Source: Streptomyces tuirus
GTDB lineage: Bacteria; Actinomycetota; Actinomycetes; Streptomycetales; Streptomycetaceae
Assembly: GCA_018195615.1 (NCBI GenBank)
Contig: JAGTPG010000002.1
Coordinates: forward strand, 3,961,501-4,025,500
DNA length: 64,000 bases
Direction: 5' to 3'
Part shown: positions 1 to 64,000 of the stretch, one piece after another
Layout of the letters: each line of letters begins with the position of its first letter
Position numbering within the stretch: the first letter of the stretch is position 1
Program-made: the position numbers and the translations under genes
The notes under the pieces: model-generated
The model's database searches: none
What the model saw: the letters and a program-made list of their open reading frames with translations, nothing else
What the model was told of the DNA's origin: nothing

Positions 1-701
1 CGACGGCCCTGGTCGGGCGGGCGCTGATCGCGCAGATCGACCCGCAGGGCAACACGGCCTACCTGCTGGGTTCCCAGGCGGCGTTCGGCAAGGACGTGTC
101 GACGGCGGAGACGTTCCTGTTCACGACCGTCACCACGGCGGTCTTCCTCACGCTGCTCGCCTCCGTCGCCGGGATGATCCTCGCCTGCGCCAACTCCCTC
201 GCGCACGACGTGTTCGCGGCCCGGGTGCAGGAGATGTCACCGCGCCGTGAGATGGCACTGGCCCGGGTCTCGGCGCTGGCGGTGGGGCTCCCGGCGATCC
301 TCCTGGCCACGCAGGTCCAGCACCGCAGCCTGCAGCCCCTGGTGACGCTGTCGTTCTGCCTGGGCGCTTCGGCGATCGCTCCCGCGCTGGTCTACAGCCT
401 CTTCTGGCGCCGCTACACCCGAACGGGCCTGCTCAGCACCCTCATCGGCGGCTCACTGGCCGTCCTGCTGCTGATGCCGGGCACCAACCTGGTCTCCGGC
501 TCGCCCGTCTCGGCCTTCCCCGAGGCCGACTTCAACTGGTTCCCGTTCACCACCACGGGTCTGCTCTCCATCCCCCTGGGCTTCGCCTGCGGCTGGCTGG
601 GCACACTGGCCTCCGGCCGCCGGAAGTCGGAGGAACAACGCCACCAGTACGAGGCGGTGGAGGGCTGGATCCTCGCGGGGGCGGTACGCAAGAACCGCTG
701 A
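1..701 (+). CDS. Sodium/solute symporter (SSS family), C-terminal part
   Basis: Only the last 232 codons are present; the frame is open from base 3 and the start lies left of the window. The residues form several long hydrophobic segments, with a short charged loop containing PRREMALARVSAL followed by the run LVTLSFCLGASAIAPALVYSLFW. This resembles the last transmembrane helices of the cation/acetate symporter (ActP-like) branch of the SSS family. The tail after the last helix is short and hydrophilic, ending GAVRKNR. The family couples sodium import to uptake of a small organic solute at the cytoplasmic membrane. The substrate cannot be fixed from this fragment; acetate or another monocarboxylate is the likeliest by resemblance. 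Confidence 0.8.
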   Translation, partial: TALVGRALIAQIDPQGNTAYLLGSQAAFGKDVSTAETFLFTTVTTAVFLTLLASVAGMILACANSLAHDVFAARVQEMSPRREMALARVSALAVGLPAILLATQVQHRSLQPLVTLSFCLGASAIAPALVYSLFWRRYTRTGLLSTLIGGSLAVLLLMPGTNLVSGSPVSAFPEADFNWFPFTTTGLLSIPLGFACGWLGTLASGRRKSEEQRHQYEAVEGWILAGAVRKNR

Positions 702-1027
702 CAGCAGCGCCTCCCGGCCGACGACGCCCACGAGTCCACCACGGGCAGAGCAGGGCAGGCCATGCGCAGGGGCAGGGCGGCACGGCAACCACCGACACGC
801 CACGCCGCCCCACCGGCCGGGAGCGAGCCCCACTACGACACGCCACACCGCCGCCGACGGACCCACGCCGCACACGACACGCCACTCCGACACCCGACGG
901 ACCCACGCCACACACGACACGCCACCGCGACACCCGACGCGACGTCACCTCCGCCACCCACGCGACCGCACGGCCCGTCACTCCGCGGGCGTAGGGACGC
1001 TTCCGCACCGCTCCCGCACCGCTCGCG
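702..1027. other. Gene-free interval with a minisatellite
   Basis: This 326-base gap between the symporter and the convergent coiled-coil gene contains no convincing gene on either strand. Its middle holds two adjacent 40-base direct repeats (listed separately) and a looser third partial copy just to their left. I see no clear terminator hairpin. Confidence 0.6.
856..935. repeat. Two tandem copies of a 40-bp unit
   Basis: Copies lie at 856-895 and 896-935 and start GACGGACCCACGCC. They differ at three positions out of 40. A degenerate partial copy (CGACACGCCACACCG) lies just upstream near 835-850. The unit is not a multiple of three and no gene covers it. Confidence 0.85.
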
Positions 1028-1912
1028 TCACTCCGTCGTGTGCCCTGCCCACGCCGTCAGGTTGGCGTGGACGCGGTCGATGTGGGCGCGGACCTCGGCT
1101 GCGTTGCGGGTGTGCTCTTGGAGAACCCGTTCGGTCTCCTGCTCGACGGACTCCGCCCGCTCGCGGGCCTCGGTGACCAGCTCGGCGGCACGCGCTTCCG
1201 CCTCTTCCTGCCGGTCGCGGGCCGAGATCTCCGCCTCGGCGAAGGCCTGCTGCGCCTCGGACAGGGCTGCCTCGGCGCGCGCCGCGGCCTCCGCGTGGTG
1301 CGCGTCCAGTTCCGCCGCCCGGGCCGCCTCGTCCCGCTCCACCTCGGCCCACCGCTCGGCGCGTTCCTTGTCCTGCTCGGCCAGCATCCCGGAGGAGCGC
1401 TTCCGCATCTCCCGCAGCGCGCCCAGCGCCTCGCCCTGCTGTTCCTTCACCTCGCTCCGGGCCGAGACCCGGATCTCGTCGGCCTCGGCGCGCGCCGCGA
1501 GGAGCCACTGCCGGGCGCGTTCGTCGGCTTCGGCGCGTACGGCGTCAGCGTGCGCCTGCGCGGACTCGCGCACCTCGGCCGCGGACGCCCGCGCCCCGTT
1601 CACGCACTGCCACGCCTCCTGTCGGGCCCTCTCCCGTACGGCCTCGGCCTCCTCCTGGCAGAGTTCGAAGAGCCGTCGCGCCGGCTCCCCGAGCGCCTCG
1701 TAGGTCTGCGGCGCCAGCCCGGCCACGACCTCCCGCAGCCGCTCCAGCTCCCTCTCCATCTGCCGGGCGAGCACCGTCAGCCGGGCAGCCCGCTCCCAGG
1801 CCGCGTCACGACCCGCCGAGAGGGCGCCTACGTAGTCGTCGACCTGCTCGGGACGGTAGCCGCGTCCCCGTACGGCCACGAAGCCGTGCGGGGACGCCGA
1901 TGCGCTGCTCAT
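1028..1912 (-). CDS. DivIVA-like coiled-coil protein
   Basis: The 294-residue protein has an N-terminal segment (about residues 8-45, with GYRPEQVDDYVGAL) resembling the DivIVA/Wag31 N-terminal domain. The rest is almost entirely long alanine/glutamate/arginine-rich coiled coil. In streptomycetes such proteins are often annotated as cellulose-binding proteins and include relatives of the cytoskeletal proteins Scy and FilP. A structural or polar-growth role is an inference from architecture. I chose the ATG at 1912 because an AGGGG run precedes it and the DivIVA-like segment follows directly; an in-frame extension to 1975 looks unlike coding sequence. It faces the upstream symporter and stands alone. 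Confidence 0.8.
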   Translation of the reverse strand: MSSASASPHGFVAVRGRGYRPEQVDDYVGALSAGRDAAWERAARLTVLARQMERELERLREVVAGLAPQTYEALGEPARRLFELCQEEAEAVRERARQEAWQCVNGARASAAEVRESAQAHADAVRAEADERARQWLLAARAEADEIRVSARSEVKEQQGEALGALREMRKRSSGMLAEQDKERAERWAEVERDEAARAAELDAHHAEAAARAEAALSEAQQAFAEAEISARDRQEEAEARAAELVTEARERAESVEQETERVLQEHTRNAAEVRAHIDRVHANLTAWAGHTTE

Positions 1913-2054
1913 CCTGGGGCCCCTCTCCACCACACCGACGCGAAGTCGAGTACGAAACGGGATGATTTCGCACATCTTGGTGGATCAGGCGGAAGTGTTC
2001 ATAACGCGACACTCCGCACCGGGGTCACGGCCTCACGCCCGGGCCGTACATCCG

Positions 2055-2516
2055 TCAGCCCCACGTCGTGCCCGCGGGCTCCTGGATGGTCGTGTTGATG
2101 CGGTTGAACATGTTCGTCACAGCGACGGTCAGGACCAGCGCGGAGATCTCCTTCTCGTCGAAGTGGTCGGCCACCTCGTCCCACAGCGCGTCCGGCACCG
2201 ACTCCTCCGACAGATCCGAGAGCCGCGTCATCGCCTCCGTCAGCTTCAGCGCGGCCCGCTCGGCGTCCGAGAAGAAGGGCGCGTGCCGCCAGGCGGAGAC
2301 GGCCGCGATACGTTCCTCGCTGACCCCGGCCTTGCGGAGGTTGGCGACGTGGCCGTGCACACAGGCACCGCAGCCGTTGATCTGGCTGGCCCGCAGCCCG
2401 GCCATCTCCGCAACCTCCTGCTGAAGGCCGCCCTCCCCGATCGCCTGGAAGAGGGTGCCGATGCCCTTCATCGCGCCGGGAAGGACGTACGCCGGGTTGG
2501 TCATCCGTGCCTGCAT
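2055..2516 (-). CDS. AhpD-like carboxymuconolactone decarboxylase-family protein
   Basis: This 153-residue protein belongs to the CMD/AhpD fold. The redox motif is at about residues 49-56: CGACVHGH, that is CxxC followed by a histidine three residues on. It is followed by the helix with EAMTRLSDL and the typical C-terminal segment VAVTNMFNRINTT. Family members act as alkylhydroperoxidases or peroxide-linked thiol oxidoreductases using the two cysteines. The start at 2516 is preceded by AGGAGG at good spacing. It is monocistronic; its neighbours give no substrate clue. Peroxide defence is the most likely role, but the physiological electron donor cannot be read from the sequence. Confidence 0.88.
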   Translation of the reverse strand: MQARMTNPAYVLPGAMKGIGTLFQAIGEGGLQQEVAEMAGLRASQINGCGACVHGHVANLRKAGVSEERIAAVSAWRHAPFFSDAERAALKLTEAMTRLSDLSEESVPDALWDEVADHFDEKEISALVLTVAVTNMFNRINTTIQEPAGTTWG

Positions 2517-2685
2517 GATCTCTGCCTCCTGCGTCGGCGGTGATTCGCTGTCACTGCACTGACGGAGCGGCGGAGGGAAGTGTGACAGCCCGGCCGAAGA
2601 TCTTTTCGGGGCGCACGAGAAAGCCGGGCCCGGTCGTACGAACGACCGAACCCGGCTTCCTTTCCCGCACGTCAGCGGCGGCGCA

Positions 2686-5536
2686 TCACAGCAGCCCGTC
2701 CCACATCTGCTCCAGCAGCACCGACCACCAGCTCTCCGGCGACCCGAGCGCCGCCGGGTCCAGCGCGGCCAGCTGCGCCTGGAAGTCGACGGTCCAGCGG
2801 CCCGCCTGCTCCTGGTTCAGCCCGAACCTGAGCCGCCACATCCGCCCGAGCAGCGCCAGGCAGCGCGCGAACTCCGGCAGCCCGGTGTTCACGAACTGCG
2901 GCGGTACGGGCGCCCCGCCCGGCCCGGCCTCCACCGGCACCGCGACGATGTTCGCCGTGCCGTACTGCACGCAGATCGCCTTGCCGAAGTCACTGCCCAT
3001 CACCAGGTAGGAACCCGCGTCCGAGGCCGGCTGCACACCACGCTCGGCCGCCAGCTCCGCCAGCGTCGGAACGGGCCGCCCGGGCTGGGCCTGTGCCCAG
3101 AAGAAGGGGCCCATGTCCATCGGCAGACCGGCCACCACGAGGGTGTGCGCCACGACCGGCGGCACGCCCTGCCGGGACACGGCGGCCTGCTCGAACCGGA
3201 ACACTCCCGGCCCGAACGCGGCACCCAGCTCCTGTGCGATGCCCTCCGGCGGGATCGGCGGCGCCGGGGGCACCGGCGGCAGCGGCGCGCGCACCGGAGC
3301 CGGACGCGCCGGGCCGTCCGCCACCTGGTGCAACTCGCCCTGGTGGGCGAGCAGTTGCTGCATGCCCTGCTGCCGGCTCGCGTGGTCCGTGCCGTACGGC
3401 GCGATGCTCGTGATCCGCGCCTGCGGCCACTGCTCCCGGATCATCCGCGCGCAGTACGCGCCCGGCAGCTCACACGACTCCAGCTCGGTGTGCAGCTCCA
3501 GCACCTGGTCCGGAGGCACGTTCATGCCCCGCAGCTCGTGGAAGATCTGCCACTCCGGGTGCGGCGTACCCGGCGCCGAACGCCGGATCAGCTGCTGCTC
3601 GGAGCCGTCCTGGGCGCGGTAGCGCAGCACGGCCTGGTAGCCGGGACCGACCGTCGGCTGCCCGGTGGGCTGCTGCGGATAGCCGTACGCCGCAGGCTGC
3701 CCGGGGACGGGCTGACCGGGCGGCGGCACCGCGCCGGGCGGCATCGGCGGGACCGCACCGGGCACGCCAGGAGCACCCGGGGCGCCCGGAGCGCCGGGTG
3801 GTGCGCCGGGGGCCTGCGGCGGCGGAGGCACGCCGGGGCCGCCCGGCGGGGGCGCGGCCAGCATGGTCTCCGCGTGGTGCACGGGACCCGAGCCAGCGCC
3901 GGGCGCCCCGGGGGCACCAGGCGCACCGGGCGGATTCGGAGCACCCGGAGGCTGGGGCGCACCAGGAGCACCCGGAGGCCCCGGAGGCGGAGGCGCACCC
4001 GGGCCCGACCGACCGGGGTCGGCCAGCATCGTGGCCGCATGGTGGACACCACCGGGGGGCGTACCGCCAGGAGCGCCGGGCGGCTGCGGGGCGCCAGGCG
4101 GCTGCGGCGCGCCCGGAGGACCGGGCGGCTGCGGGGCGCCAGGCGGCTGCGGCGCGCCCGGAGGTCCGGGCGGCTGCTGAGGAGGCATCGGCGCACCCGC
4201 GCCCTGCGCACCCCCGCCCCCGGAGAACCCCCCGGGACGCCGGAACCGCCAGGGCCCGCGGGACCGCCAGGGCCACCCGGCCCCTCCGGACCAAGCGCCG
4301 ACACCATCTGCGTCGGCACGTACCCACCCGCCGGAGTACCCGGCGCCCCGGGCCCTGACGGCGGAGGCGTACTGCCCGGCCGAGCGCCCGGCGTCCCCGG
4401 GGCGCCCGGCGGAGGCGGCGTGGTCGGGCCCGCGCCCCGCCGGCCCGGCGGCGGAGCCGCCTTGCTGGTCGCGGCGTCGGCGATGTCCCCCGCGTTCGGC
4501 GCGGGCGTACTCCCCGGCACGCCCTGCGGATAGCCGTACGGCTGCTGCCCACCCGGAACAGGCGGAGGCGTACTGCCCTGCGGCGGCAGGCCACCGGGCG
4601 GCGTACCGGGCACACCACCGGGCGGCGTTCCCGGACCACCGGCAACGGCACCCGCCCCCGGCGGATAGCCATAGCCCGGCCCACCAGGCGCAGTCGCACC
4701 ACCCGGCGCACCACCCGGCGCACCACCCGGCGCGTTCGGATCCTCGATCGCCGGCGAAACCGCCGTCGGCGGAAGCTGGCTGCCCCCGACATCAGCGCCG
4801 TCTCGGCGTCGGGCGCCGCCGTCGGCGGCGCGTCTCCGTCGGCCTCGCTCAACGGCGGCGCGAAGACCGTCGCGGGCAGCGGCACGGAACGGTCGTCACC
4901 GGCATCCGCGTTGGTGTCCGTACCGGCCCAGGGCGTCGCCCCGGCAGGCACACCCGGCGCCCCGCCCCCGGAGCCGCCACCGGTCCCGGAGTCACCCCCG
5001 CCGGCAGCCGGCCACGAGGCGCCGCTCCCGGAAACGGAATCACCGACGGAATCACCGACCGACCCACCAACAGGCTCAGAATCCGAAGCAGCGGCCGAAG
5101 CAGAGGCCGGCGCGGAAGCCGAAGCAGCACCACCACCCCGCCGATCCGGAATCCCCATCTTGTCGGCGGCATCCTGCAACCACTCCGGCGGAGTCAGCAG
5201 GAACGACGTCTGATTCAGATCCACCCGCGCGGGAGGAGCCGGCGCCGGCTCCTCCACCGCGTCCGGACGGCCGTACTCCTCCTCGTACCGGCGGATCACC
5301 TCGCCCACCGGCAGCCCGGGCCACAGCGTCGCCTCACCGCTGTCCCGCGCGATCACCAGCCGCTGCGCGCCACCGTCCGAACGCGGCCCGTCCGCACGGT
5401 CCTCGGCCCACACCACGAACCCGAGGTCGAACTCCCGTACCCGCACCTCACGATGCTGGTACAACGGCAGGTCACCGTTGATCCACTCTTCCGCGCGCTC
5501 CTGCGCCTGCGCGAAGGTCACCATCGCTGACGTCAC
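2686..5536 (-). CDS. Imm35 (YrhB) / deaminase / SUKH-4 fusion protein (two frameshifts)
   Basis: About 950 residues once two missing bases are restored. Residues 1-95 form an Imm35/YrhB-type domain (RLVIARDSGEATLWPGLPVGEV). Then comes a roughly 500-residue Pro/Gly/Ala-rich linker with short motifs such as HHAATMLA and HHAETMLA. A deaminase-like domain follows, resembling the XOO_2897 family: HPE near base 3557 and the paired cysteines of ESCELPGAYC near 3465. The C-terminus is a SUKH-4-like domain ending WWSVLLEQMWDGLL. Frame changes lie in the C run at 4783-4787 and at about 4211-4240; both fit one lost base. The GTG at 5536 overlaps the upstream stop (GTGA); an ATG at 5524 is an alternative. 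SUKH and Imm35 domains normally neutralise toxins, so toxin and immunity modules share one chain. No signal peptide is visible. Confidence 0.75.
4078..4167. repeat. 45-bp tandem repeat in the Pro-rich linker
   Basis: Two copies at 4078-4122 and 4123-4167 differ by one base. They encode repeated PPGAPQ/PPGPPGAPQ units on the minus strand. A partial third copy follows on the right. Confidence 0.8.
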
Positions 5537-6537
5537 TCCCCCACAGCCGAGGACGACACCGAGCCCACCGGCGCCACACGCGCGAACCCGCCGTCCACCA
5601 TCAGATTCGCCACCGTCTCCAACTCCGGCGGATTACCGGCCAGCCGCGACAGGAAGACGTCGAAGTCGTCCCCGCACGGCAGCAGCAACCGCTCCACCCG
5701 CTCCGCCGGCGGCAGCGAGGGATCCACGTCCCGCGCGTCGTCGTACGCGCAGAACCACACCGACCCGATCCGGTCGCCCTTCACCTTCACGGCCAGCAAC
5801 CCGCCCTGGACGAAGGCGATCCCCAGGTAGTCCTTGGTCAAATGGTCACGCAGACACTTGTTGACGTACACCAGGTCGTTGACGGCCGCCTCGTCCCGCA
5901 CCGTGAAGAACGGCTGGTCGACCAGCAGCCCCAGCTCCGCGTCCAGCGCGGCACCCACCGGCGCACAGCCACCCGCCGCCTTCAGGAACGACCGGTAAGG
6001 ACCCGGCAGCCGGTAGCCGAGATCCTCCTCGACCCCCTGCACCTGCGACTCCGTCACGGCCGCGCCCGACTTCGGCAGCCCGAAGTGCGCCGGACGCGTC
6101 TCCTGCAACGGCCGCGTCCCCCGCTTGCCGTGGTCGACACCCGACGTCGCCACACCGCCGTGGTGCCGCAGCAACGCCTTCACCTCGACCGGAACCAGCT
6201 CCAGCCGCCGCGAACCCACCACGTGGTGCCACGTCCAGCCGTGCGGCGTCGCCACCGCCGGCACCGTGTCCCACAGCTCATGCCCCGACGCCGACAGCGC
6301 CGTGTTCGCCGACACGTAGTCCGTCAGCCGCAACTCGTCGACACCGAAACCCTCCGGCGGCTCCGCGATCTCCGCGGCCGCACGCGCGTAGGGCGAGAAG
6401 TCGGGGTAACCACGCTCGTCCACCCGTACCCCTCTCGGGTGACGGGCCGCCCGGACCGGATCCGGGAAATGCACGACCTGCCCGGCGTAGGCCGCGTTCG
6501 GCGGCGCGGCTTGCTGCCCGAGCCGACCTGTCGTCAT
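5533..6537 (-). CDS. WHH-type HNH nuclease-like / SMI1-KNR4 (SUKH) fusion
   Basis: A 334-residue protein. Residues 85-130 match the WHH branch of the HNH/Endo VII fold: W103-H104-H105, then LELVP and a GG at 127-128. The usual LVPxxxH histidine is lysine (K120), although H125 is kept. The C-terminal half (about 145-330) is a SMI1/KNR4 or SUKH domain, with YRLPGPYRSFLKAAGG and GDDFDVFLSRL. Normally the nuclease is the toxin and SUKH is the immunity domain; here they are one chain with no secretion signal. The lysine may mean weakened catalysis. The ATG at 6537 has an AGGGGG ribosome-binding site; a GTG at 6558 is possible. Its stop overlaps the start of the downstream deaminase/SUKH-4 gene. 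Confidence 0.8.
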   Translation of the reverse strand: MTTGRLGQQAAPPNAAYAGQVVHFPDPVRAARHPRGVRVDERGYPDFSPYARAAAEIAEPPEGFGVDELRLTDYVSANTALSASGHELWDTVPAVATPHGWTWHHVVGSRRLELVPVEVKALLRHHGGVATSGVDHGKRGTRPLQETRPAHFGLPKSGAAVTESQVQGVEEDLGYRLPGPYRSFLKAAGGCAPVGAALDAELGLLVDQPFFTVRDEAAVNDLVYVNKCLRDHLTKDYLGIAFVQGGLLAVKVKGDRIGSVWFCAYDDARDVDPSLPPAERVERLLLPCGDDFDVFLSRLAGNPPELETVANLMVDGGFARVAPVGSVSSSAVGE

Positions 6538-6914
6538 GGCGGTTGCCCCCTGCGGCACTCTGTACGACCCGTATTGACCACCTCTGGCGCACTACGGCCC
6601 GTATCGACTGTCACGTCTGCTGTCTCGACTTCTCTGCACTTCACTGCACCCGCCGGCATCCACGGATCACCCTCCGGTTCACTGCATCGATCTCCGAACG
6701 GATCACCGCATCGCCCGCGGTGCCGACAGCCTATGCGGTACGACGAGACCGGTCACCGGCGCCGGTCGGCGGCCCCTCCGCTTCCGTGACCAGCCGTCAC
6801 CCCACCGTGACGGCACGCCCCGGAACGGGCGTGTCGCCCCGCCCCAGCTTCCGCACCAGCCACGGCATTTGGCAGTCTGTGACCCCCGGGGGATGCACGG
6901 AGGGGAATACGATC
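6538..6914. promoter_or_regulatory. Divergent control region with inverted repeats
   Basis: This 377-base gap separates the two arms of the deaminase/SUKH locus, so it should hold both promoters. At 6793-6814 there is a perfect 8-bp inverted repeat (GCCGTCAC / GTGACGGC, 6-base spacer). It is followed at once by a 7-bp one at 6814-6833 (CACGCCC / GGGCGTG, 6-base spacer). Further left, the motif TTCACTGCAYC occurs twice (about 6632 and 6679), with a related ATCACCGCATC near 6700. No gene is seen here. Confidence 0.55.
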
Positions 6915-7520
6915 ATGAACGCGACACAGACGGGACCACACACCGGCAGGTCCGCCGACCCGCGAAACGGCGCCCCGCGCACCGGTGACCCGCGCACCGG
7001 TGACCCACGAGACGGGGACCCTCGAAGCCGCGACCCACGAAGCGGCGACCCCCGCATCGGCTGGAGCAGCACCGAAGCGGCCCACACTCCCGTCCTCCAC
7101 CACCGTCGCGACGGCATCCTCCCCACCGTCGCCGCCGCCCTCTCCGTCCGCGGCACCACCCTCACCGGCACCGCCGCCCGCGGCGACACACCCCCGGCCC
7201 TGCACCCCCTTGTCCAGGACTTCCTGGACACCCTCACCAGCGCTCAGCGCGACCGCTTCACCGGCCGCTGCGCAGAAACCATCCTCATCTCCCGCCACAT
7301 CGCCGCCGCCGACGCCACCCGCAGCAAACGCGCGGCCCGCAAACCCATGACCAACGGCGAGGCCCGCAAAGCCCTCAAGCAGGCCAAACTCACCGCCCGC
7401 CGTATCCGCGAGGACGGCGACCCCCTCCACGGCAGCTTCGCCACCCCCTGCCGCGCCTGCACCGCGCTCAGCGCCCACTTCGGCGTCCGCATAGTCGACC
7501 CGGCGTCCCAGAACGGCTGA
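6915..7520 (+). CDS. YwqJ-related putative nucleic-acid deaminase
   Basis: The 201-residue protein has a YwqJ-type deaminase domain (about 93-195). The zinc/catalytic motif is C119-A-E121 inside RFTGRCAETI, and the second motif is P178-CRAC (cysteines 179 and 182). The N-terminal 50 residues are mostly a five-residue repeat, GDPRx, encoded by near-identical 15-base DNA repeats. Family members are toxin deaminases predicted to act on nucleic acids or nucleotides. There is no signal peptide or secretion-associated domain, so action inside the producing cell is likely. Start at ATG 6915, preceded by GGAGGGG. The next gene, 73 bases downstream, encodes a SUKH-3 protein, the classical immunity partner for this deaminase class. 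Confidence 0.88.
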   Translation: MNATQTGPHTGRSADPRNGAPRTGDPRTGDPRDGDPRSRDPRSGDPRIGWSSTEAAHTPVLHHRRDGILPTVAAALSVRGTTLTGTAARGDTPPALHPLVQDFLDTLTSAQRDRFTGRCAETILISRHIAAADATRSKRAARKPMTNGEARKALKQAKLTARRIREDGDPLHGSFATPCRACTALSAHFGVRIVDPASQNG

Positions 7521-7593
7521 CGCCCCCCCCACAGCACCCCGCACCCGGCGCGCACCCCACGCCGCCCCATGACCTCGACGAGACGAAGGGCAG

Positions 7594-8088
7594 ATGCACA
7601 CCGACCGCACCTCGACCACCCGCTTCGCCGTACCCGTCGACGCCGCCCTGCGCGCCGCCGGCTGGCAACCCGGACGCTGGGACATCAAACAGGCCGAGAT
7701 CTGGGCCGACGCCCTGCGCGACCACGTCTCCCCCGCCGGCCACCGCCACAGCGTCTTCCCCGCCGCCGTCGAGGCCTGGGCCGAGTTCGGCGGACTCCAC
7801 ATCACCCCCACCGGCCCCGGCCGCCAGGTCGCCCCCGCCGCCCTCCACCTGGACCCGCTGCACGGCCTCCACATGGCCCGCACCCTCGGCGACCTCGGCC
7901 GCGCCCTCGGCACCGAGGTCTGCCCCCTCGGCGCCGAGACCGACAGCCAGGCCCTCCTCGCCATCGACACCGACGGCCGCGTCTACACCCTCGACCACAC
8001 CGGCGACTGGTACCTCGGCCCCGACATCGACCAGGCCCTCTCCACCCTCATCGCCGGCACGGAACCGACCCGCCTGACCGCCGGCTGA
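7594..8088 (+). CDS. SUKH-3 family immunity protein
   Basis: A 164-residue SUKH-3 domain protein: AALRAAGWQPGRW near the N-terminus, VEAWAEFGGLHI in the middle, and a C-terminal segment with VYTLDHTGDWYLGPDI. SUKH proteins bind and neutralise nuclease and deaminase toxins of polymorphic toxin systems. It follows the YwqJ-type deaminase on the same strand and is probably co-transcribed, so it is the likely antidote. It converges on the histidine kinase gene, whose stop lies 21 bases away. The sequence is intact and its codon usage matches its neighbours. Target specificity is inferred from position only. Confidence 0.9.
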   Translation: MHTDRTSTTRFAVPVDAALRAAGWQPGRWDIKQAEIWADALRDHVSPAGHRHSVFPAAVEAWAEFGGLHITPTGPGRQVAPAALHLDPLHGLHMARTLGDLGRALGTEVCPLGAETDSQALLAIDTDGRVYTLDHTGDWYLGPDIDQALSTLIAGTEPTRLTAG

Positions 8089-8109
8089 CGACAGACACCA
8101 CCCGGGCGG

Positions 8110-9406
8110 CTACGACGCCGGAATCACCGCCGACACCCGAAAACCCCCCGCGTCCGTCGGCCCCGACACGAACACCCCGCCCAGCGCGGACACCCGCTCC
8201 CTCATCCCCACCAGCCCATTCCCCCGGACGGCAGCCGAGCCGACGCCGCCGCCTCCTCCGGCGGCTCGTTCTCCACCTGCATCGCGATCTCCGACACCCG
8301 ATGCGCGAGCCGCACATACGTCTTCGCCCCCGCCGCGTGCTTGTGGACGTTCGTCAACGCCTCCTGCACCACCCGATACGCCGTCTGCTCGACCTCCGGC
8401 GCATACGACCGGGCATCCCCCTCCACCGACAGAGCCACCACCATCCCCGCGGCAGCAGACTGCCCCACCAGCTCCTCGATCTCCGCCAGACACGGCCCGT
8501 CATCATCGGCCGCCCTCGACGCCGCCGCGGCTGCAGCCACCCCCACCGCCACCAGCGGCACCGACGCGGCACGCTCCCGCCGCTCGCCCCCACCACTGCG
8601 CAGCACCCCGAGCATCTCCCGCAACTCGGTCAGCGCCTGCCGCCCCATGTCCCCCACCAGCGCCGCGTTCTTCACGGCCTTCTCGGGATCCTTCCGCGCC
8701 ACGGCCTGCAGCGCCGCCGCATGCACCACCATCAGACTCACCCGATGCGCGACCACGTCGTGCATCTCCCGGGCGATCCGCGTCCGCTCCTCGTTCCGGG
8801 CCCACTCGGCCCGCTCCTCCGCCCGCTCAGCCAGCAGCTGCAGCTCCCGCTCCAGACTGTCCGCACGCTCCCGCAGACTCTCCATCAGCCGCCGCCGGGC
8901 CCCCACGTACAGACCGAGCAGCACCGGAGGCGCCGTGAACCCGAGCGACATCGTGATCGACGCGAACGGCACGAACCAGTCCCCAATGTCCAGGTCCCCC
9001 CGCGACACGTCCTGCTGCGTCTTCACGAACGTCACGATGAGCGTCCCCACCAGCGACATCCCCGCCAGTGCGCCGATGATCCGCCGGGGCAGCTCGGCCG
9101 CGGCCAGGGTGTACAGGCCGACGATGCCCAGCACGAAACCCATCTGGGCGGGCGTGATGGCGATCGAGACCAGCACGACCGCGATCGGCCACCGCCGCCG
9201 CACGACCAGCACGGCGCCCGCGAGCCATCCGAAGACGACCCCGCGGACACCGGGATCCCCGCGTCCCTCGCGAACGGAACACCCTCCAGCGCGCACTCCA
9301 GCGCGGACACCACGGCCAGACTCACATCGAACACGGCACTGCGCCGTCTGGCCCACCACCACGGCCCTCCCCGGGCCGTCACATGGTCTTCCCCCGTCGC
9401 GGTCAT
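8110..9406 (-). CDS. Orphan two-component sensor histidine kinase (two frameshifts)
   Basis: About 432 residues after restoring two bases. The N-terminal half has several hydrophobic membrane segments, then a coiled linker. The HisKA_3 dimerisation box is RIAREMHDVVAHRVSLM, with the phospho-accepting His in EMHD. The ATPase domain follows, with AYRVVQEALTNVHKHA as N box and GNGLVGMRERV near the end once the frame is corrected. Frame changes fit one missing base each, near 9240 (CCCC) and 8222 (CCCCC). This is the NarL/LuxR-partnered class, but no response regulator lies beside it; the nearest, at 22810-23577 and 37956-38648, are far away. Its signal and partner are unknown. Start at ATG 9406. 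Confidence 0.8.
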
Positions 9407-9567
9407 GCCTCCAGCCTACGGGCGCCCGCCGCCGGTTTTCCGGTGAGTTTCCCGGACTGGCCTACACCACACTCCGTGACCGTTCGGATGCAGTACCACC
9501 CGATATCCCTCGAACTGCTGAATCGCTCACCGTTCGACCCCGGAGCCCTCCATTCCGCCCGGACGGT

Positions 9568-10446
9568 ATGCGTATGACACATGCGCCTGGCACATACGCC
9601 GACTTCGAGGGGTTGCGGGAGAGGGCGGTGGCGTTGCGACGCGCGGGGCTGAGCCGCCGCCAGATCCGCGACCGACTGCACGTCGACAACAACGACATCC
9701 TCAACCGCCTCCTCCAGGGCGAACCCCCGCCGGACTGGACGAGGCGCCCGAACGCGAAGGACGACCTCAAAGAAAGGGCCAGGGAACTCCGAGTCCAAGG
9801 CTGGACCTACGACCAGATCCAGGTGGAGCTTGGGTGCTCGAAGAGTTCGATCTCGTTGTGGGTGCGGGATCTGCCCAAGCCGGAGCGCAAGCGAACCCCG
9901 GAGGAGGCGTCGGCGATCGCGAGGCGGGGCTGGGCAGCCACCCTGCGCCTGCGCGACGAGGAACGACAGCACACGAAGGAGACAGCGAGGCGAGCGGTCG
10001 GCGAACTCTCAGCCCGAGAGCTGTTCCTGCTGGGCGTCGGCCTCTACTGGGCCGAGGGCGGCAAGGACAAGCCCTACGACCGCCGCGAGAACGTCTGCTT
10101 CGTCAACAGCGACCCCGGCATGATCGGCGTGTTCATGGCCTGGCTGGACCTGCTGGGGGTGGAGCGTGAACGCATCCGGTTCACGGTGATGATCCATGAG
10201 TCGGCCGACGTTGCGGGCGCCGAGAAGTACTGGGCCGACCTCGTCGGCGCCGATCGGTCCGCCTTCAACAAGACAACACTGAAGAAGCACAACCCGAAGA
10301 CGCGCCGCAAGAATGTCGGCGATTCCTATCGAGGTTGCCTGGTCATCAAAGTCCTGAAGGGTGCGGATCTATACCGTCGCATCGAGGGGTCCTGGTACGG
10401 CATAGTGGAGTCCGCACGCAAGGCCGATCATCTAAATCGGACATAG
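9568..10446 (+). CDS. Tandem-HTH protein with LAGLIDADG-like C-terminal domain
   Basis: A 292-residue protein that I do not recognise by name. The N-terminal half holds two helix-turn-helix-like units: LRRAGLSRRQIRDRLHV (about 20-37) and LRVQGWTYDQIQVELG (about 70-90, followed by SKSSISLWVRD). The C-terminal half has features of a LAGLIDADG-type fold: FLLGVGLYWAEGG near 150, then VNSDPGMIGVFMAWLDLLGV, and a later segment with CLVIKVLKGADLYRRIEG. This suggests a DNA-binding protein derived from a homing-endonuclease-like fold, as in WhiA. Whether it cleaves DNA is unknown. Start is ATG 9568 or 9574. The stop lies only 11 bases before a tRNA gene on the same strand. Confidence 0.65.
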   Translation: MRMTHAPGTYADFEGLRERAVALRRAGLSRRQIRDRLHVDNNDILNRLLQGEPPPDWTRRPNAKDDLKERARELRVQGWTYDQIQVELGCSKSSISLWVRDLPKPERKRTPEEASAIARRGWAATLRLRDEERQHTKETARRAVGELSARELFLLGVGLYWAEGGKDKPYDRRENVCFVNSDPGMIGVFMAWLDLLGVERERIRFTVMIHESADVAGAEKYWADLVGADRSAFNKTTLKKHNPKTRRKNVGDSYRGCLVIKVLKGADLYRRIEGSWYGIVESARKADHLNRT

Positions 10447-10457
10447 CGTGCACTTTA

Positions 10458-10528
10458 TCCCGGATCGTCTAAGGGTAGGACAAACGGTTTTGGTCCGTTG
10501 AATGAGGGTTCGAATCCTTCTCCGGGAG
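10458..10528 (+). tRNA. tRNA-Gln (anticodon TTG)
   Basis: The acceptor arms TCCCGGA and TCCGGGA pair perfectly over 7 bp. The D arm has the GG pair. The anticodon loop is TTTTGGT on a 5-bp stem (AACGG/CCGTT), giving anticodon TTG. The T arm is GAGGG-TTCGAAT-CCTTC. G follows as discriminator base and CCA is not encoded. Confidence 0.95.
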
Positions 10529-10553
10529 CCCACAGAGCACACCAGCTCGGTTC

Positions 10554-10585
10554 GGGGCCTGACCGATGACCCCCGGTCAGGCCCC
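10554..10585 (+). terminator. Intrinsic terminator after tRNA-Gln
   Basis: A perfect 12-bp stem, GGGGCCTGACCG with CGGTCAGGCCCC, closes an 8-base loop. It lies 26 bases downstream of the tRNA and before glmU. There is no U tract, as is usual for high-GC actinobacteria. Confidence 0.85.
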
Positions 10586-10661
10586 ACACCCCCACCCCCC
10601 ACAAAACCCCCCGGTATCCTGCGGATGTCACCCCACCCCATCCACAGCCGAAGGGCATCCC

Positions 10662-12110
10662 GTGAGCGCCAACCGCCCGGCAGCCGTCGTCGTTCTCGCA
10701 GCGGGTGAGGGCACCCGTATGAAGTCGGCCACACCCAAGGTCCTGCACGAGATCTGTGGCCGCAGTCTCGTGGGGCATGTGCTCGCCGCCGCAGGCGAGC
10801 TGAACCCCGAGCACCTGGTCGTCGTCGTCGGCCACGCGCGTGAGAAGGTCACCGCGCATCTCGGTGAGATCGCCCCGGACGTCCGTACCGCCGTACAGGC
10901 CGAGCAGAACGGCACCGGGCACGCCGTACGGATGGGGCTGGAGGAGCTGGGCGGGTCCGTCGACGGGACGGTCGTCGTCGTGTGCGGCGATACGCCCCTG
11001 CTCACCGGCGCCACCCTGCGGGCTCTCGCCGCCACCCACTCCGCCGACGGCAACGCGGTCACCGTACTGACCGCCGAGGTGCCGGACGCGACCGGCTACG
11101 GCCGGATCGTGCGGGACGACGCCACCGGTGCCGTGACGGCGATCGTGGAGCACAAGGACGCCACCGATGCGCAGCGGTCGATCCGTGAGATCAACTCGGG
11201 TGTGTTCGCGTTCGACGGTCAGCTGCTCGCCGACGCGCTGAAGAAGGTGCGGACGGACAACAGCCAGGGTGAGGAGTACCTGACGGACGTGCTCGGGATC
11301 CTGCGTGAGGCCGGGCACCGGGTGGGCGCCTCCGTGGCCGGCGACCATCGGGAGATCGCGGGGATCAACAACCGTGTGCAGCTCTCCGAGGCTCGCCGGA
11401 TCCTGAACGACCGGTTGCTGACCGAGGCCATGCTCTCGGGTGTCACGGTGATCGATCCGGCGACGACCTGGGTCGACGTGACCGTCACGTTCGAGCAGGA
11501 CGTCGTCGTCCACCCGGGCACCCAGCTGCACGGTGCCACGCACCTCGCCGAGGGTGCCGAGGTGGGGCCCAACTCCCGGTTGTCCGACACGCGTGTGGGT
11601 GCGGGTGCGCGTGTGGACAACACCGTGGCGATGGGTGCCGAGGTGGGACCGGACACGAGCGTGGGGCCGTACGCGTATCTGCGTCCGGGGACCCGGCTGG
11701 GTGCCAAGGGCAAGATCGGCACGTACGTGGAGACGAAGAACGCCACCATCGGGGAGGGGACGAAGGTGCCTCACCTCTCCTATGTCGGGGACGCGACGAT
11801 CGGTGAGCAGACGAACATCGGTGCCGCGAGCGTCTTCGTGAACTACGACGGTCAGGAGAAGCACCACACGACGATCGGTTCGCACTGCCGTACCGGTTCG
11901 GACAACATGTTTGTGGCGCCTGTCACGGTGGGGGACGGTGCGTACACCGCCGCCGGGTCCGTGATCACGAAGGATGTGCCGCCCGGTTCGCTGGCTGTGG
12001 CCCGTGGTCAGCAGCGGAATATCGAGGGTTGGGTGGCTCGTAAGCGTCCGGGGAGCGCGGCGGCGAAGGCGGCCGAGGCGGCTTCCCGGGAGTCGGCCGA
12101 GGAAGGCTGA
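10662..12110 (+). CDS. glmU: Bifunctional GlcNAc-1-P uridyltransferase / GlcN-1-P acetyltransferase
   Basis: The 482-residue protein makes UDP-GlcNAc, the precursor of peptidoglycan and teichoic acids. The N-terminal uridyltransferase domain has [20 protein letters not shown] at about 12-31, followed by QNGTGHAV and VCGDTPLL. The C-terminal half is a left-handed beta-helix of hexapeptide repeats ([20 protein letters not shown] and following), with the conserved [12 protein letters not shown] and [10 protein letters not shown] segments. Length fits the family. Start is GTG 10662, with GAAGGG upstream; the ATG further left is out of the conserved region. The gene is intact and followed 129 bases later by prs. 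Confidence 0.97.
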
Positions 12111-12180
12111 CCGGAAACCGGTGCCTCAAACACGGCGTACGGTGATAAGTGCACACCCGCACCCCCACCAGCTGAGACAG

Positions 12181-12231
12181 CCTCTCGCAAGCCGGCTGAG
12201 AGGTCTTTCGAGCTGCGAAACCTCTGAGGAG
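12181..12231 (+). promoter_or_regulatory. prs leader with two competing hairpins
   Basis: GAGAGG at 12198-12203 can pair with CCTCTC at 12181-12186. Its AGAGG part can instead pair with CCTCT at 12221-12225, extended by TTTCG (12206-12210) with CGAAA (12216-12220). The second hairpin ends directly against the prs ribosome-binding site, GAGGAG at 12226-12231. The two structures exclude each other, so this could switch prs translation. It is a structural observation only. Confidence 0.45.
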
Positions 12232-12239
12232 AAAGTGCT

Positions 12240-13220
12240 GTGACCGGGATCAAGACGACCGGCGAGAAGAAGTTGATGTTCTTCTCCGGCCGCGCCCACC
12301 CCGAGCTTGCCGAGGAGGTCGCCCAGCAGCTGGGTGTCGGGGTCGTCCCGACGAAGGCCTTCGACTTCGCGAACGGCGAGATCTATGTGCGTTATCAGGA
12401 GTCGGCGCGCGGCGCCGACTGCTTTTTGATCCAGAGCCACACGGCTCCGATCAACAAGTGGATCATGGAGCAGTTGATCATGATCGACGCGCTGAAGCGC
12501 GCGTCGGCCCGGTCCATCACGGTCATCGTGCCGTTCTACGGTTACGCGCGGCAGGACAAGAAGCACCGGGGACGTGAACCCATCTCGGCGCGTCTGATCG
12601 CGGACATGATGAAGACCGCGGGTGCGGACCGGATCCTGACCGTGGATCTGCACACGGACCAGATTCAGGGTTTCTTCGACGGTCCGGTGGATCACCTGTT
12701 CGCGCTGCCGCTGCTGGCGGACTACGTGGGTGACAAGGTCGACAAGGCCAAGCTGACGGTCGTCTCTCCGGACGCGGGGCGGGTGCGGGTCGCGGACCGC
12801 TGGTGCGACCGGCTGGGTGCGCCGCTGGCGATCGTGCACAAGCGGCGGGACAAAGATGTCGCGAACCAGGTGACCGTCCACGAGGTCGTGGGTGAGGTCG
12901 AGGGTCGTGTGTGTGTCCTGGTGGACGACATGATCGACACGGGTGGGACGATCTGTGCCGCGGCGGACGCGTTGTTCGCGCACGGCGCGGAGGATGTGAT
13001 TGTGACGGCGACGCACGGTGTGTTGTCGGGCCCGGCGGCGGACCGGCTGAAGAACTCGCGGGTGAGTGAGTTCGTGTTCACGAACACGCTGCCGACGCCG
13101 GCGGAGCTGAGCCGGGATCTGGACAAGATCTCGGTGCTGTCGATCGCGCCGACGATCGCGAGTGCGGTGCGTGAGGTGTTCGAGGACGGTTCGGTGACGA
13201 GCCTGTTCGACGAGCAGTAG
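12240..13220 (+). CDS. prs: Ribose-phosphate pyrophosphokinase (PRPP synthase)
   Basis: This 326-residue class I PRPP synthase transfers pyrophosphate from ATP to ribose-5-phosphate, feeding purine, pyrimidine, histidine and tryptophan synthesis. Visible motifs are FANGEIYVRYQESARGADCF (flexible and regulatory region), YGYARQDKKHRGREPISARL (ATP-binding loop), VDLHTDQIQGFFD, and the PRPP loop VLVDDMIDTGGTI. Start is GTG 12240, with GAGGAGA just upstream. The gene is intact and full-length. It sits between glmU and rplY, the order usual in actinobacteria. Its last codons lie in the first copy of a 14-base tandem repeat that runs past the stop. Confidence 0.97.
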   Translation: MTGIKTTGEKKLMFFSGRAHPELAEEVAQQLGVGVVPTKAFDFANGEIYVRYQESARGADCFLIQSHTAPINKWIMEQLIMIDALKRASARSITVIVPFYGYARQDKKHRGREPISARLIADMMKTAGADRILTVDLHTDQIQGFFDGPVDHLFALPLLADYVGDKVDKAKLTVVSPDAGRVRVADRWCDRLGAPLAIVHKRRDKDVANQVTVHEVVGEVEGRVCVLVDDMIDTGGTICAAADALFAHGAEDVIVTATHGVLSGPAADRLKNSRVSEFVFTNTLPTPAELSRDLDKISVLSIAPTIASAVREVFEDGSVTSLFDEQ

Positions 13221-13251
13221 AGGACGAGCAGTAGAGGACGAGCAGTAGAGA
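13210..13251 (+). repeat. Three tandem 14-bp repeats across the prs stop codon
   Basis: Three identical copies of GACGAGCAGTAGAG lie at 13210-13223, 13224-13237 and 13238-13251. The first copy encodes the final Asp-Glu-Gln and the TAG stop of prs; the other two are downstream. Confidence 0.95.
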
Positions 13252-13274
13252 TCGCGGTAGAGATCCTTTTGGGT

Positions 13275-13326
13275 GCGGCCTCCCCCTCCGAGTAGACTGC
13301 TGCAGTTGCTCGGCGAGGGAGGCCGC
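13275..13326 (+). promoter_or_regulatory. Long hairpin in the prs-rplY gap
   Basis: GCGGCCTCCC (13275-13284) pairs perfectly with GGGAGGCCGC (13317-13326). Inside it CCGAG (13288-13292) pairs with CTCGG (13309-13313). A TAGACT that could serve as a -10 box lies in the loop. It may terminate prs or act as an rplY leader. Confidence 0.5.
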
Positions 13327-13432
13327 TCCCTTGTTTTGCGGGATGCGGTGGTCCGTTATCGACGCGCTCTTCGTAGCAGGCCGTTCGTGGCCGGGTGACC
13401 ACGTCCGTTTCTGACTTCGAGGAGTGAGTGAC

Positions 13433-14026
13433 ATGTCCGAGGTGAAGATCTCCGCCGCGACGCGCACCGAGTTCGGTAAGGGTGCCGCGCGCCGTATCCG
13501 TCGTGAGGACAAGGTTCCGGGTGTGCTGTACGGGCACGGTTCGGACCCGCTGCACCTGACCCTGCCGGGTCACGACCTGCTGATGGCGCTGCGTACGCCG
13601 AACGTGCTGATCGCTCTGAACATCGACGGCAAGTCGAACGAGCTGGCGATTCCGAAGGCTGTGCAGCGTGACCCGCTGAAGGGCTTCCTGGAGCACGTGG
13701 ACCTGCTGCTGGTGAAGCGTGGCGAGCAGGTCAACGTCGACATCTACGTCCACACCGAGGGTGAGCTGGCCCCGGGCGGCAACCTGCTGGAGCACGTGCT
13801 GAACGCGCTGCCGGTCCAGGCCGAGGCCACGCACATCCCCGAGTCCGTGACCGTCTCCATCGAGGGTCTGACGGCGGGTGACTCCATCCTCGCCAAGGAC
13901 ATCCCGCTGCCGAAGGGCACGACGCTGGCCGTCGAGGAGGACACCGTCGTCCTTCAGGTCCTGGCCGCGCAGGCCGAGGAGGCTGAGGGCGAGGAGGCCG
14001 GTGAGGAAGAGGCCGCTGAGGCCTGA
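13433..14026 (+). CDS. rplY: 50S ribosomal protein L25 (general stress protein Ctc type)
   Basis: The 197-residue protein has the 5S-rRNA-binding L25 domain (about 1-95: RTEFGKGAARRIRREDKVPGVLYG cut into conserved pieces, then VQRDPLKGFLEHVDLLLV) and the C-terminal TL5/Ctc domain (GELAPGGNLLEHVLNALPVQ; DIPLPKGTTLAVEEDTVVLQV). It ends in an acidic Glu/Ala tail typical of actinobacterial members. It binds 5S rRNA in the large subunit. Start is ATG 13433, with GAGGAG eight bases upstream; an in-frame GTG at 13424 is too close to that site. A hairpin at 14047-14079 separates it from pth. Confidence 0.96.
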   Translation: MSEVKISAATRTEFGKGAARRIRREDKVPGVLYGHGSDPLHLTLPGHDLLMALRTPNVLIALNIDGKSNELAIPKAVQRDPLKGFLEHVDLLLVKRGEQVNVDIYVHTEGELAPGGNLLEHVLNALPVQAEATHIPESVTVSIEGLTAGDSILAKDIPLPKGTTLAVEEDTVVLQVLAAQAEEAEGEEAGEEEAAEA

Positions 14027-14046
14027 TCCTCTTCGTCGTCGTTTCG

Positions 14047-14079
14047 TCGGCCGCTGTTCCCGTGCGGGGCAGCGGCCGA
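14047..14079 (+). terminator. Hairpin between rplY and pth
   Basis: TCGGCCGCTG and CAGCGGCCGA form a perfect 10-bp stem with a 13-base loop. It lies 17 bases upstream of pth, so it may terminate rplY transcription or only attenuate it. Confidence 0.65.
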
Positions 14080-14095
14080 CGCGTATGAAGGAGAC

Positions 14096-14697
14096 ATGGA
14101 CGTGACGACCGATGCCGCCGCTCCCTGGCTGATCGTGGGGCTGGGCAATCCGGGGCCGGAGTACGCGGGGAACCGGCACAACGTGGGTTTCATGGTGGCC
14201 GATCTGCTGGCGGACCGGGTCGGGGGAGGTTCAAGCGGGCCGGCCGGGCGCAGGCGCAGGTGGTCGAGGGGCGGATCGGGCCGCCGGGGCCGTTGAACCG
14301 GCGGGTGGTTCTGGCGAAGCCGATGTCGTACATGAATCTGTCGGGCGGGCCGGTGAACGCGCTGCGGGATTTCTACAAGGTGCCGGTGGCTCATGTGGTG
14401 GCGATTCATGATGAGTTGGACATCGACTTCGGGACGCTGCGGTTGAAGCTGGGTGGCGGGGACAACGGGCACAACGGGCTGAAGTCGATGACGAAGGCGT
14501 TCGGGTCGGACTATCACCGGGTGCGGTTCGGGATCGGGCGGCCGCCGGGGCGGATGCCGGTGGCGGACTTCGTGCTGCGGGACTTCTCGTCGGCGGAGCG
14601 CAAGGAGCTGGACTATTTCGTGGACCGGGCGGCGGACGCGGTGGAGTGTCTGGTGATCGAGGGGCTGGAGCGGGCGCAGAGTACGTACAACTCCTGA
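14096..14697 (+). CDS. pth: Peptidyl-tRNA hydrolase (one frameshift)
   Basis: About 200 residues after correction. The enzyme releases peptides from peptidyl-tRNA that drops off ribosomes. Motifs are [20 protein letters not shown] at about 13-32 (with the conserved Asn and catalytic His), [19 protein letters not shown] and [12 protein letters not shown]. The frame breaks in the G run at 14222-14226: adding one G gives the expected DRVGGRFKRAG. pth is normally essential, so a consensus error is far likelier than a real mutation. Start ATG 14096 has GAAGGAGA upstream; a GTG at 14102 is possible. It follows rplY, its usual neighbour. Confidence 0.95.
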
Positions 14698-14739
14698 CTT
14701 GTCACCCGCCGAGGTTGACGGGCCGTTCAGGTATGGCCA

Positions 14740-15242
14740 ATGATCCCGGCCATGCCTGCCTCTGCCGCCTCGTCTCGTCAGGCCTCGGTCGCCGTGTTGC
14801 GGTTCGGGCGGTTCGCGGCGATGGCCACCGTCGCGGTGCTGATTCTGATCGCGGGTGTGTGGGCGTCGTGGGGTACGGCGCAGCATGTGATGCTGACGAA
14901 GGGCCGGGAGAGCGGCACGGTCGAGGTGGCGCGGTGCGGGGCGGACACGTGCACGGGGCGGTTCACGCCGCTGTCGGAGGGTTCGCAGCCCCGTTCGAAG
15001 GTCGTGCTGGAGAAGTCGGTCGCGGTGGAGAAGGGCCGGACCTACACGGTCGTCCTGAAGCCCGGCAGTGATGACGCGGTCCGTTCGGGCCCGGCGGGGT
15101 CCTGTATGCGTGGATTCCGCTGGGTGGTGCGCTGTTGCTGGCGTCGGTCGTGGTGGCGGGCGGTCTGCTGCGGACGCGGGCGGCGTGGGTGATGGCGTTG
15201 TCGGGGGTGGCGTTGCTGACGGCGGCTTTCCTGGCGGTGTGA
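14740..15242 (+). CDS. Hypothetical membrane protein (one frameshift)
   Basis: About 167 residues when one G is restored in the run at 15096-15099. There is one N-terminal membrane segment (about 25-45, AAMATVAVLILIAGVW), then an exposed central domain with two cysteines (RCGADTCTG) and a hydrophilic stretch. Two further membrane helices end the protein (LGGALLLASVVVAGGLL and VMALSGVALLTAAFLAV). I do not recognise a family. The topology resembles small actinobacterial envelope proteins with one extracytoplasmic loop; the cysteine pair could form a disulfide there. Start is ATG 14740 or 14755. It lies between pth and an LAETG-anchored protein on the same strand. Confidence 0.6.
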
Positions 15243-15366
15243 GGCGTTCCGGTCTTCTCCGTCTTTTCGTGGAGGAGTCGGGCGTTGTGTGTTCGTGATT
15301 GACGGGCTGTGGGCGGGGCTGGAAGCTGAGCCGCCCCCTCCACATCTTCCCGGTCACTTCTCGAAG

Positions 15367-16073
15367 ATGGACTACTTCTCGATGCGATCTCTCACGCGCG
15401 TCGGCGCTGTCTCCGCCGCCGCTTCCGCGGTTCTCCTGCTCGCTCCGGCCGCCCACGCCGCCCCTCCCGGGGACAACGGCACGGTCAAGATCCATGATGC
15501 CTCGACGGGCGAGGAGCTGCGCCGCAACGAGCCGCATGTGTGCGCCTTCTATCTGGACGCCTTCGGTTTCGACGGCGGTCAGCAGGTCGACTGGCACATC
15601 GACGCCATTCCCCGAGTGAGAACAAGGGGGAGACGGTGGAGTCCGGCTCGCTCACGCTGGACGACCAGGGTCACGGCCGTTCGGAGGACCTGTCGCTGCC
15701 CGACGGGCATTACAAGCTGTTCTGGAACTTCGACGGCGAGAAGGGTGCCGCCAAGCACAAGGTGTTCTGGACGGACTGCGAGGAGGAGCAGGAGCCCGGT
15801 GGTTCGACGCCGTCCGGTTCGGCTTCGGCGTCGCCGTCGTCCGGGGCGTCGGTGACGCCGTCGGGTGAGCCGGGGTCGTCAGCGTCCCCGGGCTCGCCGG
15901 CCGGCGGGGGTGCGTCGGCGTCGTCGTCGCCGGCGCCGCGGGGCGGTGCGGAGGGTGACCTCGCCGAGACGGGTAACGGGGCTCCGGTGGGCCTGTTGTC
16001 CGGTGTCGCTGCGGCGCTGGTCGCGTTCGGCGGGTTCCTGGTGTTCCGTCGCCGGAGGCTCGGCCGCGGCTGA
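15367..16073 (+). CDS. LAETG-anchored cell-surface protein (one frameshift)
   Basis: About 235 residues. It starts with a signal peptide ([21 protein letters not shown]). A compact extracytoplasmic domain of about 110 residues follows, with cysteines in [10 protein letters not shown] and WTDCEEE. Then comes a Ser/Pro/Gly-rich wall-spanning stretch, the sorting signal LAETG, a hydrophobic helix and an RRRRLGRG tail. LAxTG is the signal used by class E sortases of Streptomyces, for example for long chaplins, so covalent anchoring to peptidoglycan is expected. The frame breaks in CCCC at 15610-15613; one more C gives AIPPSENKGE. The function of the exposed domain is unknown. Start is ATG 15367, or ATG 15382 directly before the signal peptide. 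Confidence 0.82.
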
Positions 16074-16083
16074 CCCGGAACGT

Positions 16084-16121
16084 GACCGTGCCCCGGGCCT
16101 GTACGGGCTCGGGGCACGGTC
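16084..16121. terminator. Bidirectional terminator between surface protein and ppc
   Basis: GACCGTGCCCCG and CGGGGCACGGTC form a perfect 12-bp stem around a 14-base loop that can fold further. It lies between two convergent genes and can serve both. Confidence 0.85.
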
Positions 16122-16137
16122 GTGACCGGGGTGCGGT

Positions 16138-18865
<2,728 letters not shown>

Positions 18866-19062
18866 AGGTGCGGCTCCTTGCAGTGTTGAAGCTCGTCTGG
18901 GAGGGGAACCCGAACGGCGTCTCGCGCGGCGGGTGCCGCATACGGGCCGGACATCCGGGAAGAAATCAGAGCGGACCGCGCTGTCCGACCGACTCCAGGA
19001 TAGGTGTCGACCGGGACGCGCAGGCTCGCGGGCTCTTGTCGCCGGGCAACGCGCTGCCATAC

Positions 19063-19092
19063 TTACGAAGCCGTAGGTTACGGAACCGTAGG
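19063..19092 (+). promoter_or_regulatory. Tandem 15-bp operator-like repeats before the desaturase
   Basis: Two adjacent copies (19063-19077 and 19078-19092) match TTACGRARCCGTAGG and differ at two positions. Each is itself an imperfect palindrome (TACG...CCGTA). They lie 66 bases before the desaturase start. A TetR regulator is encoded directly after the desaturase, so this is a candidate binding site for it. Confidence 0.55.
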
Positions 19093-19157
19093 AACGAGCA
19101 CACGGTTCTGTGCCCGGGCCACCCCTTCTCCATCCACATACCCGCCAGGGGACGCGT

Positions 19158-20176
19158 ATGACCAGTAGCTCCGACGTGATCGAGGACGCCCGAAGGCGCC
19201 CGGTCAGGACACCGACGCCGCAGCGGCCTCCGCCACGCTGGGCGGCGAGCAGAAGCGGTCCATCGAGCAGATCGCCCTCCTCCTCTTCATCACCGTCCCG
19301 TTCCTCGCGCTGCTGGCGGCCGTGCCGCTGGCCTGGGGCTGGGGCGTGAGCTGGCTGGACCTCGGTCTGCTGGTCTTCTTCTACTACCTGGGGTGCCACG
19401 GCATCACCATCGGTTTCCACCGTCACTTCACGCACGGTTCCTTCAAGGCCAAGCGGCCTTTGAAGATCGCGCTGGCGATCGCGGGGTCCATGGCGGTCGA
19501 GGGGCCGCTGGTGCGCTGGGTGGCCGATCACCGCAAGCACCACAAGTTCTCCGACGCGGAGGGCGACCCGCATTCGCCGTGGCGGTTCGGCGAGACCCTG
19601 CCGGCCCTGATGAAGGGCCTGTGGTGGGCCCACATCGGATGGATGTTCGACGAGGAGCAGACGCCGCAGGAGAAGTACGCCCCGGACCTGATCAAGGACA
19701 AGACGCTCCGCACGATCTCCCGCCAGTTCGTCCTGTGGACGGTGGTGTCCCTCGCCCTGCCGGCGCTGATCGGCGGCCTGGTCACGATGTCGTGGTGGGG
19801 CGCGTTCACGGGATTCTTCTGGGGGTCCCTCGTCCGGGTGGCCCTGCTGCACCACGTGACGTGGTCGATCAACTCGATCTGCCACGCGGTCGGCAAGCGT
19901 CCCTTCAAGTCGCGTGACCGTTCGGGCAACGTGTGGTGGCTGGCGGTGCTGTCCTGCGGCGAGTCCTGGCACAACCTGCACCACGCCGACCCGACCTCCG
20001 CGCGGCACGGCGTGATGCGCGGCCAGCTCGATTCGAGCGCCCGCCTGATCCGCTGGTTCGAGATGGCGGGCTGGGCGTACGACGTGCGGTGGCCGTCACG
20101 CTCGCGTATCGATTCGCGCCGTAACACCGGGGAAGGCGGCTCCCGGCGCGGGAAGGAGCCCGTCAAGGCGGCATGA
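19158..20176 (+). CDS. Delta-9 acyl desaturase (one frameshift)
   Basis: About 339 residues after correction. It is a membrane-bound di-iron fatty acyl desaturase with the three histidine boxes: [15 protein letters not shown] and HNLHHADP. Four hydrophobic segments frame them. Such enzymes introduce a cis double bond at C9 of acyl-CoA or membrane acyl chains, usually with a partner reductase. The frame changes at about 19194, where adding one G restores [12 protein letters not shown]. Start is ATG 19158, with CCAGGGGA upstream. The stop overlaps the ATG of the TetR gene (ATGA), so the two form an operon and are probably autoregulated. Confidence 0.93.
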
Positions 20177-20850
20177 TGGTCGCTGTGGCGACCGACTCGA
20201 GCAGCACCCCCAGCAACGACAAGCCGCGGCGAGTGCGTCGCACCCGGATGACCGGTGCCGAGCGCCGCCAGCAGCTGCTGGAGATCGGTCGCACACTCTT
20301 CGCGGCGAAGGGCTTCGAGGGCACGTCGGTGGAGGAGATCGCGGCGAAGGCCGGGGTCTCCAAGCCGGTGGTCTACGAGCACTTCGGCGGCAAGGAGGGC
20401 CTGTACGCGGTGGTCGTGGACCGCGAGATGCGCCGCCTGCTGGACATGGTCACCAGTTCACTCACCGCCGGTCACCCTCGCGAACTGTGCGAACAGGCGG
20501 CCTTCGCCCTGCTGGACTACATCGAGGAGTACACGGACGGGTTCCGCATCCTGGTCCGTGACTCCCCCATCCCTCAGTCGACCGGGTCGTTCGCCTCGCT
20601 GATCTCGGACATCGCCACCCAGGTGGAGGACATCCTGGGCCGCGAGTTCAAGAGCCGCGGCTTCGACCCCAAGCTGGCCCCGCTGTACGCCCAGGCCCTG
20701 GTCGGCATGGTCGCCCTGACCGGCCAGTGGTGGCTGGACGTCCGCAAGCCGAAGAAGGCCGAGGTGGCCGCGCACCTGGTGAACCTGGCGTGGCACGGCC
20801 TGGACGGCCTGGAGGCGAAGCCACACTTGATAGGGCGTCGCAAGAGCTGA
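20173..20850 (+). CDS. TetR-family transcriptional regulator
   Basis: A 225-residue regulator. The N-terminal HTH is clear at about 28-75: RRQQLLEIGRTLFAAKGFEG, then VEEIAAKAGVSKPVVYEHFG. The C-terminal ligand-binding domain is all-helical. It is translationally coupled to the desaturase, so it probably controls that operon in response to an acyl ligand, by analogy with mycobacterial and streptomycete desaturase-linked TetR proteins. The likely operator is the pair of 15-base repeats at 19063-19092. The ligand is not readable from sequence. Start is ATG 20173, or the following ATG. Confidence 0.92.
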   Translation: MMVAVATDSSSTPSNDKPRRVRRTRMTGAERRQQLLEIGRTLFAAKGFEGTSVEEIAAKAGVSKPVVYEHFGGKEGLYAVVVDREMRRLLDMVTSSLTAGHPRELCEQAAFALLDYIEEYTDGFRILVRDSPIPQSTGSFASLISDIATQVEDILGREFKSRGFDPKLAPLYAQALVGMVALTGQWWLDVRKPKKAEVAAHLVNLAWHGLDGLEAKPHLIGRRKS

Positions 20851-20868
20851 AGCCAGTTGAAGCTATAG

Positions 20869-20890
20869 GCCACGAGATTAATCTTGTGGC
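20869..20890 (+). promoter_or_regulatory. Palindromic operator of the RelBE-type pair
   Basis: CCACGAGATT followed by AATCTTGTGG is a 20-bp palindrome with one mismatch, extended by one base pair on each side. It ends 11 bases before the antitoxin start, where antitoxin autorepression sites usually lie. Confidence 0.65.
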
Positions 20891-20901
20891 ACCATGTGCG
20901 C

Positions 20902-21156
20902 ATGACTGAGATCACGATCAGCTCCGCCCGTTCCCAGCTCGGCGACCTGGTCCGGCGCGCGGCCCACAGCCGCGAGACCATCGCCATCACCGACCACGGC
21001 CACGTGGCGGCGCTGCTCGTGTCTCCGCAGGTGATAGAGGATCTGGAAGACGCCCTCGCTGTCGCGGACTACCAGCGGCGCAAGGCGGAGGGCACGCTTG
21101 GCCCAGGCATCCCCATGGCCGAGGTACGCAAGCGGCTTGGGCTCGAGCAGAAGTGA
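20902..21156 (+). CDS. Type II antitoxin, Phd/YefM-like
   Basis: An 84-residue protein with the Phd/YefM fold: TEITISSARSQLGDLVRRA, then TIAITDHGHVAALLVSP. The C-terminal tail (about 60-84) is the flexible part that wraps the toxin. It should neutralise the RelE-type toxin encoded directly downstream and repress its own operon through the palindrome at 20869-20890. Start is ATG 20902; its last codon overlaps the toxin start as GTGA. Confidence 0.9.
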   Translation: MTEITISSARSQLGDLVRRAAHSRETIAITDHGHVAALLVSPQVIEDLEDALAVADYQRRKAEGTLGPGIPMAEVRKRLGLEQK

Positions 21157-21401
21157 CCTACGAGATCATCTTTGAGCCGCACGCCCTCGATTCCGCGGCG
21201 CGGTTCCTGAAGTCGGACCCGCCTGGTCTCGCTGCGGTTCTGGACGCGATCGACAAGCTCGCCGAAAACCCCCGCCCCGCGGGGTCGGTCCCCTACGGAA
21301 TCGACATCCGCCGCCTGCGAGTCGGTGACTACCGCGTCATGTACGTCATCGAAGACGAGACGATCCACATCCTCGTCACCCACCTGGGCCGCACCACCTG
21401 A
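21153..21401 (+). CDS. RelE/ParE-family toxin
   Basis: An 82-residue protein of the RelE superfamily: LAAVLDAIDKLAENPRPAGS, then DIRRLRVGDYRVMYVIEDET, ending VTHLGRTT. RelE members cleave mRNA in the ribosomal A site; ParE members poison gyrase. The central Arg-rich strand (RRLRVGDYRVMY) favours RelE. The GTG start overlaps the antitoxin stop. The stop is seven bases from the convergent methyltransferase stop. Both genes are intact, so the pair may be functional. Confidence 0.9.
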   Translation: MTYEIIFEPHALDSAARFLKSDPPGLAAVLDAIDKLAENPRPAGSVPYGIDIRRLRVGDYRVMYVIEDETIHILVTHLGRTT

Positions 21402-21408
21402 CCTTCGG

Positions 21409-22227
21409 TCATCCCCGTTTCCGCGCCACCGCGAACACCCGGCGGAACGGAAACGGGGTGCCGTGCGCCCCCACCGGATACGCCTCACGCAGGGCGGCCC
21501 GGTACTCGGCGACGAAGCCCTCCCGCGCCTCGGGATCGTCGGCGAGAGCGGTCAGCACGGGCCGCAGCCCGGTCCCCTTCACCCAGTCGAGCACGGGGTC
21601 CTCGCCCTGGAGCAGATGGACGTACGTCGTCTCCCACACGTCGGCTGCGCAGCCGATCGACGTCAGACGTTCCAGGTAGGCCTCGGGCGTGAGGACGGCG
21701 TCGGCGTGGCGCAGGGTCCCGGCGAGCCGGTCGCGCCAGCGGGGCGATCCGGCGAGTTCGCGCATGAGCCGGTGGCTGGGGGCGTCGAAGTTCCCGGGCA
21801 CCTGGAAGGCGAAGGTCCCGCCGGGTTTCAGCCCGGCCACCCAGTCGGCGAACCGCTCGACGTGCCCGGGCACCCACTGGAGCGTGGCGTTGCTGACGAT
21901 CAGGTCGTACGGCTCGCCCGGCGTCCACGTGCGGACGTCGGCGTGGCCGAAGTCGAGGCGTCCGCCGCCGGCCGTCGGCCCCTCGTGATCCACATGGGCC
22001 TTGTCGAGCATCTCGGCCGAGTTGTCATAGCCGGTGATACGAGCGGTGGGCCAGCGGGCGGCGAGCAGCGCGGTGACGTTGCCGGGGCCGCATCCGAGGT
22101 CGGCGATCCGGGCCGGCCCGGCGGGCGGGTCGGGGACGCGGGCGAGGAGGTCGGTGAAGGGACGGGCGCGGTGGCCGGCGTGGCGGAGGTACTGGGCGGG
22201 GTCCCAGGTGGGGGCTGCTGCGGGCAT
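21409..22227 (-). CDS. tam: Trans-aconitate 2-methyltransferase
   Basis: A 272-residue SAM-dependent methyltransferase. Motif I is IADLGCGPGNVTALLAARWP; WDPAQYLRHAGHRARPFTDLL at the start and SNATLQWVPGH after motif II are characteristic of Tam. It methylates trans-aconitate, an inhibitory by-product of citrate isomerisation. Start is ATG 22227, with AGGAGG upstream. It is divergent from a MarR gene; paired direct repeats in the 126-base gap suggest that this MarR protein controls it. Confidence 0.88.
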   Translation of the reverse strand: MPAAAPTWDPAQYLRHAGHRARPFTDLLARVPDPPAGPARIADLGCGPGNVTALLAARWPTARITGYDNSAEMLDKAHVDHEGPTAGGGRLDFGHADVRTWTPGEPYDLIVSNATLQWVPGHVERFADWVAGLKPGGTFAFQVPGNFDAPSHRLMRELAGSPRWRDRLAGTLRHADAVLTPEAYLERLTSIGCAADVWETTYVHLLQGEDPVLDWVKGTGLRPVLTALADDPEAREGFVAEYRAALREAYPVGAHGTPFPFRRVFAVARKRG

Positions 22228-22294
22228 GGGTCCTCCTGGTGTCCTGATGATGACCGTACGGGACGCACACCCAGCGTGATCCCCAAGATATCTC

Positions 22295-22319
22295 GATGTC
22301 AAGAAAATGGATATCAAGA
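22295..22319. promoter_or_regulatory. Direct repeats between tam and marR
   Basis: GATGTCAAGA (22295-22304) and GATATCAAGA (22310-22319) are direct repeats with a 15-base period. A related AAGATATC lies at 22285-22292. They sit in the short divergent gap and are candidate operator sites for the MarR-type regulator. Confidence 0.45.
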
Positions 22320-22353
22320 GACTCTACGTCGACACAACCCTTACACTGATCGA

Positions 22354-22851
22354 ATGGAGGACGAGGTCGACCGGCTGGTCGCAGCATGGCGCCGGGAGCG
22401 CCCGGACCTCGACGTGGAACCGCTCGAGGTGCTCAGCCGAGTGAGCAGATTGGCCCGGCATCTGGACCGGGCACGTCGGCTGGCCTTCTCGGAGCACGGC
22501 CTGGAGCCGTGGGAGTTCGACGTCCTGACGGCCCTGCGCCGTGCGGGCACGCCGTACCAGCTCTCACCGGGGCAGCTCCTCACCCAGACTCTGGTCACCT
22601 CGGGCACGATGACGAACCGCATCGACCGGCTGGCGAAGAAGGGCCTGGTGGAGCGTCTCCCCGACCCCAGCGACCGCAGGGGCGTCCTGGTCCGGCTGAC
22701 GGACGAGGGCAGGGACCGCGCGGACCAGGCACTGGCGGGTCTGCTGGACCAGGAGCGCGCGATCCTCGCGGAGCTCTCCCGTGCCCAGCGTGTCGAACTG
22801 GCGGCTCTGCTACGCCAGCTGACCGCCCCGTTCGACAACATCCCCGGATAG
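22354..22851 (+). CDS. MarR-family transcriptional regulator
   Basis: A 165-residue winged-helix regulator. Helices with FDVLTALRRAGTPYQLSPGQL are followed by the recognition region TSGTMTNRIDRLAKKGLVERL and the wing DPSDRRGVLVRLTDEG. TACACT at 22342-22347 lies seven bases before the ATG, so the mRNA is probably leaderless. It diverges from tam. Its last 42 bases overlap, tail to tail, the end of the response regulator gene on the other strand. Its ligand is unknown. Confidence 0.92.
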   Translation: MEDEVDRLVAAWRRERPDLDVEPLEVLSRVSRLARHLDRARRLAFSEHGLEPWEFDVLTALRRAGTPYQLSPGQLLTQTLVTSGTMTNRIDRLAKKGLVERLPDPSDRRGVLVRLTDEGRDRADQALAGLLDQERAILAELSRAQRVELAALLRQLTAPFDNIPG

Positions 22852-23577
22852 GTCCACGGGCCCGACCCCGGCCCGCCGGGCGAGGGCGACGGCGGCCAGG
22901 GTCGAGTGCACGCCTAGCTTGCCGAGAACGTTCTGCATATGGGTCCGCACGGTGTGCGGCGACAGATACAGGCGCTCGGCGACGGCCTTGCGCCCCAGCC
23001 CCGCCACCATGCACCGCAGCACTTCCCGCTCACGCGGAGTGAGCGACTCCACCAGCCGCTCGCTCTCGGTGCGGTGCTTACGGGCGGCGGTCAGCTCGCG
23101 CAGGACGCCGGTGAGCAGGGCGGGGGGCAGATGGGTCTCGTCCCGCAGCACCCCGCGGATGACGGTGAGCAGCCGGGACAGCGAGCAGTCCTTGGCGACC
23201 CACCCGGAAGCCCCGGCCTGCAGCGCGAGTGCGGCCCGCCGCGGGTCGTCCTTCTCCGCGAGCACGACGATCCGTACGTTCGGCTGCGCGGACCGCACGC
23301 CCGTGACGAGGGAGATCCCGTCGACGAGCCCGTCCTCGTTGCCCTCCTGCACGGGTACGGCCGGCCGGGCGCCCGGCACCTTGCCGCCCAGGTCGGCGTC
23401 GACGAGCAGCACGTCGAACCGCCGCCCCTCGGCGACCGCGCGCTCCAGGCTGCGCAGTGCGGCGGGGCCGCTGCCGGCCGCGGAGACGTCCACATCGGGC
23501 TCGGCTGCCAGGGCTGCCGCGAGCGACTCGGCGAAGATGCGATGGTCGTCGACGACCAGGACTCGGATGCGAACCAC
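22810..23577 (-). CDS. LuxR-type response regulator
   Basis: About 255 residues. The receiver domain starts RIRVLVVDDHRIFAESL, with the phospho-acceptor Asp in VLLVDADLGG; a loop rich in Gly/Pro/Glu (about 85-105) is an insertion relative to a minimal receiver. The NarL-type HTH is at the C-terminus: LTPREREVLRCMVAGLG, then LYLSPHTVRTHMQNVLGKL. No kinase gene is adjacent. The GTG start at 23577 follows GGAAGGGGG. The 3' end overlaps the convergent marR gene by 42 bases. Its target genes are not apparent. Confidence 0.9.
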   Translation of the reverse strand: MVRIRVLVVDDHRIFAESLAAALAAEPDVDVSAAGSGPAALRSLERAVAEGRRFDVLLVDADLGGKVPGARPAVPVQEGNEDGLVDGISLVTGVRSAQPNVRIVVLAEKDDPRRAALALQAGASGWVAKDCSLSRLLTVIRGVLRDETHLPPALLTGVLRELTAARKHRTESERLVESLTPREREVLRCMVAGLGRKAVAERLYLSPHTVRTHMQNVLGKLGVHSTLAAVALARRAGVGPVDLSGDVVERGGQLA

Positions 23578-23894
23578 GAAACCCCCTTCCCCGTGCTCAC
23601 ATAGAGCAGGGGATACCCCATCATCGGAAGTCGACACCGCACGGGTACGACGCCGGAGTGCTCAGGGCCGCGGCATCTGTCCGTCCGTCCTCGCCGCAGC
23701 CTGACCGGGTTGCCGAAGCCGCACGGCCGCCGCCGTGCAGAAACCGCTACCCCCACCCCGGGCGTCGTACCCGGCTGTCTCGCCCCCTGATCGGCACCGG
23801 CCCCCACCGGTGCTGTTCATCAGAGTACGGGCGGGGGCCTGGAGCGGAAGGTTATTTGCAGAACTGACTGTCCGACGCGTTTATGGTGTGCCGC
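23578..23894. other. Gene-free divergent gap
   Basis: This 317-base region between the response regulator and the acetyltransferase holds no gene I can support. A 7-bp hairpin (GCACCGG / CCGGTGC, 6-base loop) lies at 23795-23814. TATGGT at 23882-23887, eight bases before the acetyltransferase ATG, could be its -10 box for a leaderless mRNA. Confidence 0.5.
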
Positions 23895-24338
23895 ATGTTC
23901 CGTCTTGAGACAGAAGTCGACAAGGCCCGACGTGATCTGCTCCGCACACGCCTGCGGGAGACGAACACAGCCGCCTCCCCGATCCTCCGCGCCCTGCGCG
24001 GAACTCCGGACGAACGGGACGTCCCGTTGCACGTGTGGGCTGTGAACGACACCGACGATCTCGCCGGCGGACTAGTCGGTTACACCTGGGCGACGTGGCT
24101 GCACGTGACCTACCTGTGGGTCGACGAACGCCACCGCGGCAGGGGCCTGGGCGCCCGGTTGCTCGCCGAGGCGGAACACATCGCGACCAGGACCCGCGCC
24201 TGCCGCTCCGCCCGCCTGGAGACCTGGGACTTCCAGGCACCTCGCTTCTACGAGAAGCAGGGGTACGAGGTGGTGTGCGTGGTACCGGACTATCCGCCGG
24301 GGATCACGGAGTACACGCTGACGAAGCGGCTGGGCTGA
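23895..24338 (+). CDS. GNAT-family N-acetyltransferase
   Basis: A 147-residue GNAT protein. The acetyl-CoA pyrophosphate-binding segment is VDERHRGRGLGARLLAEAE (R/QxxGxG/A type), followed by the beta-5 segment ARLETWDFQAPRFYEKQGYE. The substrate is unknown. Start is ATG 23895, or the in-frame ATG at 23883. It ends 42 bases from the convergent galK gene, with a strong terminator in between. Confidence 0.9.
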   Translation: MFRLETEVDKARRDLLRTRLRETNTAASPILRALRGTPDERDVPLHVWAVNDTDDLAGGLVGYTWATWLHVTYLWVDERHRGRGLGARLLAEAEHIATRTRACRSARLETWDFQAPRFYEKQGYEVVCVVPDYPPGITEYTLTKRLG

Positions 24339-24340
24339 GC

Positions 24341-24365
24341 GGGCGCCCTCGTCGTGAGGGCGCCC
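24341..24365. terminator. Bidirectional terminator between GNAT gene and galK
   Basis: GGGCGCCCTC and GAGGGCGCCC form a perfect 10-bp stem with a GTCGT loop, followed by TTT on the plus strand. It lies between two convergent genes. Confidence 0.9.
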
Positions 24366-24380
24366 TTTGGACCCCGGGAG

Positions 24381-25547
<1,167 letters not shown>

Positions 25548-25574
25548 GCCTGACCCCTGACCCTTCCGTACCTT

Positions 25575-26536
25575 CTAGTTGCCGCGCCGCTGCGCGAAGT
25601 CCCACGCGTCCGCGACGATTCCCGCGAGGTCCGCGCGGGACGGGTTCCAGCCCAGCTTCTCGCGGGCCGTGGCGGCCGATGCCACCAGGACCGCCGGGTC
25701 GCCGCCCCGGCGGGGGCGACCACTTCCGGGATCGGGTGGCCGGTCACGCGGCGGACCGTCTCGATGACCTCGCGGACCGAGAAGCCGTTGCCGTTGCCGA
25801 GGTTGCAGATCAGGTGCTCGCCGGAGGTGGCGGCCCGCAGGGCCAGCAGGTGGGCCTCGGCCAGGTCAGCGACGTGGATGTAGTCGCGGACGCAGGTGCC
25901 GTCCGGCGTCGGGTAGTCGTCGCCGAAGACCGAGATCGCCTCACGCCTGCCCTGGGCCACCTGGAGGACGAGCGGGATCAGGTGGGACTCGGGGTCGTGG
26001 CGCTCGCCGTACTCGCCGTACGCCCCGGCCACGTTGAAGTAGCGCAGCGACACCGCGCCCAGGCCGTGCGCCGCCGCCTCGCCGGTGATCATGTGGTCGA
26101 CCGCGAGCTTGGACGCGCCGTAGGGGTTGGTCGGGGAGGTCGGCGCCGACTCGACGATCGGGACCTCCTCCGGCTCGCCGTACGTCGCCGCCGTGGAGGA
26201 GAAGACGAGCTTGCGGACGTCCGCCTCGCGCATCGCCGCGAGCAGGGCCATGGTGCCGCCGACGTTGTTGTCCCAGTACTTCTCCGGCTTCACGACCGAC
26301 TCGCCGACCTGCGAGAACGCGGCGAAGTGCAGGACGCCGTCGTACGAGGAGTCCAGCCATTTGGCGGCGTCGCGGATGTCGCCCTCGATGAAGGCGGCGC
26401 CCGCCGGGACGCCCTCGCGGAAGCCCGTCGTGAGGTTGTCGAGGACGACGACCTCGTGACCTGCCTCCAGCAGGTGCTGGGCGACCACGCTGCCGACGTA
26501 TCCCGCGCCGCCCGTCACCAGGTACTTCCCGCTCAT
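25575..26536 (-). CDS. galE: UDP-glucose 4-epimerase (one frameshift)
   Basis: About 320 residues when one C is restored in the run at 25712-25716, which gives [16 protein letters not shown] and the C-terminus FAQRRGN. It interconverts UDP-galactose and UDP-glucose with bound NAD. The Rossmann motif is [16 protein letters not shown], and the catalytic SSTAATYG...YGASK pair (Tyr-x-x-x-Lys) is present. The ATG start overlaps the galT stop by four bases. Middle gene of the gal operon. Confidence 0.95.
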
Positions 26537-27594
26537 GAACTCGCTACCTCTCGCAGTCGCTCGGCCGCGCGCTCCGGCGGCACGTCGTTGATGAACACGT
26601 TCATGCCGGACTCGGAACCCGCGAGGAACTTCAGCTTGCCGGAAGTGCGGCGGATGGTGAAAAGCTCGAGGTGGAGCGCGAAGTCCTCACGCACGACCCC
26701 GTCGAACTCCTCCAGGGCGCCGAACGGCGCCTGGTGCCAGGCCGCGATGTACGGCGTCGGAGCCTCACCCTCACCGAAGATCCGGTCGAAGCGCCTCAAG
26801 AGTTCCAGATATATCTTGGGGAACTCTGTGCGCGCGGCCTCGTCCAGGCCGAGCAGGTCGGGCACCCGGCGCTTGGGGTACAGGTGGACCTCGTACGGCC
26901 AGTGCGCCGCATAGGGCACGAATGCCACCCAGTGTTCACCCTCCAGGATGACTCGCTCGTCGGCGAGTTCACGCTCCAGGGCGGCGTCGAAGAGGTTCTC
27001 CCCGCCCGTCATCTCCTTGTGGGTCGCGACGGAGCGGAGCATCAGGGCGGTGCGCGGGGTGGTGAAGGGGTAGGCGTAGATCTGCCCGTGCGGATGCTGG
27101 AGGGTCACGCCGATCTCGGCACCCCGGTTCTCGAAGCAGAACACCTGCTCGACGGAGGAGAGATGGGACAGCTCCGACGTACGGTCCGTCCACGCCTCGA
27201 GCACCAGCCTCGCCTGCTCCTCGGAGAGGTCGGCGAAGGACGCGTTGTGGTCGGAGGTGAAGCAGACGACCTCGCAGCGGCCGGAGTCGCCGGCCAGCGA
27301 GGGGAAGCGGTTCTCGAACACGACGACGTCGTACGACGAGTCCGGGATCTCGCTGAGCCGGTCGCCCTCGGAGGGGCACAGCGGGCACTCGTCGGCCGGT
27401 GGATGGTAGGTGCGGCCCTGGCGGTGCGAGGCGATGGCGACGGAGTCGCCGAGCAGGGGGTCGCGGCGGATCTCGGACGTGGTGACGGTGGGGTCCAGCG
27501 GGCGGCGGTCGGTCGCGTCCCGCACGCTGTCGTCACGCAGGTCGTAGTAGATGAGCTCGCGACCGTCGGCCAGCCGGGTCGAGGTCTTCTTCAC
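26533..27594 (-). CDS. galT: Galactose-1-phosphate uridylyltransferase
   Basis: About 353 residues. The enzyme exchanges UMP between UDP-glucose and galactose-1-P. The catalytic HPH motif is in [13 protein letters not shown]; zinc-site cysteines are at [11 protein letters not shown]. The C-terminal segment with FALHLELF matches the family. Start is the GTG at 27594, six bases after GAGGAG; an in-frame TTG at 27615 has no such site. First gene of galTEK, reading away from the sugar symporter across an AT-rich control region. Confidence 0.95.
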
Positions 27595-27758
27595 GCCGGA
27601 CTCCTCATCCTTCAAACATAACCCAACATATCAAAACACCACTCTCCCCAATCGTCAACATCACGATCAAACAAAGCCCATCAACGGAAGTGTTCAATTA
27701 CTGAACGCGGAGGCGTAGATTCCGCGAGGTATCGGTTCGCGCAACGAAGCGAGGGCTC
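27595..27758. promoter_or_regulatory. Divergent galT / symporter control region
   Basis: This AT-rich gap holds both promoters. Near the galT side, the minus strand has three ten-base-spaced units of GTTnnnnTAT type (about 27610-27637). Nearer the symporter, GTTCA and TGAAC flank ATTAC (about 27691-27705), an inverted repeat. These are likely operator sites for galactose control; no regulator gene lies nearby. Confidence 0.5.
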
Positions 27759-29438
27759 ATGCAGACCCCCACAAATCTGGCAGCCGAGCTGCGACTCCCC
27801 ACGAACTGGCTCGACTACACGATCCTCGGCATCTACTTCGTCGTCGTCCTCGGCATCGGCTTCGCCGCCCGGCGCTCGGTGAAGACCAGTCTCGACTTCT
27901 TCCTCTCCGGCCGTTCCCTGCCCGCCTGGGTCACCGGACTCGCCTTCATCGCCGCCAACCTGGGCGCCACCGAGATCCTGGGCATGGCCGCCAACAGCGC
28001 GCAGTACGGCGTCTACACGACGCACTGGTACTGGATCGGCGCCATCCCGGCCATGGTCTTCCTCGGCCTGGTGATGATGCCCTTCTACTACGGCTCCAAG
28101 GTGCGCTCGGTCCCCGAGTTCCTGCTGCTCCGCTTCGACAAGGCGGCGCACCTGCTCAGCTCGATCCTCTTCGCCTTCGCCGCCATCCTCATCGCCGGCG
28201 TCAACCTCTACGCCCTGGCCATCGTCGTCGAGGCGCTGCTGGGCTGGCCGGAGTGGGTGGCGATCGTGGTCGCCGGCTTCTTCGTGCTGGCGTACATCAC
28301 CCTCGGCGGCCTGTCCTCGGCGATCTACAACGAGGTCCTGCAGTTCTTCGTGATCCTGGCGGCGCTCATCCCGATCGCCGTTCTCGGACTGAAGAAGGTG
28401 GGCGGCTGGGACGGACTGTCCGACTCCCTCACCAAGAGCCACGGCGCCGACTTCATGACCTCCTGGGGCGGTACCGGCATCGGCAGCGACAACCCGTTGG
28501 GCGCGAACTGGCTGACCATCGTCCTGGGCCTCGGCTTCGTCCTCTCCTTCGGCTACTGGACGACGAACTTCGCCGAGGTGCAGCGCGCCCTGTCCGCGAA
28601 GAACCTCTCGGCGGCGCAGCGGACCCCGCTGATCGCCGCGTTCCCGAAGATCTTCATCGTGTTCCTGGTGATGATCCCGGGTCTGGTCGCCGCGGTCCTG
28701 GTCCCGAAGATCGGCACCTCGGGCTCGGACCTCCAGTACAACGACGCGATCCCCTACCTCATGGAACAGCTCCTGCCCAACGGTGTGCTGGGCATCGCGG
28801 TCACCGGTCTGCTCGCGGCCTTCATGGCGGGCATGGCGGCCAACGTGTCGTCGTTCAACACGGTGTTCACGACGGACATCTGGGCGAAGTACGTCGTCAA
28901 GGGCCGGGAGGACGAGTACTACGTGCGCTTCGGCCGCCTCATCACGGCGATCGGCGTCCTGGCCTCCATCGGCACGGCGTTCCTGGCGCGGTCCTTCTCG
29001 AACATCATGGCCTACCTGCAGACCCTGTTCTCCTTCTTCAACGTGCCGATGTTCGTGGTCTTCATCATCGGCATGTTCTGGAAGCGGGCGTCCATGAAGT
29101 CGGGCTTCTGGGGGCTGATCGCGGGCACCACCGCCGCGATGGTCAACTACTTCGTCCTCTACAAGCAGGACATCGTCGACATCCCCTCCGACCAGGGGGC
29201 CAACTTCGTCTCGGCGATCGCGGGGTTCGTCGCGGGCGCGGTCGTCATGGTGGCGGTGTCGCTGTTCACCGCGCCGAAGCCGGTCGAGGAACTCCAGGGA
29301 CTGGTCTACGGCACGACCTCGCCCGGCATGGCGGAGCCGCCGGCTCCCGGCGACGAGGCCTGGTACCGCAAGCCGGCGCTGCTGGGCTGGGGCGCGGTCG
29401 TACTGGCCGCCGCCTGCTACATCCCGTTCTCGTTCTGA
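27759..29438 (+). CDS. Sodium/sugar symporter (SglT-like, SSS family)
   Basis: A 559-residue protein with about 14 hydrophobic segments. The SSS core is evident: FFLSGRSLPAWVTGLAFIAAN near the N-terminus (unwound first helix region), GATEILGMAANSAQYG, and the long helix pair with LAAFMAGMAANVSSFNTVFT, typical of vSGLT-like sugar transporters. It couples sodium entry to sugar uptake. Divergent orientation from galTEK points to galactose (or glucose) as substrate. Start is ATG 27759. A small membrane protein gene follows 18 bases later and is probably co-transcribed. Confidence 0.93.
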   Translation: MQTPTNLAAELRLPTNWLDYTILGIYFVVVLGIGFAARRSVKTSLDFFLSGRSLPAWVTGLAFIAANLGATEILGMAANSAQYGVYTTHWYWIGAIPAMVFLGLVMMPFYYGSKVRSVPEFLLLRFDKAAHLLSSILFAFAAILIAGVNLYALAIVVEALLGWPEWVAIVVAGFFVLAYITLGGLSSAIYNEVLQFFVILAALIPIAVLGLKKVGGWDGLSDSLTKSHGADFMTSWGGTGIGSDNPLGANWLTIVLGLGFVLSFGYWTTNFAEVQRALSAKNLSAAQRTPLIAAFPKIFIVFLVMIPGLVAAVLVPKIGTSGSDLQYNDAIPYLMEQLLPNGVLGIAVTGLLAAFMAGMAANVSSFNTVFTTDIWAKYVVKGREDEYYVRFGRLITAIGVLASIGTAFLARSFSNIMAYLQTLFSFFNVPMFVVFIIGMFWKRASMKSGFWGLIAGTTAAMVNYFVLYKQDIVDIPSDQGANFVSAIAGFVAGAVVMVAVSLFTAPKPVEELQGLVYGTTSPGMAEPPAPGDEAWYRKPALLGWGAVVLAAACYIPFSF

Positions 29439-29456
29439 CCGAGGGAGGATTGACAG

Positions 29457-29771
29457 ATGTCCGAGTTCTACTCCGAGAAGGACGTGCAGCGGGAAGTCAC
29501 CGAGCTGCAGGGCAAGTCGGCGACGGCCGCGCGGCTGTTCGACATCCGGCGGATCATCGGTGGGTTGTTCGTGATCTACGGGGTCATTGTCACAATCGCG
29601 GGGTTCACGGCGTCCGATGCCGACATCGACAAGGCGGAGGGGGTCAACATCAATCTGTGGACCGGGTTGGGGATGCTGGCCCTGGGGCTGTTCTTCCTGG
29701 TGTGGCTGAAGCTGAGGCCGACTGCTCCGCCGCCGCCGGATGTGGTGCCGGAGGATGAGCAGCGGGGGTGA
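29457..29771 (+). CDS. Small membrane protein linked to the sugar symporter
   Basis: A 104-residue protein with two membrane helices (IIGGLFVIYGVIVTIAGF and LWTGLGMLALGLFFLVWL) and charged ends. A short hydrophilic N-terminus contains EVTELQGKSATAARLFDIRR. I recognise no enzymatic motif. It starts 18 bases after the symporter with GGGAGG upstream, so co-expression is expected; it may be an accessory or regulatory subunit of the transporter. It ends nine bases before the convergent ATPase-type gene. Confidence 0.8.
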   Translation: MSEFYSEKDVQREVTELQGKSATAARLFDIRRIIGGLFVIYGVIVTIAGFTASDADIDKAEGVNINLWTGLGMLALGLFFLVWLKLRPTAPPPPDVVPEDEQRG

Positions 29772-29780
29772 CGGCGACGG

Positions 29781-30571
29781 TCAGCCGTCATTGCTGGACC
29801 GACCGATGTGAACCTCGGCCCAGATGGTCAGGCCGTGACCGCCCTGCCGGGTGCCCCAGCGGGCGGCGAGGGCGTCGGTGATCAGCAAGCCGCGGCCCCG
29901 TTCCTGCTCCGGGCTCGGCGGAAGGGGTGGCGGCGCGGGAAGGGGGGCCGCGCTGTAGCCGCGCCCTCGTCGGTCACGCTGATGGCGACCGTATCGTCGG
30001 CGACGCTCCAAGCGACGGTAATCGCGTGTCCGCCGCCGTGCTCCAGGGCGTTCGCGGCGAGTTCGCCGGTGATCGACTCGAGGTCGTCCGCCGCGCCCTG
30101 GGGCAAGCCCCACGCTCGGGCCGTGTCGCGCATGTGACGCCGGGCGGCGGGGGCGGAGGCGAGGTCTTGGCCAGGGAGGGTGAGCAGGCCGTGAGCCCGG
30201 AACCGGGGTGAGCGGTACGCCAGTACGTCGCGCACCTCCCCGGAGGGTGCCCGGACGGCCAGCGCTCTGTTGGCCAAGTCCCTCTCATCCGCCCCGAGCC
30301 GTGCGCCTCGCGACCTGGCGATGAGCAGGGCGTCGGTAAGGGCGTCAGCCAAGTGCCCGGCAAGCGTGTCGAGTTCGCCCCTCTGCGTTCCTCCCTGTGC
30401 CAGCAGATCCCGTGTCCGGCCAAGAAGCCGATCTGCGAGCCTGAGCTGCATGCTTTCGACTTGGTCGGCGAGCCGGGATGCTGGGCCGTCGCCGTCAGTG
30501 AAGAGGAGACAGGGCTGGCCCTGTGCGCCGGTCCAGGGCAGGACTCGTACGCGGTTCACTTCGTCGCTCAT
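29781..30571 (-). CDS. AbaA/RsbW-type ATP-binding regulatory protein (one frameshift)
   Basis: About 263 residues. The C-terminal part (about 165-260) is a GHKL/HATPase_c fold: ITGELAANALEHGG (N box), AISVTDEGRG and GRGLLITDALAARWG. This is the anti-sigma-like ATPase architecture common in whiJ/abaA-type loci of Streptomyces. The N-terminal half is helical. The frame change lies near 29964 (CCC to CCCC on the plus strand). Start is ATG 30571, preceded by GGGGAGG. Divergently, across 90 bases, lies the truncated end of a DUF5753 regulator plus a DUF397 gene, the usual partners. It probably binds another regulator rather than phosphorylating it. Confidence 0.8.
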
Positions 30572-30639
30572 GACGCCTCCCCGAGGCGAGCGGAGATGTC
30601 GGGGGTGTGTCGGTCGACGCCGTACGCGGTGAGGTAGGG

Positions 30640-30795
30640 GCGGACGAGGGAGTGCGCCGTCGCGGGCTGTATCTCGACGACGCAGAGGACGTGAGCGCCT
30701 ACAAGCTGACTTTCGACTACCTTCGTTCGCAGGCCGCGGACACGACTTCCTCGCTGCGGCTGATCGCTGGAGCGAGACGGGAGCTGTCCTCATGA
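30640..30795 (+). pseudogene. C-terminal remnant of a WhiJ-like (XRE/DUF5753) regulator
   Basis: Only the last 45 or so residues of a DUF5753 domain are present: RGLYLDDAEDVSAYKLTFDY, then LRSQAADTTSSLRLI, ending ARRELSS. The HTH and most of DUF5753 are missing, and no matching sequence lies upstream, where the divergent ATPase gene begins. A real truncation by deletion is the simplest reading. Its stop overlaps the ATG of the DUF397 gene, the arrangement of an intact module. Confidence 0.75.
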
Positions 30796-31022
30796 ACGAC
30801 ATAGCGACTCCATCGAACGAGCCGACGGCTGTCGCGTGGTTCAAGAGCAGTCACAGTGGCGGCGAAGGCAACGAATGCGTGGAGATCGCCAACCTTCGGA
30901 CGGGGGTGGGTCTACGGGACTCGAAGACTCCCGATGGAGGCACACTCACTGTCTCGACCGGAGCCTTCGCGGCGTTCATCGCCAGTGTGGCGAAAGGCCA
31001 GCGCGGCAACCGCTGCCCTTGA
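30792..31022 (+). CDS. DUF397 protein (WhiJ-associated small partner)
   Basis: A 76-residue DUF397 protein: AVAWFKSSHSGGEGNECVEI, then GVGLRDSKTPDGGTL and FAAFIASV. DUF397 proteins pair with XRE/DUF5753 regulators in many developmental and toxin-antitoxin-like modules of Streptomyces. Its own regulator is reduced to a remnant, so this copy may be orphaned. The ATG overlaps the remnant stop (ATGA). Confidence 0.88.
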   Translation: MNDIATPSNEPTAVAWFKSSHSGGEGNECVEIANLRTGVGLRDSKTPDGGTLTVSTGAFAAFIASVAKGQRGNRCP

Positions 31023-31352
31023 AGCCGAAAACCATAAACGCCTGCCTCCTGCGCGGGACTGCCCACCAGCGGACCGAGGCGGCACTCGTAGAAAGGACAT
31101 CCGCCCGCCCTCGCCGGCCAGCCTTTCGCCTCGCGAACATCGCGATAGTTCATTCGATGAACAAGGTGCCAATCGTTGTTACAGCGGGCGTCACGCACTG
31201 AAGCCAGACGGCAACGATTCCCTCGGGCACATGACCGGAGGGGAGCGGCGCCTAGACGATTTGATGCGAACTTACGATGCAGCGGCTGTCACTGTGGCGC
31301 TCGGTGAGTCGGCCCTGAGAGGGCGGCCCCAAGGGCGTCACCCGTCATATCA
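31023..31352. other. Decayed interval between two DUF397 copies
   Basis: No intact gene is seen. Near 31300-31345 the plus strand can encode ALGESALRGRPQG, which resembles the DUF5753 segment before the conserved middle, so this is probably an eroded part of the second regulator. Base composition is somewhat less GC-rich than the flanks. Confidence 0.5.
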
Positions 31353-31816
31353 ATGACGATTGCCTCCTCCGGCATGGCGGAGCAGCTCGACCATCTGCAG
31401 GCCATGGCTCAGCGGCCCAACGTGGACGTCCAGGTGCTTCAGTTCACTGCGGGCGCACACGCGGCGGGGTCCTGTGCCCCTTCCTGGTCCTTGGACGTCA
31501 CGGCGAAGGCGACCCGGTCGACAGCATGAGTGTGGTGTATCTGGAACTCCACAAGCGAGGCCTCTACCTCGACGCCCGCACTGATGTGCAGAGCTACAAA
31601 CTCATGTTTGACTACTCGAGGTCCCAAGCAGCCGACACGGCAACGGGCTGGTTCAAGAGCAGCTACAGCGCGGCCGACAACGAGTGCGTGGAGGTCTCCT
31701 GCATCTCGGCAGAAGTGAGCCTACGCGACTCCAAATCCCTCACTGGGAACCGACTCATAGTGAGCTCTGATGCGTTCGCCGTTTTCATTGACTCCGTGAA
31801 GGGTGGCTCTCAGTAG
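31353..31816 (+). pseudogene. DUF5753-DUF397 chimeric remnant
   Basis: With one G restored in the run near 31469, a single frame of about 154 residues appears. It starts inside DUF5753 (MAEQLDHLQAMAQRPNVDVQ, VLQFTAGAHAA), continues through RGLYLDARTDVQSYKLMFDY and SRSQAAD, then runs directly into DUF397 (TGWFKSSYSAADNECVEVSC, ending VFIDSVKGGSQ). Two normally separate proteins are thus fused and the HTH is lost. The junction DTATGWFKSS removes the end of DUF5753 and the start of DUF397, which fits an internal deletion. It could still be expressed as a fusion. Confidence 0.65.
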
Positions 31817-31906
31817 CGAGTAGCGGACCAGAGAATTGGCGGGCTACCGGCGAAGACACGAGGGCCGGGGGAAGCGGAGGGAGCGGCAATCCCCTTCGCC
31901 CCTTGG

Positions 31907-32173
31907 TTACTTATTCGAGAGCCAAGGAGAAAGGCGAGCGGAGAGATCTTCGTCAGATATTGTCGCACCTCCCCAGCCGAACCCCTGCCACGCTTGAACA
32001 TGCTGCAGAACGGGCAAGGGAACGTCGAAAGCAAGACGGAAGACGGAGATGAATGAGATAACGCCGAAGGCCGTACCCAGCTTCTCCCGGGCTAGCCCGG
32101 CAAGCTCCACGGCATCCTTGCCGTCAGCCTGAGCCATTCTCAAATCGTCTGCGATCTTTTCCAGAGTAGTCAT
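31907..32173 (-). CDS. Hypothetical small protein downstream of the toxin operon
   Basis: An 88-residue protein that I do not recognise. It starts MTTLEKIADDLRMAQADGKD, followed by a helical region, and ends SARLSPWLSNK; a middle stretch (FGVISFISVFRLAF) is hydrophobic and a GFGWGG stretch follows. No strong ribosome-binding site precedes the ATG at 32173. Codon usage is less GC-rich than in the core genes. Its place on the toxin strand beyond the immunity gene suggests an orphan immunity gene, but a terminator lies in between. Confidence that it is a gene is moderate. Confidence 0.5.
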   Translation of the reverse strand: MTTLEKIADDLRMAQADGKDAVELAGLAREKLGTAFGVISFISVFRLAFDVPLPVLQHVQAWQGFGWGGATISDEDLSARLSPWLSNK

Positions 32174-32518
32174 CGAGTACTCAGCGGCGATCGTCCGGAG
32201 GAGGTCAGTTCAGCTACCGACACTCCTTGCCCTACGCCTGTCACAAGTTGACACCTTCTCCGCACGACACACAGTTATACCGGTACTCGGATCGACGATC
32301 ACAGTTTCTGCTGATTACGAATGTCGCCAACTGCTAGTGCGGGCGGTGGGGGAGGCGGTGCTGTAGTCGCTGGTGCGGGCAGAGTTCTGCTCCACCGGCC
32401 GAGGGCAGCGACAATGTCTCTCGCTCTGGCGTGTGCGTTTCGTCGTATGAGGATGGGCAAACCGCAGGTCCTGCCGAAGTCGGTACATCTCGGCTTCGGC
32501 AGGACCTCTCAGGCGGAC
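32174..32518. other. Gene-free interval downstream of the immunity gene
   Basis: This 345-base gap contains one strong terminator (32466-32507, listed separately) and otherwise nothing I can assign. The minus-strand promoter of the small gene at 31907-32173 should lie here. A TTGACA at about 32248 is on the plus strand and leads to no gene. Confidence 0.5.
32466..32507 (-). terminator. Strong terminator of the toxin-immunity operon
   Basis: AGGTCCTGCCGAAG (32466-32479) and CTTCGGCAGGACCT (32494-32507) form a perfect 14-bp stem with a 14-base loop. It lies 12 bases past the immunity gene stop. Confidence 0.92.
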
Positions 32519-32940
32519 TCAGGACCGAAGGCCCCTTACGTGGACCATGCTCCCGTGCCCGTGTCTGTCTGGTTCTTCGACCTCGAATCCCGCCGAGGTG
32601 AGAATGCCCAGAAGGGCGGCTTGCATGTGCTGCAGCACCGTGTTGTGGTGACTGACGATCGGAGGCGGATCCGAGTAGTCGACTCCTTGCGCGAAGAGAT
32701 CGAGAGCTGCATCCCTCAGCTCCGCGTCCGTGTTCCAGTCAACGTACACCCCCCCTCGATGAAGGGCGCCACATGCACGTCCACGCCGGGGCTGCTGTGC
32801 GGACCACCGCTGAGGTCACCGCGGTACACGGGAAGACCAGCGCGGTGCAGTTCCCGGCATACCCGTTCGGCCAGCGCTTGGCGTTCAGCGATGACCTCCG
32901 GTTTGGCTGTTGGGTGCATGTCGAAAACAGGTTCAGACAT
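32519..32940 (-). CDS. Candidate immunity protein of the deaminase toxin (one frameshift)
   Basis: About 140 residues after adding one base to the 7-base C run at 32749-32755, which joins VHVAPFIEGG to VYVDWNTDAELRDAALDLF. The protein is small, acidic and has no signal peptide. Recognisable stretches are VCRELHRAGLPVYRGDLSGG, SHHNTVLQHMQAALLGIL and AGFEVEEPDRHGHG. I recognise no named immunity family. Its start overlaps the end of the large toxin gene and a strong terminator follows its stop, so it is the second and last gene of that operon, the normal place for a cognate immunity gene. Cytoplasmic binding to the deaminase domain is the inferred role. Confidence 0.72.
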
Positions 32941-35900
32941 GGGTCTCTCGTTCCTCGCCCTGCTGGTCGGTCGTTGCGTGACGTGCCATGCGTTCCCCTC
33001 CAGCCTGCCTCACATAGCGGGCGAGCAGATCCTTCGCTTCCCTGGCGAAGGAGGGGTGGTAGGGGACGGACCAGGTGATCGGCGTGCCCTCCTTGAGTGC
33101 ACCGGTCAAGGCGGAGGCGCAGTCCGGGCAGGGCTGCCGTTCCGTGTAGAGAGCGGTGATCTGCTTGGGGTCGAATCCTCTTGCCTTCAGCTTCTCCAGG
33201 ATCACTGTCTCAGAGTGGCCGGCGAAACCGCTGTTGGCGATCACGAAGTCACCGGTCTTGGGATCGTTCCATCCCGGTACCTTCGCGACAGCGACATTGC
33301 GATCCGCCCCGTAGTACCCGTTTGTCGTTCTGTACTGGTACGCGAGGTGGCTCATCTCGTCGCTGTTGTAGGCGATCAATCCCCTGGGACATGCGTCGGC
33401 GGCCATGGCCGCTCGTGAGAGCCCATGGGTTCGGCCCCTGGTGCAGGTCTTGACCAGTCCGTCGAGTCCCTTGGTCCCGATCTGGAAGATGACGTCGTCG
33501 GCGAGGCCGAGTGCACGCAGAGCGTGATAGGCGTCGGTGAAGCCGATGCCGGTCCGAGCGGCGGCGTCCACCGCCTTGACCGCGTCCGCGATGGGCCTGA
33601 GCACCTTGCCCGCGAACAGGGCCGCGACATCCACAGCCGCCCAGGCGCATCCGCCCCAGCTGCCTCCCGCACCGCCCGGGGTGATCTTCTGGGCGCACTT
33701 GATCCAACTGCCGAAGAGGATGTCGATCGGGTCGACGTTCTTCTGGTACTCAGCGATCGTGATGTTGTGCGTGACCTCGGTGGACAGTTCCTTGGTCATG
33801 TGCTGGCCCAGGTAAACCGTCGCGCCCGAGGGGCACGTGTACTTCGACGGGTCCAGGTCCTGCGCGGTGCACATGTACAGGTCGAGGACCGCTTTGAACC
33901 GGATCTTCGCGGTGATCGTGCAGTCGCCCTTGTAGAAGAGCTTGTCGATCCAGCCGTCGCAGCCGTCCGTCTTCTTGATGGTCTGCGGATCGCCGATCGT
34001 CTCGAGATGGTCGACGACATAGAACATGCTGCCGATGGAGCCGCCGGCTTCGTCGACGACGGTTCCCGTTTCGATCTGCTGCGCGTTCCCCTGTCGCTCG
34101 GCCCGTTCGGCTGCCTCCTGAGCCTCCCTGGCGTACCTCTCCGCGTCCTTTGCCGCTTCCTCGGCTTCGGTCGCGGCGGCGTCGGCGCGGTTAGCTGCCG
34201 CTCGGGCGTCCCTGGCTGCCTCTTCGGCTGCCGCGGCGGCCGTGCGGGCGGCGTCGGCGTCGAGGGCTGCCTGGTCTGCCGAGTCGCGGGCGTCCTTGGC
34301 GTGGCCTTCGGCCCGTCCGGCAGCGCGGTCCGCTGCTGCGGCGTCCGCGGTGGCGCGCTCGTTGGCCGCGATCGTGCGCTCAAGGCTGCGGGCCGCGGCT
34401 GCCGCGTATCCCGCCGCCTCGGCCGCGTAGCCGAGGGCTTCCTTTGCGTACTGGCGGGCGTCCGCCGCGTGCTGGGCGGCGGACGCCGCGTGCACCTGTG
34501 CCTGCTTGGCATCCCCGGCCGCCTGCTCTGCCAGGTTCTTCGCCGCCTCGGCCTCGGACTTGGCGTTGCTCGCGTGTGCCTCGGCCACGGCCTGCTGCTG
34601 AGCCGCGATCGTCTTCGACGCCTGTCCCGTCAGCACCACCAGGCCTGCGGCGGAGTCGGTCGTGACGTAAGGGGAGCCGAGCTGGATCGCGTCGTTGGCG
34701 GGCTTGGCGACCTGCTGGGCGGCGTTCCGCGCGTCCACGGCGGCCTGGGCGGTGACGTGGGCGTAGCCGGCGGCCTTCGCCGCTGCGACGTTGGCCTTGG
34801 CGACCTCCTTCTTCGCCGCGTCCACGTGGGCCTTGGCGGTCTTCGACTCGGTTTCGGCCTCGCTGGCCAGCTTGACCGCGGTCTTTGCTTCCGCGGCGGC
34901 GTGCTCGGAGGCGTCGATCGCGTCCGCGACGGCGGCGGTGGCGATTCTCACCGCGGCGTCGGATTTCAGCTTCGCCGCTTGCGCGTCGTCCGCATTGCTC
35001 CTGGCCCTCTTCGCCGCGGCCTCCGCACGGGTGGCTGCGGCGTCTGCTTCTTCGGCGGCCTTCGTCGCGGCGTCGGCGGCGGAGCGTGCCCGGCCGGCGG
35101 CTGCTTCGGCGTCGTCGGCGTGCTGGTCGGCCTTGTTCGCCTCGGCGCGAGCCCCGTCAGCGGCCTCACCGGCATCCAGAGAGTCGGCGTAGGCCTGTTT
35201 GGCGGCGGCCTTGGCACGTGCGGCATCGGCCTTCTGCTCGGCGTCCCATGCGTCGTCGCGCATGGCCTTGGCGTGGTCGGCTGCCTTCTTCGCCTCGTCC
35301 CGGTGCTTCTTGGCGCCGGCCTCCGCGGTTTCTGCCTTGTCCCTGGCGTCCTTCGCCTTGATGGCTTCAGCTTGGGCAGTCTGCTTGTGCTGGTTCGCTT
35401 CGGCCTGTTTGGCGGCGGCGTTCGCTTTCTCCGCCTTCGCCGTTTTCTCCTCGGCTTCCGCCGCGAGCCGCTTCGCCCGTGCCTCGGCAGCGGCGGCTTT
35501 CGCGTCCTCCTCGGCTTTCAGCGCCTTGTTGAATTCGGCCTTCGCGGTTGCCGCATCGGCCTTGGCGTTGTCGCGATGCACCTTCGCCGCGTCGGCCGCC
35601 GCCTTCGCCTGCCATTCCGCCGCCGCTGCGGCGGCCTTGCGGAACTCCGCCTTCGACTGGGCCGCCTGAGCCAGTGCGCGCTGCGCGATGGTCGCGCTGT
35701 CCCCGGCTGAAGCACGGGTGGCCGCCTCGGCGGTCGTACCGGCCTTCACCATCGCCTCAAGCGCGGCGGCGGCGCCCTTGGTGACCTGCGCCTTCTGCTG
35801 GCCCACCAGCAGCCCACGGCCACGCGGCGCGCCCTGCTTGTCCGCGACGGCGTACGCGGACTCCTCCATCGTGTCCGTGGCGGTAGCGAGCTTCTGCGCC

Positions 35901-37575
35901 TTCTCCGAGTAAGCCTTGAGGGCGTCGAGTTGCTTCTTGGCCCCGCCTGCGCCGCGCTGACGCCCCTCTCGGCCTTGGTGAACTGGGCCTTGTCCGGGTA
36001 GAACAGGCTGTCCGTGCCGTTGTGGCCCTTGGGAACGATCCGGAACTTCTGCGGGTTTGTGCTGTTGCACCCCCACAGCCAGGCATCGTGGCTGTTGTCG
36101 AACTTGTTCAGGTCCAGGCACTTGTCCGTGGCTACGTTGCGCAGCTCGCTGACGGCGCGGACATCAAACTGCCACTGCTGTGCCTTGCTGGCGTTGCACG
36201 TCCAGATCTGGATCTTCGTGCCGTTGGCCGGGTTACTGTTCTGGACGTCCAGGCACTTCTGGGACTTGACGTTGACCAGGCCGTAGCCGTTGCCGGACGT
36301 GCCACGGAGCTGCCACTGCTGCGCCGGGGAGTCGTGGCAGGTGTAGATCTGCACCGGGGTGCCGTCGGTCGTCTTGCCGCCCTGCACGTCCAGGCACTTG
36401 CCCTTGGCCGCCTCTACCTGGACGACCGCCGGGGAATCGCCGATCCACCCCAAACCGCCGGGCGACCAGTAGTCCTGCCAGCGAGTCAGACGGTCGGCGA
36501 CCCACGAGTGCCCCAGCATGTTCCCCAACGCCTTCGCACCGGCGGCGAGGGACTTGGTGGCCTCCTGGTTGAACTTCAGGATCTGGTTGCGCTCGTGGGC
36601 CTGGGAGGCGATCTCCTGCTGCCACTCAGCAGCAGCCGTCTCGGCTATAGCTCCCAGGGCTCTGTTCGGATCGATCGGGTCCCGCCAGGTGCACGCCGCG
36701 AAGCGGGACTTCAGGTCCTCGACCGCTATCCGGTGTTCGGCTGTACCGGGCTCCGGCGCGGTGCGGGGGAATCCGCCGGAGGCCAGGAACATGCGGGCGT
36801 CATCGGCGCCCTTGCCGTTGGAGGTGTCGAGCAGCCCTTGGAACGCACGCCGTTCCTCGTACTGCCGCTGCCGCTCCTCAGCGGGCAGGTCCGGGTCATA
36901 GGGCTCGTCGCCGTAGAGCGGGGTGCCCAGATCGGTAACGACCTTGAGTGTCTGGTCGTCGGCCTTGGGTGTGGGGTCCTGGTAGAAGTCGCCTTCGTCC
37001 TTCCAGAACCTGTCGGCGATCCAGCGGGTCAGGCCGGTCTGGCTGTGGAAGTCCGGCTCCTGGCCACCTGGTCCTCCAGGAGGCCAGTGGAAACCGGAGT
37101 CGGTGAACCCGCCCGGAGTCTCCAGGCCATCGAGAGGCTTGGCCCATTCATTCCGAAGGGCCCCGATGGCATCGAGCTCCTTCTCGGCCCTGTCCCTGTC
37201 TTGCTCGTACGCAACGGCCAGCTGCGTCTGCTGCCAGTGCTGCCGGTCGGCCAGTGCGTGCAGCTTGTCCGGCGGCTGGTTGAGGCCGTCCTGGGCGGTC
37301 GCGGCCATGGACGGTCCACCCAGGCGCAGCACATCCGCCATCAGGCACTGGTCCTGCCGCAGTTGCTCGGCCGCCGTGTCCTCGGCCCAGTCGTTCGAGT
37401 CGTTCGCAGGGGCGGTTGCCTCCGTGCCGGTGAGTCGGTCCAGCACGTCGGGCTGGACCACGAGTCCGGCCAGTACGGCCACGGCCGTCGCGGACGTGAC
37501 CACAGAGGTCAGTAATCGGGTTCTGGTCAGGAAGGGCCTCGGTCTTGGGCGCAAGAAGGCATCCCCTCGTCGCAA
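32933..37575 (-). CDS. Giant secreted ricin-lectin / alanine-rich / deaminase toxin (one frameshift)
   Basis: About 1547 residues after one base is restored in CCCC at 35941-35944. A signal or anchor segment lies near the N-terminus (LLTSVVTSATAVAVLAGLVV). Residues 60-380 are a hydrophilic helical domain. A ricin-type beta-trefoil follows (about 385-525) with three QxW-like repeats (QQWQLRG, QQWQFDV). About 650 residues of alanine-rich coiled coil follow. The C-terminus carries a cytidine-deaminase-fold toxin: H-S-E in FAGHSETVILEKL (about 1454) and PCPDC in YTERQPCPDCAS (about 1482-1486). This is the architecture of polymorphic toxins: secretion, surface binding, stalk, then C-terminal effector. 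The target is probably a nucleic acid or nucleotide. Start is TTG 37575 or, better, TTG 37554, which follows GAGGGG. The downstream overlapping gene is the likely immunity gene. Confidence 0.8.
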
Positions 37576-37955
37576 AGGAAGACGTCGGGGTGTTCACCAG
37601 AAGAAGCGGATGAGATGCGTGGCGAGCCGCTTTCACGGCATGGCGGTGTGCCCCTCCCCGTGACGACGGTGTCCCCCCGGTCGCCGGTTGACGCGCTGTG
37701 GCGGAGTGGTCGGCCCCGCCGGGCGCGACGATCACTTTAGGTACAGGAGTTCGGATCGACCATGGTGTTTCTTCCAGGCCGGGAGCACCGTGGCACGAAA
37801 GGCGCCCTCGGGCTTCACCGGGCACGCAGCCCAACCACCCGCACCACCTGTGGGTTTTCTGTGTGCATATCGTGAACACAGTGCTGAGGCCTGTGCCATG
37901 CAAGGACAAGATCGGCCGGAACCCACCCATGCCCTACCGCTCGGCCTACCGCTGG
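37576..37955. other. Gene-free upstream region of the toxin
   Basis: This 380-base gap lies between the toxin start and the stop of the response regulator, both on the minus strand, and should hold the toxin promoter. CTGTGT (37859-37864) and ACACAG (37876-37881) form a 6-bp inverted repeat with an 11-base spacer. I see no supportable gene. Confidence 0.5.
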
Positions 37956-38648
37956 TCAGGCCTCCGACCCCGAATCCCGCGCCACCGGCCCCGCCCTGTC
38001 CAGCAACCCCGTCCTCGCCGCCAGTGCCGCCGCCTCCAGGCGGGAGCCGACGCCGAGTTTCATCAGCACGCGCTGGACGTGCGTGCGGGCCGTGGACGGG
38101 GCGATGCCCATGCCCGCCGCGATCAGACGGGTGTCCTCGCCGTCGGCCACGCGGACCAGGACCTCGACCTCCCTGGGCGTGAGCATCTGGAGCAACCGCT
38201 GGCCCTCGTCGTCCGGTTGGGCCGCGGGGTTGAGCAACTCGCTGAACGCCCCCTGCAGCAGCTGTGGCGCCACCGCCGCCTCACCCGCCCGGGCCTTCAT
38301 GATCGCCCGCTCGACACCCTCTATGCGCTCATCGTGCCGGACGTAGCCCGACGCTCCCGCCGCGAACGCGGCCGCGATGCCGCGTGGACTCGGCACCGGG
38401 CCCAGCACCAGCACCGCCACCTGCGGGCGCTCCCGCTTGATCCGCACGACCGGGTCGAAGATCCCCGGCTCCGCCGGCATGGCCGTCCCCAGCAGGCACA
38501 CCTCCGGCGCACGCGTGATCACCAGTTCCGCCGCCCCCGCGGCCGGCGCCGCCGCGGCCAGCACCCGGTGCCCCCGCAGCTTCAGCGCGGAGGCCAACGC
38601 CTCGGCCAGCAAACGGTGGTCGTCGACCACCATGAGCCGCACTCCCAT
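37956..38648 (-). CDS. LuxR-type response regulator with atypical receiver
   Basis: A 230-residue protein. The receiver starts VRLMVVDDHRLLAEALASAL, but the usual phospho-acceptor position is lost: the strand reads VCLLGTAMPAEPG where typical members have an Asp. The C-terminal NarL-type HTH is normal (LTPREVEVLVRVADGED, then APSTARTHVQRVLMKLGV). It probably works without phosphorylation, or by ligand or partner binding. No kinase is adjacent. Start is ATG 38648, preceded by a GGGGGG run. It lies between the toxin gene and the beta-propeller genes and could control either. Confidence 0.88.
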   Translation of the reverse strand: MGVRLMVVDDHRLLAEALASALKLRGHRVLAAAAPAAGAAELVITRAPEVCLLGTAMPAEPGIFDPVVRIKRERPQVAVLVLGPVPSPRGIAAAFAAGASGYVRHDERIEGVERAIMKARAGEAAVAPQLLQGAFSELLNPAAQPDDEGQRLLQMLTPREVEVLVRVADGEDTRLIAAGMGIAPSTARTHVQRVLMKLGVGSRLEAAALAARTGLLDRAGPVARDSGSEA

Positions 38649-38813
38649 CGAGCAACCCCCCAGTCACCCCGGTCCCCCCAGATGGAAGCCCCCCGGCTCC
38701 CGCCTTCATGCCCCGGAAGCTACACGCTTGTTCGACGTTGCGCTCCCCCTACCGGCGAGAATCGCCCCGATCACCGAAATTCCTCGCATGACAGGTTGAC
38801 TGCCGCATACGGG

Positions 38814-38847
38814 AACGGCCCCGCCCCTGAACAGGGACGGGGCCGTT
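38814..38847 (-). terminator. Terminator after the first beta-propeller gene
   Basis: AACGGCCCCG (38814-38823) and CGGGGCCGTT (38838-38847) form a 10-bp stem whose loop can extend it with CCCT/AGGG. It lies 38 bases past the stop of the minus-strand gene at 38885. Confidence 0.9.
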
Positions 38848-38884
38848 TCGGCACCCATTCGATCAGCGAGCTGCCGTGTATCGA

Positions 38885-40644
38885 TCAGCTCGTGCCGAAG
38901 GCGACCGCCAGGTACTCCTTCTCGTCCGTGCCGCTGGACCGCTTGCTGGCGTACACCTTGGACATGAACAGGTGCCCGTCGGCGTACAGGAGCTCGGAGT
39001 AGTCCGGCGACATGCTGGTCTCCACGTCGCGCACCGTGTCCGTCGCCGGGTTCTCCAGCAGCTTCGTCTGCTTGAAGCTGCCCCCGTCGATGCTCACGAC
39101 CTGCCCGCCCTTGTCGTACGGCGGCCGCTTGTAAGCGATCAGGTTCCCGCCGTCCATGCGCAGCGGCGAGATCGTGTAGCCGTCGCCCGCGTCGGCCCGC
39201 TGCCCGGTCTGCTTGCCGGTGGCGAGGTCGAAGGCGACGATCTCGTTGGTCTGGCTGTACTCGCCGGCGCCGTCGTGCTCCTCGGTCGGGATGTACAGCC
39301 GGTCGTTGCCGACGGCCAGCTGGTTGCAGTACTCGATGCGCGTGATGCCCTCGCAGCGGGCCGCGAACTGCTCCCCCGGCGCGGAGATGCGCGTGCGTAG
39401 CTTGCCGGTCTTGCTGTCGATGGAGAAGAAGTCCGAGATGCCGCTGCCGTCACCCGCGGAGTCACCGACGTCGGCGGCCACCACGAGCGGGTTGGTCGAC
39501 ACGATGCTCGCGTACTCGATGCCCTGGGCCATCTTGTACTCCGAGATCACCTTCCCGGACTTCGGGTCGATGTTCTGGATGTGCAGCTGCCGCTGCTCGT
39601 ACGTACCGCACTTGCGCACGGCGACGAGCTTCTCGCCGCCGCCGTACCCGGCGTCGTAGCAGGAGTCGGTCGGCTTGGGGCTCCACAGCGACTTGCCGGA
39701 GACGTCGAAGGCGGCGCCGCCGCTGGTGCTGCCGACGGCGACGGTATCGCCGCTGATCGTGACGTTGTCGAAGCTGATCAGCTGGTCACCGGACTTGGCG
39801 GTCTTGGTCCACAGCCTCTTGCCCGCGTCGAGGTCGAGCAGGGCGATCTGGCTGCAGCCGTGCGAGGGGTCGGCCTTGGTCGGCATCGCGGGCTGGTAGA
39901 GGATCGCCGTCAGGCCGTCGTCGGTGACGTGGCGGCTGGCCTGGCAGACCGGGCCGGCCAGCGGGATCGTCCACAGCTTGGTGCCCTTGTCGCGGTCGTA
40001 GCCGTTGATCTCGGCGATGCCGCTCTTGACGTACGCCTTGTCGGTGAGCCACGAGCCGGAGACGACGACCGTGCTGTCGTTCTTCACCTCGGGCGCCGGG
40101 ACCTGGAAGAGGACCTTGGAGCTGGGGTCGGCCGGTGCCTTCTCCTTGCCGCCGGAAGTGGTGCCGCCGTTGTTGTCGTCCGAGCCGCCGGTGCCGCCGC
40201 TGGAACCGGCGGTGTCGTCCTTCTTGCCGTCGTCCTGGGACGAGGAGTACCAGACGCCGCCGCCGATGATCAGGGCGATCGCCGCGACCGCGGCGACGAT
40301 GATGGCCAGCTGCGCGTTGAACTTCCTGCCGCCGCCGGGCTGTCCGGGCTGCGGCTGGAGCGGCATGGTCGGCTGCGGATAGCCGTAACCGGGCTGCGCG
40401 TAAGGCGAAGGCGCCTGCTGCGGCTGCCCGTACGGCCCCGGCTGCTGTCCCGGATAGCCGTAACCGGCCGGAGCCTGCGGCGGCTGCCCAGGGGCCTGCG
40501 GATAGCCGTACCCCGGCTGCGGCTGAGCCTGCGGAGGCGTCTGCGGAGGCGTCTGCGGTGGCGTCTGCGGAGGCTGGTCCTGGGGCGGACCGAAGCCTCC
40601 CCGGGCGGGGGCTGCTGAGGCGGCGGAGGTGGCGGCTGGGTCAT
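38885..40644 (-). CDS. Membrane-anchored PQQ-like beta-propeller protein, copy 1 (one frameshift)
   Basis: About 586 residues. The cytoplasmic N-terminus is Pro/Gln/Tyr-rich with repeated GYGYPQ and PYGQP units. A single membrane helix follows (AIIVAAVAAIALIIGGGVWY), then a Ser/Gly/Asp-rich linker and a C-terminal seven-bladed-type propeller with PQQ-like repeats (GTKLWTIPLAG, GKRLWTKTAKSG, DVSGKSLWSPKP). Such proteins sit outside the membrane and serve as scaffolds or sensors; no catalytic residues are evident. The frame change is near 40595-40605, where the Pro-rich start becomes continuous. It is followed by a strong terminator. A paralogue lies directly upstream (40703-42466). Confidence 0.82.
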
Positions 40645-40702
40645 GGCGTGAGTACCTCGGGGAAGGGGACGGACGACGACAGGGGGCGAGAAGGGGGAAG
40701 AG

Positions 40703-42466
40703 TCACTTGCCGTAGGCGAGCATCAACTTCTCCTTCGTGTCGTCGTTCCCGCTCAGCCGGGTGGTCGAGATGTAGAAGCGACCGTCGACCCAGTCGATGT
40801 CCTTGGAGAAGAAGCCGTTCTCGATGTCCGCGGCGCCCTGCGGGTTCTGCAGCAGCTTGACCGGCTTGTGGCCGCTGCCGCCGGTCGGGATGGACACGAC
40901 CTGGCCCCCCGCGTCGTACGAGGGCTGCACGTAGGCGATGAGCTTGTCGCCCTCGACCTTCATCGGCAGCATCGACTCGTCGGCCGGGGACTTCACCCGC
41001 CACTTCTCCTTGCCGTCGGCGAGGTTGACCGCGACGATCTCGTTGGCGCCGGTGGTCGCCTCGGTCGGCAGGTAGAGCGTGGTGTCGTCGACGGCGACGC
41101 CCTGGCAGCCCGTGAGGTCGCGTTCGAGGATGGCCCAGCCGCACTCGGGGCGAAGTCCTCGTCGAAGCCGATCTGCGACCGGAACTTGCCGCCGGAGGTG
41201 AAGGTGGAGATGTTCCAGGCCTTCTTGTCCTCGTTGGTGCTGTAGACGACCAGCGGGCTCACGGAGTAGGTGCGCGCGACGCGCCAGCCCTTGTCGAACT
41301 TCTGGGTCCACTCGACCTTGCCGGTGCGCGGGTTGAGCTGCTGCACCTCGTCGTGCTCGTTGTCGGAGCCGGCGCCGCAGGAGGAGACGGCGATCAGCTT
41401 CTCGCCGCCGGCGAACGCGGCGGGGAAGCAGGACGCGCCGTAGCGCTTCTTGTCGAAGAGCTTGTCGCCGTTGGTGACGTCGTACGCCGTGCCGGACTGG
41501 GAGCGGCCGACCATCAGCGTCTTGCCGGTGATGGACAGTTCGACGGAGAGCGTGGAGTCGAACAGGGCGCCGTCGGCGACCTCCTGCTTCCAGCCCTTGA
41601 CGCCGGTGGCGAGGTCGATCTCCTGCAGCTGGTTGCACTTGGCGCGGTCGCTGCCGCCGCTCATGTACGCGACGATGATCTTGTCGTCGGAGGTCTGCTG
41701 CGGGGTCGTCGCGCAGATCTTCTGCGGGAAGGTGATCGGTTCCCAGGTCGGCTTGCCGTCACCGACGTTGTAGGCGACGAGCTGCTTGTACGCCGCCTTC
41801 ACCGCCGACTTGTCGGTGATCCACATGCCGGGGGCGTCGGCGCCGGAACCGGGCGCGTCGGGCGCCTCCTTGTACCAGAGGACCTTCGCCTCACCGGCCT
41901 GGCGGCCCTCGTTGAGGTTCTCCGGGTCCGCGCCGCCGTCGCCGCTGCCGTCACCGGGGTTCACCGGGTCGGAGGTGCCCTGCTTGCCGTCGTCGCTCTG
42001 CTGGGCGACGGGCTTCTTCTTCCCCTTGCCGTCGTCGCCGCCGGTGACCGCCCACACGGTGCCGCCGACCACGAGCAGTGCGGCGACGGCGGCGCCGATG
42101 ATCAGGGCGGGCTTGCCCTTGAAGGGGCTGCCCGAACCGCCCCGGGCGGGGTGCCGGGCGCACCCGGGTACTGCGGCTGCGGCGGATAGCCGTACCCGGG
42201 CCGGCCGTACGGACCGGGCTGCTGCGGCTGGCCGTAGGGCCGGAGTTGTACGGGCCCGGCTGGCCGTAGGGGCCCGGCTGCTGCGGAGGCTGCTGCTGCG
42301 GATAGCCGTACCCCGGCTGCGGCGGCCCCTGCGGGGGCGGCGGCGTCTGGGGCGGCCCCTGCGGCGGTGGCGGGGTCTGCGGTGCTCCGAATCCACCGCC
42401 CTGCGGCGGCTGGTCCTGCGGTGCGCCGAAGCCACCGTGCGGTGGCTGACTGGGCGGCTGAGTCAT
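40703..42466 (-). CDS. Membrane-anchored PQQ-like beta-propeller protein, copy 2 (three frameshifts)
   Basis: About 588 residues, with the same layout as its downstream paralogue: Pro/Gln/Gly/Tyr-rich cytoplasmic N-terminus (QPGYGYPQQQPPQQPGPYG), one membrane helix (ALIIGAAVAALLVVGGTVWAV cut at its ends), an acidic linker, then PQQ-like repeats (DLATGVKGWKQEVADG, RTGKVEWTQKFDKGWR, DGKEKWRVKSPADE). The C-terminus is KLMLAYGK. Frame changes occur near 42240, 42140 and 41147-41150, each fitting one missing base. It is in tandem with copy 1, 58 bases apart, so a duplication is clear. Start is ATG 42466. Confidence 0.82.
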
Positions 42467-42657
42467 CAGCGGTTTCCCCCGTTCGATCACTGATTTTTAG
42501 CCACGCCCTGAGGTACGCGATGGGCTCAGAGTCGTTTCAGAAAGGGCTAAGACGACTCTTTCTATCACCAGGTTCCGACAGCACCCGGGCCGTCCCACCC
42601 CTGTTCCCAAGGGAGGACCGGCCCGTGATGCCGTCGTTATGCGTCTTCACGCACCCT

Positions 42658-44468
<1,811 letters not shown>

Positions 44469-44538
44469 TTCTCTCCTGACAGGCGGGACGATCGACCCTC
44501 CAGGGTAGTCGGGCCGCGCGGTGCTCCGACCGGGGTCC

Positions 44539-45778
44539 TCAGGAGCCCTCGGCGGCTTCCTGGCGGCGCTGGTAGCGCCACACGTCCAGCAGCCTCTCGT
44601 CATGCCGCAGCTCCCCGTCCACGGGGCCGATCCGGTGCTCGGCCTCCACGCAGCGCGGATCGTCACGCCAGGCGAGGCCGGACACGGCGCAGACGCGGAT
44701 CGGCTGCCGCTCGTCATGGGTGAGCGCGACCAGCGCGTCCCCGGCCTCCGGCTCGCGCCCCCGGTAGTGCGCGAGCCAGCGGCAGGCCGCCTCGCGTACG
44801 CCGGGGTCCTCGTCGCGGGCCAGGGTGAGCACGGTGGTGAGGCTCTCGGGGCGGGCCAGGGAGCGGCCGTCCTCGGACTGCTCCAGGGTCTCGGGGACCA
44901 GGGCGCGCACCGCCGGGTCCGGGTGGGTGAGGTGCGACCGTCCGACGGCCTCGATCTCCGGGGCGTTGCCGTGGGTCATCGCGTGGAGGAGGACCGCCAG
45001 CACCTCCGGGTCCTGCTCTTGTTCGGCCCAGGGCACGAGCTCCCCGCCCCGGTCCCAGAACGGGTCGCGTCCCGTGACGAGGTCCCCGATGAGCAGGGAC
45101 AGCAGGAGGTCGGCGCCGAGCAGGCGGTGCAGCCGGTCGGGGTGGTTGAGCAGGTCCCTGCTCCACTGCCAGGTCTCCTCGTCGACCCGGCGGCCGAGAG
45201 TGAACACGACGTCGCACCACACGACATGGCCGCGGTCGGGGTGGGCGAGGGCTCGCGTGACCAGTTCGTCGAACGGGGCGCGGATGCCGTAGCGGGCCTC
45301 CATGGAGGTGAGAACCGCCCGGTGCTCGTCGCGCACGGTCACCCCGCCGAGCGTGAGCTGCTCACTCCACCAGCCGACCTCGTCGTCCTCGACCCGGACC
45401 CGCTCGACCGGCCCGGTCAGGCCGGTGACGCGGCGCAGCTCCGCCTCCGCGCCGGCCTCCGCCCGATGCCGGGCGCGGGCCAGCAGCTCCTCGCGATCCG
45501 GCGCCGGGAGCGGTACCCGGTGCGAGACGAGCGCGGAGGTCAGGAGGTGTGACCCGCCGTCCACCGCCCGCAGCAGCGGGGTGGTCCCGTCGGGGAGCCG
45601 GCGCAGGGGTCGGCGCCGGCTTCGAGCAGCGCCTCGGCGACGGGTGTGTCGTAGGCCGCGACGGCCAGGCAGAGGACCGGGAGTCCGTCCGCGAGGGTGT
45701 CGGGGTCGGCCCCGTCGTCCAGCAGGGCCCGGACCTCGTCCGCATCGCCCGCCGCACGGCCGCCACCAGTCGCTCCAC
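44539..45778 (-). CDS. Ankyrin / HEAT-repeat protein (two frameshifts)
   Basis: About 413 residues. The first 95 residues hold two or three ankyrin repeats, visible once two missing bases are restored near 45740 and 45600: RALLDDGADP and EALLEAGADP. The rest is helical, with HEAT-like repeats (HPDPAVRALVPETL, DEDPGVREAACRWLAHY, DERQPIRVCAVSGLAW). Such proteins are protein-protein interaction scaffolds. I recognise no catalytic motif. Start is GTG 45778, seven bases after AGGGGG. It is monocistronic, 70 bases upstream of the ABC-F gene on the same strand. Confidence 0.75.
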
Positions 45779-45844
45779 GCTCGTACCCCCTGATTTCGGC
45801 AACCGGGGGAGCCTAAGCGCCTGGCAGCAGCCGGGGCACGGGAA

Positions 45845-46746
45845 TTAACCGACGCCGGCCACCGTGGCCCCGGGCGCCGGTCCCGACGCCGTGCGCACGG
45901 TCCGGCAGGTGCCGGAGGTCACCAGCGCCTGTGCCACCGCGGCCGCCGACTCCGGGTCGCGGACGAGGAACGCCGTGGTCGGGCCGGAGCCGGAGACCAG
46001 GGCGGCGAGGGCGCCGGCGGCGCGGCCCGTGGCCAGGGTCCCGGCGAGCTCGGGAAGAGGGAGAGGGCGGCGGGCTGGAGGTCGTTGGAGACGGCTCCGG
46101 CGAGCGCGTCCGGGTCGCCCTTGGCGAGGGCGGCGAGGAGTTCCTGGGAGGCGACGGGCTCGGGGATGTCCGTGTCCTCGCCGAGCCGGTCGAACTCCCG
46201 GAACACGGCCGGGGTGGACAGACCGCGGTCGGCCATCGCGAACACCCAGTGGAAGGGGCCGCCGACCTCCAGGGGGGTCAGCTGCTCGCCCCGCCCGATA
46301 CCGAGGGCCGCCCCGCCCACCAGGCTGAACGGCACGTCGCTGCCCAACTCGGCGCAGATCTCGAGCAGTTCGTCCCGGGAGGCGCCGGTCTCCCACAGCG
46401 CGTCGCAGGCCACCAGGGCTCCCGCGCCGTCCGCGCTGCCGCCCGCCATGCCGCCGGCGACGGGGATGTCCTTGGCGATGTGGATGTGGACGTCGGGCGT
46501 CCGGCCGTACCGCTCGGCGAGCGCGATCGCCGCGCGCGCCGCCAGGTTCGTACGGTCGAGGGGGACCTGGTCGGCGTCCGGGCCCTCGCAGGTGACGCGG
46601 AGTTCGTCGGCGGGGGTGACGGTGACCTCGTCGTAGAGGCCGACGGCGAGGAAGACGTTGGCCAGGGGGTGGAAGCCGTCGGGGCGGGCGGGGCCCACCG
46701 CCAGCTGGACGTTGACCTTGGCGGGGACGCGGACGGTGACGCTCAC
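45845..46746 (-). CDS. ispE: 4-diphosphocytidyl-2-C-methyl-D-erythritol kinase (one frameshift)
   Basis: About 300 residues. It phosphorylates CDP-methylerythritol in the MEP isoprenoid pathway. GHMP-kinase motifs are [11 protein letters not shown] at the start (Lys), the ATP loop [18 protein letters not shown], and [13 protein letters not shown] near the end. The frame breaks at 46050-46052, where adding one base gives [13 protein letters not shown]. The MEP pathway is the only isoprenoid route in most streptomycetes, so this should be a consensus error. The GTG start overlaps the rsmA stop (GTGA), coupling the two. Confidence 0.95.
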
Positions 46747-47630
46747 GCGGGTTCCTTCTCCTCGTGCCGGTTCGCCTTGTGCTCGGCGATACGCGCGAAC
46801 TCTTCCACGGTCAGCGACTCGCCCCGGGCCTGCGGGGAGACCCCGGCGGCGACGAGGGCCGCCTCGGCGGCGGCAGCGGAACCGGCCCAGCCGGCGAGCG
46901 CGGCCCGCAGCGTCTTGCGGCGCTGGGCGAACGCCGCGTCGACGACGGCGAACACCTCGGCCTTCGAGGCCGTCGTCTCGATCGGTTCGGTCCGGCGGAC
47001 CAGGGAGACCAGCCCGCTGTCGACGTTGGGGGCCGGCCAGAAGACGTTCCGCCCGATGGCGCCGGCCCGCTTGACCTCGGCGTACCAGTTGGCCTTCACG
47101 GACGGGACGCCGTACACCTTCGAGCCGGGGGCGGCGGCGAGCCGGTCGGCGACCTCCGACTGGACCATGACGAGGGTGCGTTCGATGCCCGGGAAGGTGT
47201 CGAGCATGTGCAGCAGCACGGGCACGGCCACGTTGTAGGGGAGGTTGGCTACCAGCGCGGTCGGGGCGGGGCCCGGCAGTTCGGTGACGTGCATGGCGTC
47301 GGTGTGGACGAGGGCGAAGCGGTCGGCGCGGTCCGGCATGCGGGCCGTGATGGTCGCGGGCAGTGCGGTGGCGAGCACGTCGTCGATCTCGACGGCGGTG
47401 ACGCGGTCGGCGACCTCCAGCAGCGCGAGCGTCAGTGACCCGAGCCCGGGGCCCACCTCGACGACGACGTCGTCGGGGCGGACCTGTGCGGTGCGGACGA
47501 TGCGGCGGACGGTGTTCGCGTCGATCACGAAGTTCTGGCCGCGTTGTTTGGTGGGGCGCACGCCGAGGGCTGCCGCCAGTTCGCGGACGTCGGCGGGGCC
47601 CAGCAGGGCGTCGGGGGTGGGGCTGGTCAC
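46743..47630 (-). CDS. rsmA: 16S rRNA dimethyladenosine transferase
   Basis: The 295-residue KsgA/RsmA enzyme dimethylates two adjacent adenosines near the 3' end of 16S rRNA during small-subunit maturation. Motifs are [12 protein letters not shown], the SAM site [16 protein letters not shown] and the catalytic [11 protein letters not shown] (NLPY). Intact and full length. Overlaps ispE by four bases. The Rpf-type gene ends 51 bases to its right on the same strand, giving the common actinobacterial order tatD-rpf-rsmA-ispE. Confidence 0.97.
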
Positions 47631-47681
47631 GGGGACAAGGGTACGGGGGCTTTGGCCAGGGGGTTTCCAGTGGCTCAGGTC

Positions 47682-49147
47682 TCACCCGTGCAACCGGCTC
47701 CCGCAGTGCGGCCAGGGGCTCGACCCGCTCCTCACATACAGCTTCTTCGCGCGGTACGTCTGCTCTGCCGCCGGGGCGTCCTGAGGGCGGCCCCGGCCGC
47801 CGAGGGCCTGCCAGGTCCGGGTGTCGAACTGGTACAGGCCGCCGTAGGTGCCCGAGGAGTCGACCGCGTCGGGCCGGCCGCCGGACTCGCAGGCGGCGAG
47901 GCCCTGCCAGTTCAGGTGGTCGGCGCCCTGCACGGAGGCCGGGAGCGGTTTCGTGCCGACCTTCACCAGTTGCGGGCGGGGAGCGCGCACCAGCTCGGCC
48001 TTGACGCGGCGCGGCTTCTGCTTGACGCCGTTGACGGTGCGCAGGGCGTAGGTGACGCGGCGCAGGCCGGGTTGTCCCGCCTGTTCGACGACCTCCGTGC
48101 CGCGGAACAGGGTCGGGTCGTCGGTGCGCCGTACCTGGAACGGGACCGGCTCGTCGCGGACCTCCTTGCCGCCGGTGATCCGCAGCACCGTGACGGTCTG
48201 CCCGTCGCGCGGGAAGCTGCCCTGCGGGACCGAGGTGGTGTCCTGGCCGCGCAGGGTGATCCCGGCCTCCTCGACCGCGTCCCGGACGGTCGCCGCGTTG
48301 GTGCGGACGGTGCGGGCCCGGCCGTCCGCCATGACCGTGACCGTGCGCTCGGTCCGCACGTCCAGGGCGAGCCCCTCGCGGCCGATCCGCCGCGAGCGCG
48401 AGGTGGACACGTACGCGCCCTCCTGGCGCACCCCCAGTTGCCTGAGCGCCCCGTCCACCGTGTGCGCGGTCGTCCACACCTCGCGCCGGTGGCCGTCGAG
48501 GGTGAGCCGTACCGGTCGGGCGTAGTGCACGGCGACCTCGTCGCCACTGGCGATCTCCGCGTCCGGGCCGGGCGCGACCACGTCGTGCGCCCCGACCTCG
48601 ACGCCCTCCTCGGTCAGCAGCTCGGTGACGTCGTCGGCGAAGGTGTGCAGCGTGCGGGCCTTGCCGTCGACGCTCAGCTCGATCGCCTTGTCCTTGGCGA
48701 CGAACGCCGTGGTGCCGCCCGCCAGGAAGGCGACGACCAGGGCCTGCGGGAGCAGCCGTCGCATGGAGCCGTCGCCCGGGCGCTCGACGTACCGCGACCT
48801 GCGCCGGCGCGCGGACCTCCGGTGGGAGCCGGTGCGAGCCCCGCGCGCGCCTCGGCACGCGCTTCGGCACGTGATCCCGTACGGGTTTCCGGACGTGGCT
48901 CCGGACGCGGCTCCTTACGCGGCCGGTCACGCGGCTCCGGGGGGCCCTGCCGAGGAAGCCCGGGCAGCGGCGGTACCTCGTAGGCCGGCCGGTAGGTGTC
49001 CTCATAGGGGCCGGGCGCCCCGTAGCCGAGCGTCTCGGCGCTGTGCAGATCAGCCGGCGGCGCGTCGTAACCGCCGTACACCGGGTCGGGGTAAGCCGGG
49101 CCGTACGTCTCGTACGCCTCGTACTTCCCGTAGTGCGAGTTGCTCAC
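47682..49147 (-). CDS. Resuscitation-promoting factor, RpfB type (one frameshift)
   Basis: About 488 residues. A Tyr/Pro-rich cytoplasmic start (residues 1-110, KYEAYETYGPAYPDPVYGGY) precedes a basic region and a signal/anchor segment (LLPQALVVAFLAGGTTAFVA). Then come three DUF348 domains (KARTLHTFADDVTELLTEEG and similar), a G5 domain (about 290-370), and the C-terminal Rpf catalytic domain: DHLNWQGLAACESGG (catalytic Glu), SGTYGGLYQFDTRTW. It cleaves peptidoglycan and aids spore germination and growth resumption. The frame break is in CCCC at 48839-48842. Start is GTG 49147. No ydaO-type riboswitch is evident in the short gap upstream. Confidence 0.92.
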
Positions 49148-49293
49148 GCCGACACGCTCCAGGGGCCGGAGGGGGTCCAGAGGGGTCCGGATCGGGCCCC
49201 CAGAACCTAGCGGAGCGATCGTCACTCTCCAAAGCGACGCGACTACGCACAGTCGTGCGGTGAGGTCGGCGGGATCGGCGGGATCTGCGGAGG

Positions 49294-50175
49294 TCAGTAG
49301 CCGAAGGCGCGCGCCGTGTTCGCCGCGAGGGCCGTGGCCAGCGTGTCCTCGTCGACGCCGCGCACCTCGGCCATGGCCCGCACGGTGATCGGCACGAGGT
49401 ACGGGGCGTTGGGCCGCCCGCGGTACGGCGCCGGCGTGAGGAAGGGCGCGTCCGTCTCCACCAGCAGCAGCTCCGGCGGGGCCACCGCCACGGCGTCCCG
49501 CAGGTTCTGGGCGTTCTTGAAGGTGACGTTGCCGGCGAAGGACATGAAGTAGCCCGCGCTCGCGCAGATCTCGGCCATCTCGGCGTCGCCGGAGTAGCAG
49601 TGGAAGACGGTCCGCTCGGGGGCGCCCTCCTCCTTCAACACGCGCAGGACGTCGGCGTGGGCCTCGCGGTCGTGGATGACCAGGGCCTTGCCGTGCCGCT
49701 TGGCGATCTCGATGTGGGCGCGGAAGGACCGCTCCTGCGCCTCCTTGCCCTCGGGCCCGGTGCGGAAGTAGTCGAGGCCCGTCTCACCGACGCCCTTGAC
49801 CTGCTCCAGCGCGGCCAGCCGGTCGATCTCGGCGAGCGCGTCGTCCAGCGCTGCCTGGCCGCCCGGTTCGCGCGCGCCCTGCCGGGACCAGCCGTCCGGG
49901 TCGCCGTGGACGATGCGCGGGGCCTCGTTCGGGTGCAGGGCGACGGTCGCGTGGACGGCGTCGTACGCCGCCGCCGTCTCGGCCGCCCACCGGGAGCCCT
50001 TCAGGTCGCAGCCGACCTGCACGACCGTCGTCACTCCGACCGACGCCGCCTTGGCCAGCGCCTCCTCGACCGTTCCGGACTGCATGTCCAGGTGGGTGTG
50101 GGAGTCCGCGACCGGCACCCGCAGGGGTTCCGGCAGCGGTGGTGCGGCGTGCTTGTCGGAGTCGTTCGAAGGCAT
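49294..50175 (-). CDS. tatD: TatD-family metal-dependent hydrolase / DNase
   Basis: A 293-residue TIM-barrel hydrolase. The HxH motif is VADSHTHLDMQ; GVGETGLDYFR, ALVIHDREAH and VFHCYSGDAEMA carry further metal ligands, and LLVETDAPFLTP has the C-terminal Asp. Family members are 3'-5' exonucleases involved in DNA repair or turnover. Intact; ATG 50175. It lies upstream of the rpf-rsmA-ispE genes, its usual place. A 146-base gap with no gene separates it from rpf. Confidence 0.94.
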   Translation of the reverse strand: MPSNDSDKHAAPPLPEPLRVPVADSHTHLDMQSGTVEEALAKAASVGVTTVVQVGCDLKGSRWAAETAAAYDAVHATVALHPNEAPRIVHGDPDGWSRQGAREPGGQAALDDALAEIDRLAALEQVKGVGETGLDYFRTGPEGKEAQERSFRAHIEIAKRHGKALVIHDREAHADVLRVLKEEGAPERTVFHCYSGDAEMAEICASAGYFMSFAGNVTFKNAQNLRDAVAVAPPELLLVETDAPFLTPAPYRGRPNAPYLVPITVRAMAEVRGVDEDTLATALAANTARAFGY

Positions 50176-50254
50176 GGACCGATCCTACGAAAGGGCGACG
50201 CCCTCTCCGATGGGGGAGGACCGGAGAGGGCGTCGACAAGGGGAGCCGGACGGG

Positions 50255-50659
50255 TCAGCTCGCCTTGCGCTGGAAGGGGTGCAGCAGGTCGGACAGGTGC
50301 CAGTGGTGCCGCTCGTGCTCCTCGGCTTCCGTGGTGGGTGCCTCCACGGGCCCGGCGGGCGGCGGCACGCGGTGGGACCGGTGCGCCGCGTCGCGCGCCG
50401 ACGCGACCCGCCCGGGCCGCATGATCCGCACGACGTGGCCGTCGCAGTTGTGGCACGTCGGCTTGCTCAGAGGGGAGGGCACGACCTTGCCGTCCGCGAC
50501 GTAGAGGACGAACTCGTGCCCTGCGGCGTCCGTGTGGTGCTCTATCTCGTACGACTGCTCCCAGCCGTGCCCGCAGCGCATGCAGGCGAAGGAGTACGAC
50601 TCGTGGACGACGGCGTTCGCACCGGCGCGGAGCCCGGTCCGCCCTGCGATCTCACTCAT
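50255..50659 (-). CDS. Zinc-ribbon protein of unknown function
   Basis: A 134-residue protein with a two-Cys-pair zinc ribbon: CMRCGH at about 26-31 and CHNCDG at about 70-75, separated by a beta-rich segment with EHHTDAAGHEFVLYV. The C-terminus is basic/acidic and His-rich (EEHERHHWHLSDLL), ending LHPFQRKAS. No catalytic motif. Start is ATG 50659, with AGGAG upstream. It is followed by tatD 79 bases later. A regulatory or nucleic-acid-binding role is plausible but unproven. Confidence 0.85.
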   Translation of the reverse strand: MSEIAGRTGLRAGANAVVHESYSFACMRCGHGWEQSYEIEHHTDAAGHEFVLYVADGKVVPSPLSKPTCHNCDGHVVRIMRPGRVASARDAAHRSHRVPPPAGPVEAPTTEAEEHERHHWHLSDLLHPFQRKAS

Positions 50660-50766
50660 GCCAGCTCCTGTTCCGCTGTGGCGTGAGGACGATTCCGTCC
50701 CCGCACCCCAGTGGACTCCCCGGCCGGACCGAAGGCAGCAAACCTGTCGACTATTGGCGCCGATTT

Positions 50767-50790
50767 GGGGGTCCCTTGCCCCAGACCCCC
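50767..50790 (-). terminator. Hairpin between rsmI and the zinc-ribbon gene
   Basis: GGGGGTC (50767-50773) and GACCCCC (50784-50790) form a 7-bp stem with a 10-base loop. Between it and the rsmI stop, the stretch with GGGGGACTGCGCGACAAGCC (about 50888) resembles a GC-rich sequence common in Streptomyces intergenic regions. Confidence 0.6.
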
Positions 50791-50918
50791 GTCGCCTTTG
50801 CCCACCCATGGGGCGCACGCTCAAACGAAAAGCGCCCTGCTCAGAGGCTGTTCAGCGCCCCCCTGTGGAACGCGCCCCATCAAGGGCGGGGGACTGCGCG
50901 ACAAGCCGCGGACAACCG

Positions 50919-51764
50919 TCAGGGAGCGTTCTTCGCGGCGACCACGGCATCGAACACAACCCTCTTGGGCACCCCGGCCTCCTGCGCGACCGCTGCGATC
51001 GCCTCCTTGCGCCGCTCCCCCGCCTCCTCCCGCACCCGAACCCGCCGCACGAGCTCCTCGGGCCCGACATCCTCAGCCCCTGGCTCCGGTGCCCCCTCCA
51101 CCACCACGGTGATCTCCCCGCGCACCCCGTCCGCGGCCCACGCGGCAAGCTCCCCCAGCCCGCCCCGCCGAACCTCCTCGTACGTCTTCGTCAGCTCCCG
51201 GCACACCGCGGCCCGCCGCTCCACGCCGAACACCTCGGCCATCGCGGCCAATGTGTCGTCGAGCCGATGAGGAGCCTCGAAATACACGAGCGTCCGCCGC
51301 TCCCCGGCCACCTCCCGCAGCCGCCCGAGCCGCTCCCCCGCCTTGCGCGGCAGGAACCCCTCGAAGCAGAACCGGTCCACGGGCAGCCCCGACAACGCGA
51401 GCGCGGTGAGCACGGCGGACGGCCCGGGCACGGCGGTCACCCGCACGTCCCTCTCGACGGCGGCCGCGACCAGCCGGTACCCCGGGTCGGACACGGACGG
51501 CATCCCCGCGTCCGTGACGAGCAGCACACGCGCGCCGCCCACCAGTTCCTCGACGAGCTCCGGCGTCCGCGCGGACTCGTTGCCCTCGAAGTACGACACG
51601 ACCCGCCCCTTGGGCGTGATGCCCAGCGCCTGGGTCAGCCGCCGCAGCCGGCGCGTGTCCTCCGCGGCGACGACGTCGGCTCCGGACAGTTCCTCGGCGA
51701 GCCGGGGCGGGGCGTCCGCGATGTCGCCGATGGGGGTGCCTGCGAGTACGAGGGTTCCGGTCAC
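50919..51764 (-). CDS. rsmI: 16S rRNA (cytidine-1402-2'-O)-methyltransferase
   Basis: A 281-residue tetrapyrrole-methylase-fold enzyme. Motifs are LVLAGTPIGDIADAPPRLAE, VAAEDTRRLRRL, LVTDAGMPSVSDPGYRLVAA (SAM site) and PGPSAVLTALALSGLP. It 2'-O-methylates C1402 in the 16S rRNA decoding centre. Start is GTG 51764, with GGAGG nine bases upstream; the ATG at 51773 lies directly on that site. It is divergent from pmt across 112 bases. Confidence 0.95.
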   Translation of the reverse strand: MTGTLVLAGTPIGDIADAPPRLAEELSGADVVAAEDTRRLRRLTQALGITPKGRVVSYFEGNESARTPELVEELVGGARVLLVTDAGMPSVSDPGYRLVAAAVERDVRVTAVPGPSAVLTALALSGLPVDRFCFEGFLPRKAGERLGRLREVAGERRTLVYFEAPHRLDDTLAAMAEVFGVERRAAVCRELTKTYEEVRRGGLGELAAWAADGVRGEITVVVEGAPEPGAEDVGPEELVRRVRVREEAGERRKEAIAAVAQEAGVPKRVVFDAVVAAKNAP

Positions 51765-51864
51765 GCCCCCCATCCTCCCAGGGGCACAGCACCCGGACTC
51801 CTCCCAGGGGCGGAGGATGCGGACGCATACCGGGCATGCACGGGACTCACACAGAACGGTTCCC

Positions 51865-51870
51865 TACGAT
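51865..51870 (+). promoter_or_regulatory. Putative -10 box of pmt (leaderless)
   Basis: TACGAT ends seven bases before the GTG of pmt, so transcription would start at the start codon itself. No ribosome-binding site precedes that GTG, which supports a leaderless mRNA. Confidence 0.5.
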
Positions 51871-51876
51871 GGCGCG

Positions 51877-53624
51877 GTGACCAGTACCGCGTCCTCGACG
51901 GACACCCGGCAGGGCCAGGCGCCGCACGAGCAGCGGCCGTCCTGGCAGCAGCGGCTGCGCCGCTTCGGCTACCAGGGGCAGCCCAGAAGCGACGCCCGTG
52001 ACGTCCGCGACCGCCTGGTGCCGCCGTACACCGAGCCCTCCCCGCGTCTGTGGGCGGCGCTCGGCATCCCGCACACGCTCGCGGGCGGCTGGTGCGCTGG
52101 TCGGGCTGGATCGGCCCGCTGCTGGTCACGCTGCTGGCGGGTGCGCTGCGGTTCTGGAACCTGGGCAACCCGAAGGCGGTGATATTCGACGAGACGTACT
52201 ACGCGAAGGACGCGTGGGCGCTCGTCCACCGCGGTTTCGAGGTCAACTGGGACAAGAACGCCAACGACCTGGTCCTCTCGTCCGGCGGGCACGTCACCAT
52301 CCCGACGGAGGCGGCGTACGTCGTGCACCCGCCGGTCGGCAAGTACGTCATCGGGCTCGGTGAGCTGCTGTTCGGCTTCGATCCGTTCGGCTGGCGGTTC
52401 ATGACGGCGGTGCTCGGCACGCTCTCCGTGCTGCTGCTGTGCCGGATCGGCCGGCGGCTGTTCCGCTCCACCTTCCTGGGCTGCCTGGCGGGCGCGCTGA
52501 TGGCGGTGGACGGCCTGCACTTCGTGATGAGCCGCACGGCGCTGCTCGACGGCGTGCTGATGTTCTTCGTGCTGGCCGCGTTCGGCTGTCTGCTGATCGA
52601 CCGGGACAAGACCCGCGAGAAGCTCGCCGCGGCGCTCCCGGTGGACGCGGACGGCCGGGTGCGTCCCGACCGGCACGTCGCCGAGACGGCCCGCCTGGGC
52701 CTGCGCCCCTGGCGCTGGGCGGCGGGCCTGATGCTGGGTCTGGCCTTCGCCACGAAGTGGAACGGCCTCTACATCCTGGCCGCGTTCTGCCTGATGGCGG
52801 TGTTGTGGGACGTCGGCTCGCGCAAGGTCGCCGGCGCCCGGCACCCGTACTCGGCGGTGCTCAGGCGTGACACGGGTCTGGCGTTCCTCGCCACGGTCCC
52901 GGTCGCGATCGTCACCTACCTCCTCTCCTGGACCGGCTGGATCCTTTCCGCCACCGACGGCTCCGGCGGCTACTTCCGCAACTGGGCGGCGACCACCGGC
53001 AAGGGCGGCAGCTGGACCTTCCTGCCCGACTGGCTGCGCAGCCTGTGGCACTACGAGCACCAGGTGTACGAGTTCCACGTCGGCCTGTCCTCGCCGCACA
53101 CGTACCAGTCCAACCCGTGGAGCTGGCTGGTCCTCGGCCGCCCGGTGTCGTACTTCTACGAGTCCCCGGCACCCGGCAAGGACGGCTGCCCCGCCGACGC
53201 CGGTGAGAAGTGCGCCCGCGAGGTCCTCGCCCTCGGCACGCCGCTGCTGTGGTGGGTCGCCTGCTTCGCGGTCCTCTACGTCCTGTGGCGCTGGCTGCTG
53301 CGCCGCGACTGGCGCGCGGGCGCCATCGTCTGCGGTATCGCGGCCGGCTATCTGCCCTGGTTCATGTACCAGGAGCGGACGATCTTCTTCTTCTACGCCA
53401 TCGTCTTCCTGCCGTTCCTGTGCCTGGCGGTGGCCATGCTCCTCGGCGCGATCATCGGCCCACCCCGCTCTTCCGACACCCGCCGCGTCGTCGGCGCCAC
53501 CGGCGCGGGCGTCCTGGTCCTGCTGATCGCCTGGAACTTCATCTACTTCTGGCCCCTGTACACCGGCACCGCCATCCCGATCGACGACTGGCGGGCGCGG
53601 ATGTGGCTGGACACGTGGGTCTGA
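51877..53624 (+). CDS. pmt: Protein O-mannosyltransferase (one frameshift)
   Basis: About 582 residues with about 11 membrane helices. The GT39 signature, an acidic pair in the first loop, is at FDETYYAKDAWAL. Conserved segments are VHPPVGKYVIGLGELLFG, FATKWNGLYILAAFCL and YQERTIFFFYAIVFLP. It transfers mannose from polyprenyl-phosphate-mannose to secreted proteins; in S. coelicolor Pmt is needed for phage phiC31 infection and affects antibiotic tolerance. The frame change is near 52087 (GG to GGG), giving LAGGLVRWSGW. Start GTG 51877. The next genes are two penicillin-binding proteins. Confidence 0.94.
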
Positions 53625-53753
53625 TCTAAGTTCGGTCAAGATTCGAAACACCTGTCCCGGTAGTAACCGCTTCCGCATAGAGTGCTCGCGGTATCGAGCT
53701 TTCTGAACGCGTTCAAAGGAGCGCGGAAGGCTCAACGGGGAGGGGACCGCCCG

Positions 53754-55384
53754 ATGAGCAAGGGGGTCAAGATCGCCGTCATAGGCGGCGTGTTCGCGGT
53801 GATGGTCGGTGGGGCCGGGTACGGGGCCTACAACATCGTCAGCGCGCTGAGCGGGGACGGCGGCACGGGCGGGGTGGCGGCGGAGAAGCCGTCGGGGCCG
53901 CCCGGCAGGGACGAGGTCAAGGAGACCACGGCCAAGTTCTTCGCGGCCTGGGAGAAGGGGGAGGCCGCGACGGCGGCGTCGTACACCAACAACGACACGG
54001 CGGCCGAGCAGCTGCTCACCGCCTTCGGGGCGACGCGCACATCACCGATGTGAAGATCACGCCCGGCGCGGCCGACGGCACCACCGTGCCGTACACGGTG
54101 AAGGCGAAGGTCGCCTACGACGGCAAGTCCAAGCCTCTCAGCTACCGCAGCGAGCTGAAGGTCGTGCGCGGGCTCACCACCGGACGGGCACTGGTCGACT
54201 GGCAGCCGTCCGTCGTGCACCCCGAGCTGAAGCGGGACGACACACTGGTCACGGACACCTCGGCCAGCCCGCCGATCGAGGCCGTCGGCCGTGACGGCAG
54301 TGTGCTGACCAAGGAGAAGTACCCCTCCCTCGGCCCGGTCCTGGACGCCCTGCGCACCAAGTACGGCGAGAAGGCCGGCGGCTCCCCCGGCATCGAGCTG
54401 GTGGTCCGGCACGCCGGCGAGGGCGTCCCCGACACCCCGCTGCTGACCCTCGCCGAGGGCAAGCCCGGCAAGCTCGCCACCACGATCAGCCCGAGCGCGC
54501 AGGCGGCGGCCGAGAAGGCGGTCAAGCGGTTCGCCCAGTCGTCGGTGGTGGCCGTGAAGCCGAGCACCGGCGAGGTGCTGGCCGTGGCGAACAACCGCAC
54601 GGACGGCTTCAACGCGGCCTTCGAGGGCCAGGCCGCCCCCGGCTCCACCATGAAGATCATCACCGCGGCCATGCTCATCGACAACGGCGTGACATCCATG
54701 AACGGCCCGGCGCCCTGCCCGGACAGCGCCGTGTGGCAGAGCCAGACCTTCAAGAACCTGACCACCATGCAGCCCAACGAGAACGCCACGCTCGCCAACA
54801 GCTTCATGCGGTCCTGCAACACCGCCTTCATCAAGCTCATCGACGAGAAGCCCCTGACGGACGCCTCGCTGACCCAGGAGGCCGAGGAGCACTTCGGGCT
54901 CGGGCAGGACAACTGGAAGACCGGCGTCGTCTCCTTCGACGGCAGTGTCCCCGCGGTCAGCGGCCCGGACCGGGCGGCCGGCGCCATCGGGCAGGGCCAG
55001 GTCCAGATGAGCCCGCTGAACATGGCCTCGGTGACGGCGACCGCGATCACCGGCGCCTTCCGCCAGCCCTACCTCGTCCCGCCGGAGCTGGACGACCGTC
55101 AGCTGGCCCGCGCGCAGGGCCTGAAGGCGAGCACCGTGGCCCAGCTGAAGCAGATGATGCGGCTCACCGCCACCCAGGGCACGGCCCAGGAGGCCATGCG
55201 GGGACTCGGCGGCGACATCGGCGCCAAGACCGGCTCCGCCGAGGTCGACGGCAACGCCAAGTCCAACAGCTGGTTCACCGGATTCCGGAACGACATCGCG
55301 GCGGCGGCCATGACCGAGGAGGGCGGGCACGGCGGTGACGCGGCCGGGCCGATTGTCGCAGCCGTGCTACGAACAGGCGGCTGA
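53754..55384 (+). CDS. Penicillin-binding protein (class B-like), copy 1 (one frameshift)
   Basis: About 543 residues. An N-terminal membrane anchor (VKIAVIGGVFAVMVGGAGYG) is followed by an NTF2-like/MecA_N domain (about 45-160), a dimerisation part and a transpeptidase domain: SxxK in APGSTMKIIT, SxN in MRSCNTAFI and KTG in GAKTGSAEVDG. The frame changes in GGGG at 54027-54030; adding one G gives FGGDAHITDVK. Such PBPs cross-link peptidoglycan, and some have low beta-lactam affinity. Start ATG 53754, with GGGGAGGGG upstream. It is in tandem with a similar PBP. Confidence 0.93.
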
Positions 55385-55479
55385 TCTCACCCCGCCGGAC
55401 GGGACTCTAGGGTGGTGGCCGTCGTTGGGACAGCTGAGGGCATCGGGGACCCTGGGGATTCGCGGAGGAAAGAACAGCA

Positions 55480-57149
55480 GTGGGCAACAGAAGGCGCGTC
55501 GCCGAGCGACGGAACACGAAGCCCGCCGTGATCGGCGGGGTGATCGCCGTGATCGCCGTCGGCGCGGGGTTCGGTGCCTACGCGCTGTACGGCGCCGGCG
55601 CGGCGGCCGACGACGGATCCCGGACGGCGTCCGACGAGAAGCCCGAGGTGAAGACCGGGCCGCTGTCACCGACCGAGGTCACCACCACCGCACGCGCCTT
55701 CCTCACCGCCTGGCAGTCGGGGAAGATCCCGCGGGCCGCCGCGGCCACCGACGACTCGGCCGCGGCGAAGCTGCAGCTCACCGGCTACACCAAGGACGCC
55801 CACATCAAGGACGTCACCCTCACCCCGGGCACGCCCACCGGTGACAAGGTGCCGTTCTCGGTGAAGGCCACGGTGGCGTACAAGGACACCGAGAAGCCGC
55901 TGGCGTACGACAGCGCGCTGACCGTCGTACGCCGCACCAGCGACGGAAAGCCGCTGGTCGACTGGCACTCCGCCGTCGTCCACCCCGATCTGAAGGACGG
56001 CGACACGCTGGTCACCGGCGAGGCGGGCACGCCCCCGGTCAAGGCGCTCGACCGGGACGGCGGCGAACTGACCAAGCAGAAGTACGCCTCGCTCGGCCCG
56101 ATCCTGGACGGGCTGCGCGAGAAGTACGGCAAGGAGGCCGGCGGCAAGGCGGGCATCGAGCTCCGGGTGGTGCGCGGGAAGGCCGCCAAAGCGGAGGACC
56201 TGTCCGACAAGACCCTGCTGGAGCTGAGCGAGGGCACGCCGGGCACGGTGAAGACCACGCTGGACCCCGCCCTCCAGGCCGCCGCCGAACAGCAGGTCGC
56301 GAAGAAGGCCAAGTCGTCGGTGGCCGTGGTACGGGCGTCGACGGGCGAGATCCTGGCCGCGGCCAACGCCTCGCCCGGCTTCAACACCGCCTTCCAGGGC
56401 TCCCTCGCCCCGGCTCCACGATGAAGGTGATCACCTCCTCGCTGCTGCTGGAGAAGGGACTGGCCTCGTCGGACAAGAAGCACCCGTGCCCGAAGTACTT
56501 CACGTACGGGCACTGGAAGTTCCAGAACGACGACAAGTTCGAGATCAAGAACGGCACGTTCAAGGCGAGCTTCGCCCGCTCCTGCAACACGGCCTTCATC
56601 AGCCAGGCGCCGAAGCTGAAGGACGACGACCTGACCAAGCAGGCCCAGCAGGTGTTCGGGCTGGGGCTGAACAACTGGGCGATCGGCGTGCCGTCCTTCG
56701 ACGGCGCGGTGCCGGTGCAGTCGGCGGCGCAGATGGGCGCCTCGCTGATCGGGCAGGGCGGGGTCCGGATGAACCCGCTGAACATGGCGTCGGTGTCGGC
56801 GACGGTCAAGTCCGGCACCTTCCACCAGCCCTATCTGGTCTCCCCGGACGTGGACGGACGCAAGCTCGCGACGGCCTCGCGCACCATGTCGGCGGGCACG
56901 CTGTCCCAGCTGCGCGAGCTGATGGCGTACACGGCCGCGGCCGGCACGGCCGCCGAGGCGATGGCCGGGGTCAGCGGTGACGTCGGGGCGAAGACCGGTT
57001 CCGCCGAGGTCGACGGCCAGAAGAAGCCGAACGGCTGGTTCACGGCCTACCGGGGCGACCTGGCCGCCGCGGGCGTCGTCCAGCAGGGCGGCCACGGCGG
57101 ATCGACGGCCGGGCCGATCGTGGCGGCCCTGCTCAAGGCGGGCAGCTGA
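55480..57149 (+). CDS. Penicillin-binding protein (class B-like), copy 2 (one frameshift)
   Basis: About 556 residues, parallel to copy 1: membrane anchor (AVIGGVIAVIAVGAGFGAY), NTF2-like domain, then transpeptidase with SxxK in GSTMKVITSS, SxN in ARSCNTAFI and KTG in GAKTGSAEVDGQ. The segments VDWHSAVVHPDLKDGDTLVT here and VDWQPSVVHPELKRDDTLVT in copy 1 show the duplication. The frame changes in CCCC at 56408-56411, exactly at the active-site Ser motif, so an uncorrected annotation would lose the catalytic site. Start GTG 55480, with GGAGGA upstream. Confidence 0.93.
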
Positions 57150-57157
57150 ACCAGGGC

Positions 57158-57523
57158 TCAGTGGGTGACCGGTTCCGCGGCGGCCATGTACGTCCGCCGC
57201 AGGAACCGCAGCAGCGCCTGCCGCTCGAACTGCACCACCAGCACCCCCTGAGGTGAGTGGAACTCCACCACGGCCTGCACCCGGCCGCACGGCCACACCC
57301 GCACATCGCCACTGCCCGCGGGGGCCCGCAGCCCCTCCTCCAGCAGCTTCCGGTCGAAGGTCCACTCGCGCGCCCCGGCGCCCGGCAGTGCGATGCGCAC
57401 CGAGCGGGGATCCCGCTCCGGGTCGTACCGCAGCGTGACCGGAATCGCCTCCAGCTCATCGACCAGCGGGACGGCCGCGTCCGTGACGATGTGGGCTCGC
57501 GCGTACTGCTCGACTACGGACAT
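57158..57523 (-). CDS. ssgE: SsgA-like sporulation protein
   Basis: A 121-residue SsgA-like protein (SALP), a family restricted to morphologically complex actinomycetes that controls septum placement, spore-wall synthesis and spore release. Family features are IPVTLRYDPERDPRSVRIAL, REWTFDRKLLEEGLRAPAG, DVRVWPCGRVQAVVEFHSPQ and the C-terminal FLRRTYMA. Its place between two PBP genes and an ECF transporter matches ssgE of S. coelicolor. SsgE is linked to spore maturation and release there. It converges on the PBP gene, nine bases apart. Confidence 0.9.
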   Translation of the reverse strand: MSVVEQYARAHIVTDAAVPLVDELEAIPVTLRYDPERDPRSVRIALPGAGAREWTFDRKLLEEGLRAPAGSGDVRVWPCGRVQAVVEFHSPQGVLVVQFERQALLRFLRRTYMAAAEPVTH

Positions 57524-57657
57524 CGGACGGCCCCTTCACCCTGCGCCACCTGTGTGGAAACTGTGCGTCCACTCCCTCTCTAATGTCCCATATTTTCCGT
57601 ATTGCACCCTTTGGGGTCGGGTATATCACGGATGAGATAAAACGAGCATCACGCTCT

Positions 57658-57672
57658 TGCAAACCGTTCGCA
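57658..57672 (+). promoter_or_regulatory. Nur-box-like site before the Ni/Co transporter
   Basis: TGCAA-ACCGT-TCGCA has the spacing and bases of the published S. coelicolor Nur (nickel-uptake regulator) consensus tGCaa-N5-ttGCa, with one mismatch in the core. It lies 20 bases before the GTG of the transporter gene. AT-rich promoter-like sequence precedes it. Confidence 0.45.
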
Positions 57673-57692
57673 TCAAGCCACATCATCGAACC

Positions 57693-58774
57693 GTGCATGT
57701 ACCTGACGGATTCATCAACGCGCCCACCTCCGCCGCCACCGGTGTGATCGCCGCAGGCGCCGTCGCCGTGAGCCTGCGCGGCGCGCGCCGCGAACTCGAC
57801 GAGCGCACCGCGCCGCTGGCCGGGCTGGTGGCGGCGTTCATCTTCGCGGTGCAGATGCTGAACTTCCCCGTCGCGGCGGGGACCAGCGGCCATCTGCTGG
57901 GCGGCGCGCTCGCCGCGATACTCGTCGGCCCCTTCACGGGCGTCCTGTGCGTCTCCGTCGTGCTGCTGATGCAGGGCATCCTCTTCGCGGACGGCGGCCT
58001 GACCGCGCTCGGCGTGAACATCACCAACATGGCGATCGTCACCACGGTGGTCGCCTACGCCCTCTTCCGCGGCCTGGTGAAGGTGCTGCCCCGCACCCGC
58101 CGGTCCGTCACCGTCGCCTCCTTCGTCGCCGCCCTGGTCTCCGTCCCGGCCGCCGCTCTGGCCTTCACGCTGATGTACGCCATCGGCGGCACCACCGACG
58201 TGTCGATCGGCAAGGTCGCCACCGCCATGGTCGGCGTGCATCTGCTCATCGGCATCGGCGAGGCCGTGATCACCGCCCTGACCGTCGGCGCGGTCATCGC
58301 CGTACGCCCGGACCTGGTGTACGGAGCGCGCGGACTCACGCGGAAGCTCAAACTGCGGGTGAACGGCGAACTGGTCGACGCCCCCGGCGCCGAGCCCGAG
58401 CCCGCTCCGGTCGCCGCCCGGACCTCGCACCGCAAGGTGTGGGCCGCGGGTCTGGTCACCTCCCTGGTCCTGGCCGGCTTCGTCAGCTTCTACGCCTCCG
58501 CCGACCCCGACGGCCTGGAGAAGGTCGCCACCGACCACGGCATCGACAAGAAGGCCGAGGAGCACTCCGCGGCCGACTCCCCGCTCGCCGACTACGGCGT
58601 CAAGGACGTCGACGACGCCCGCCTGTCCGGGGGCTGGCGGGCGTCATCGGTGTGGGTGTCACGGTCGTCGCGGGCACCGGCGTGTTCTGGGCCGTGCGCC
58701 GCCGCCGTACGGACGACACGTCCCCGTCGGAGACCACGAGCACGTCGAGCACGTCCAGCACCACGGGCGTCTGA
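57693..58774 (+). CDS. ECF-type Ni/Co transporter, CbiM-CbiN fused subunit (one frameshift)
   Basis: About 360 residues. CbiM/NikM part (1-220): the mature N-terminus MHVPDGF carries the metal-binding His at position 2 required for this family, and AGTSGHLLGGALAA holds the next ligand. It has six or seven membrane helices. CbiN-like part (250-360): two helices flanking the periplasmic loop with DPDGLEKVATDHGID (PDGLE motif). It gives metal specificity. The frame changes in GGGGG at 58629-58633, restoring LSGGLAGVIGVGV. The GTG start at 57693 is fixed by the invariant MH. Nickel is favoured over cobalt by the upstream Nur-like site. Confidence 0.88.
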
Positions 58775-58775
58775 C

Positions 58776-59537
58776 ATGGGAGCAGGGCACGCGCACAAGC
58801 TCTACCGGCACGGGCACTCGCCCGTGCACGCACTGCCGCCGCACACCAAGCTCGCCGCCGTGTTCGCCTTCGTGGTGGTCGTGGTGTCGACCCCGCGCGA
58901 GGCGATGTGGGCCTTCGGGCTGTACGCCGTGCTCCTGGCGGTCGTGGCGTACCTCGCGCGCGTGCCCGCCGGGTTCCTGCTCAGGCGGCTGCTGATCGAG
59001 GTGCCGTTCGTCGCGTTCGCGGTGCTCATGCCGTTCGTGGCGGAGGGCGAGCGGGTCGACGTCCTCGGCATGTCCCTGAGCGTGAACGGCCTGTGGGGCG
59101 CCTGGAACGTGCTCGCCAAGGGCACGCTGGGCGTCGCCGCCTCCGTGCTCCTGGCCGCCACCACCGAACTCCGTGAGCTGCTGCTCGGCCTCCAGCGCCT
59201 CAAGCTGCCGCCCCTCCTCGTGCAGATCGCGTCCTTCATGATCCGCTACGGCGACGTCATCACGGACGAGATGCGGCGCATGCGGATCGCCCGGGAGTCG
59301 CGCGGCTTCGAGGCGAGGGGCGTGAAGCACTGGGGCGTGCTCGCCAAGTCCGCGGGCGCCCTGTTCATCCGCTCCTACGAGCGCGGCGAACGCGTGCACC
59401 TGGCCATGGTCAGCCGCGGGTACTCCGGTGCCATGCCGGTCATCGACGAGGTGACGGCGTCCCGGGCGCAGTGGTCGTACGCCCTCGCCCTCCCGTTGTC
59501 CGCGCTCGCCGTATGTCTGGTGGGATGGACGCTGTGA
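58776..59537 (+). CDS. cbiQ: ECF transporter transmembrane subunit CbiQ
   Basis: A 253-residue membrane protein, the energy-coupling T component. It starts after a run of His residues (HAHKLYRHGHSPVHALPPH). The family signatures are the two cytoplasmic Ala-Arg-Gly helices: MRIARESRGFEARG and MVSRGYSGAMP, which touch the ATPase. It starts one base after the stop of the CbiMN gene and overlaps cbiO, so the three are one operon. Confidence 0.93.
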   Translation: MGAGHAHKLYRHGHSPVHALPPHTKLAAVFAFVVVVVSTPREAMWAFGLYAVLLAVVAYLARVPAGFLLRRLLIEVPFVAFAVLMPFVAEGERVDVLGMSLSVNGLWGAWNVLAKGTLGVAASVLLAATTELRELLLGLQRLKLPPLLVQIASFMIRYGDVITDEMRRMRIARESRGFEARGVKHWGVLAKSAGALFIRSYERGERVHLAMVSRGYSGAMPVIDEVTASRAQWSYALALPLSALAVCLVGWTL

Positions 59538-60283
59538 CTGCTTCCCTCGAGGTCTCGGGCCTCGCCTTCGCCTATCCCGACGGGCACCAGGCCCTCTTCG
59601 GTGTCGACTTCGCCATCGCGCGTGGCGAGCGGGTCGCGCTGCTCGGGCCGAACGGCGCCGGGAAGACGACCCTCGTCCTGCACCTCAACGGCATCCTGAC
59701 CGGCGGCACCGGCTCGGTACGGGTCGCCGGGCTGCCGGTCGGCAGGCAGCACATGGCGGAGATCCGGCGCCGGGTCGGCATCGTCTTCCAGGACCCGGAC
59801 GACCAGCTCTTCATGCCCACCGTCCGGGAGGACGTGGCGTTCGGGCCGGCGGCGGCCGGGCTGAAGGGGCCGGAGCTCGAGGAGCGCGTGGACCGGGCGC
59901 TGGAGCGGGTCGGCATGGCGGAGTTCAAGGACCGCCCGCCGCACCACCTCTCCTTCGGCCAGCGCCGCCGGGTGGCCGTCGCGACCGTCCTGGCGATGGA
60001 GCCGGAGATCCTCGTCCTCGACGAGCCCTCCTCCAACCTGGACCCGGCCTCCCGCCGCGAACTGGCCGACATCCTCCGCTCCCTCGAGGTGACCGTGCTG
60101 ATGGTCACGCACGACCTCCCCTACGCCCTGGAGCTGTGCCCGCGCTCCCTGATCCTCAGTGAGGGCGTGATCGCGGCGGACGGGCCGACCGGCGAGCTGC
60201 TCTCCGACGAGGAGCTGATGCGCGCCCACCGTCTGGAGCTGCCGTTCGGTTTCGATCCGCGCTCGGTGACAATGGGCGCGTGA
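59525..60283 (+). CDS. cbiO: ECF transporter ATPase CbiO
   Basis: A 252-residue ABC ATPase. Walker A is GPNGAGKTT, Q-loop FQDPDDQLF (typical of CbiO/EcfA), signature LSFGQRRRVAVATVL (LSFGQ, as in this family), Walker B ILVLDEPSSNLDP, H-loop THDLPYAL. It powers the metal uptake complex with CbiM/N/Q. Start is ATG 59525, or GTG 59534 overlapping the cbiQ stop as GTGA. The stop overlaps the ohrR start. Confidence 0.95.
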   Translation: MDAVTASLEVSGLAFAYPDGHQALFGVDFAIARGERVALLGPNGAGKTTLVLHLNGILTGGTGSVRVAGLPVGRQHMAEIRRRVGIVFQDPDDQLFMPTVREDVAFGPAAAGLKGPELEERVDRALERVGMAEFKDRPPHHLSFGQRRRVAVATVLAMEPEILVLDEPSSNLDPASRRELADILRSLEVTVLMVTHDLPYALELCPRSLILSEGVIAADGPTGELLSDEELMRAHRLELPFGFDPRSVTMGA

Positions 60284-60741
60284 CGAACGAGGAGACCGAG
60301 GGCTCGCTGCTGCTGGACGACCAGCTCTGCTTCGCGCTGTACGCGGCCCAGCGGGCGGTGACATCCGTCTACCGCCCCCTCCTCGACGAGCTCGGTCTCA
60401 CTTATCCGCAGTACTTGGTCCTGCTGGTCCTGTGGGAGCGCGGTGAGACCACGGTCAAGGAGCTGGCCGCCGCGTTGCGGCTCGACTACGGCACGGTGTC
60501 GCCGCTGCTCAAGCGGCTGGAAAGCCTGGGGCTCGTCCGCCGGGAGCGCGCGGCGCACGACGAGCGCTCGGTGCTGGTCGCCTGCACCGAGCGCGGGAAG
60601 GGGCTGCGGGAGCGCGCGGCGTGCGTACCGGGCGCCCTGCTCGCGGCGACAGGGCTCGCCGCACCGGAGGTCGCGCGTCTGCGCGAGGAGCTGTGGCGGC
60701 TCGCGGAGAAATCGCAGGCGGCCTCGAACCACCCGCACTGA
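60280..60741 (+). CDS. ohrR: OhrR organic-peroxide sensor repressor
   Basis: A 153-residue MarR-family protein with the OhrR hallmarks: the redox Cys at residue 17 in DDQLCFALYAAQRAV, then LTYPQYLVLLVLWERGE, and the HTH VKELAAALRLDYGTVSPLLK. Oxidation of the Cys by organic hydroperoxide releases DNA and induces ohr. The GTG start overlaps the cbiO stop, so it can be translated from the transporter mRNA. ohr follows 106 bases later. Confidence 0.93.
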   Translation: MTNEETEGSLLLDDQLCFALYAAQRAVTSVYRPLLDELGLTYPQYLVLLVLWERGETTVKELAAALRLDYGTVSPLLKRLESLGLVRRERAAHDERSVLVACTERGKGLRERAACVPGALLAATGLAAPEVARLREELWRLAEKSQAASNHPH

Positions 60742-60804
60742 TCGCCCGTTACCCCTGGTTATCACCCCCTGCTGAGCAGACGCTTTCCTACTGGCCGGTA
60801 CCTT

Positions 60805-60827
60805 GTGCGCGATGTATTAGTGCGCAC
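60805..60827 (+). promoter_or_regulatory. Operator-like repeat and promoter of ohr
   Basis: GTGCGC (60805-60810) and GCGCAC (60822-60827) form an inverted repeat around TATTAG (60815-60820), a plausible -10 box. It lies 20 bases before ohr. OhrR is the likely ligand. Confidence 0.5.
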
Positions 60828-60847
60828 CTGTTCTGGGGGATCCAGCC

Positions 60848-61294
60848 ATGACTGACGCCGCCGCCGTCGACACCCGCCCGACGAAGATCATGTACGTCGC
60901 CGAGGCCACCGCCCACGGCGGCCGTGAGGGCTACGTCACCAGCCAGGACGGCCAACTCGACCTCAAGGTCGCGATGCCCCCGCAGCTCGGCGGCGACGGC
61001 AACGGCACCAACCCGGAACAACTCTTCGCGGCCGGCTACAGCTCCTGTTTCCACAACGCCCTGATCCTCGTCGGGAACCGCGAGGGCTACGACCTGGTCG
61101 GCTCCACGGTCTCCGCGAAGGTCGGCATCGGCCCCAACAAGCAGCGCGGCTACGGCCTCGCGGTCGCCCTCAGCGTCTCCCTGCCGGTCCTCGACCCCGA
61201 CCTCGCGACCAAGCTGGTGGACGCGGCCCACGAGGTCTGCCCGTACTCGAACGCGACCCGCGGGAACATCGACGTGACGATCCTGCTTGGGTGA
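60848..61294 (+). CDS. ohr: Organic hydroperoxide resistance protein Ohr
   Basis: A 148-residue OsmC/Ohr-fold peroxidase. The two catalytic cysteines are in GYSSCFHNAL and HEVCPYSNATRG, and the active-site Arg region is near the start (HGGREGYVTS). It reduces organic hydroperoxides with lipoyl thiols. Start is ATG 60848, with GGGGGA upstream. Divergence from typical layouts is small: ohrR precedes it on the same strand. Confidence 0.96.
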   Translation: MTDAAAVDTRPTKIMYVAEATAHGGREGYVTSQDGQLDLKVAMPPQLGGDGNGTNPEQLFAAGYSSCFHNALILVGNREGYDLVGSTVSAKVGIGPNKQRGYGLAVALSVSLPVLDPDLATKLVDAAHEVCPYSNATRGNIDVTILLG

Positions 61295-61329
61295 AGAGGA
61301 GCGAGCCGGCGGGACGAGGGGAGTACGAC

Positions 61330-62489
61330 GTGGACGTGCACGGCACAGTGGCCGAGGGCTTCGAGCCAGTCAGGGAAGCGTTCGTACGGAACTTCGAGTC
61401 GCTCGGGGAGCGGGGCGCGGCCGTCGCCGTCTACCGGGACGGGCAGCGGGTCGTCGACCTGTGGGCCGGGACGAAGGACGTCGACGGCACGGCTCCCTGG
61501 GAGCGCGGCACCGCCCAGGTCGTGCGCTCGGCGACGAAGGGCGTCGCCGCCGCCGTACTCCTGCTGCTGCACCAGCGCGGACAGCTGGACCTGGACGCGC
61601 CGGTGGGCCACTACTGGCCCGAGTTCAAGGCGCGGGCAAGGAGCGGGTGCTGGTCCGGCACGTCCTGAACCACCGGGCCGGCCTGCCGGTCCTCGACCAC
61701 CCCCTCACCCCCCAGCAGGCGCTCGATCCGCTCCGGGGCCCCGAGGCGGTCGCCGCCCAGGCCCCGTCTGGGAACCCGGCACCGACCACGGCTACCACGC
61801 CCTCACCTACGGCTGGCTGCTCGACGAACTCGTGCGGCGCGTGACCGGGCAGGGCACCGGCGAGTGGCTCGCGTCACAGATCGCCGGCCCGCTGGGCCTG
61901 GACCTCTGGCTCGGACTGCCGGACGCGGAGGCCGGCCGGGTCGGACGCGTGGGCCGCGTCGAGGGCCCCGAGCCGACCGGCGGCCTGCGCGCCCGCCCGA
62001 AGCGCTCGGTCACCGAGGCCTACGAGGACCCGGCCTCCCTCACCCGCCGGGCCTTCGCGGCGATCACCCCGTTCCCGGAGCAGAACGACCCGGCGTACCG
62101 CGCGGCGGCCCTGCCCGCGACCAACGCCATATCGACGGCGGACGGGCTGGCCCGTTTCTACGCGACGCTGATCGGCGACACGGCCGGCGCCGCACGCCTC
62201 TTCACGCCGGAGACGGTCGAACTGGCCCGGGCCGAGGAGTCGGCGGGCCCGGACCGGGTCCTGGTGGTCGGCACCCGCTTCGGCCTCGGCTACATGCTGC
62301 ACGGCAGCGCCTCCCCTTCCTCACCCGGGCTCCTTCGGCCACCCGGGCCGTGGCGGCGCCCTCGGATTCGCCGACCCGGACACCGGGACCGCGTTCGGCT
62401 ACGTCACCAACGGCTTCCGCAAGACGGTGACGGCGGACCCACGGGCGCAGGGGCTGGTCAGGGCGGTACGGCAGGCCATCGGCCTTTGA
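61330..62489 (+). CDS. Beta-lactamase-fold serine hydrolase / esterase (four missing bases)
   Basis: About 387 residues after correction. The class C beta-lactamase/EstB-type motif SxxK is SATKG (about 64-68) after RGTAQVVR; the Tyr motif is YHALTYGWLLDEL; a C-terminal GHPGRGGALGF matches the HxG-type motif. It has no signal peptide. Family members hydrolyse esters or D-amino-acid peptides. Frame changes lie near 61634, 61765 and twice near 62315-62328, each fitting one missing base. Start GTG 61330 has GAGGGGAG upstream. Confidence 0.85.
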
Positions 62490-62496
62490 GGCGCCC

Positions 62497-62772
62497 CTAG
62501 ACGTGGATCGGATGGGACGTCCGACCGGACGCCTGGTCGATCTCCTCGTGGGCCTTGGTGAGCAACTGCATGGCTAGTTCGTTGAGCGCCCGGGCGCCGG
62601 CGATCTCCTCCCCGACCCGGGGCTGGTTGACGTCGGTCCGGTGCCGGCTCGCGTGCCCGTGCGCCCGTACCTCGGTGCCGTCGGGGAGCCGGACCATCGC
62701 GACCGCCTGGGTGTGCTGGTCGTCTTCCCTGAACTCCATCTCGACGTGCCATCCCACTGTGGTGTGCATCAT
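62497..62772 (-). CDS. DUF1876 protein
   Basis: A 91-residue protein of the DUF1876 family (dsRBD-like fold), common in actinobacteria: VGWHVEMEFREDDQHTQAVA, then RLPDGTEVRAHGHASRH, VGEEIAGARALNELAMQLL. Function unknown. The start at ATG 62772 follows an 11-base Shine-Dalgarno (GGAGGTGATCC) fully complementary to the 16S rRNA 3' end, suggesting very strong translation. It converges on the serine hydrolase gene, eight bases away. Confidence 0.9.
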   Translation of the reverse strand: MMHTTVGWHVEMEFREDDQHTQAVAMVRLPDGTEVRAHGHASRHRTDVNQPRVGEEIAGARALNELAMQLLTKAHEEIDQASGRTSHPIHV

Positions 62773-62774
62773 GA

Positions 62775-62785
62775 GGATCACCTCC
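62775..62785 (-). promoter_or_regulatory. Full-length Shine-Dalgarno of the DUF1876 gene
   Basis: On the minus strand the sequence GGAGGTGATCC is complementary over 11 bases to the conserved 16S 3' end (GGATCACCTCC). GGAGG ends eight bases before the ATG at 62772. Confidence 0.8.
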
Positions 62786-62842
62786 GGAAGACCTAGTTCC
62801 AGGGTGCCCCTCCGGCGGGGGAGCGCACCCGTCCGTTCGCCG

Positions 62843-63687
62843 CTATCCGGCGTGCAGCATCAGCCCGATCCCGACGACGAGCAGCCCGGCCGCCGCGATC
62901 CTCGGCGCCCCGAAACGCTCCTTGAAGAACACGGCCCCGATGGCGGCGCCGACGATGACGGACGACTCGCGCAGGGCGGCGATCGGCGCGAGTTCGGCCT
63001 TGGTCTGGGCCCACAGCACGAGGGCGTAGGCCGCGACGGACAGCACGGCCCCGACCAGCCCGATCCGCGCGAACGGCCGCAGAACAGCCATGGTCTGCCC
63101 GCGTCGGCGACTCACGGCGTAGACGGGGATCACCACCCCTGCACCGCCATCAGCCAGGCGATGTACCCGAGGGAGGACCCGGAGGCACGCACGCCGAGTC
63201 CGTCGACGACGGTGTACGCCGCGATGGCCAGCCCGGTCGCCAGGGCCGCTGCGATGGCCGCCCAGTCGGGACGGTGCCCGCGCAGGCCCCACAGGGCGAC
63301 GCCGGTCAGCCCCGCGCAGGACAGGGCGATACCGGCGGCGGCCCACCTGTCGGGCACCTCGTGCGCGAAGACCGCGGCCAGCACGGTCACGACCAGGGGC
63401 GCGGTGCCGCGCGCGATGGGATAGGCCTGACCGAAGTCCCCCAGCCGGAAGGACGTCATCAGCAGCGCGTAGTAGGCGATGTGCAGGACGGCGGAGCCGA
63501 GCAGGTAGGGCCACGCCCGGGCCTCCGGAAACGCCACGAAGGGTGCCATGGCCAGCCCGATGACCAGCCCGCCGCCCGAGATCAGGGCGAACCCGGCCAG
63601 CTTGTCGGTGATCTTGTGGGCGATGGCGTTCCAGCTGGCGTGGGTGACGGCGGCGAGCAGGACGGCGGCGGTGACCAGTGGCGTCAC
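62843..63687 (-). CDS. EamA/DMT-family transporter (one frameshift)
   Basis: About 281 residues with ten hydrophobic segments in two EamA halves: THASWNAIAHKITDKLAGFA in the first, PIAALRESSVIVGAAIGAVFF (cut) in the second, the family's conserved loop. It is a drug/metabolite exporter-type permease; the substrate is unknown. The frame changes near 63136 (CCCC), giving VQGVVIPVYAV. The GTG start at 63687 overlaps the stop of the upstream deacylase gene by four bases. Confidence 0.88.
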
Positions 63688-64000
63688 GAGGTGTGCTCGC
63701 GCACGTCCACCAGGGTGCCGCCGGCGTGGGCGACGAGGTCCTCGGGCGCCATGGGGAAGACGGTGTACGGCGTCCCGGCGGCGGCCCAGACCGTCTCGTG
63801 CCGGAGCAGGGACCGGTCGGCGAGAACGCGCGTTCTCGTCCGGTGTCCGAAGGGCGGCACGCCACCGATGGCATACCCGGTGGTCTCCCGTACGACGTCG
63901 GCGCGGGCCGGGTGACCTTCTCCGCGCCGAGCTCCTTGCGCACCAGCTCGACGTCCACCCGCGACGCCCCGTCCATGAGCACCAGCACCGGCACCCGGTC
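63684..64000 (-). CDS. YbaK/EbsC-family aminoacyl-tRNA deacylase, C-terminal part (one frameshift)
   Basis: Only about the last 105 residues are present; the gene continues beyond the window on the right. The order VLMDGASRVDVELVRKELGA, then after one restored base TRARADVVRETTGYAIGGVPP, FGHRTRTRVLADRSLL and ending ALVDVREH-like residues, matches the YbaK/ProX editing fold, with GYAIGGVPPFG the characteristic loop. These proteins hydrolyse mischarged tRNA such as Cys-tRNA-Pro. The frame change is near 63907. Its stop overlaps the EamA start. Confidence 0.85.
   Translation of the reverse strand, partial: PGAGAGAHGRGVAGGRRAGAQGARRGEGHPARADVVRETTGYAIGGVPPFGHRTRTRVLADRSLLRHETVWAAAGTPYTVFPMAPEDLVAHAGGTLVDVREHTS

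Follow-up and report, generated by a model that had tools for sequence, protein, structure and literature searches.

A putative HTH-LAGLIDADG endonuclease linked to a hypervariable tRNA-Gln(UUG) gene in Streptomyces: a possible natural home-and-rescue system

LAGLIDADG proteins are known to act as DNA endonucleases or as intron maturases. One of them, I-DmoI, originates from an rRNA intron and is a monomer with two LAGLIDADG motifs. SegB of phage T4 is a GIY-YIG enzyme. In polymorphic toxin/immunity loci, a conserved N-terminal part is combined with an exchangeable C-terminal part that is linked to a downstream partner. The nearest precedent involving a tRNA region is SegB, cited in PMC10448857 as a free-standing homing endonuclease that favours inheritance of the T4 tRNA gene region. 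WhiA (DUF199), which combines an HTH with a LAGLIDADG-type domain in Streptomyces, is described as a regulator with a degenerate N-terminal LAGLIDADG domain, a C-terminal HTH and key catalytic residues lost (PMC3781837). Finally, in synthetic home-and-rescue drives a nuclease is described as being linked to a functional, recoded version of the needed gene that it targets (PMC8996256).

Here we studied a gene from a 64,000-nucleotide stretch of DNA (hereafter the window) that belongs to a Streptomyces-type genome of 9.0 Mb, rated 85% complete. The gene lies at 9568–10446 on the forward strand, encodes a protein of 292 aa and ends with a TAG stop codon at 10444–10446; a second ATG at 9574 would give a 290-aa form, whose residue numbers are used below. 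It was followed on the same strand, after 11 nt, by a tRNA-Gln(TTG) gene of type T2 (of 13 types, see below), assigned by ARAGORN to 10458–10530 and matched by Rfam RF00005 at 10458–10528 with 53.8 bits; no other tRNA-Gln(TTG) was found in the genome. The original prediction of such a protein 11 bases upstream of tRNA-Gln is thus confirmed by the open reading frame and by both tRNA searches. The gene is a free-standing ORF, outside introns and inteins; its 5' neighbour, on the opposite strand, is a gene for a histidine kinase (HisKA_3), and its 3' neighbour is the tRNA-Gln gene. The genes 3' of the tRNA are, as we take it from their reading frames, glmU (from 10662 on), prs, an L25-like ribosomal gene and pth. 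A single match to the gene was found in its own genome, and the named loci nearest to the window protein are from Streptomyces. It should be mentioned that genes of polymorphic-toxin type lie close to the locus, at 5533–8088: one for a protein with both WHH nuclease and SMI1/KNR4 (SUKH-1) domains on the reverse strand, and, on the forward strand, one for a YwqJ-like deaminase and one for a SUKH-3 immunity protein.

An AlphaFold2 model built from the window protein and 65 Streptomyces relatives (pLDDT 82.2, pTM 0.56) places two HTH units of three helices each in the N-terminal part, the first at residues 11–46 (9604–9711) and the second at residues 61–97 (9754–9864). For the second, Pfam gave an HTH_23 match at residues 74–101 (E 3.2e-6). 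The model continues with a long, highly variable linker helix at residues 109–142 (9898–9999), and the median aa distance between alleles reaches 0.51 across residues 100–145. The predicted LAGLIDADG domain occupies residues 145–282 (10006–10419) and contains the motif GVGLYWAEGGK at 10033–10065, in which E161 is encoded at 10054–10056 and K164 at 10063–10065.

The assignment of this domain is based on two kinds of comparison. VIA-align of the model ranked I-DmoI (residues 100–187) first and E-DreI third, with a best Z of 7.5, which falls in the range rated common by that tool, and an rmsd of 2.5 over 85 aligned residues with 24% identity. Independently of the structure search, a profile of 27 diverse members (alignment A1) matched I-DmoI with a best E of 0.006, and the alignment paired LYwaEGtK with LYVAEGDK. 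The likeness concerns the second half of I-DmoI, where the LAGLIDADG motif with E and then K (E161/E117, K164/K120) is followed by a similar strand and helix; E117 is a catalytic residue of I-DmoI. The LAGLIDADG helix ends in this acidic residue, which marks membership of the superfamily. Foldseek against the PDB gave no significant match for the model (best E 8.5e-3, unrelated folds). Searches of the window protein against Pfam, NCBIfam and PHROG gave no LAGLIDADG-type match, and Pfam saw only HTHs or HTH-like fragments. PADLOC gave weak matches only, to mad1 in 10 of the 27 members (best E 1e-5) and to capH in two. E161, K164, N178 and D180 are invariant in all 142 distinct Streptomyces-type alleles, while the domain as a whole, these active-site residues notwithstanding, has a median aa distance of 0.34 across alleles; in the 27 rows of A1, the position of E161 is occupied by E in 26 and by D in one. 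Taken together, the model and the profile give moderate support for a LAGLIDADG superfamily core fold. The earlier description of a two-HTH, LAGLIDADG-like protein therefore holds, both HTHs being modelled and the LAGLIDADG domain matching I-DmoI, and the proposed check by structure prediction and catalytic acidic residues found the core with its active-site residues intact.

The protein differs from I-DmoI in having one motif per chain and two N-terminal HTHs, and in being encoded by a free-standing gene beside a tRNA. WhiA had been named as a precedent; the comparison does not support this, as the order of the domains is reversed in our protein (HTHs at 11–97, LAGLIDADG at 145–282) and its active site is intact. 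WhiA was absent from the VIA-align rows for the model, a result compatible with some likeness between the two.

Next to a tRNA gene is where the relatives of this gene are found as a rule. Among 179 relatives from named genomes, whose titles name Streptomyces and in one case [Kitasatospora], the best 80 were inspected, and all 80 had a tRNA-Gln gene just 3' on the same strand. Outside the genus, 25 loci were retrieved from other actinobacterial genera, many of the remaining matches being weak and confined to the HTH part. In 24 of them, a tRNA gene overlapped the gene or lay within about 150 nt: on the same strand at or near the gene end in 20 loci, as an opposite-strand tRNA-Asn at the gene end in two, and as a divergent upstream tRNA-Glu, within about 150 nt, in two more. 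The exception, L056, is truncated by the contig end and has a tRNA-Met 180 nt upstream. The placement is not one of chance: by way of comparison, the regions of ±200 nt around the 68 tRNA matches of the window genome make up about 0.3% of its 9.0 Mb. The homologues thus do sit beside tRNA genes, which had been set as a check of the original prediction. Class-level searches, with three genomes each, revealed no further genome with a match.

The tRNA species adjoining family members is Gln, Asn, Lys, Thr or Glu, and it tracks the sequence group of the protein. All five Gln-group loci outside Streptomyces are beside glmU, so the gene appears to be an old resident of this place. In the genus sample described below, the gap between stop codon and tRNA is between –20 and 60 nt in 75 of the 77 loci with intact genes, with a median of 12 over the 77. 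In other genera the contact may be closer: in six of the 20 same-strand loci (L040, L041, L043, L046, L047, L053) the stop codon is formed by bases 8–10 (TAG) of the tRNA, so that processing of the tRNA 5' end would strip the stop codon from the mRNA, and in four others the frame ends elsewhere in the tRNA or past it. The tRNA-Asn genes beside relatives had, judged by eye, no variety comparable to that of tRNA-Gln(TTG).

To describe this variety, we used 150 genomes of the genus, of which 94 had a match to the protein and 56 had none. The sample consisted of 115 loci including the window: those of all matching genomes except L307, and those of 22 of the 56 non-matching genomes. The loci of the 22 non-matching genomes and of eight genomes with weak matches were located via glmU. 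L307 (genome G121) was dropped; it has an inverted duplication of the gene, without glmU, and is possibly an assembly artefact. By a permissive criterion, a single open match covering 215 residues or more, the gene was intact at 77 loci, decayed at 19 and lost at 19; two of the 77, L269 and L300, matched as two pieces and are probably frameshifted near the end. The tRNA-Gln was present at 113 of the 115 loci, both exceptions being loci where the gene is lost, and 36 of these 113 keep the tRNA without an intact gene. These 36 loci make it less likely that the protein serves the host by sensing or protecting the tRNA. Type T1 was carried by 20 of the 36 loci without an intact gene and by 17 of the 77 with an intact gene, and was thus commoner among the former (Fisher p 0.0006, without regard to phylogeny).

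The tRNA inventory was established for the window genome and for genome G013 by typing all 68 Rfam tRNA matches of each with ARAGORN. Each genome has a single tRNA-Gln(TTG), which adjoins the gene, and two tRNA-Gln(CTG) that differ in sequence; we assume that tRNA-Gln(UUG) is needed by the cell. No CAA codon is found in glmU, prs or the L25-like gene, and the HTH-LAGLIDADG gene has a single one. Over the 43 anticodons shared by the two genomes, the median best identity was 100%, and tRNA-Gln(TTG) was the lowest with 64%. Low values were also observed for tRNA-Leu(CAA) (74%; L253 in the window genome, L374 in G013) and tRNA-Leu(TAG) (76%; L248 and L375); other tRNA genes may also have been replaced, as these sequences would suggest, or a tRNA may have been acquired. 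In the genus, tRNA-Gln(CTG) was 83–100% identical to that of the window genome among the matches listed, and the tRNA-Gln(TTG) of the 113 loci fell into 13 types at 85% single linkage, with a median pairwise difference of 0.32 and a maximum of 0.49. Rapid ordinary mutation was considered as the main source of this diversity and rejected: identical or nearly identical tRNAs recur in distant species, and close relatives can have unrelated ones. Phage relatives of two tRNA-Gln(TTG) sequences had 74–82% identity among the matches listed and are uninformative on origin.

Comparison of the locus with its flanks indicates exchange in place. Stricter filters left 69 intact genes, 59 of them with both flanks. 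In these 59 loci the distances of the flanking genes correlated with each other (Spearman 0.705), while those of the gene agreed less with the flanks (0.384) and those of the tRNA had a correlation of –0.045 with them. On a tree computed with FastTree from the flanks of 95 loci, the tRNA type needed 48 changes, against a mean of 56.6 and a minimum of 49 in 1000 shuffles, and the gene status 24 changes, against 24.2 when shuffled. The tRNA type thus retains a little of the flank history and has lost most of it. A common tRNA type was shared by 57% of the pairs with a glmU aa distance below 3% (n=23), by 28% at 3–6% (n=106) and by 12.5–16% beyond.

Closely related species, with flanks about 95% identical, are often distinguished by a single block, which commonly extends from behind the HTH-coding part to just past the tRNA. 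For instance, L296 and L301 are mostly more than 90% alike to about –600 from the tRNA start, 44–70% alike from there to about +100, and then 90–100% alike. A change-point fit of 33 pairs with flank differences of at most 10%, among which genomes recur, found a replaced segment in 30. In 15 of the close pairs both genes were intact and the tRNA types differed; all 15 had the right edge at +78 to +148 from the tRNA start, corresponding by offset to 10536–10606 of the window. The left edges of the same pairs were found at –638 to –566 in eight cases, at –822 to –746 in four, at –1110 in one and at –51/–50 in two. The commonest left edge, at –590 to –566 in 10 of the 30 fits, transfers to 9868–9892 of the window, just past the second HTH. 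Fits that involved decayed or lost genes, or indels near +186, had other edges.

The two parts of the block can also change separately. Similar genes are followed by different leaders and tRNAs (T2 and T7) in the pairs window/L003 and L002/L003, with blocks from –50 to +78 and from –51 to +90, respectively. Conversely, the LAGLIDADG half is replaced despite an equal tRNA type in L011/L028, L279/L287 and L019/L025. The mobility suggested in the original prediction fits with local between-species exchange of gene and tRNA.

Linkage between protein allele and tRNA type was measured on 142 distinct alleles, using the closest decile of pairs among those with glmU more than 8% different, and 500 permutations. 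Pairs closest in the LAGLIDADG domain had the tRNA type in common in 41.7% of cases, compared with a mean of 15.5% and a largest value of 26.7% in the permutations. The value was 41.1% for pairs closest in the gene end, 23.8% for the linker (largest permutation 22.1%) and 15.2%, equal to chance, for the HTH part. Hence LAGLIDADG alleles and tRNA types tend to travel together and the HTH part does not, a partial linkage as judged from these alleles. The pairing is not absolute, and similar proteins can adjoin different tRNA types. The linker helix (residues 106–145, about 9889–10008 in the window) is the most variable part of the protein; its columns covary with the tRNA type with a mean z of 7.6, compared with 2.4–2.5 in the HTH half and 4.0–6.9 in the LAGLIDADG segments. 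The gene tail covaries even more strongly (z 16.5, partly owing to gaps from differing tail length). The linker helix may contribute to specificity, as this covariation suggests.

The coding 3' end contains a conserved 34-bp cis element, element A, at 10373–10406 on the forward strand, about 50 nt 5' of the tRNA. It is retained, with at most four mismatches, in 33 of the 36 loci without an intact gene; two of the other three have a TAAGGT box 17 nt 5' of the tRNA instead, and L192 has neither. With one base shuffle per upstream stretch as control, none of the 113 stretches matched, even at nine mismatches. A TA.GGT box is present in tRNA types T4, T5 and T13. In full-length genes with one of the other tRNA types, the codon for Ile277 is the rare ATA in 48 of 51 cases, compared with none of 18 in T4/T5/T13, and at the remaining Ile positions of these genes ATA makes up 11 of 488 codons; similarly, Arg268 is CGT in 48 of 51 genes of the other types and in one of 18 in T4/T5/T13. 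The likeliest role of element A is that of a tRNA promoter. This role is proposed from comparison of the loci, since a simple sigma-70 scan of 9400–10700 gave no promoter or terminator. Co-transcription of the gene with the tRNA, proposed earlier, seems not to be required, as the probable promoter sits in the coding 3' end and mostly outlasts the gene.

The system would work like a free-standing homing endonuclease. More specifically, we propose, with about an even chance of being right, that the chromosomal gene encodes a free-standing LAGLIDADG endonuclease directed at the tRNA locus, and that it brings along a divergent tRNA which is functional, as a natural counterpart of home-and-rescue; cleavage, target and essentiality are what we infer here. 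The target would probably be the adjoining tRNA gene or its border. After DNA transfer, for example by conjugation, the enzyme would cut the differing tRNA allele of the recipient, and repair from the incoming copy would replace the tRNA together with the half of the gene that sets the specificity. Homology arms would be provided by the conserved HTH-coding part at one end and, at the other, by the sequence on the glmU side, 3' of the tRNA. As the incoming tRNA would be divergent, functional and spared by the enzyme, the element could both attack and replace a needed gene. The genes would decay afterwards, with the embedded element and the tRNA persisting. Several observations speak against this reading: the pairing of protein and tRNA type is loose, the left edges vary, the tRNA type keeps a little flank history, gene status changes on the tree as often as in shuffles, the Gln-group genes are old residents beside glmU, the tRNA-Asn genes beside relatives lack a similar variety, and the structural match is of moderate strength. 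Compared with SegB, the putative enzyme is of LAGLIDADG type and encoded on the chromosome, searches of phage and plasmid records gave no match to it, and its tRNA belongs to the cell itself, being the sole tRNA-Gln(UUG) in the two genomes checked. Synthetic home-and-rescue drives are engineered, Cas9-based and used in insects; the system inferred here would be natural and bacterial, with a tRNA as the rescue.

Part of these data can also be explained if the tRNA is under outside diversifying selection, for example by phage or competitor nucleases acting on tRNA-Gln, and is swapped by ordinary homologous recombination with the gene hitchhiking. The change of leader and tRNA without the gene, when the window or L002 is compared with L003, would agree with this, as would the fading of linkage with distance from the tRNA, which is also expected of plain co-transfer; in principle, exchange is possible without an endonuclease. 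However, hitchhiking leaves unexplained why homologues occur at five tRNA species in the phylum, why the active site is intact and why the LAGLIDADG half is replaced at an equal tRNA type in the three pairs named above. We consider this explanation unlikely.

Slightly less probable still is a toxin with an immune tRNA, in which the protein would act on tRNA-Gln RNA or kill cells with a foreign allele and the linked tRNA would be the resistant antidote. The conserved N-terminal part, the swappable C-terminal part and the linked downstream partner do resemble polymorphic toxin/immunity loci, and tRNA-Gln(UUG) has no second copy in the two genomes checked. Unlike in such loci, the partner is a tRNA gene and no immunity protein, and the pairing is not absolute, similar genes tolerating two tRNA types; moreover, the HTHs point to DNA, and the known activities of LAGLIDADG proteins also count against a toxin.

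A domesticated regulator of the WhiA kind, controlling the tRNA or co-transcribed with it, would account for the combination of HTH and LAGLIDADG domains and for the long residence beside glmU in several families. We regard it as improbable: all 142 alleles have kept the active site, whereas WhiA is described as having lost key catalytic residues (PMC3781837); at 36 of 113 loci the tRNA persists although no intact gene is left; an element of its own, located within the coding region, seems to serve the tRNA; and there is turnover of alleles among closely related species. A prophage relic or integrative element attached at the tRNA is very improbable: tRNA genes are indeed common integration sites, but the gene lies 5' of the tRNA, synthesis of the flanks shows synteny on both sides with about 95% identity in close pairs, and the tRNA sequence itself is replaced. 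Among 72,556 plasmid and 50,697 phage records, none matched the window protein. The distant members L041 and L047 had no plasmid match, and L047 no phage match; four single-protein scans of viral contigs found no relative, a weak negative as the patterns were narrow.

Returning to the endonuclease with its divergent working tRNA, a wider hypothesis can be put forward, more tentatively and with less than even confidence. The LAGLIDADG enzyme would attack rival single-copy tRNA alleles and install a cut-proof tRNA, as a natural home-and-rescue drive; an arms race of specificity would have led to a genus-wide hypervariable tRNA, and the promoter in the enzyme's frame would block complete deletion of the gene. 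The tail of such a selfish gene could not be deleted because it carries the tRNA signal, which fits the frequent decay of the gene with the tRNA kept. What is new here is the tRNA-Gln(UUG), sole in the two genomes checked yet hypervariable, the block exchanged between close species, the tendency of LAGLIDADG alleles and tRNA types to move jointly, and the embedded element that mostly outlives the gene. Judged on titles and abstract openings, the matches listed in a full-text literature search included no such tRNA-linked family and no hypervariable Streptomyces tRNA-Gln.

If true, the recoded-rescue logic of synthetic gene drives would already exist in bacteria, at a tRNA gene, and could be studied in soil streptomycetes, which are harmless. 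It would also explain how a housekeeping tRNA can differ by almost half of its bases within one genus. Element A would provide a clear example of how a tRNA promoter can lie within the coding sequence of another gene and outlive that gene. As the family occurs beside Gln, Asn, Lys, Thr or Glu tRNA genes, the prediction of targets and their testing would be direct.
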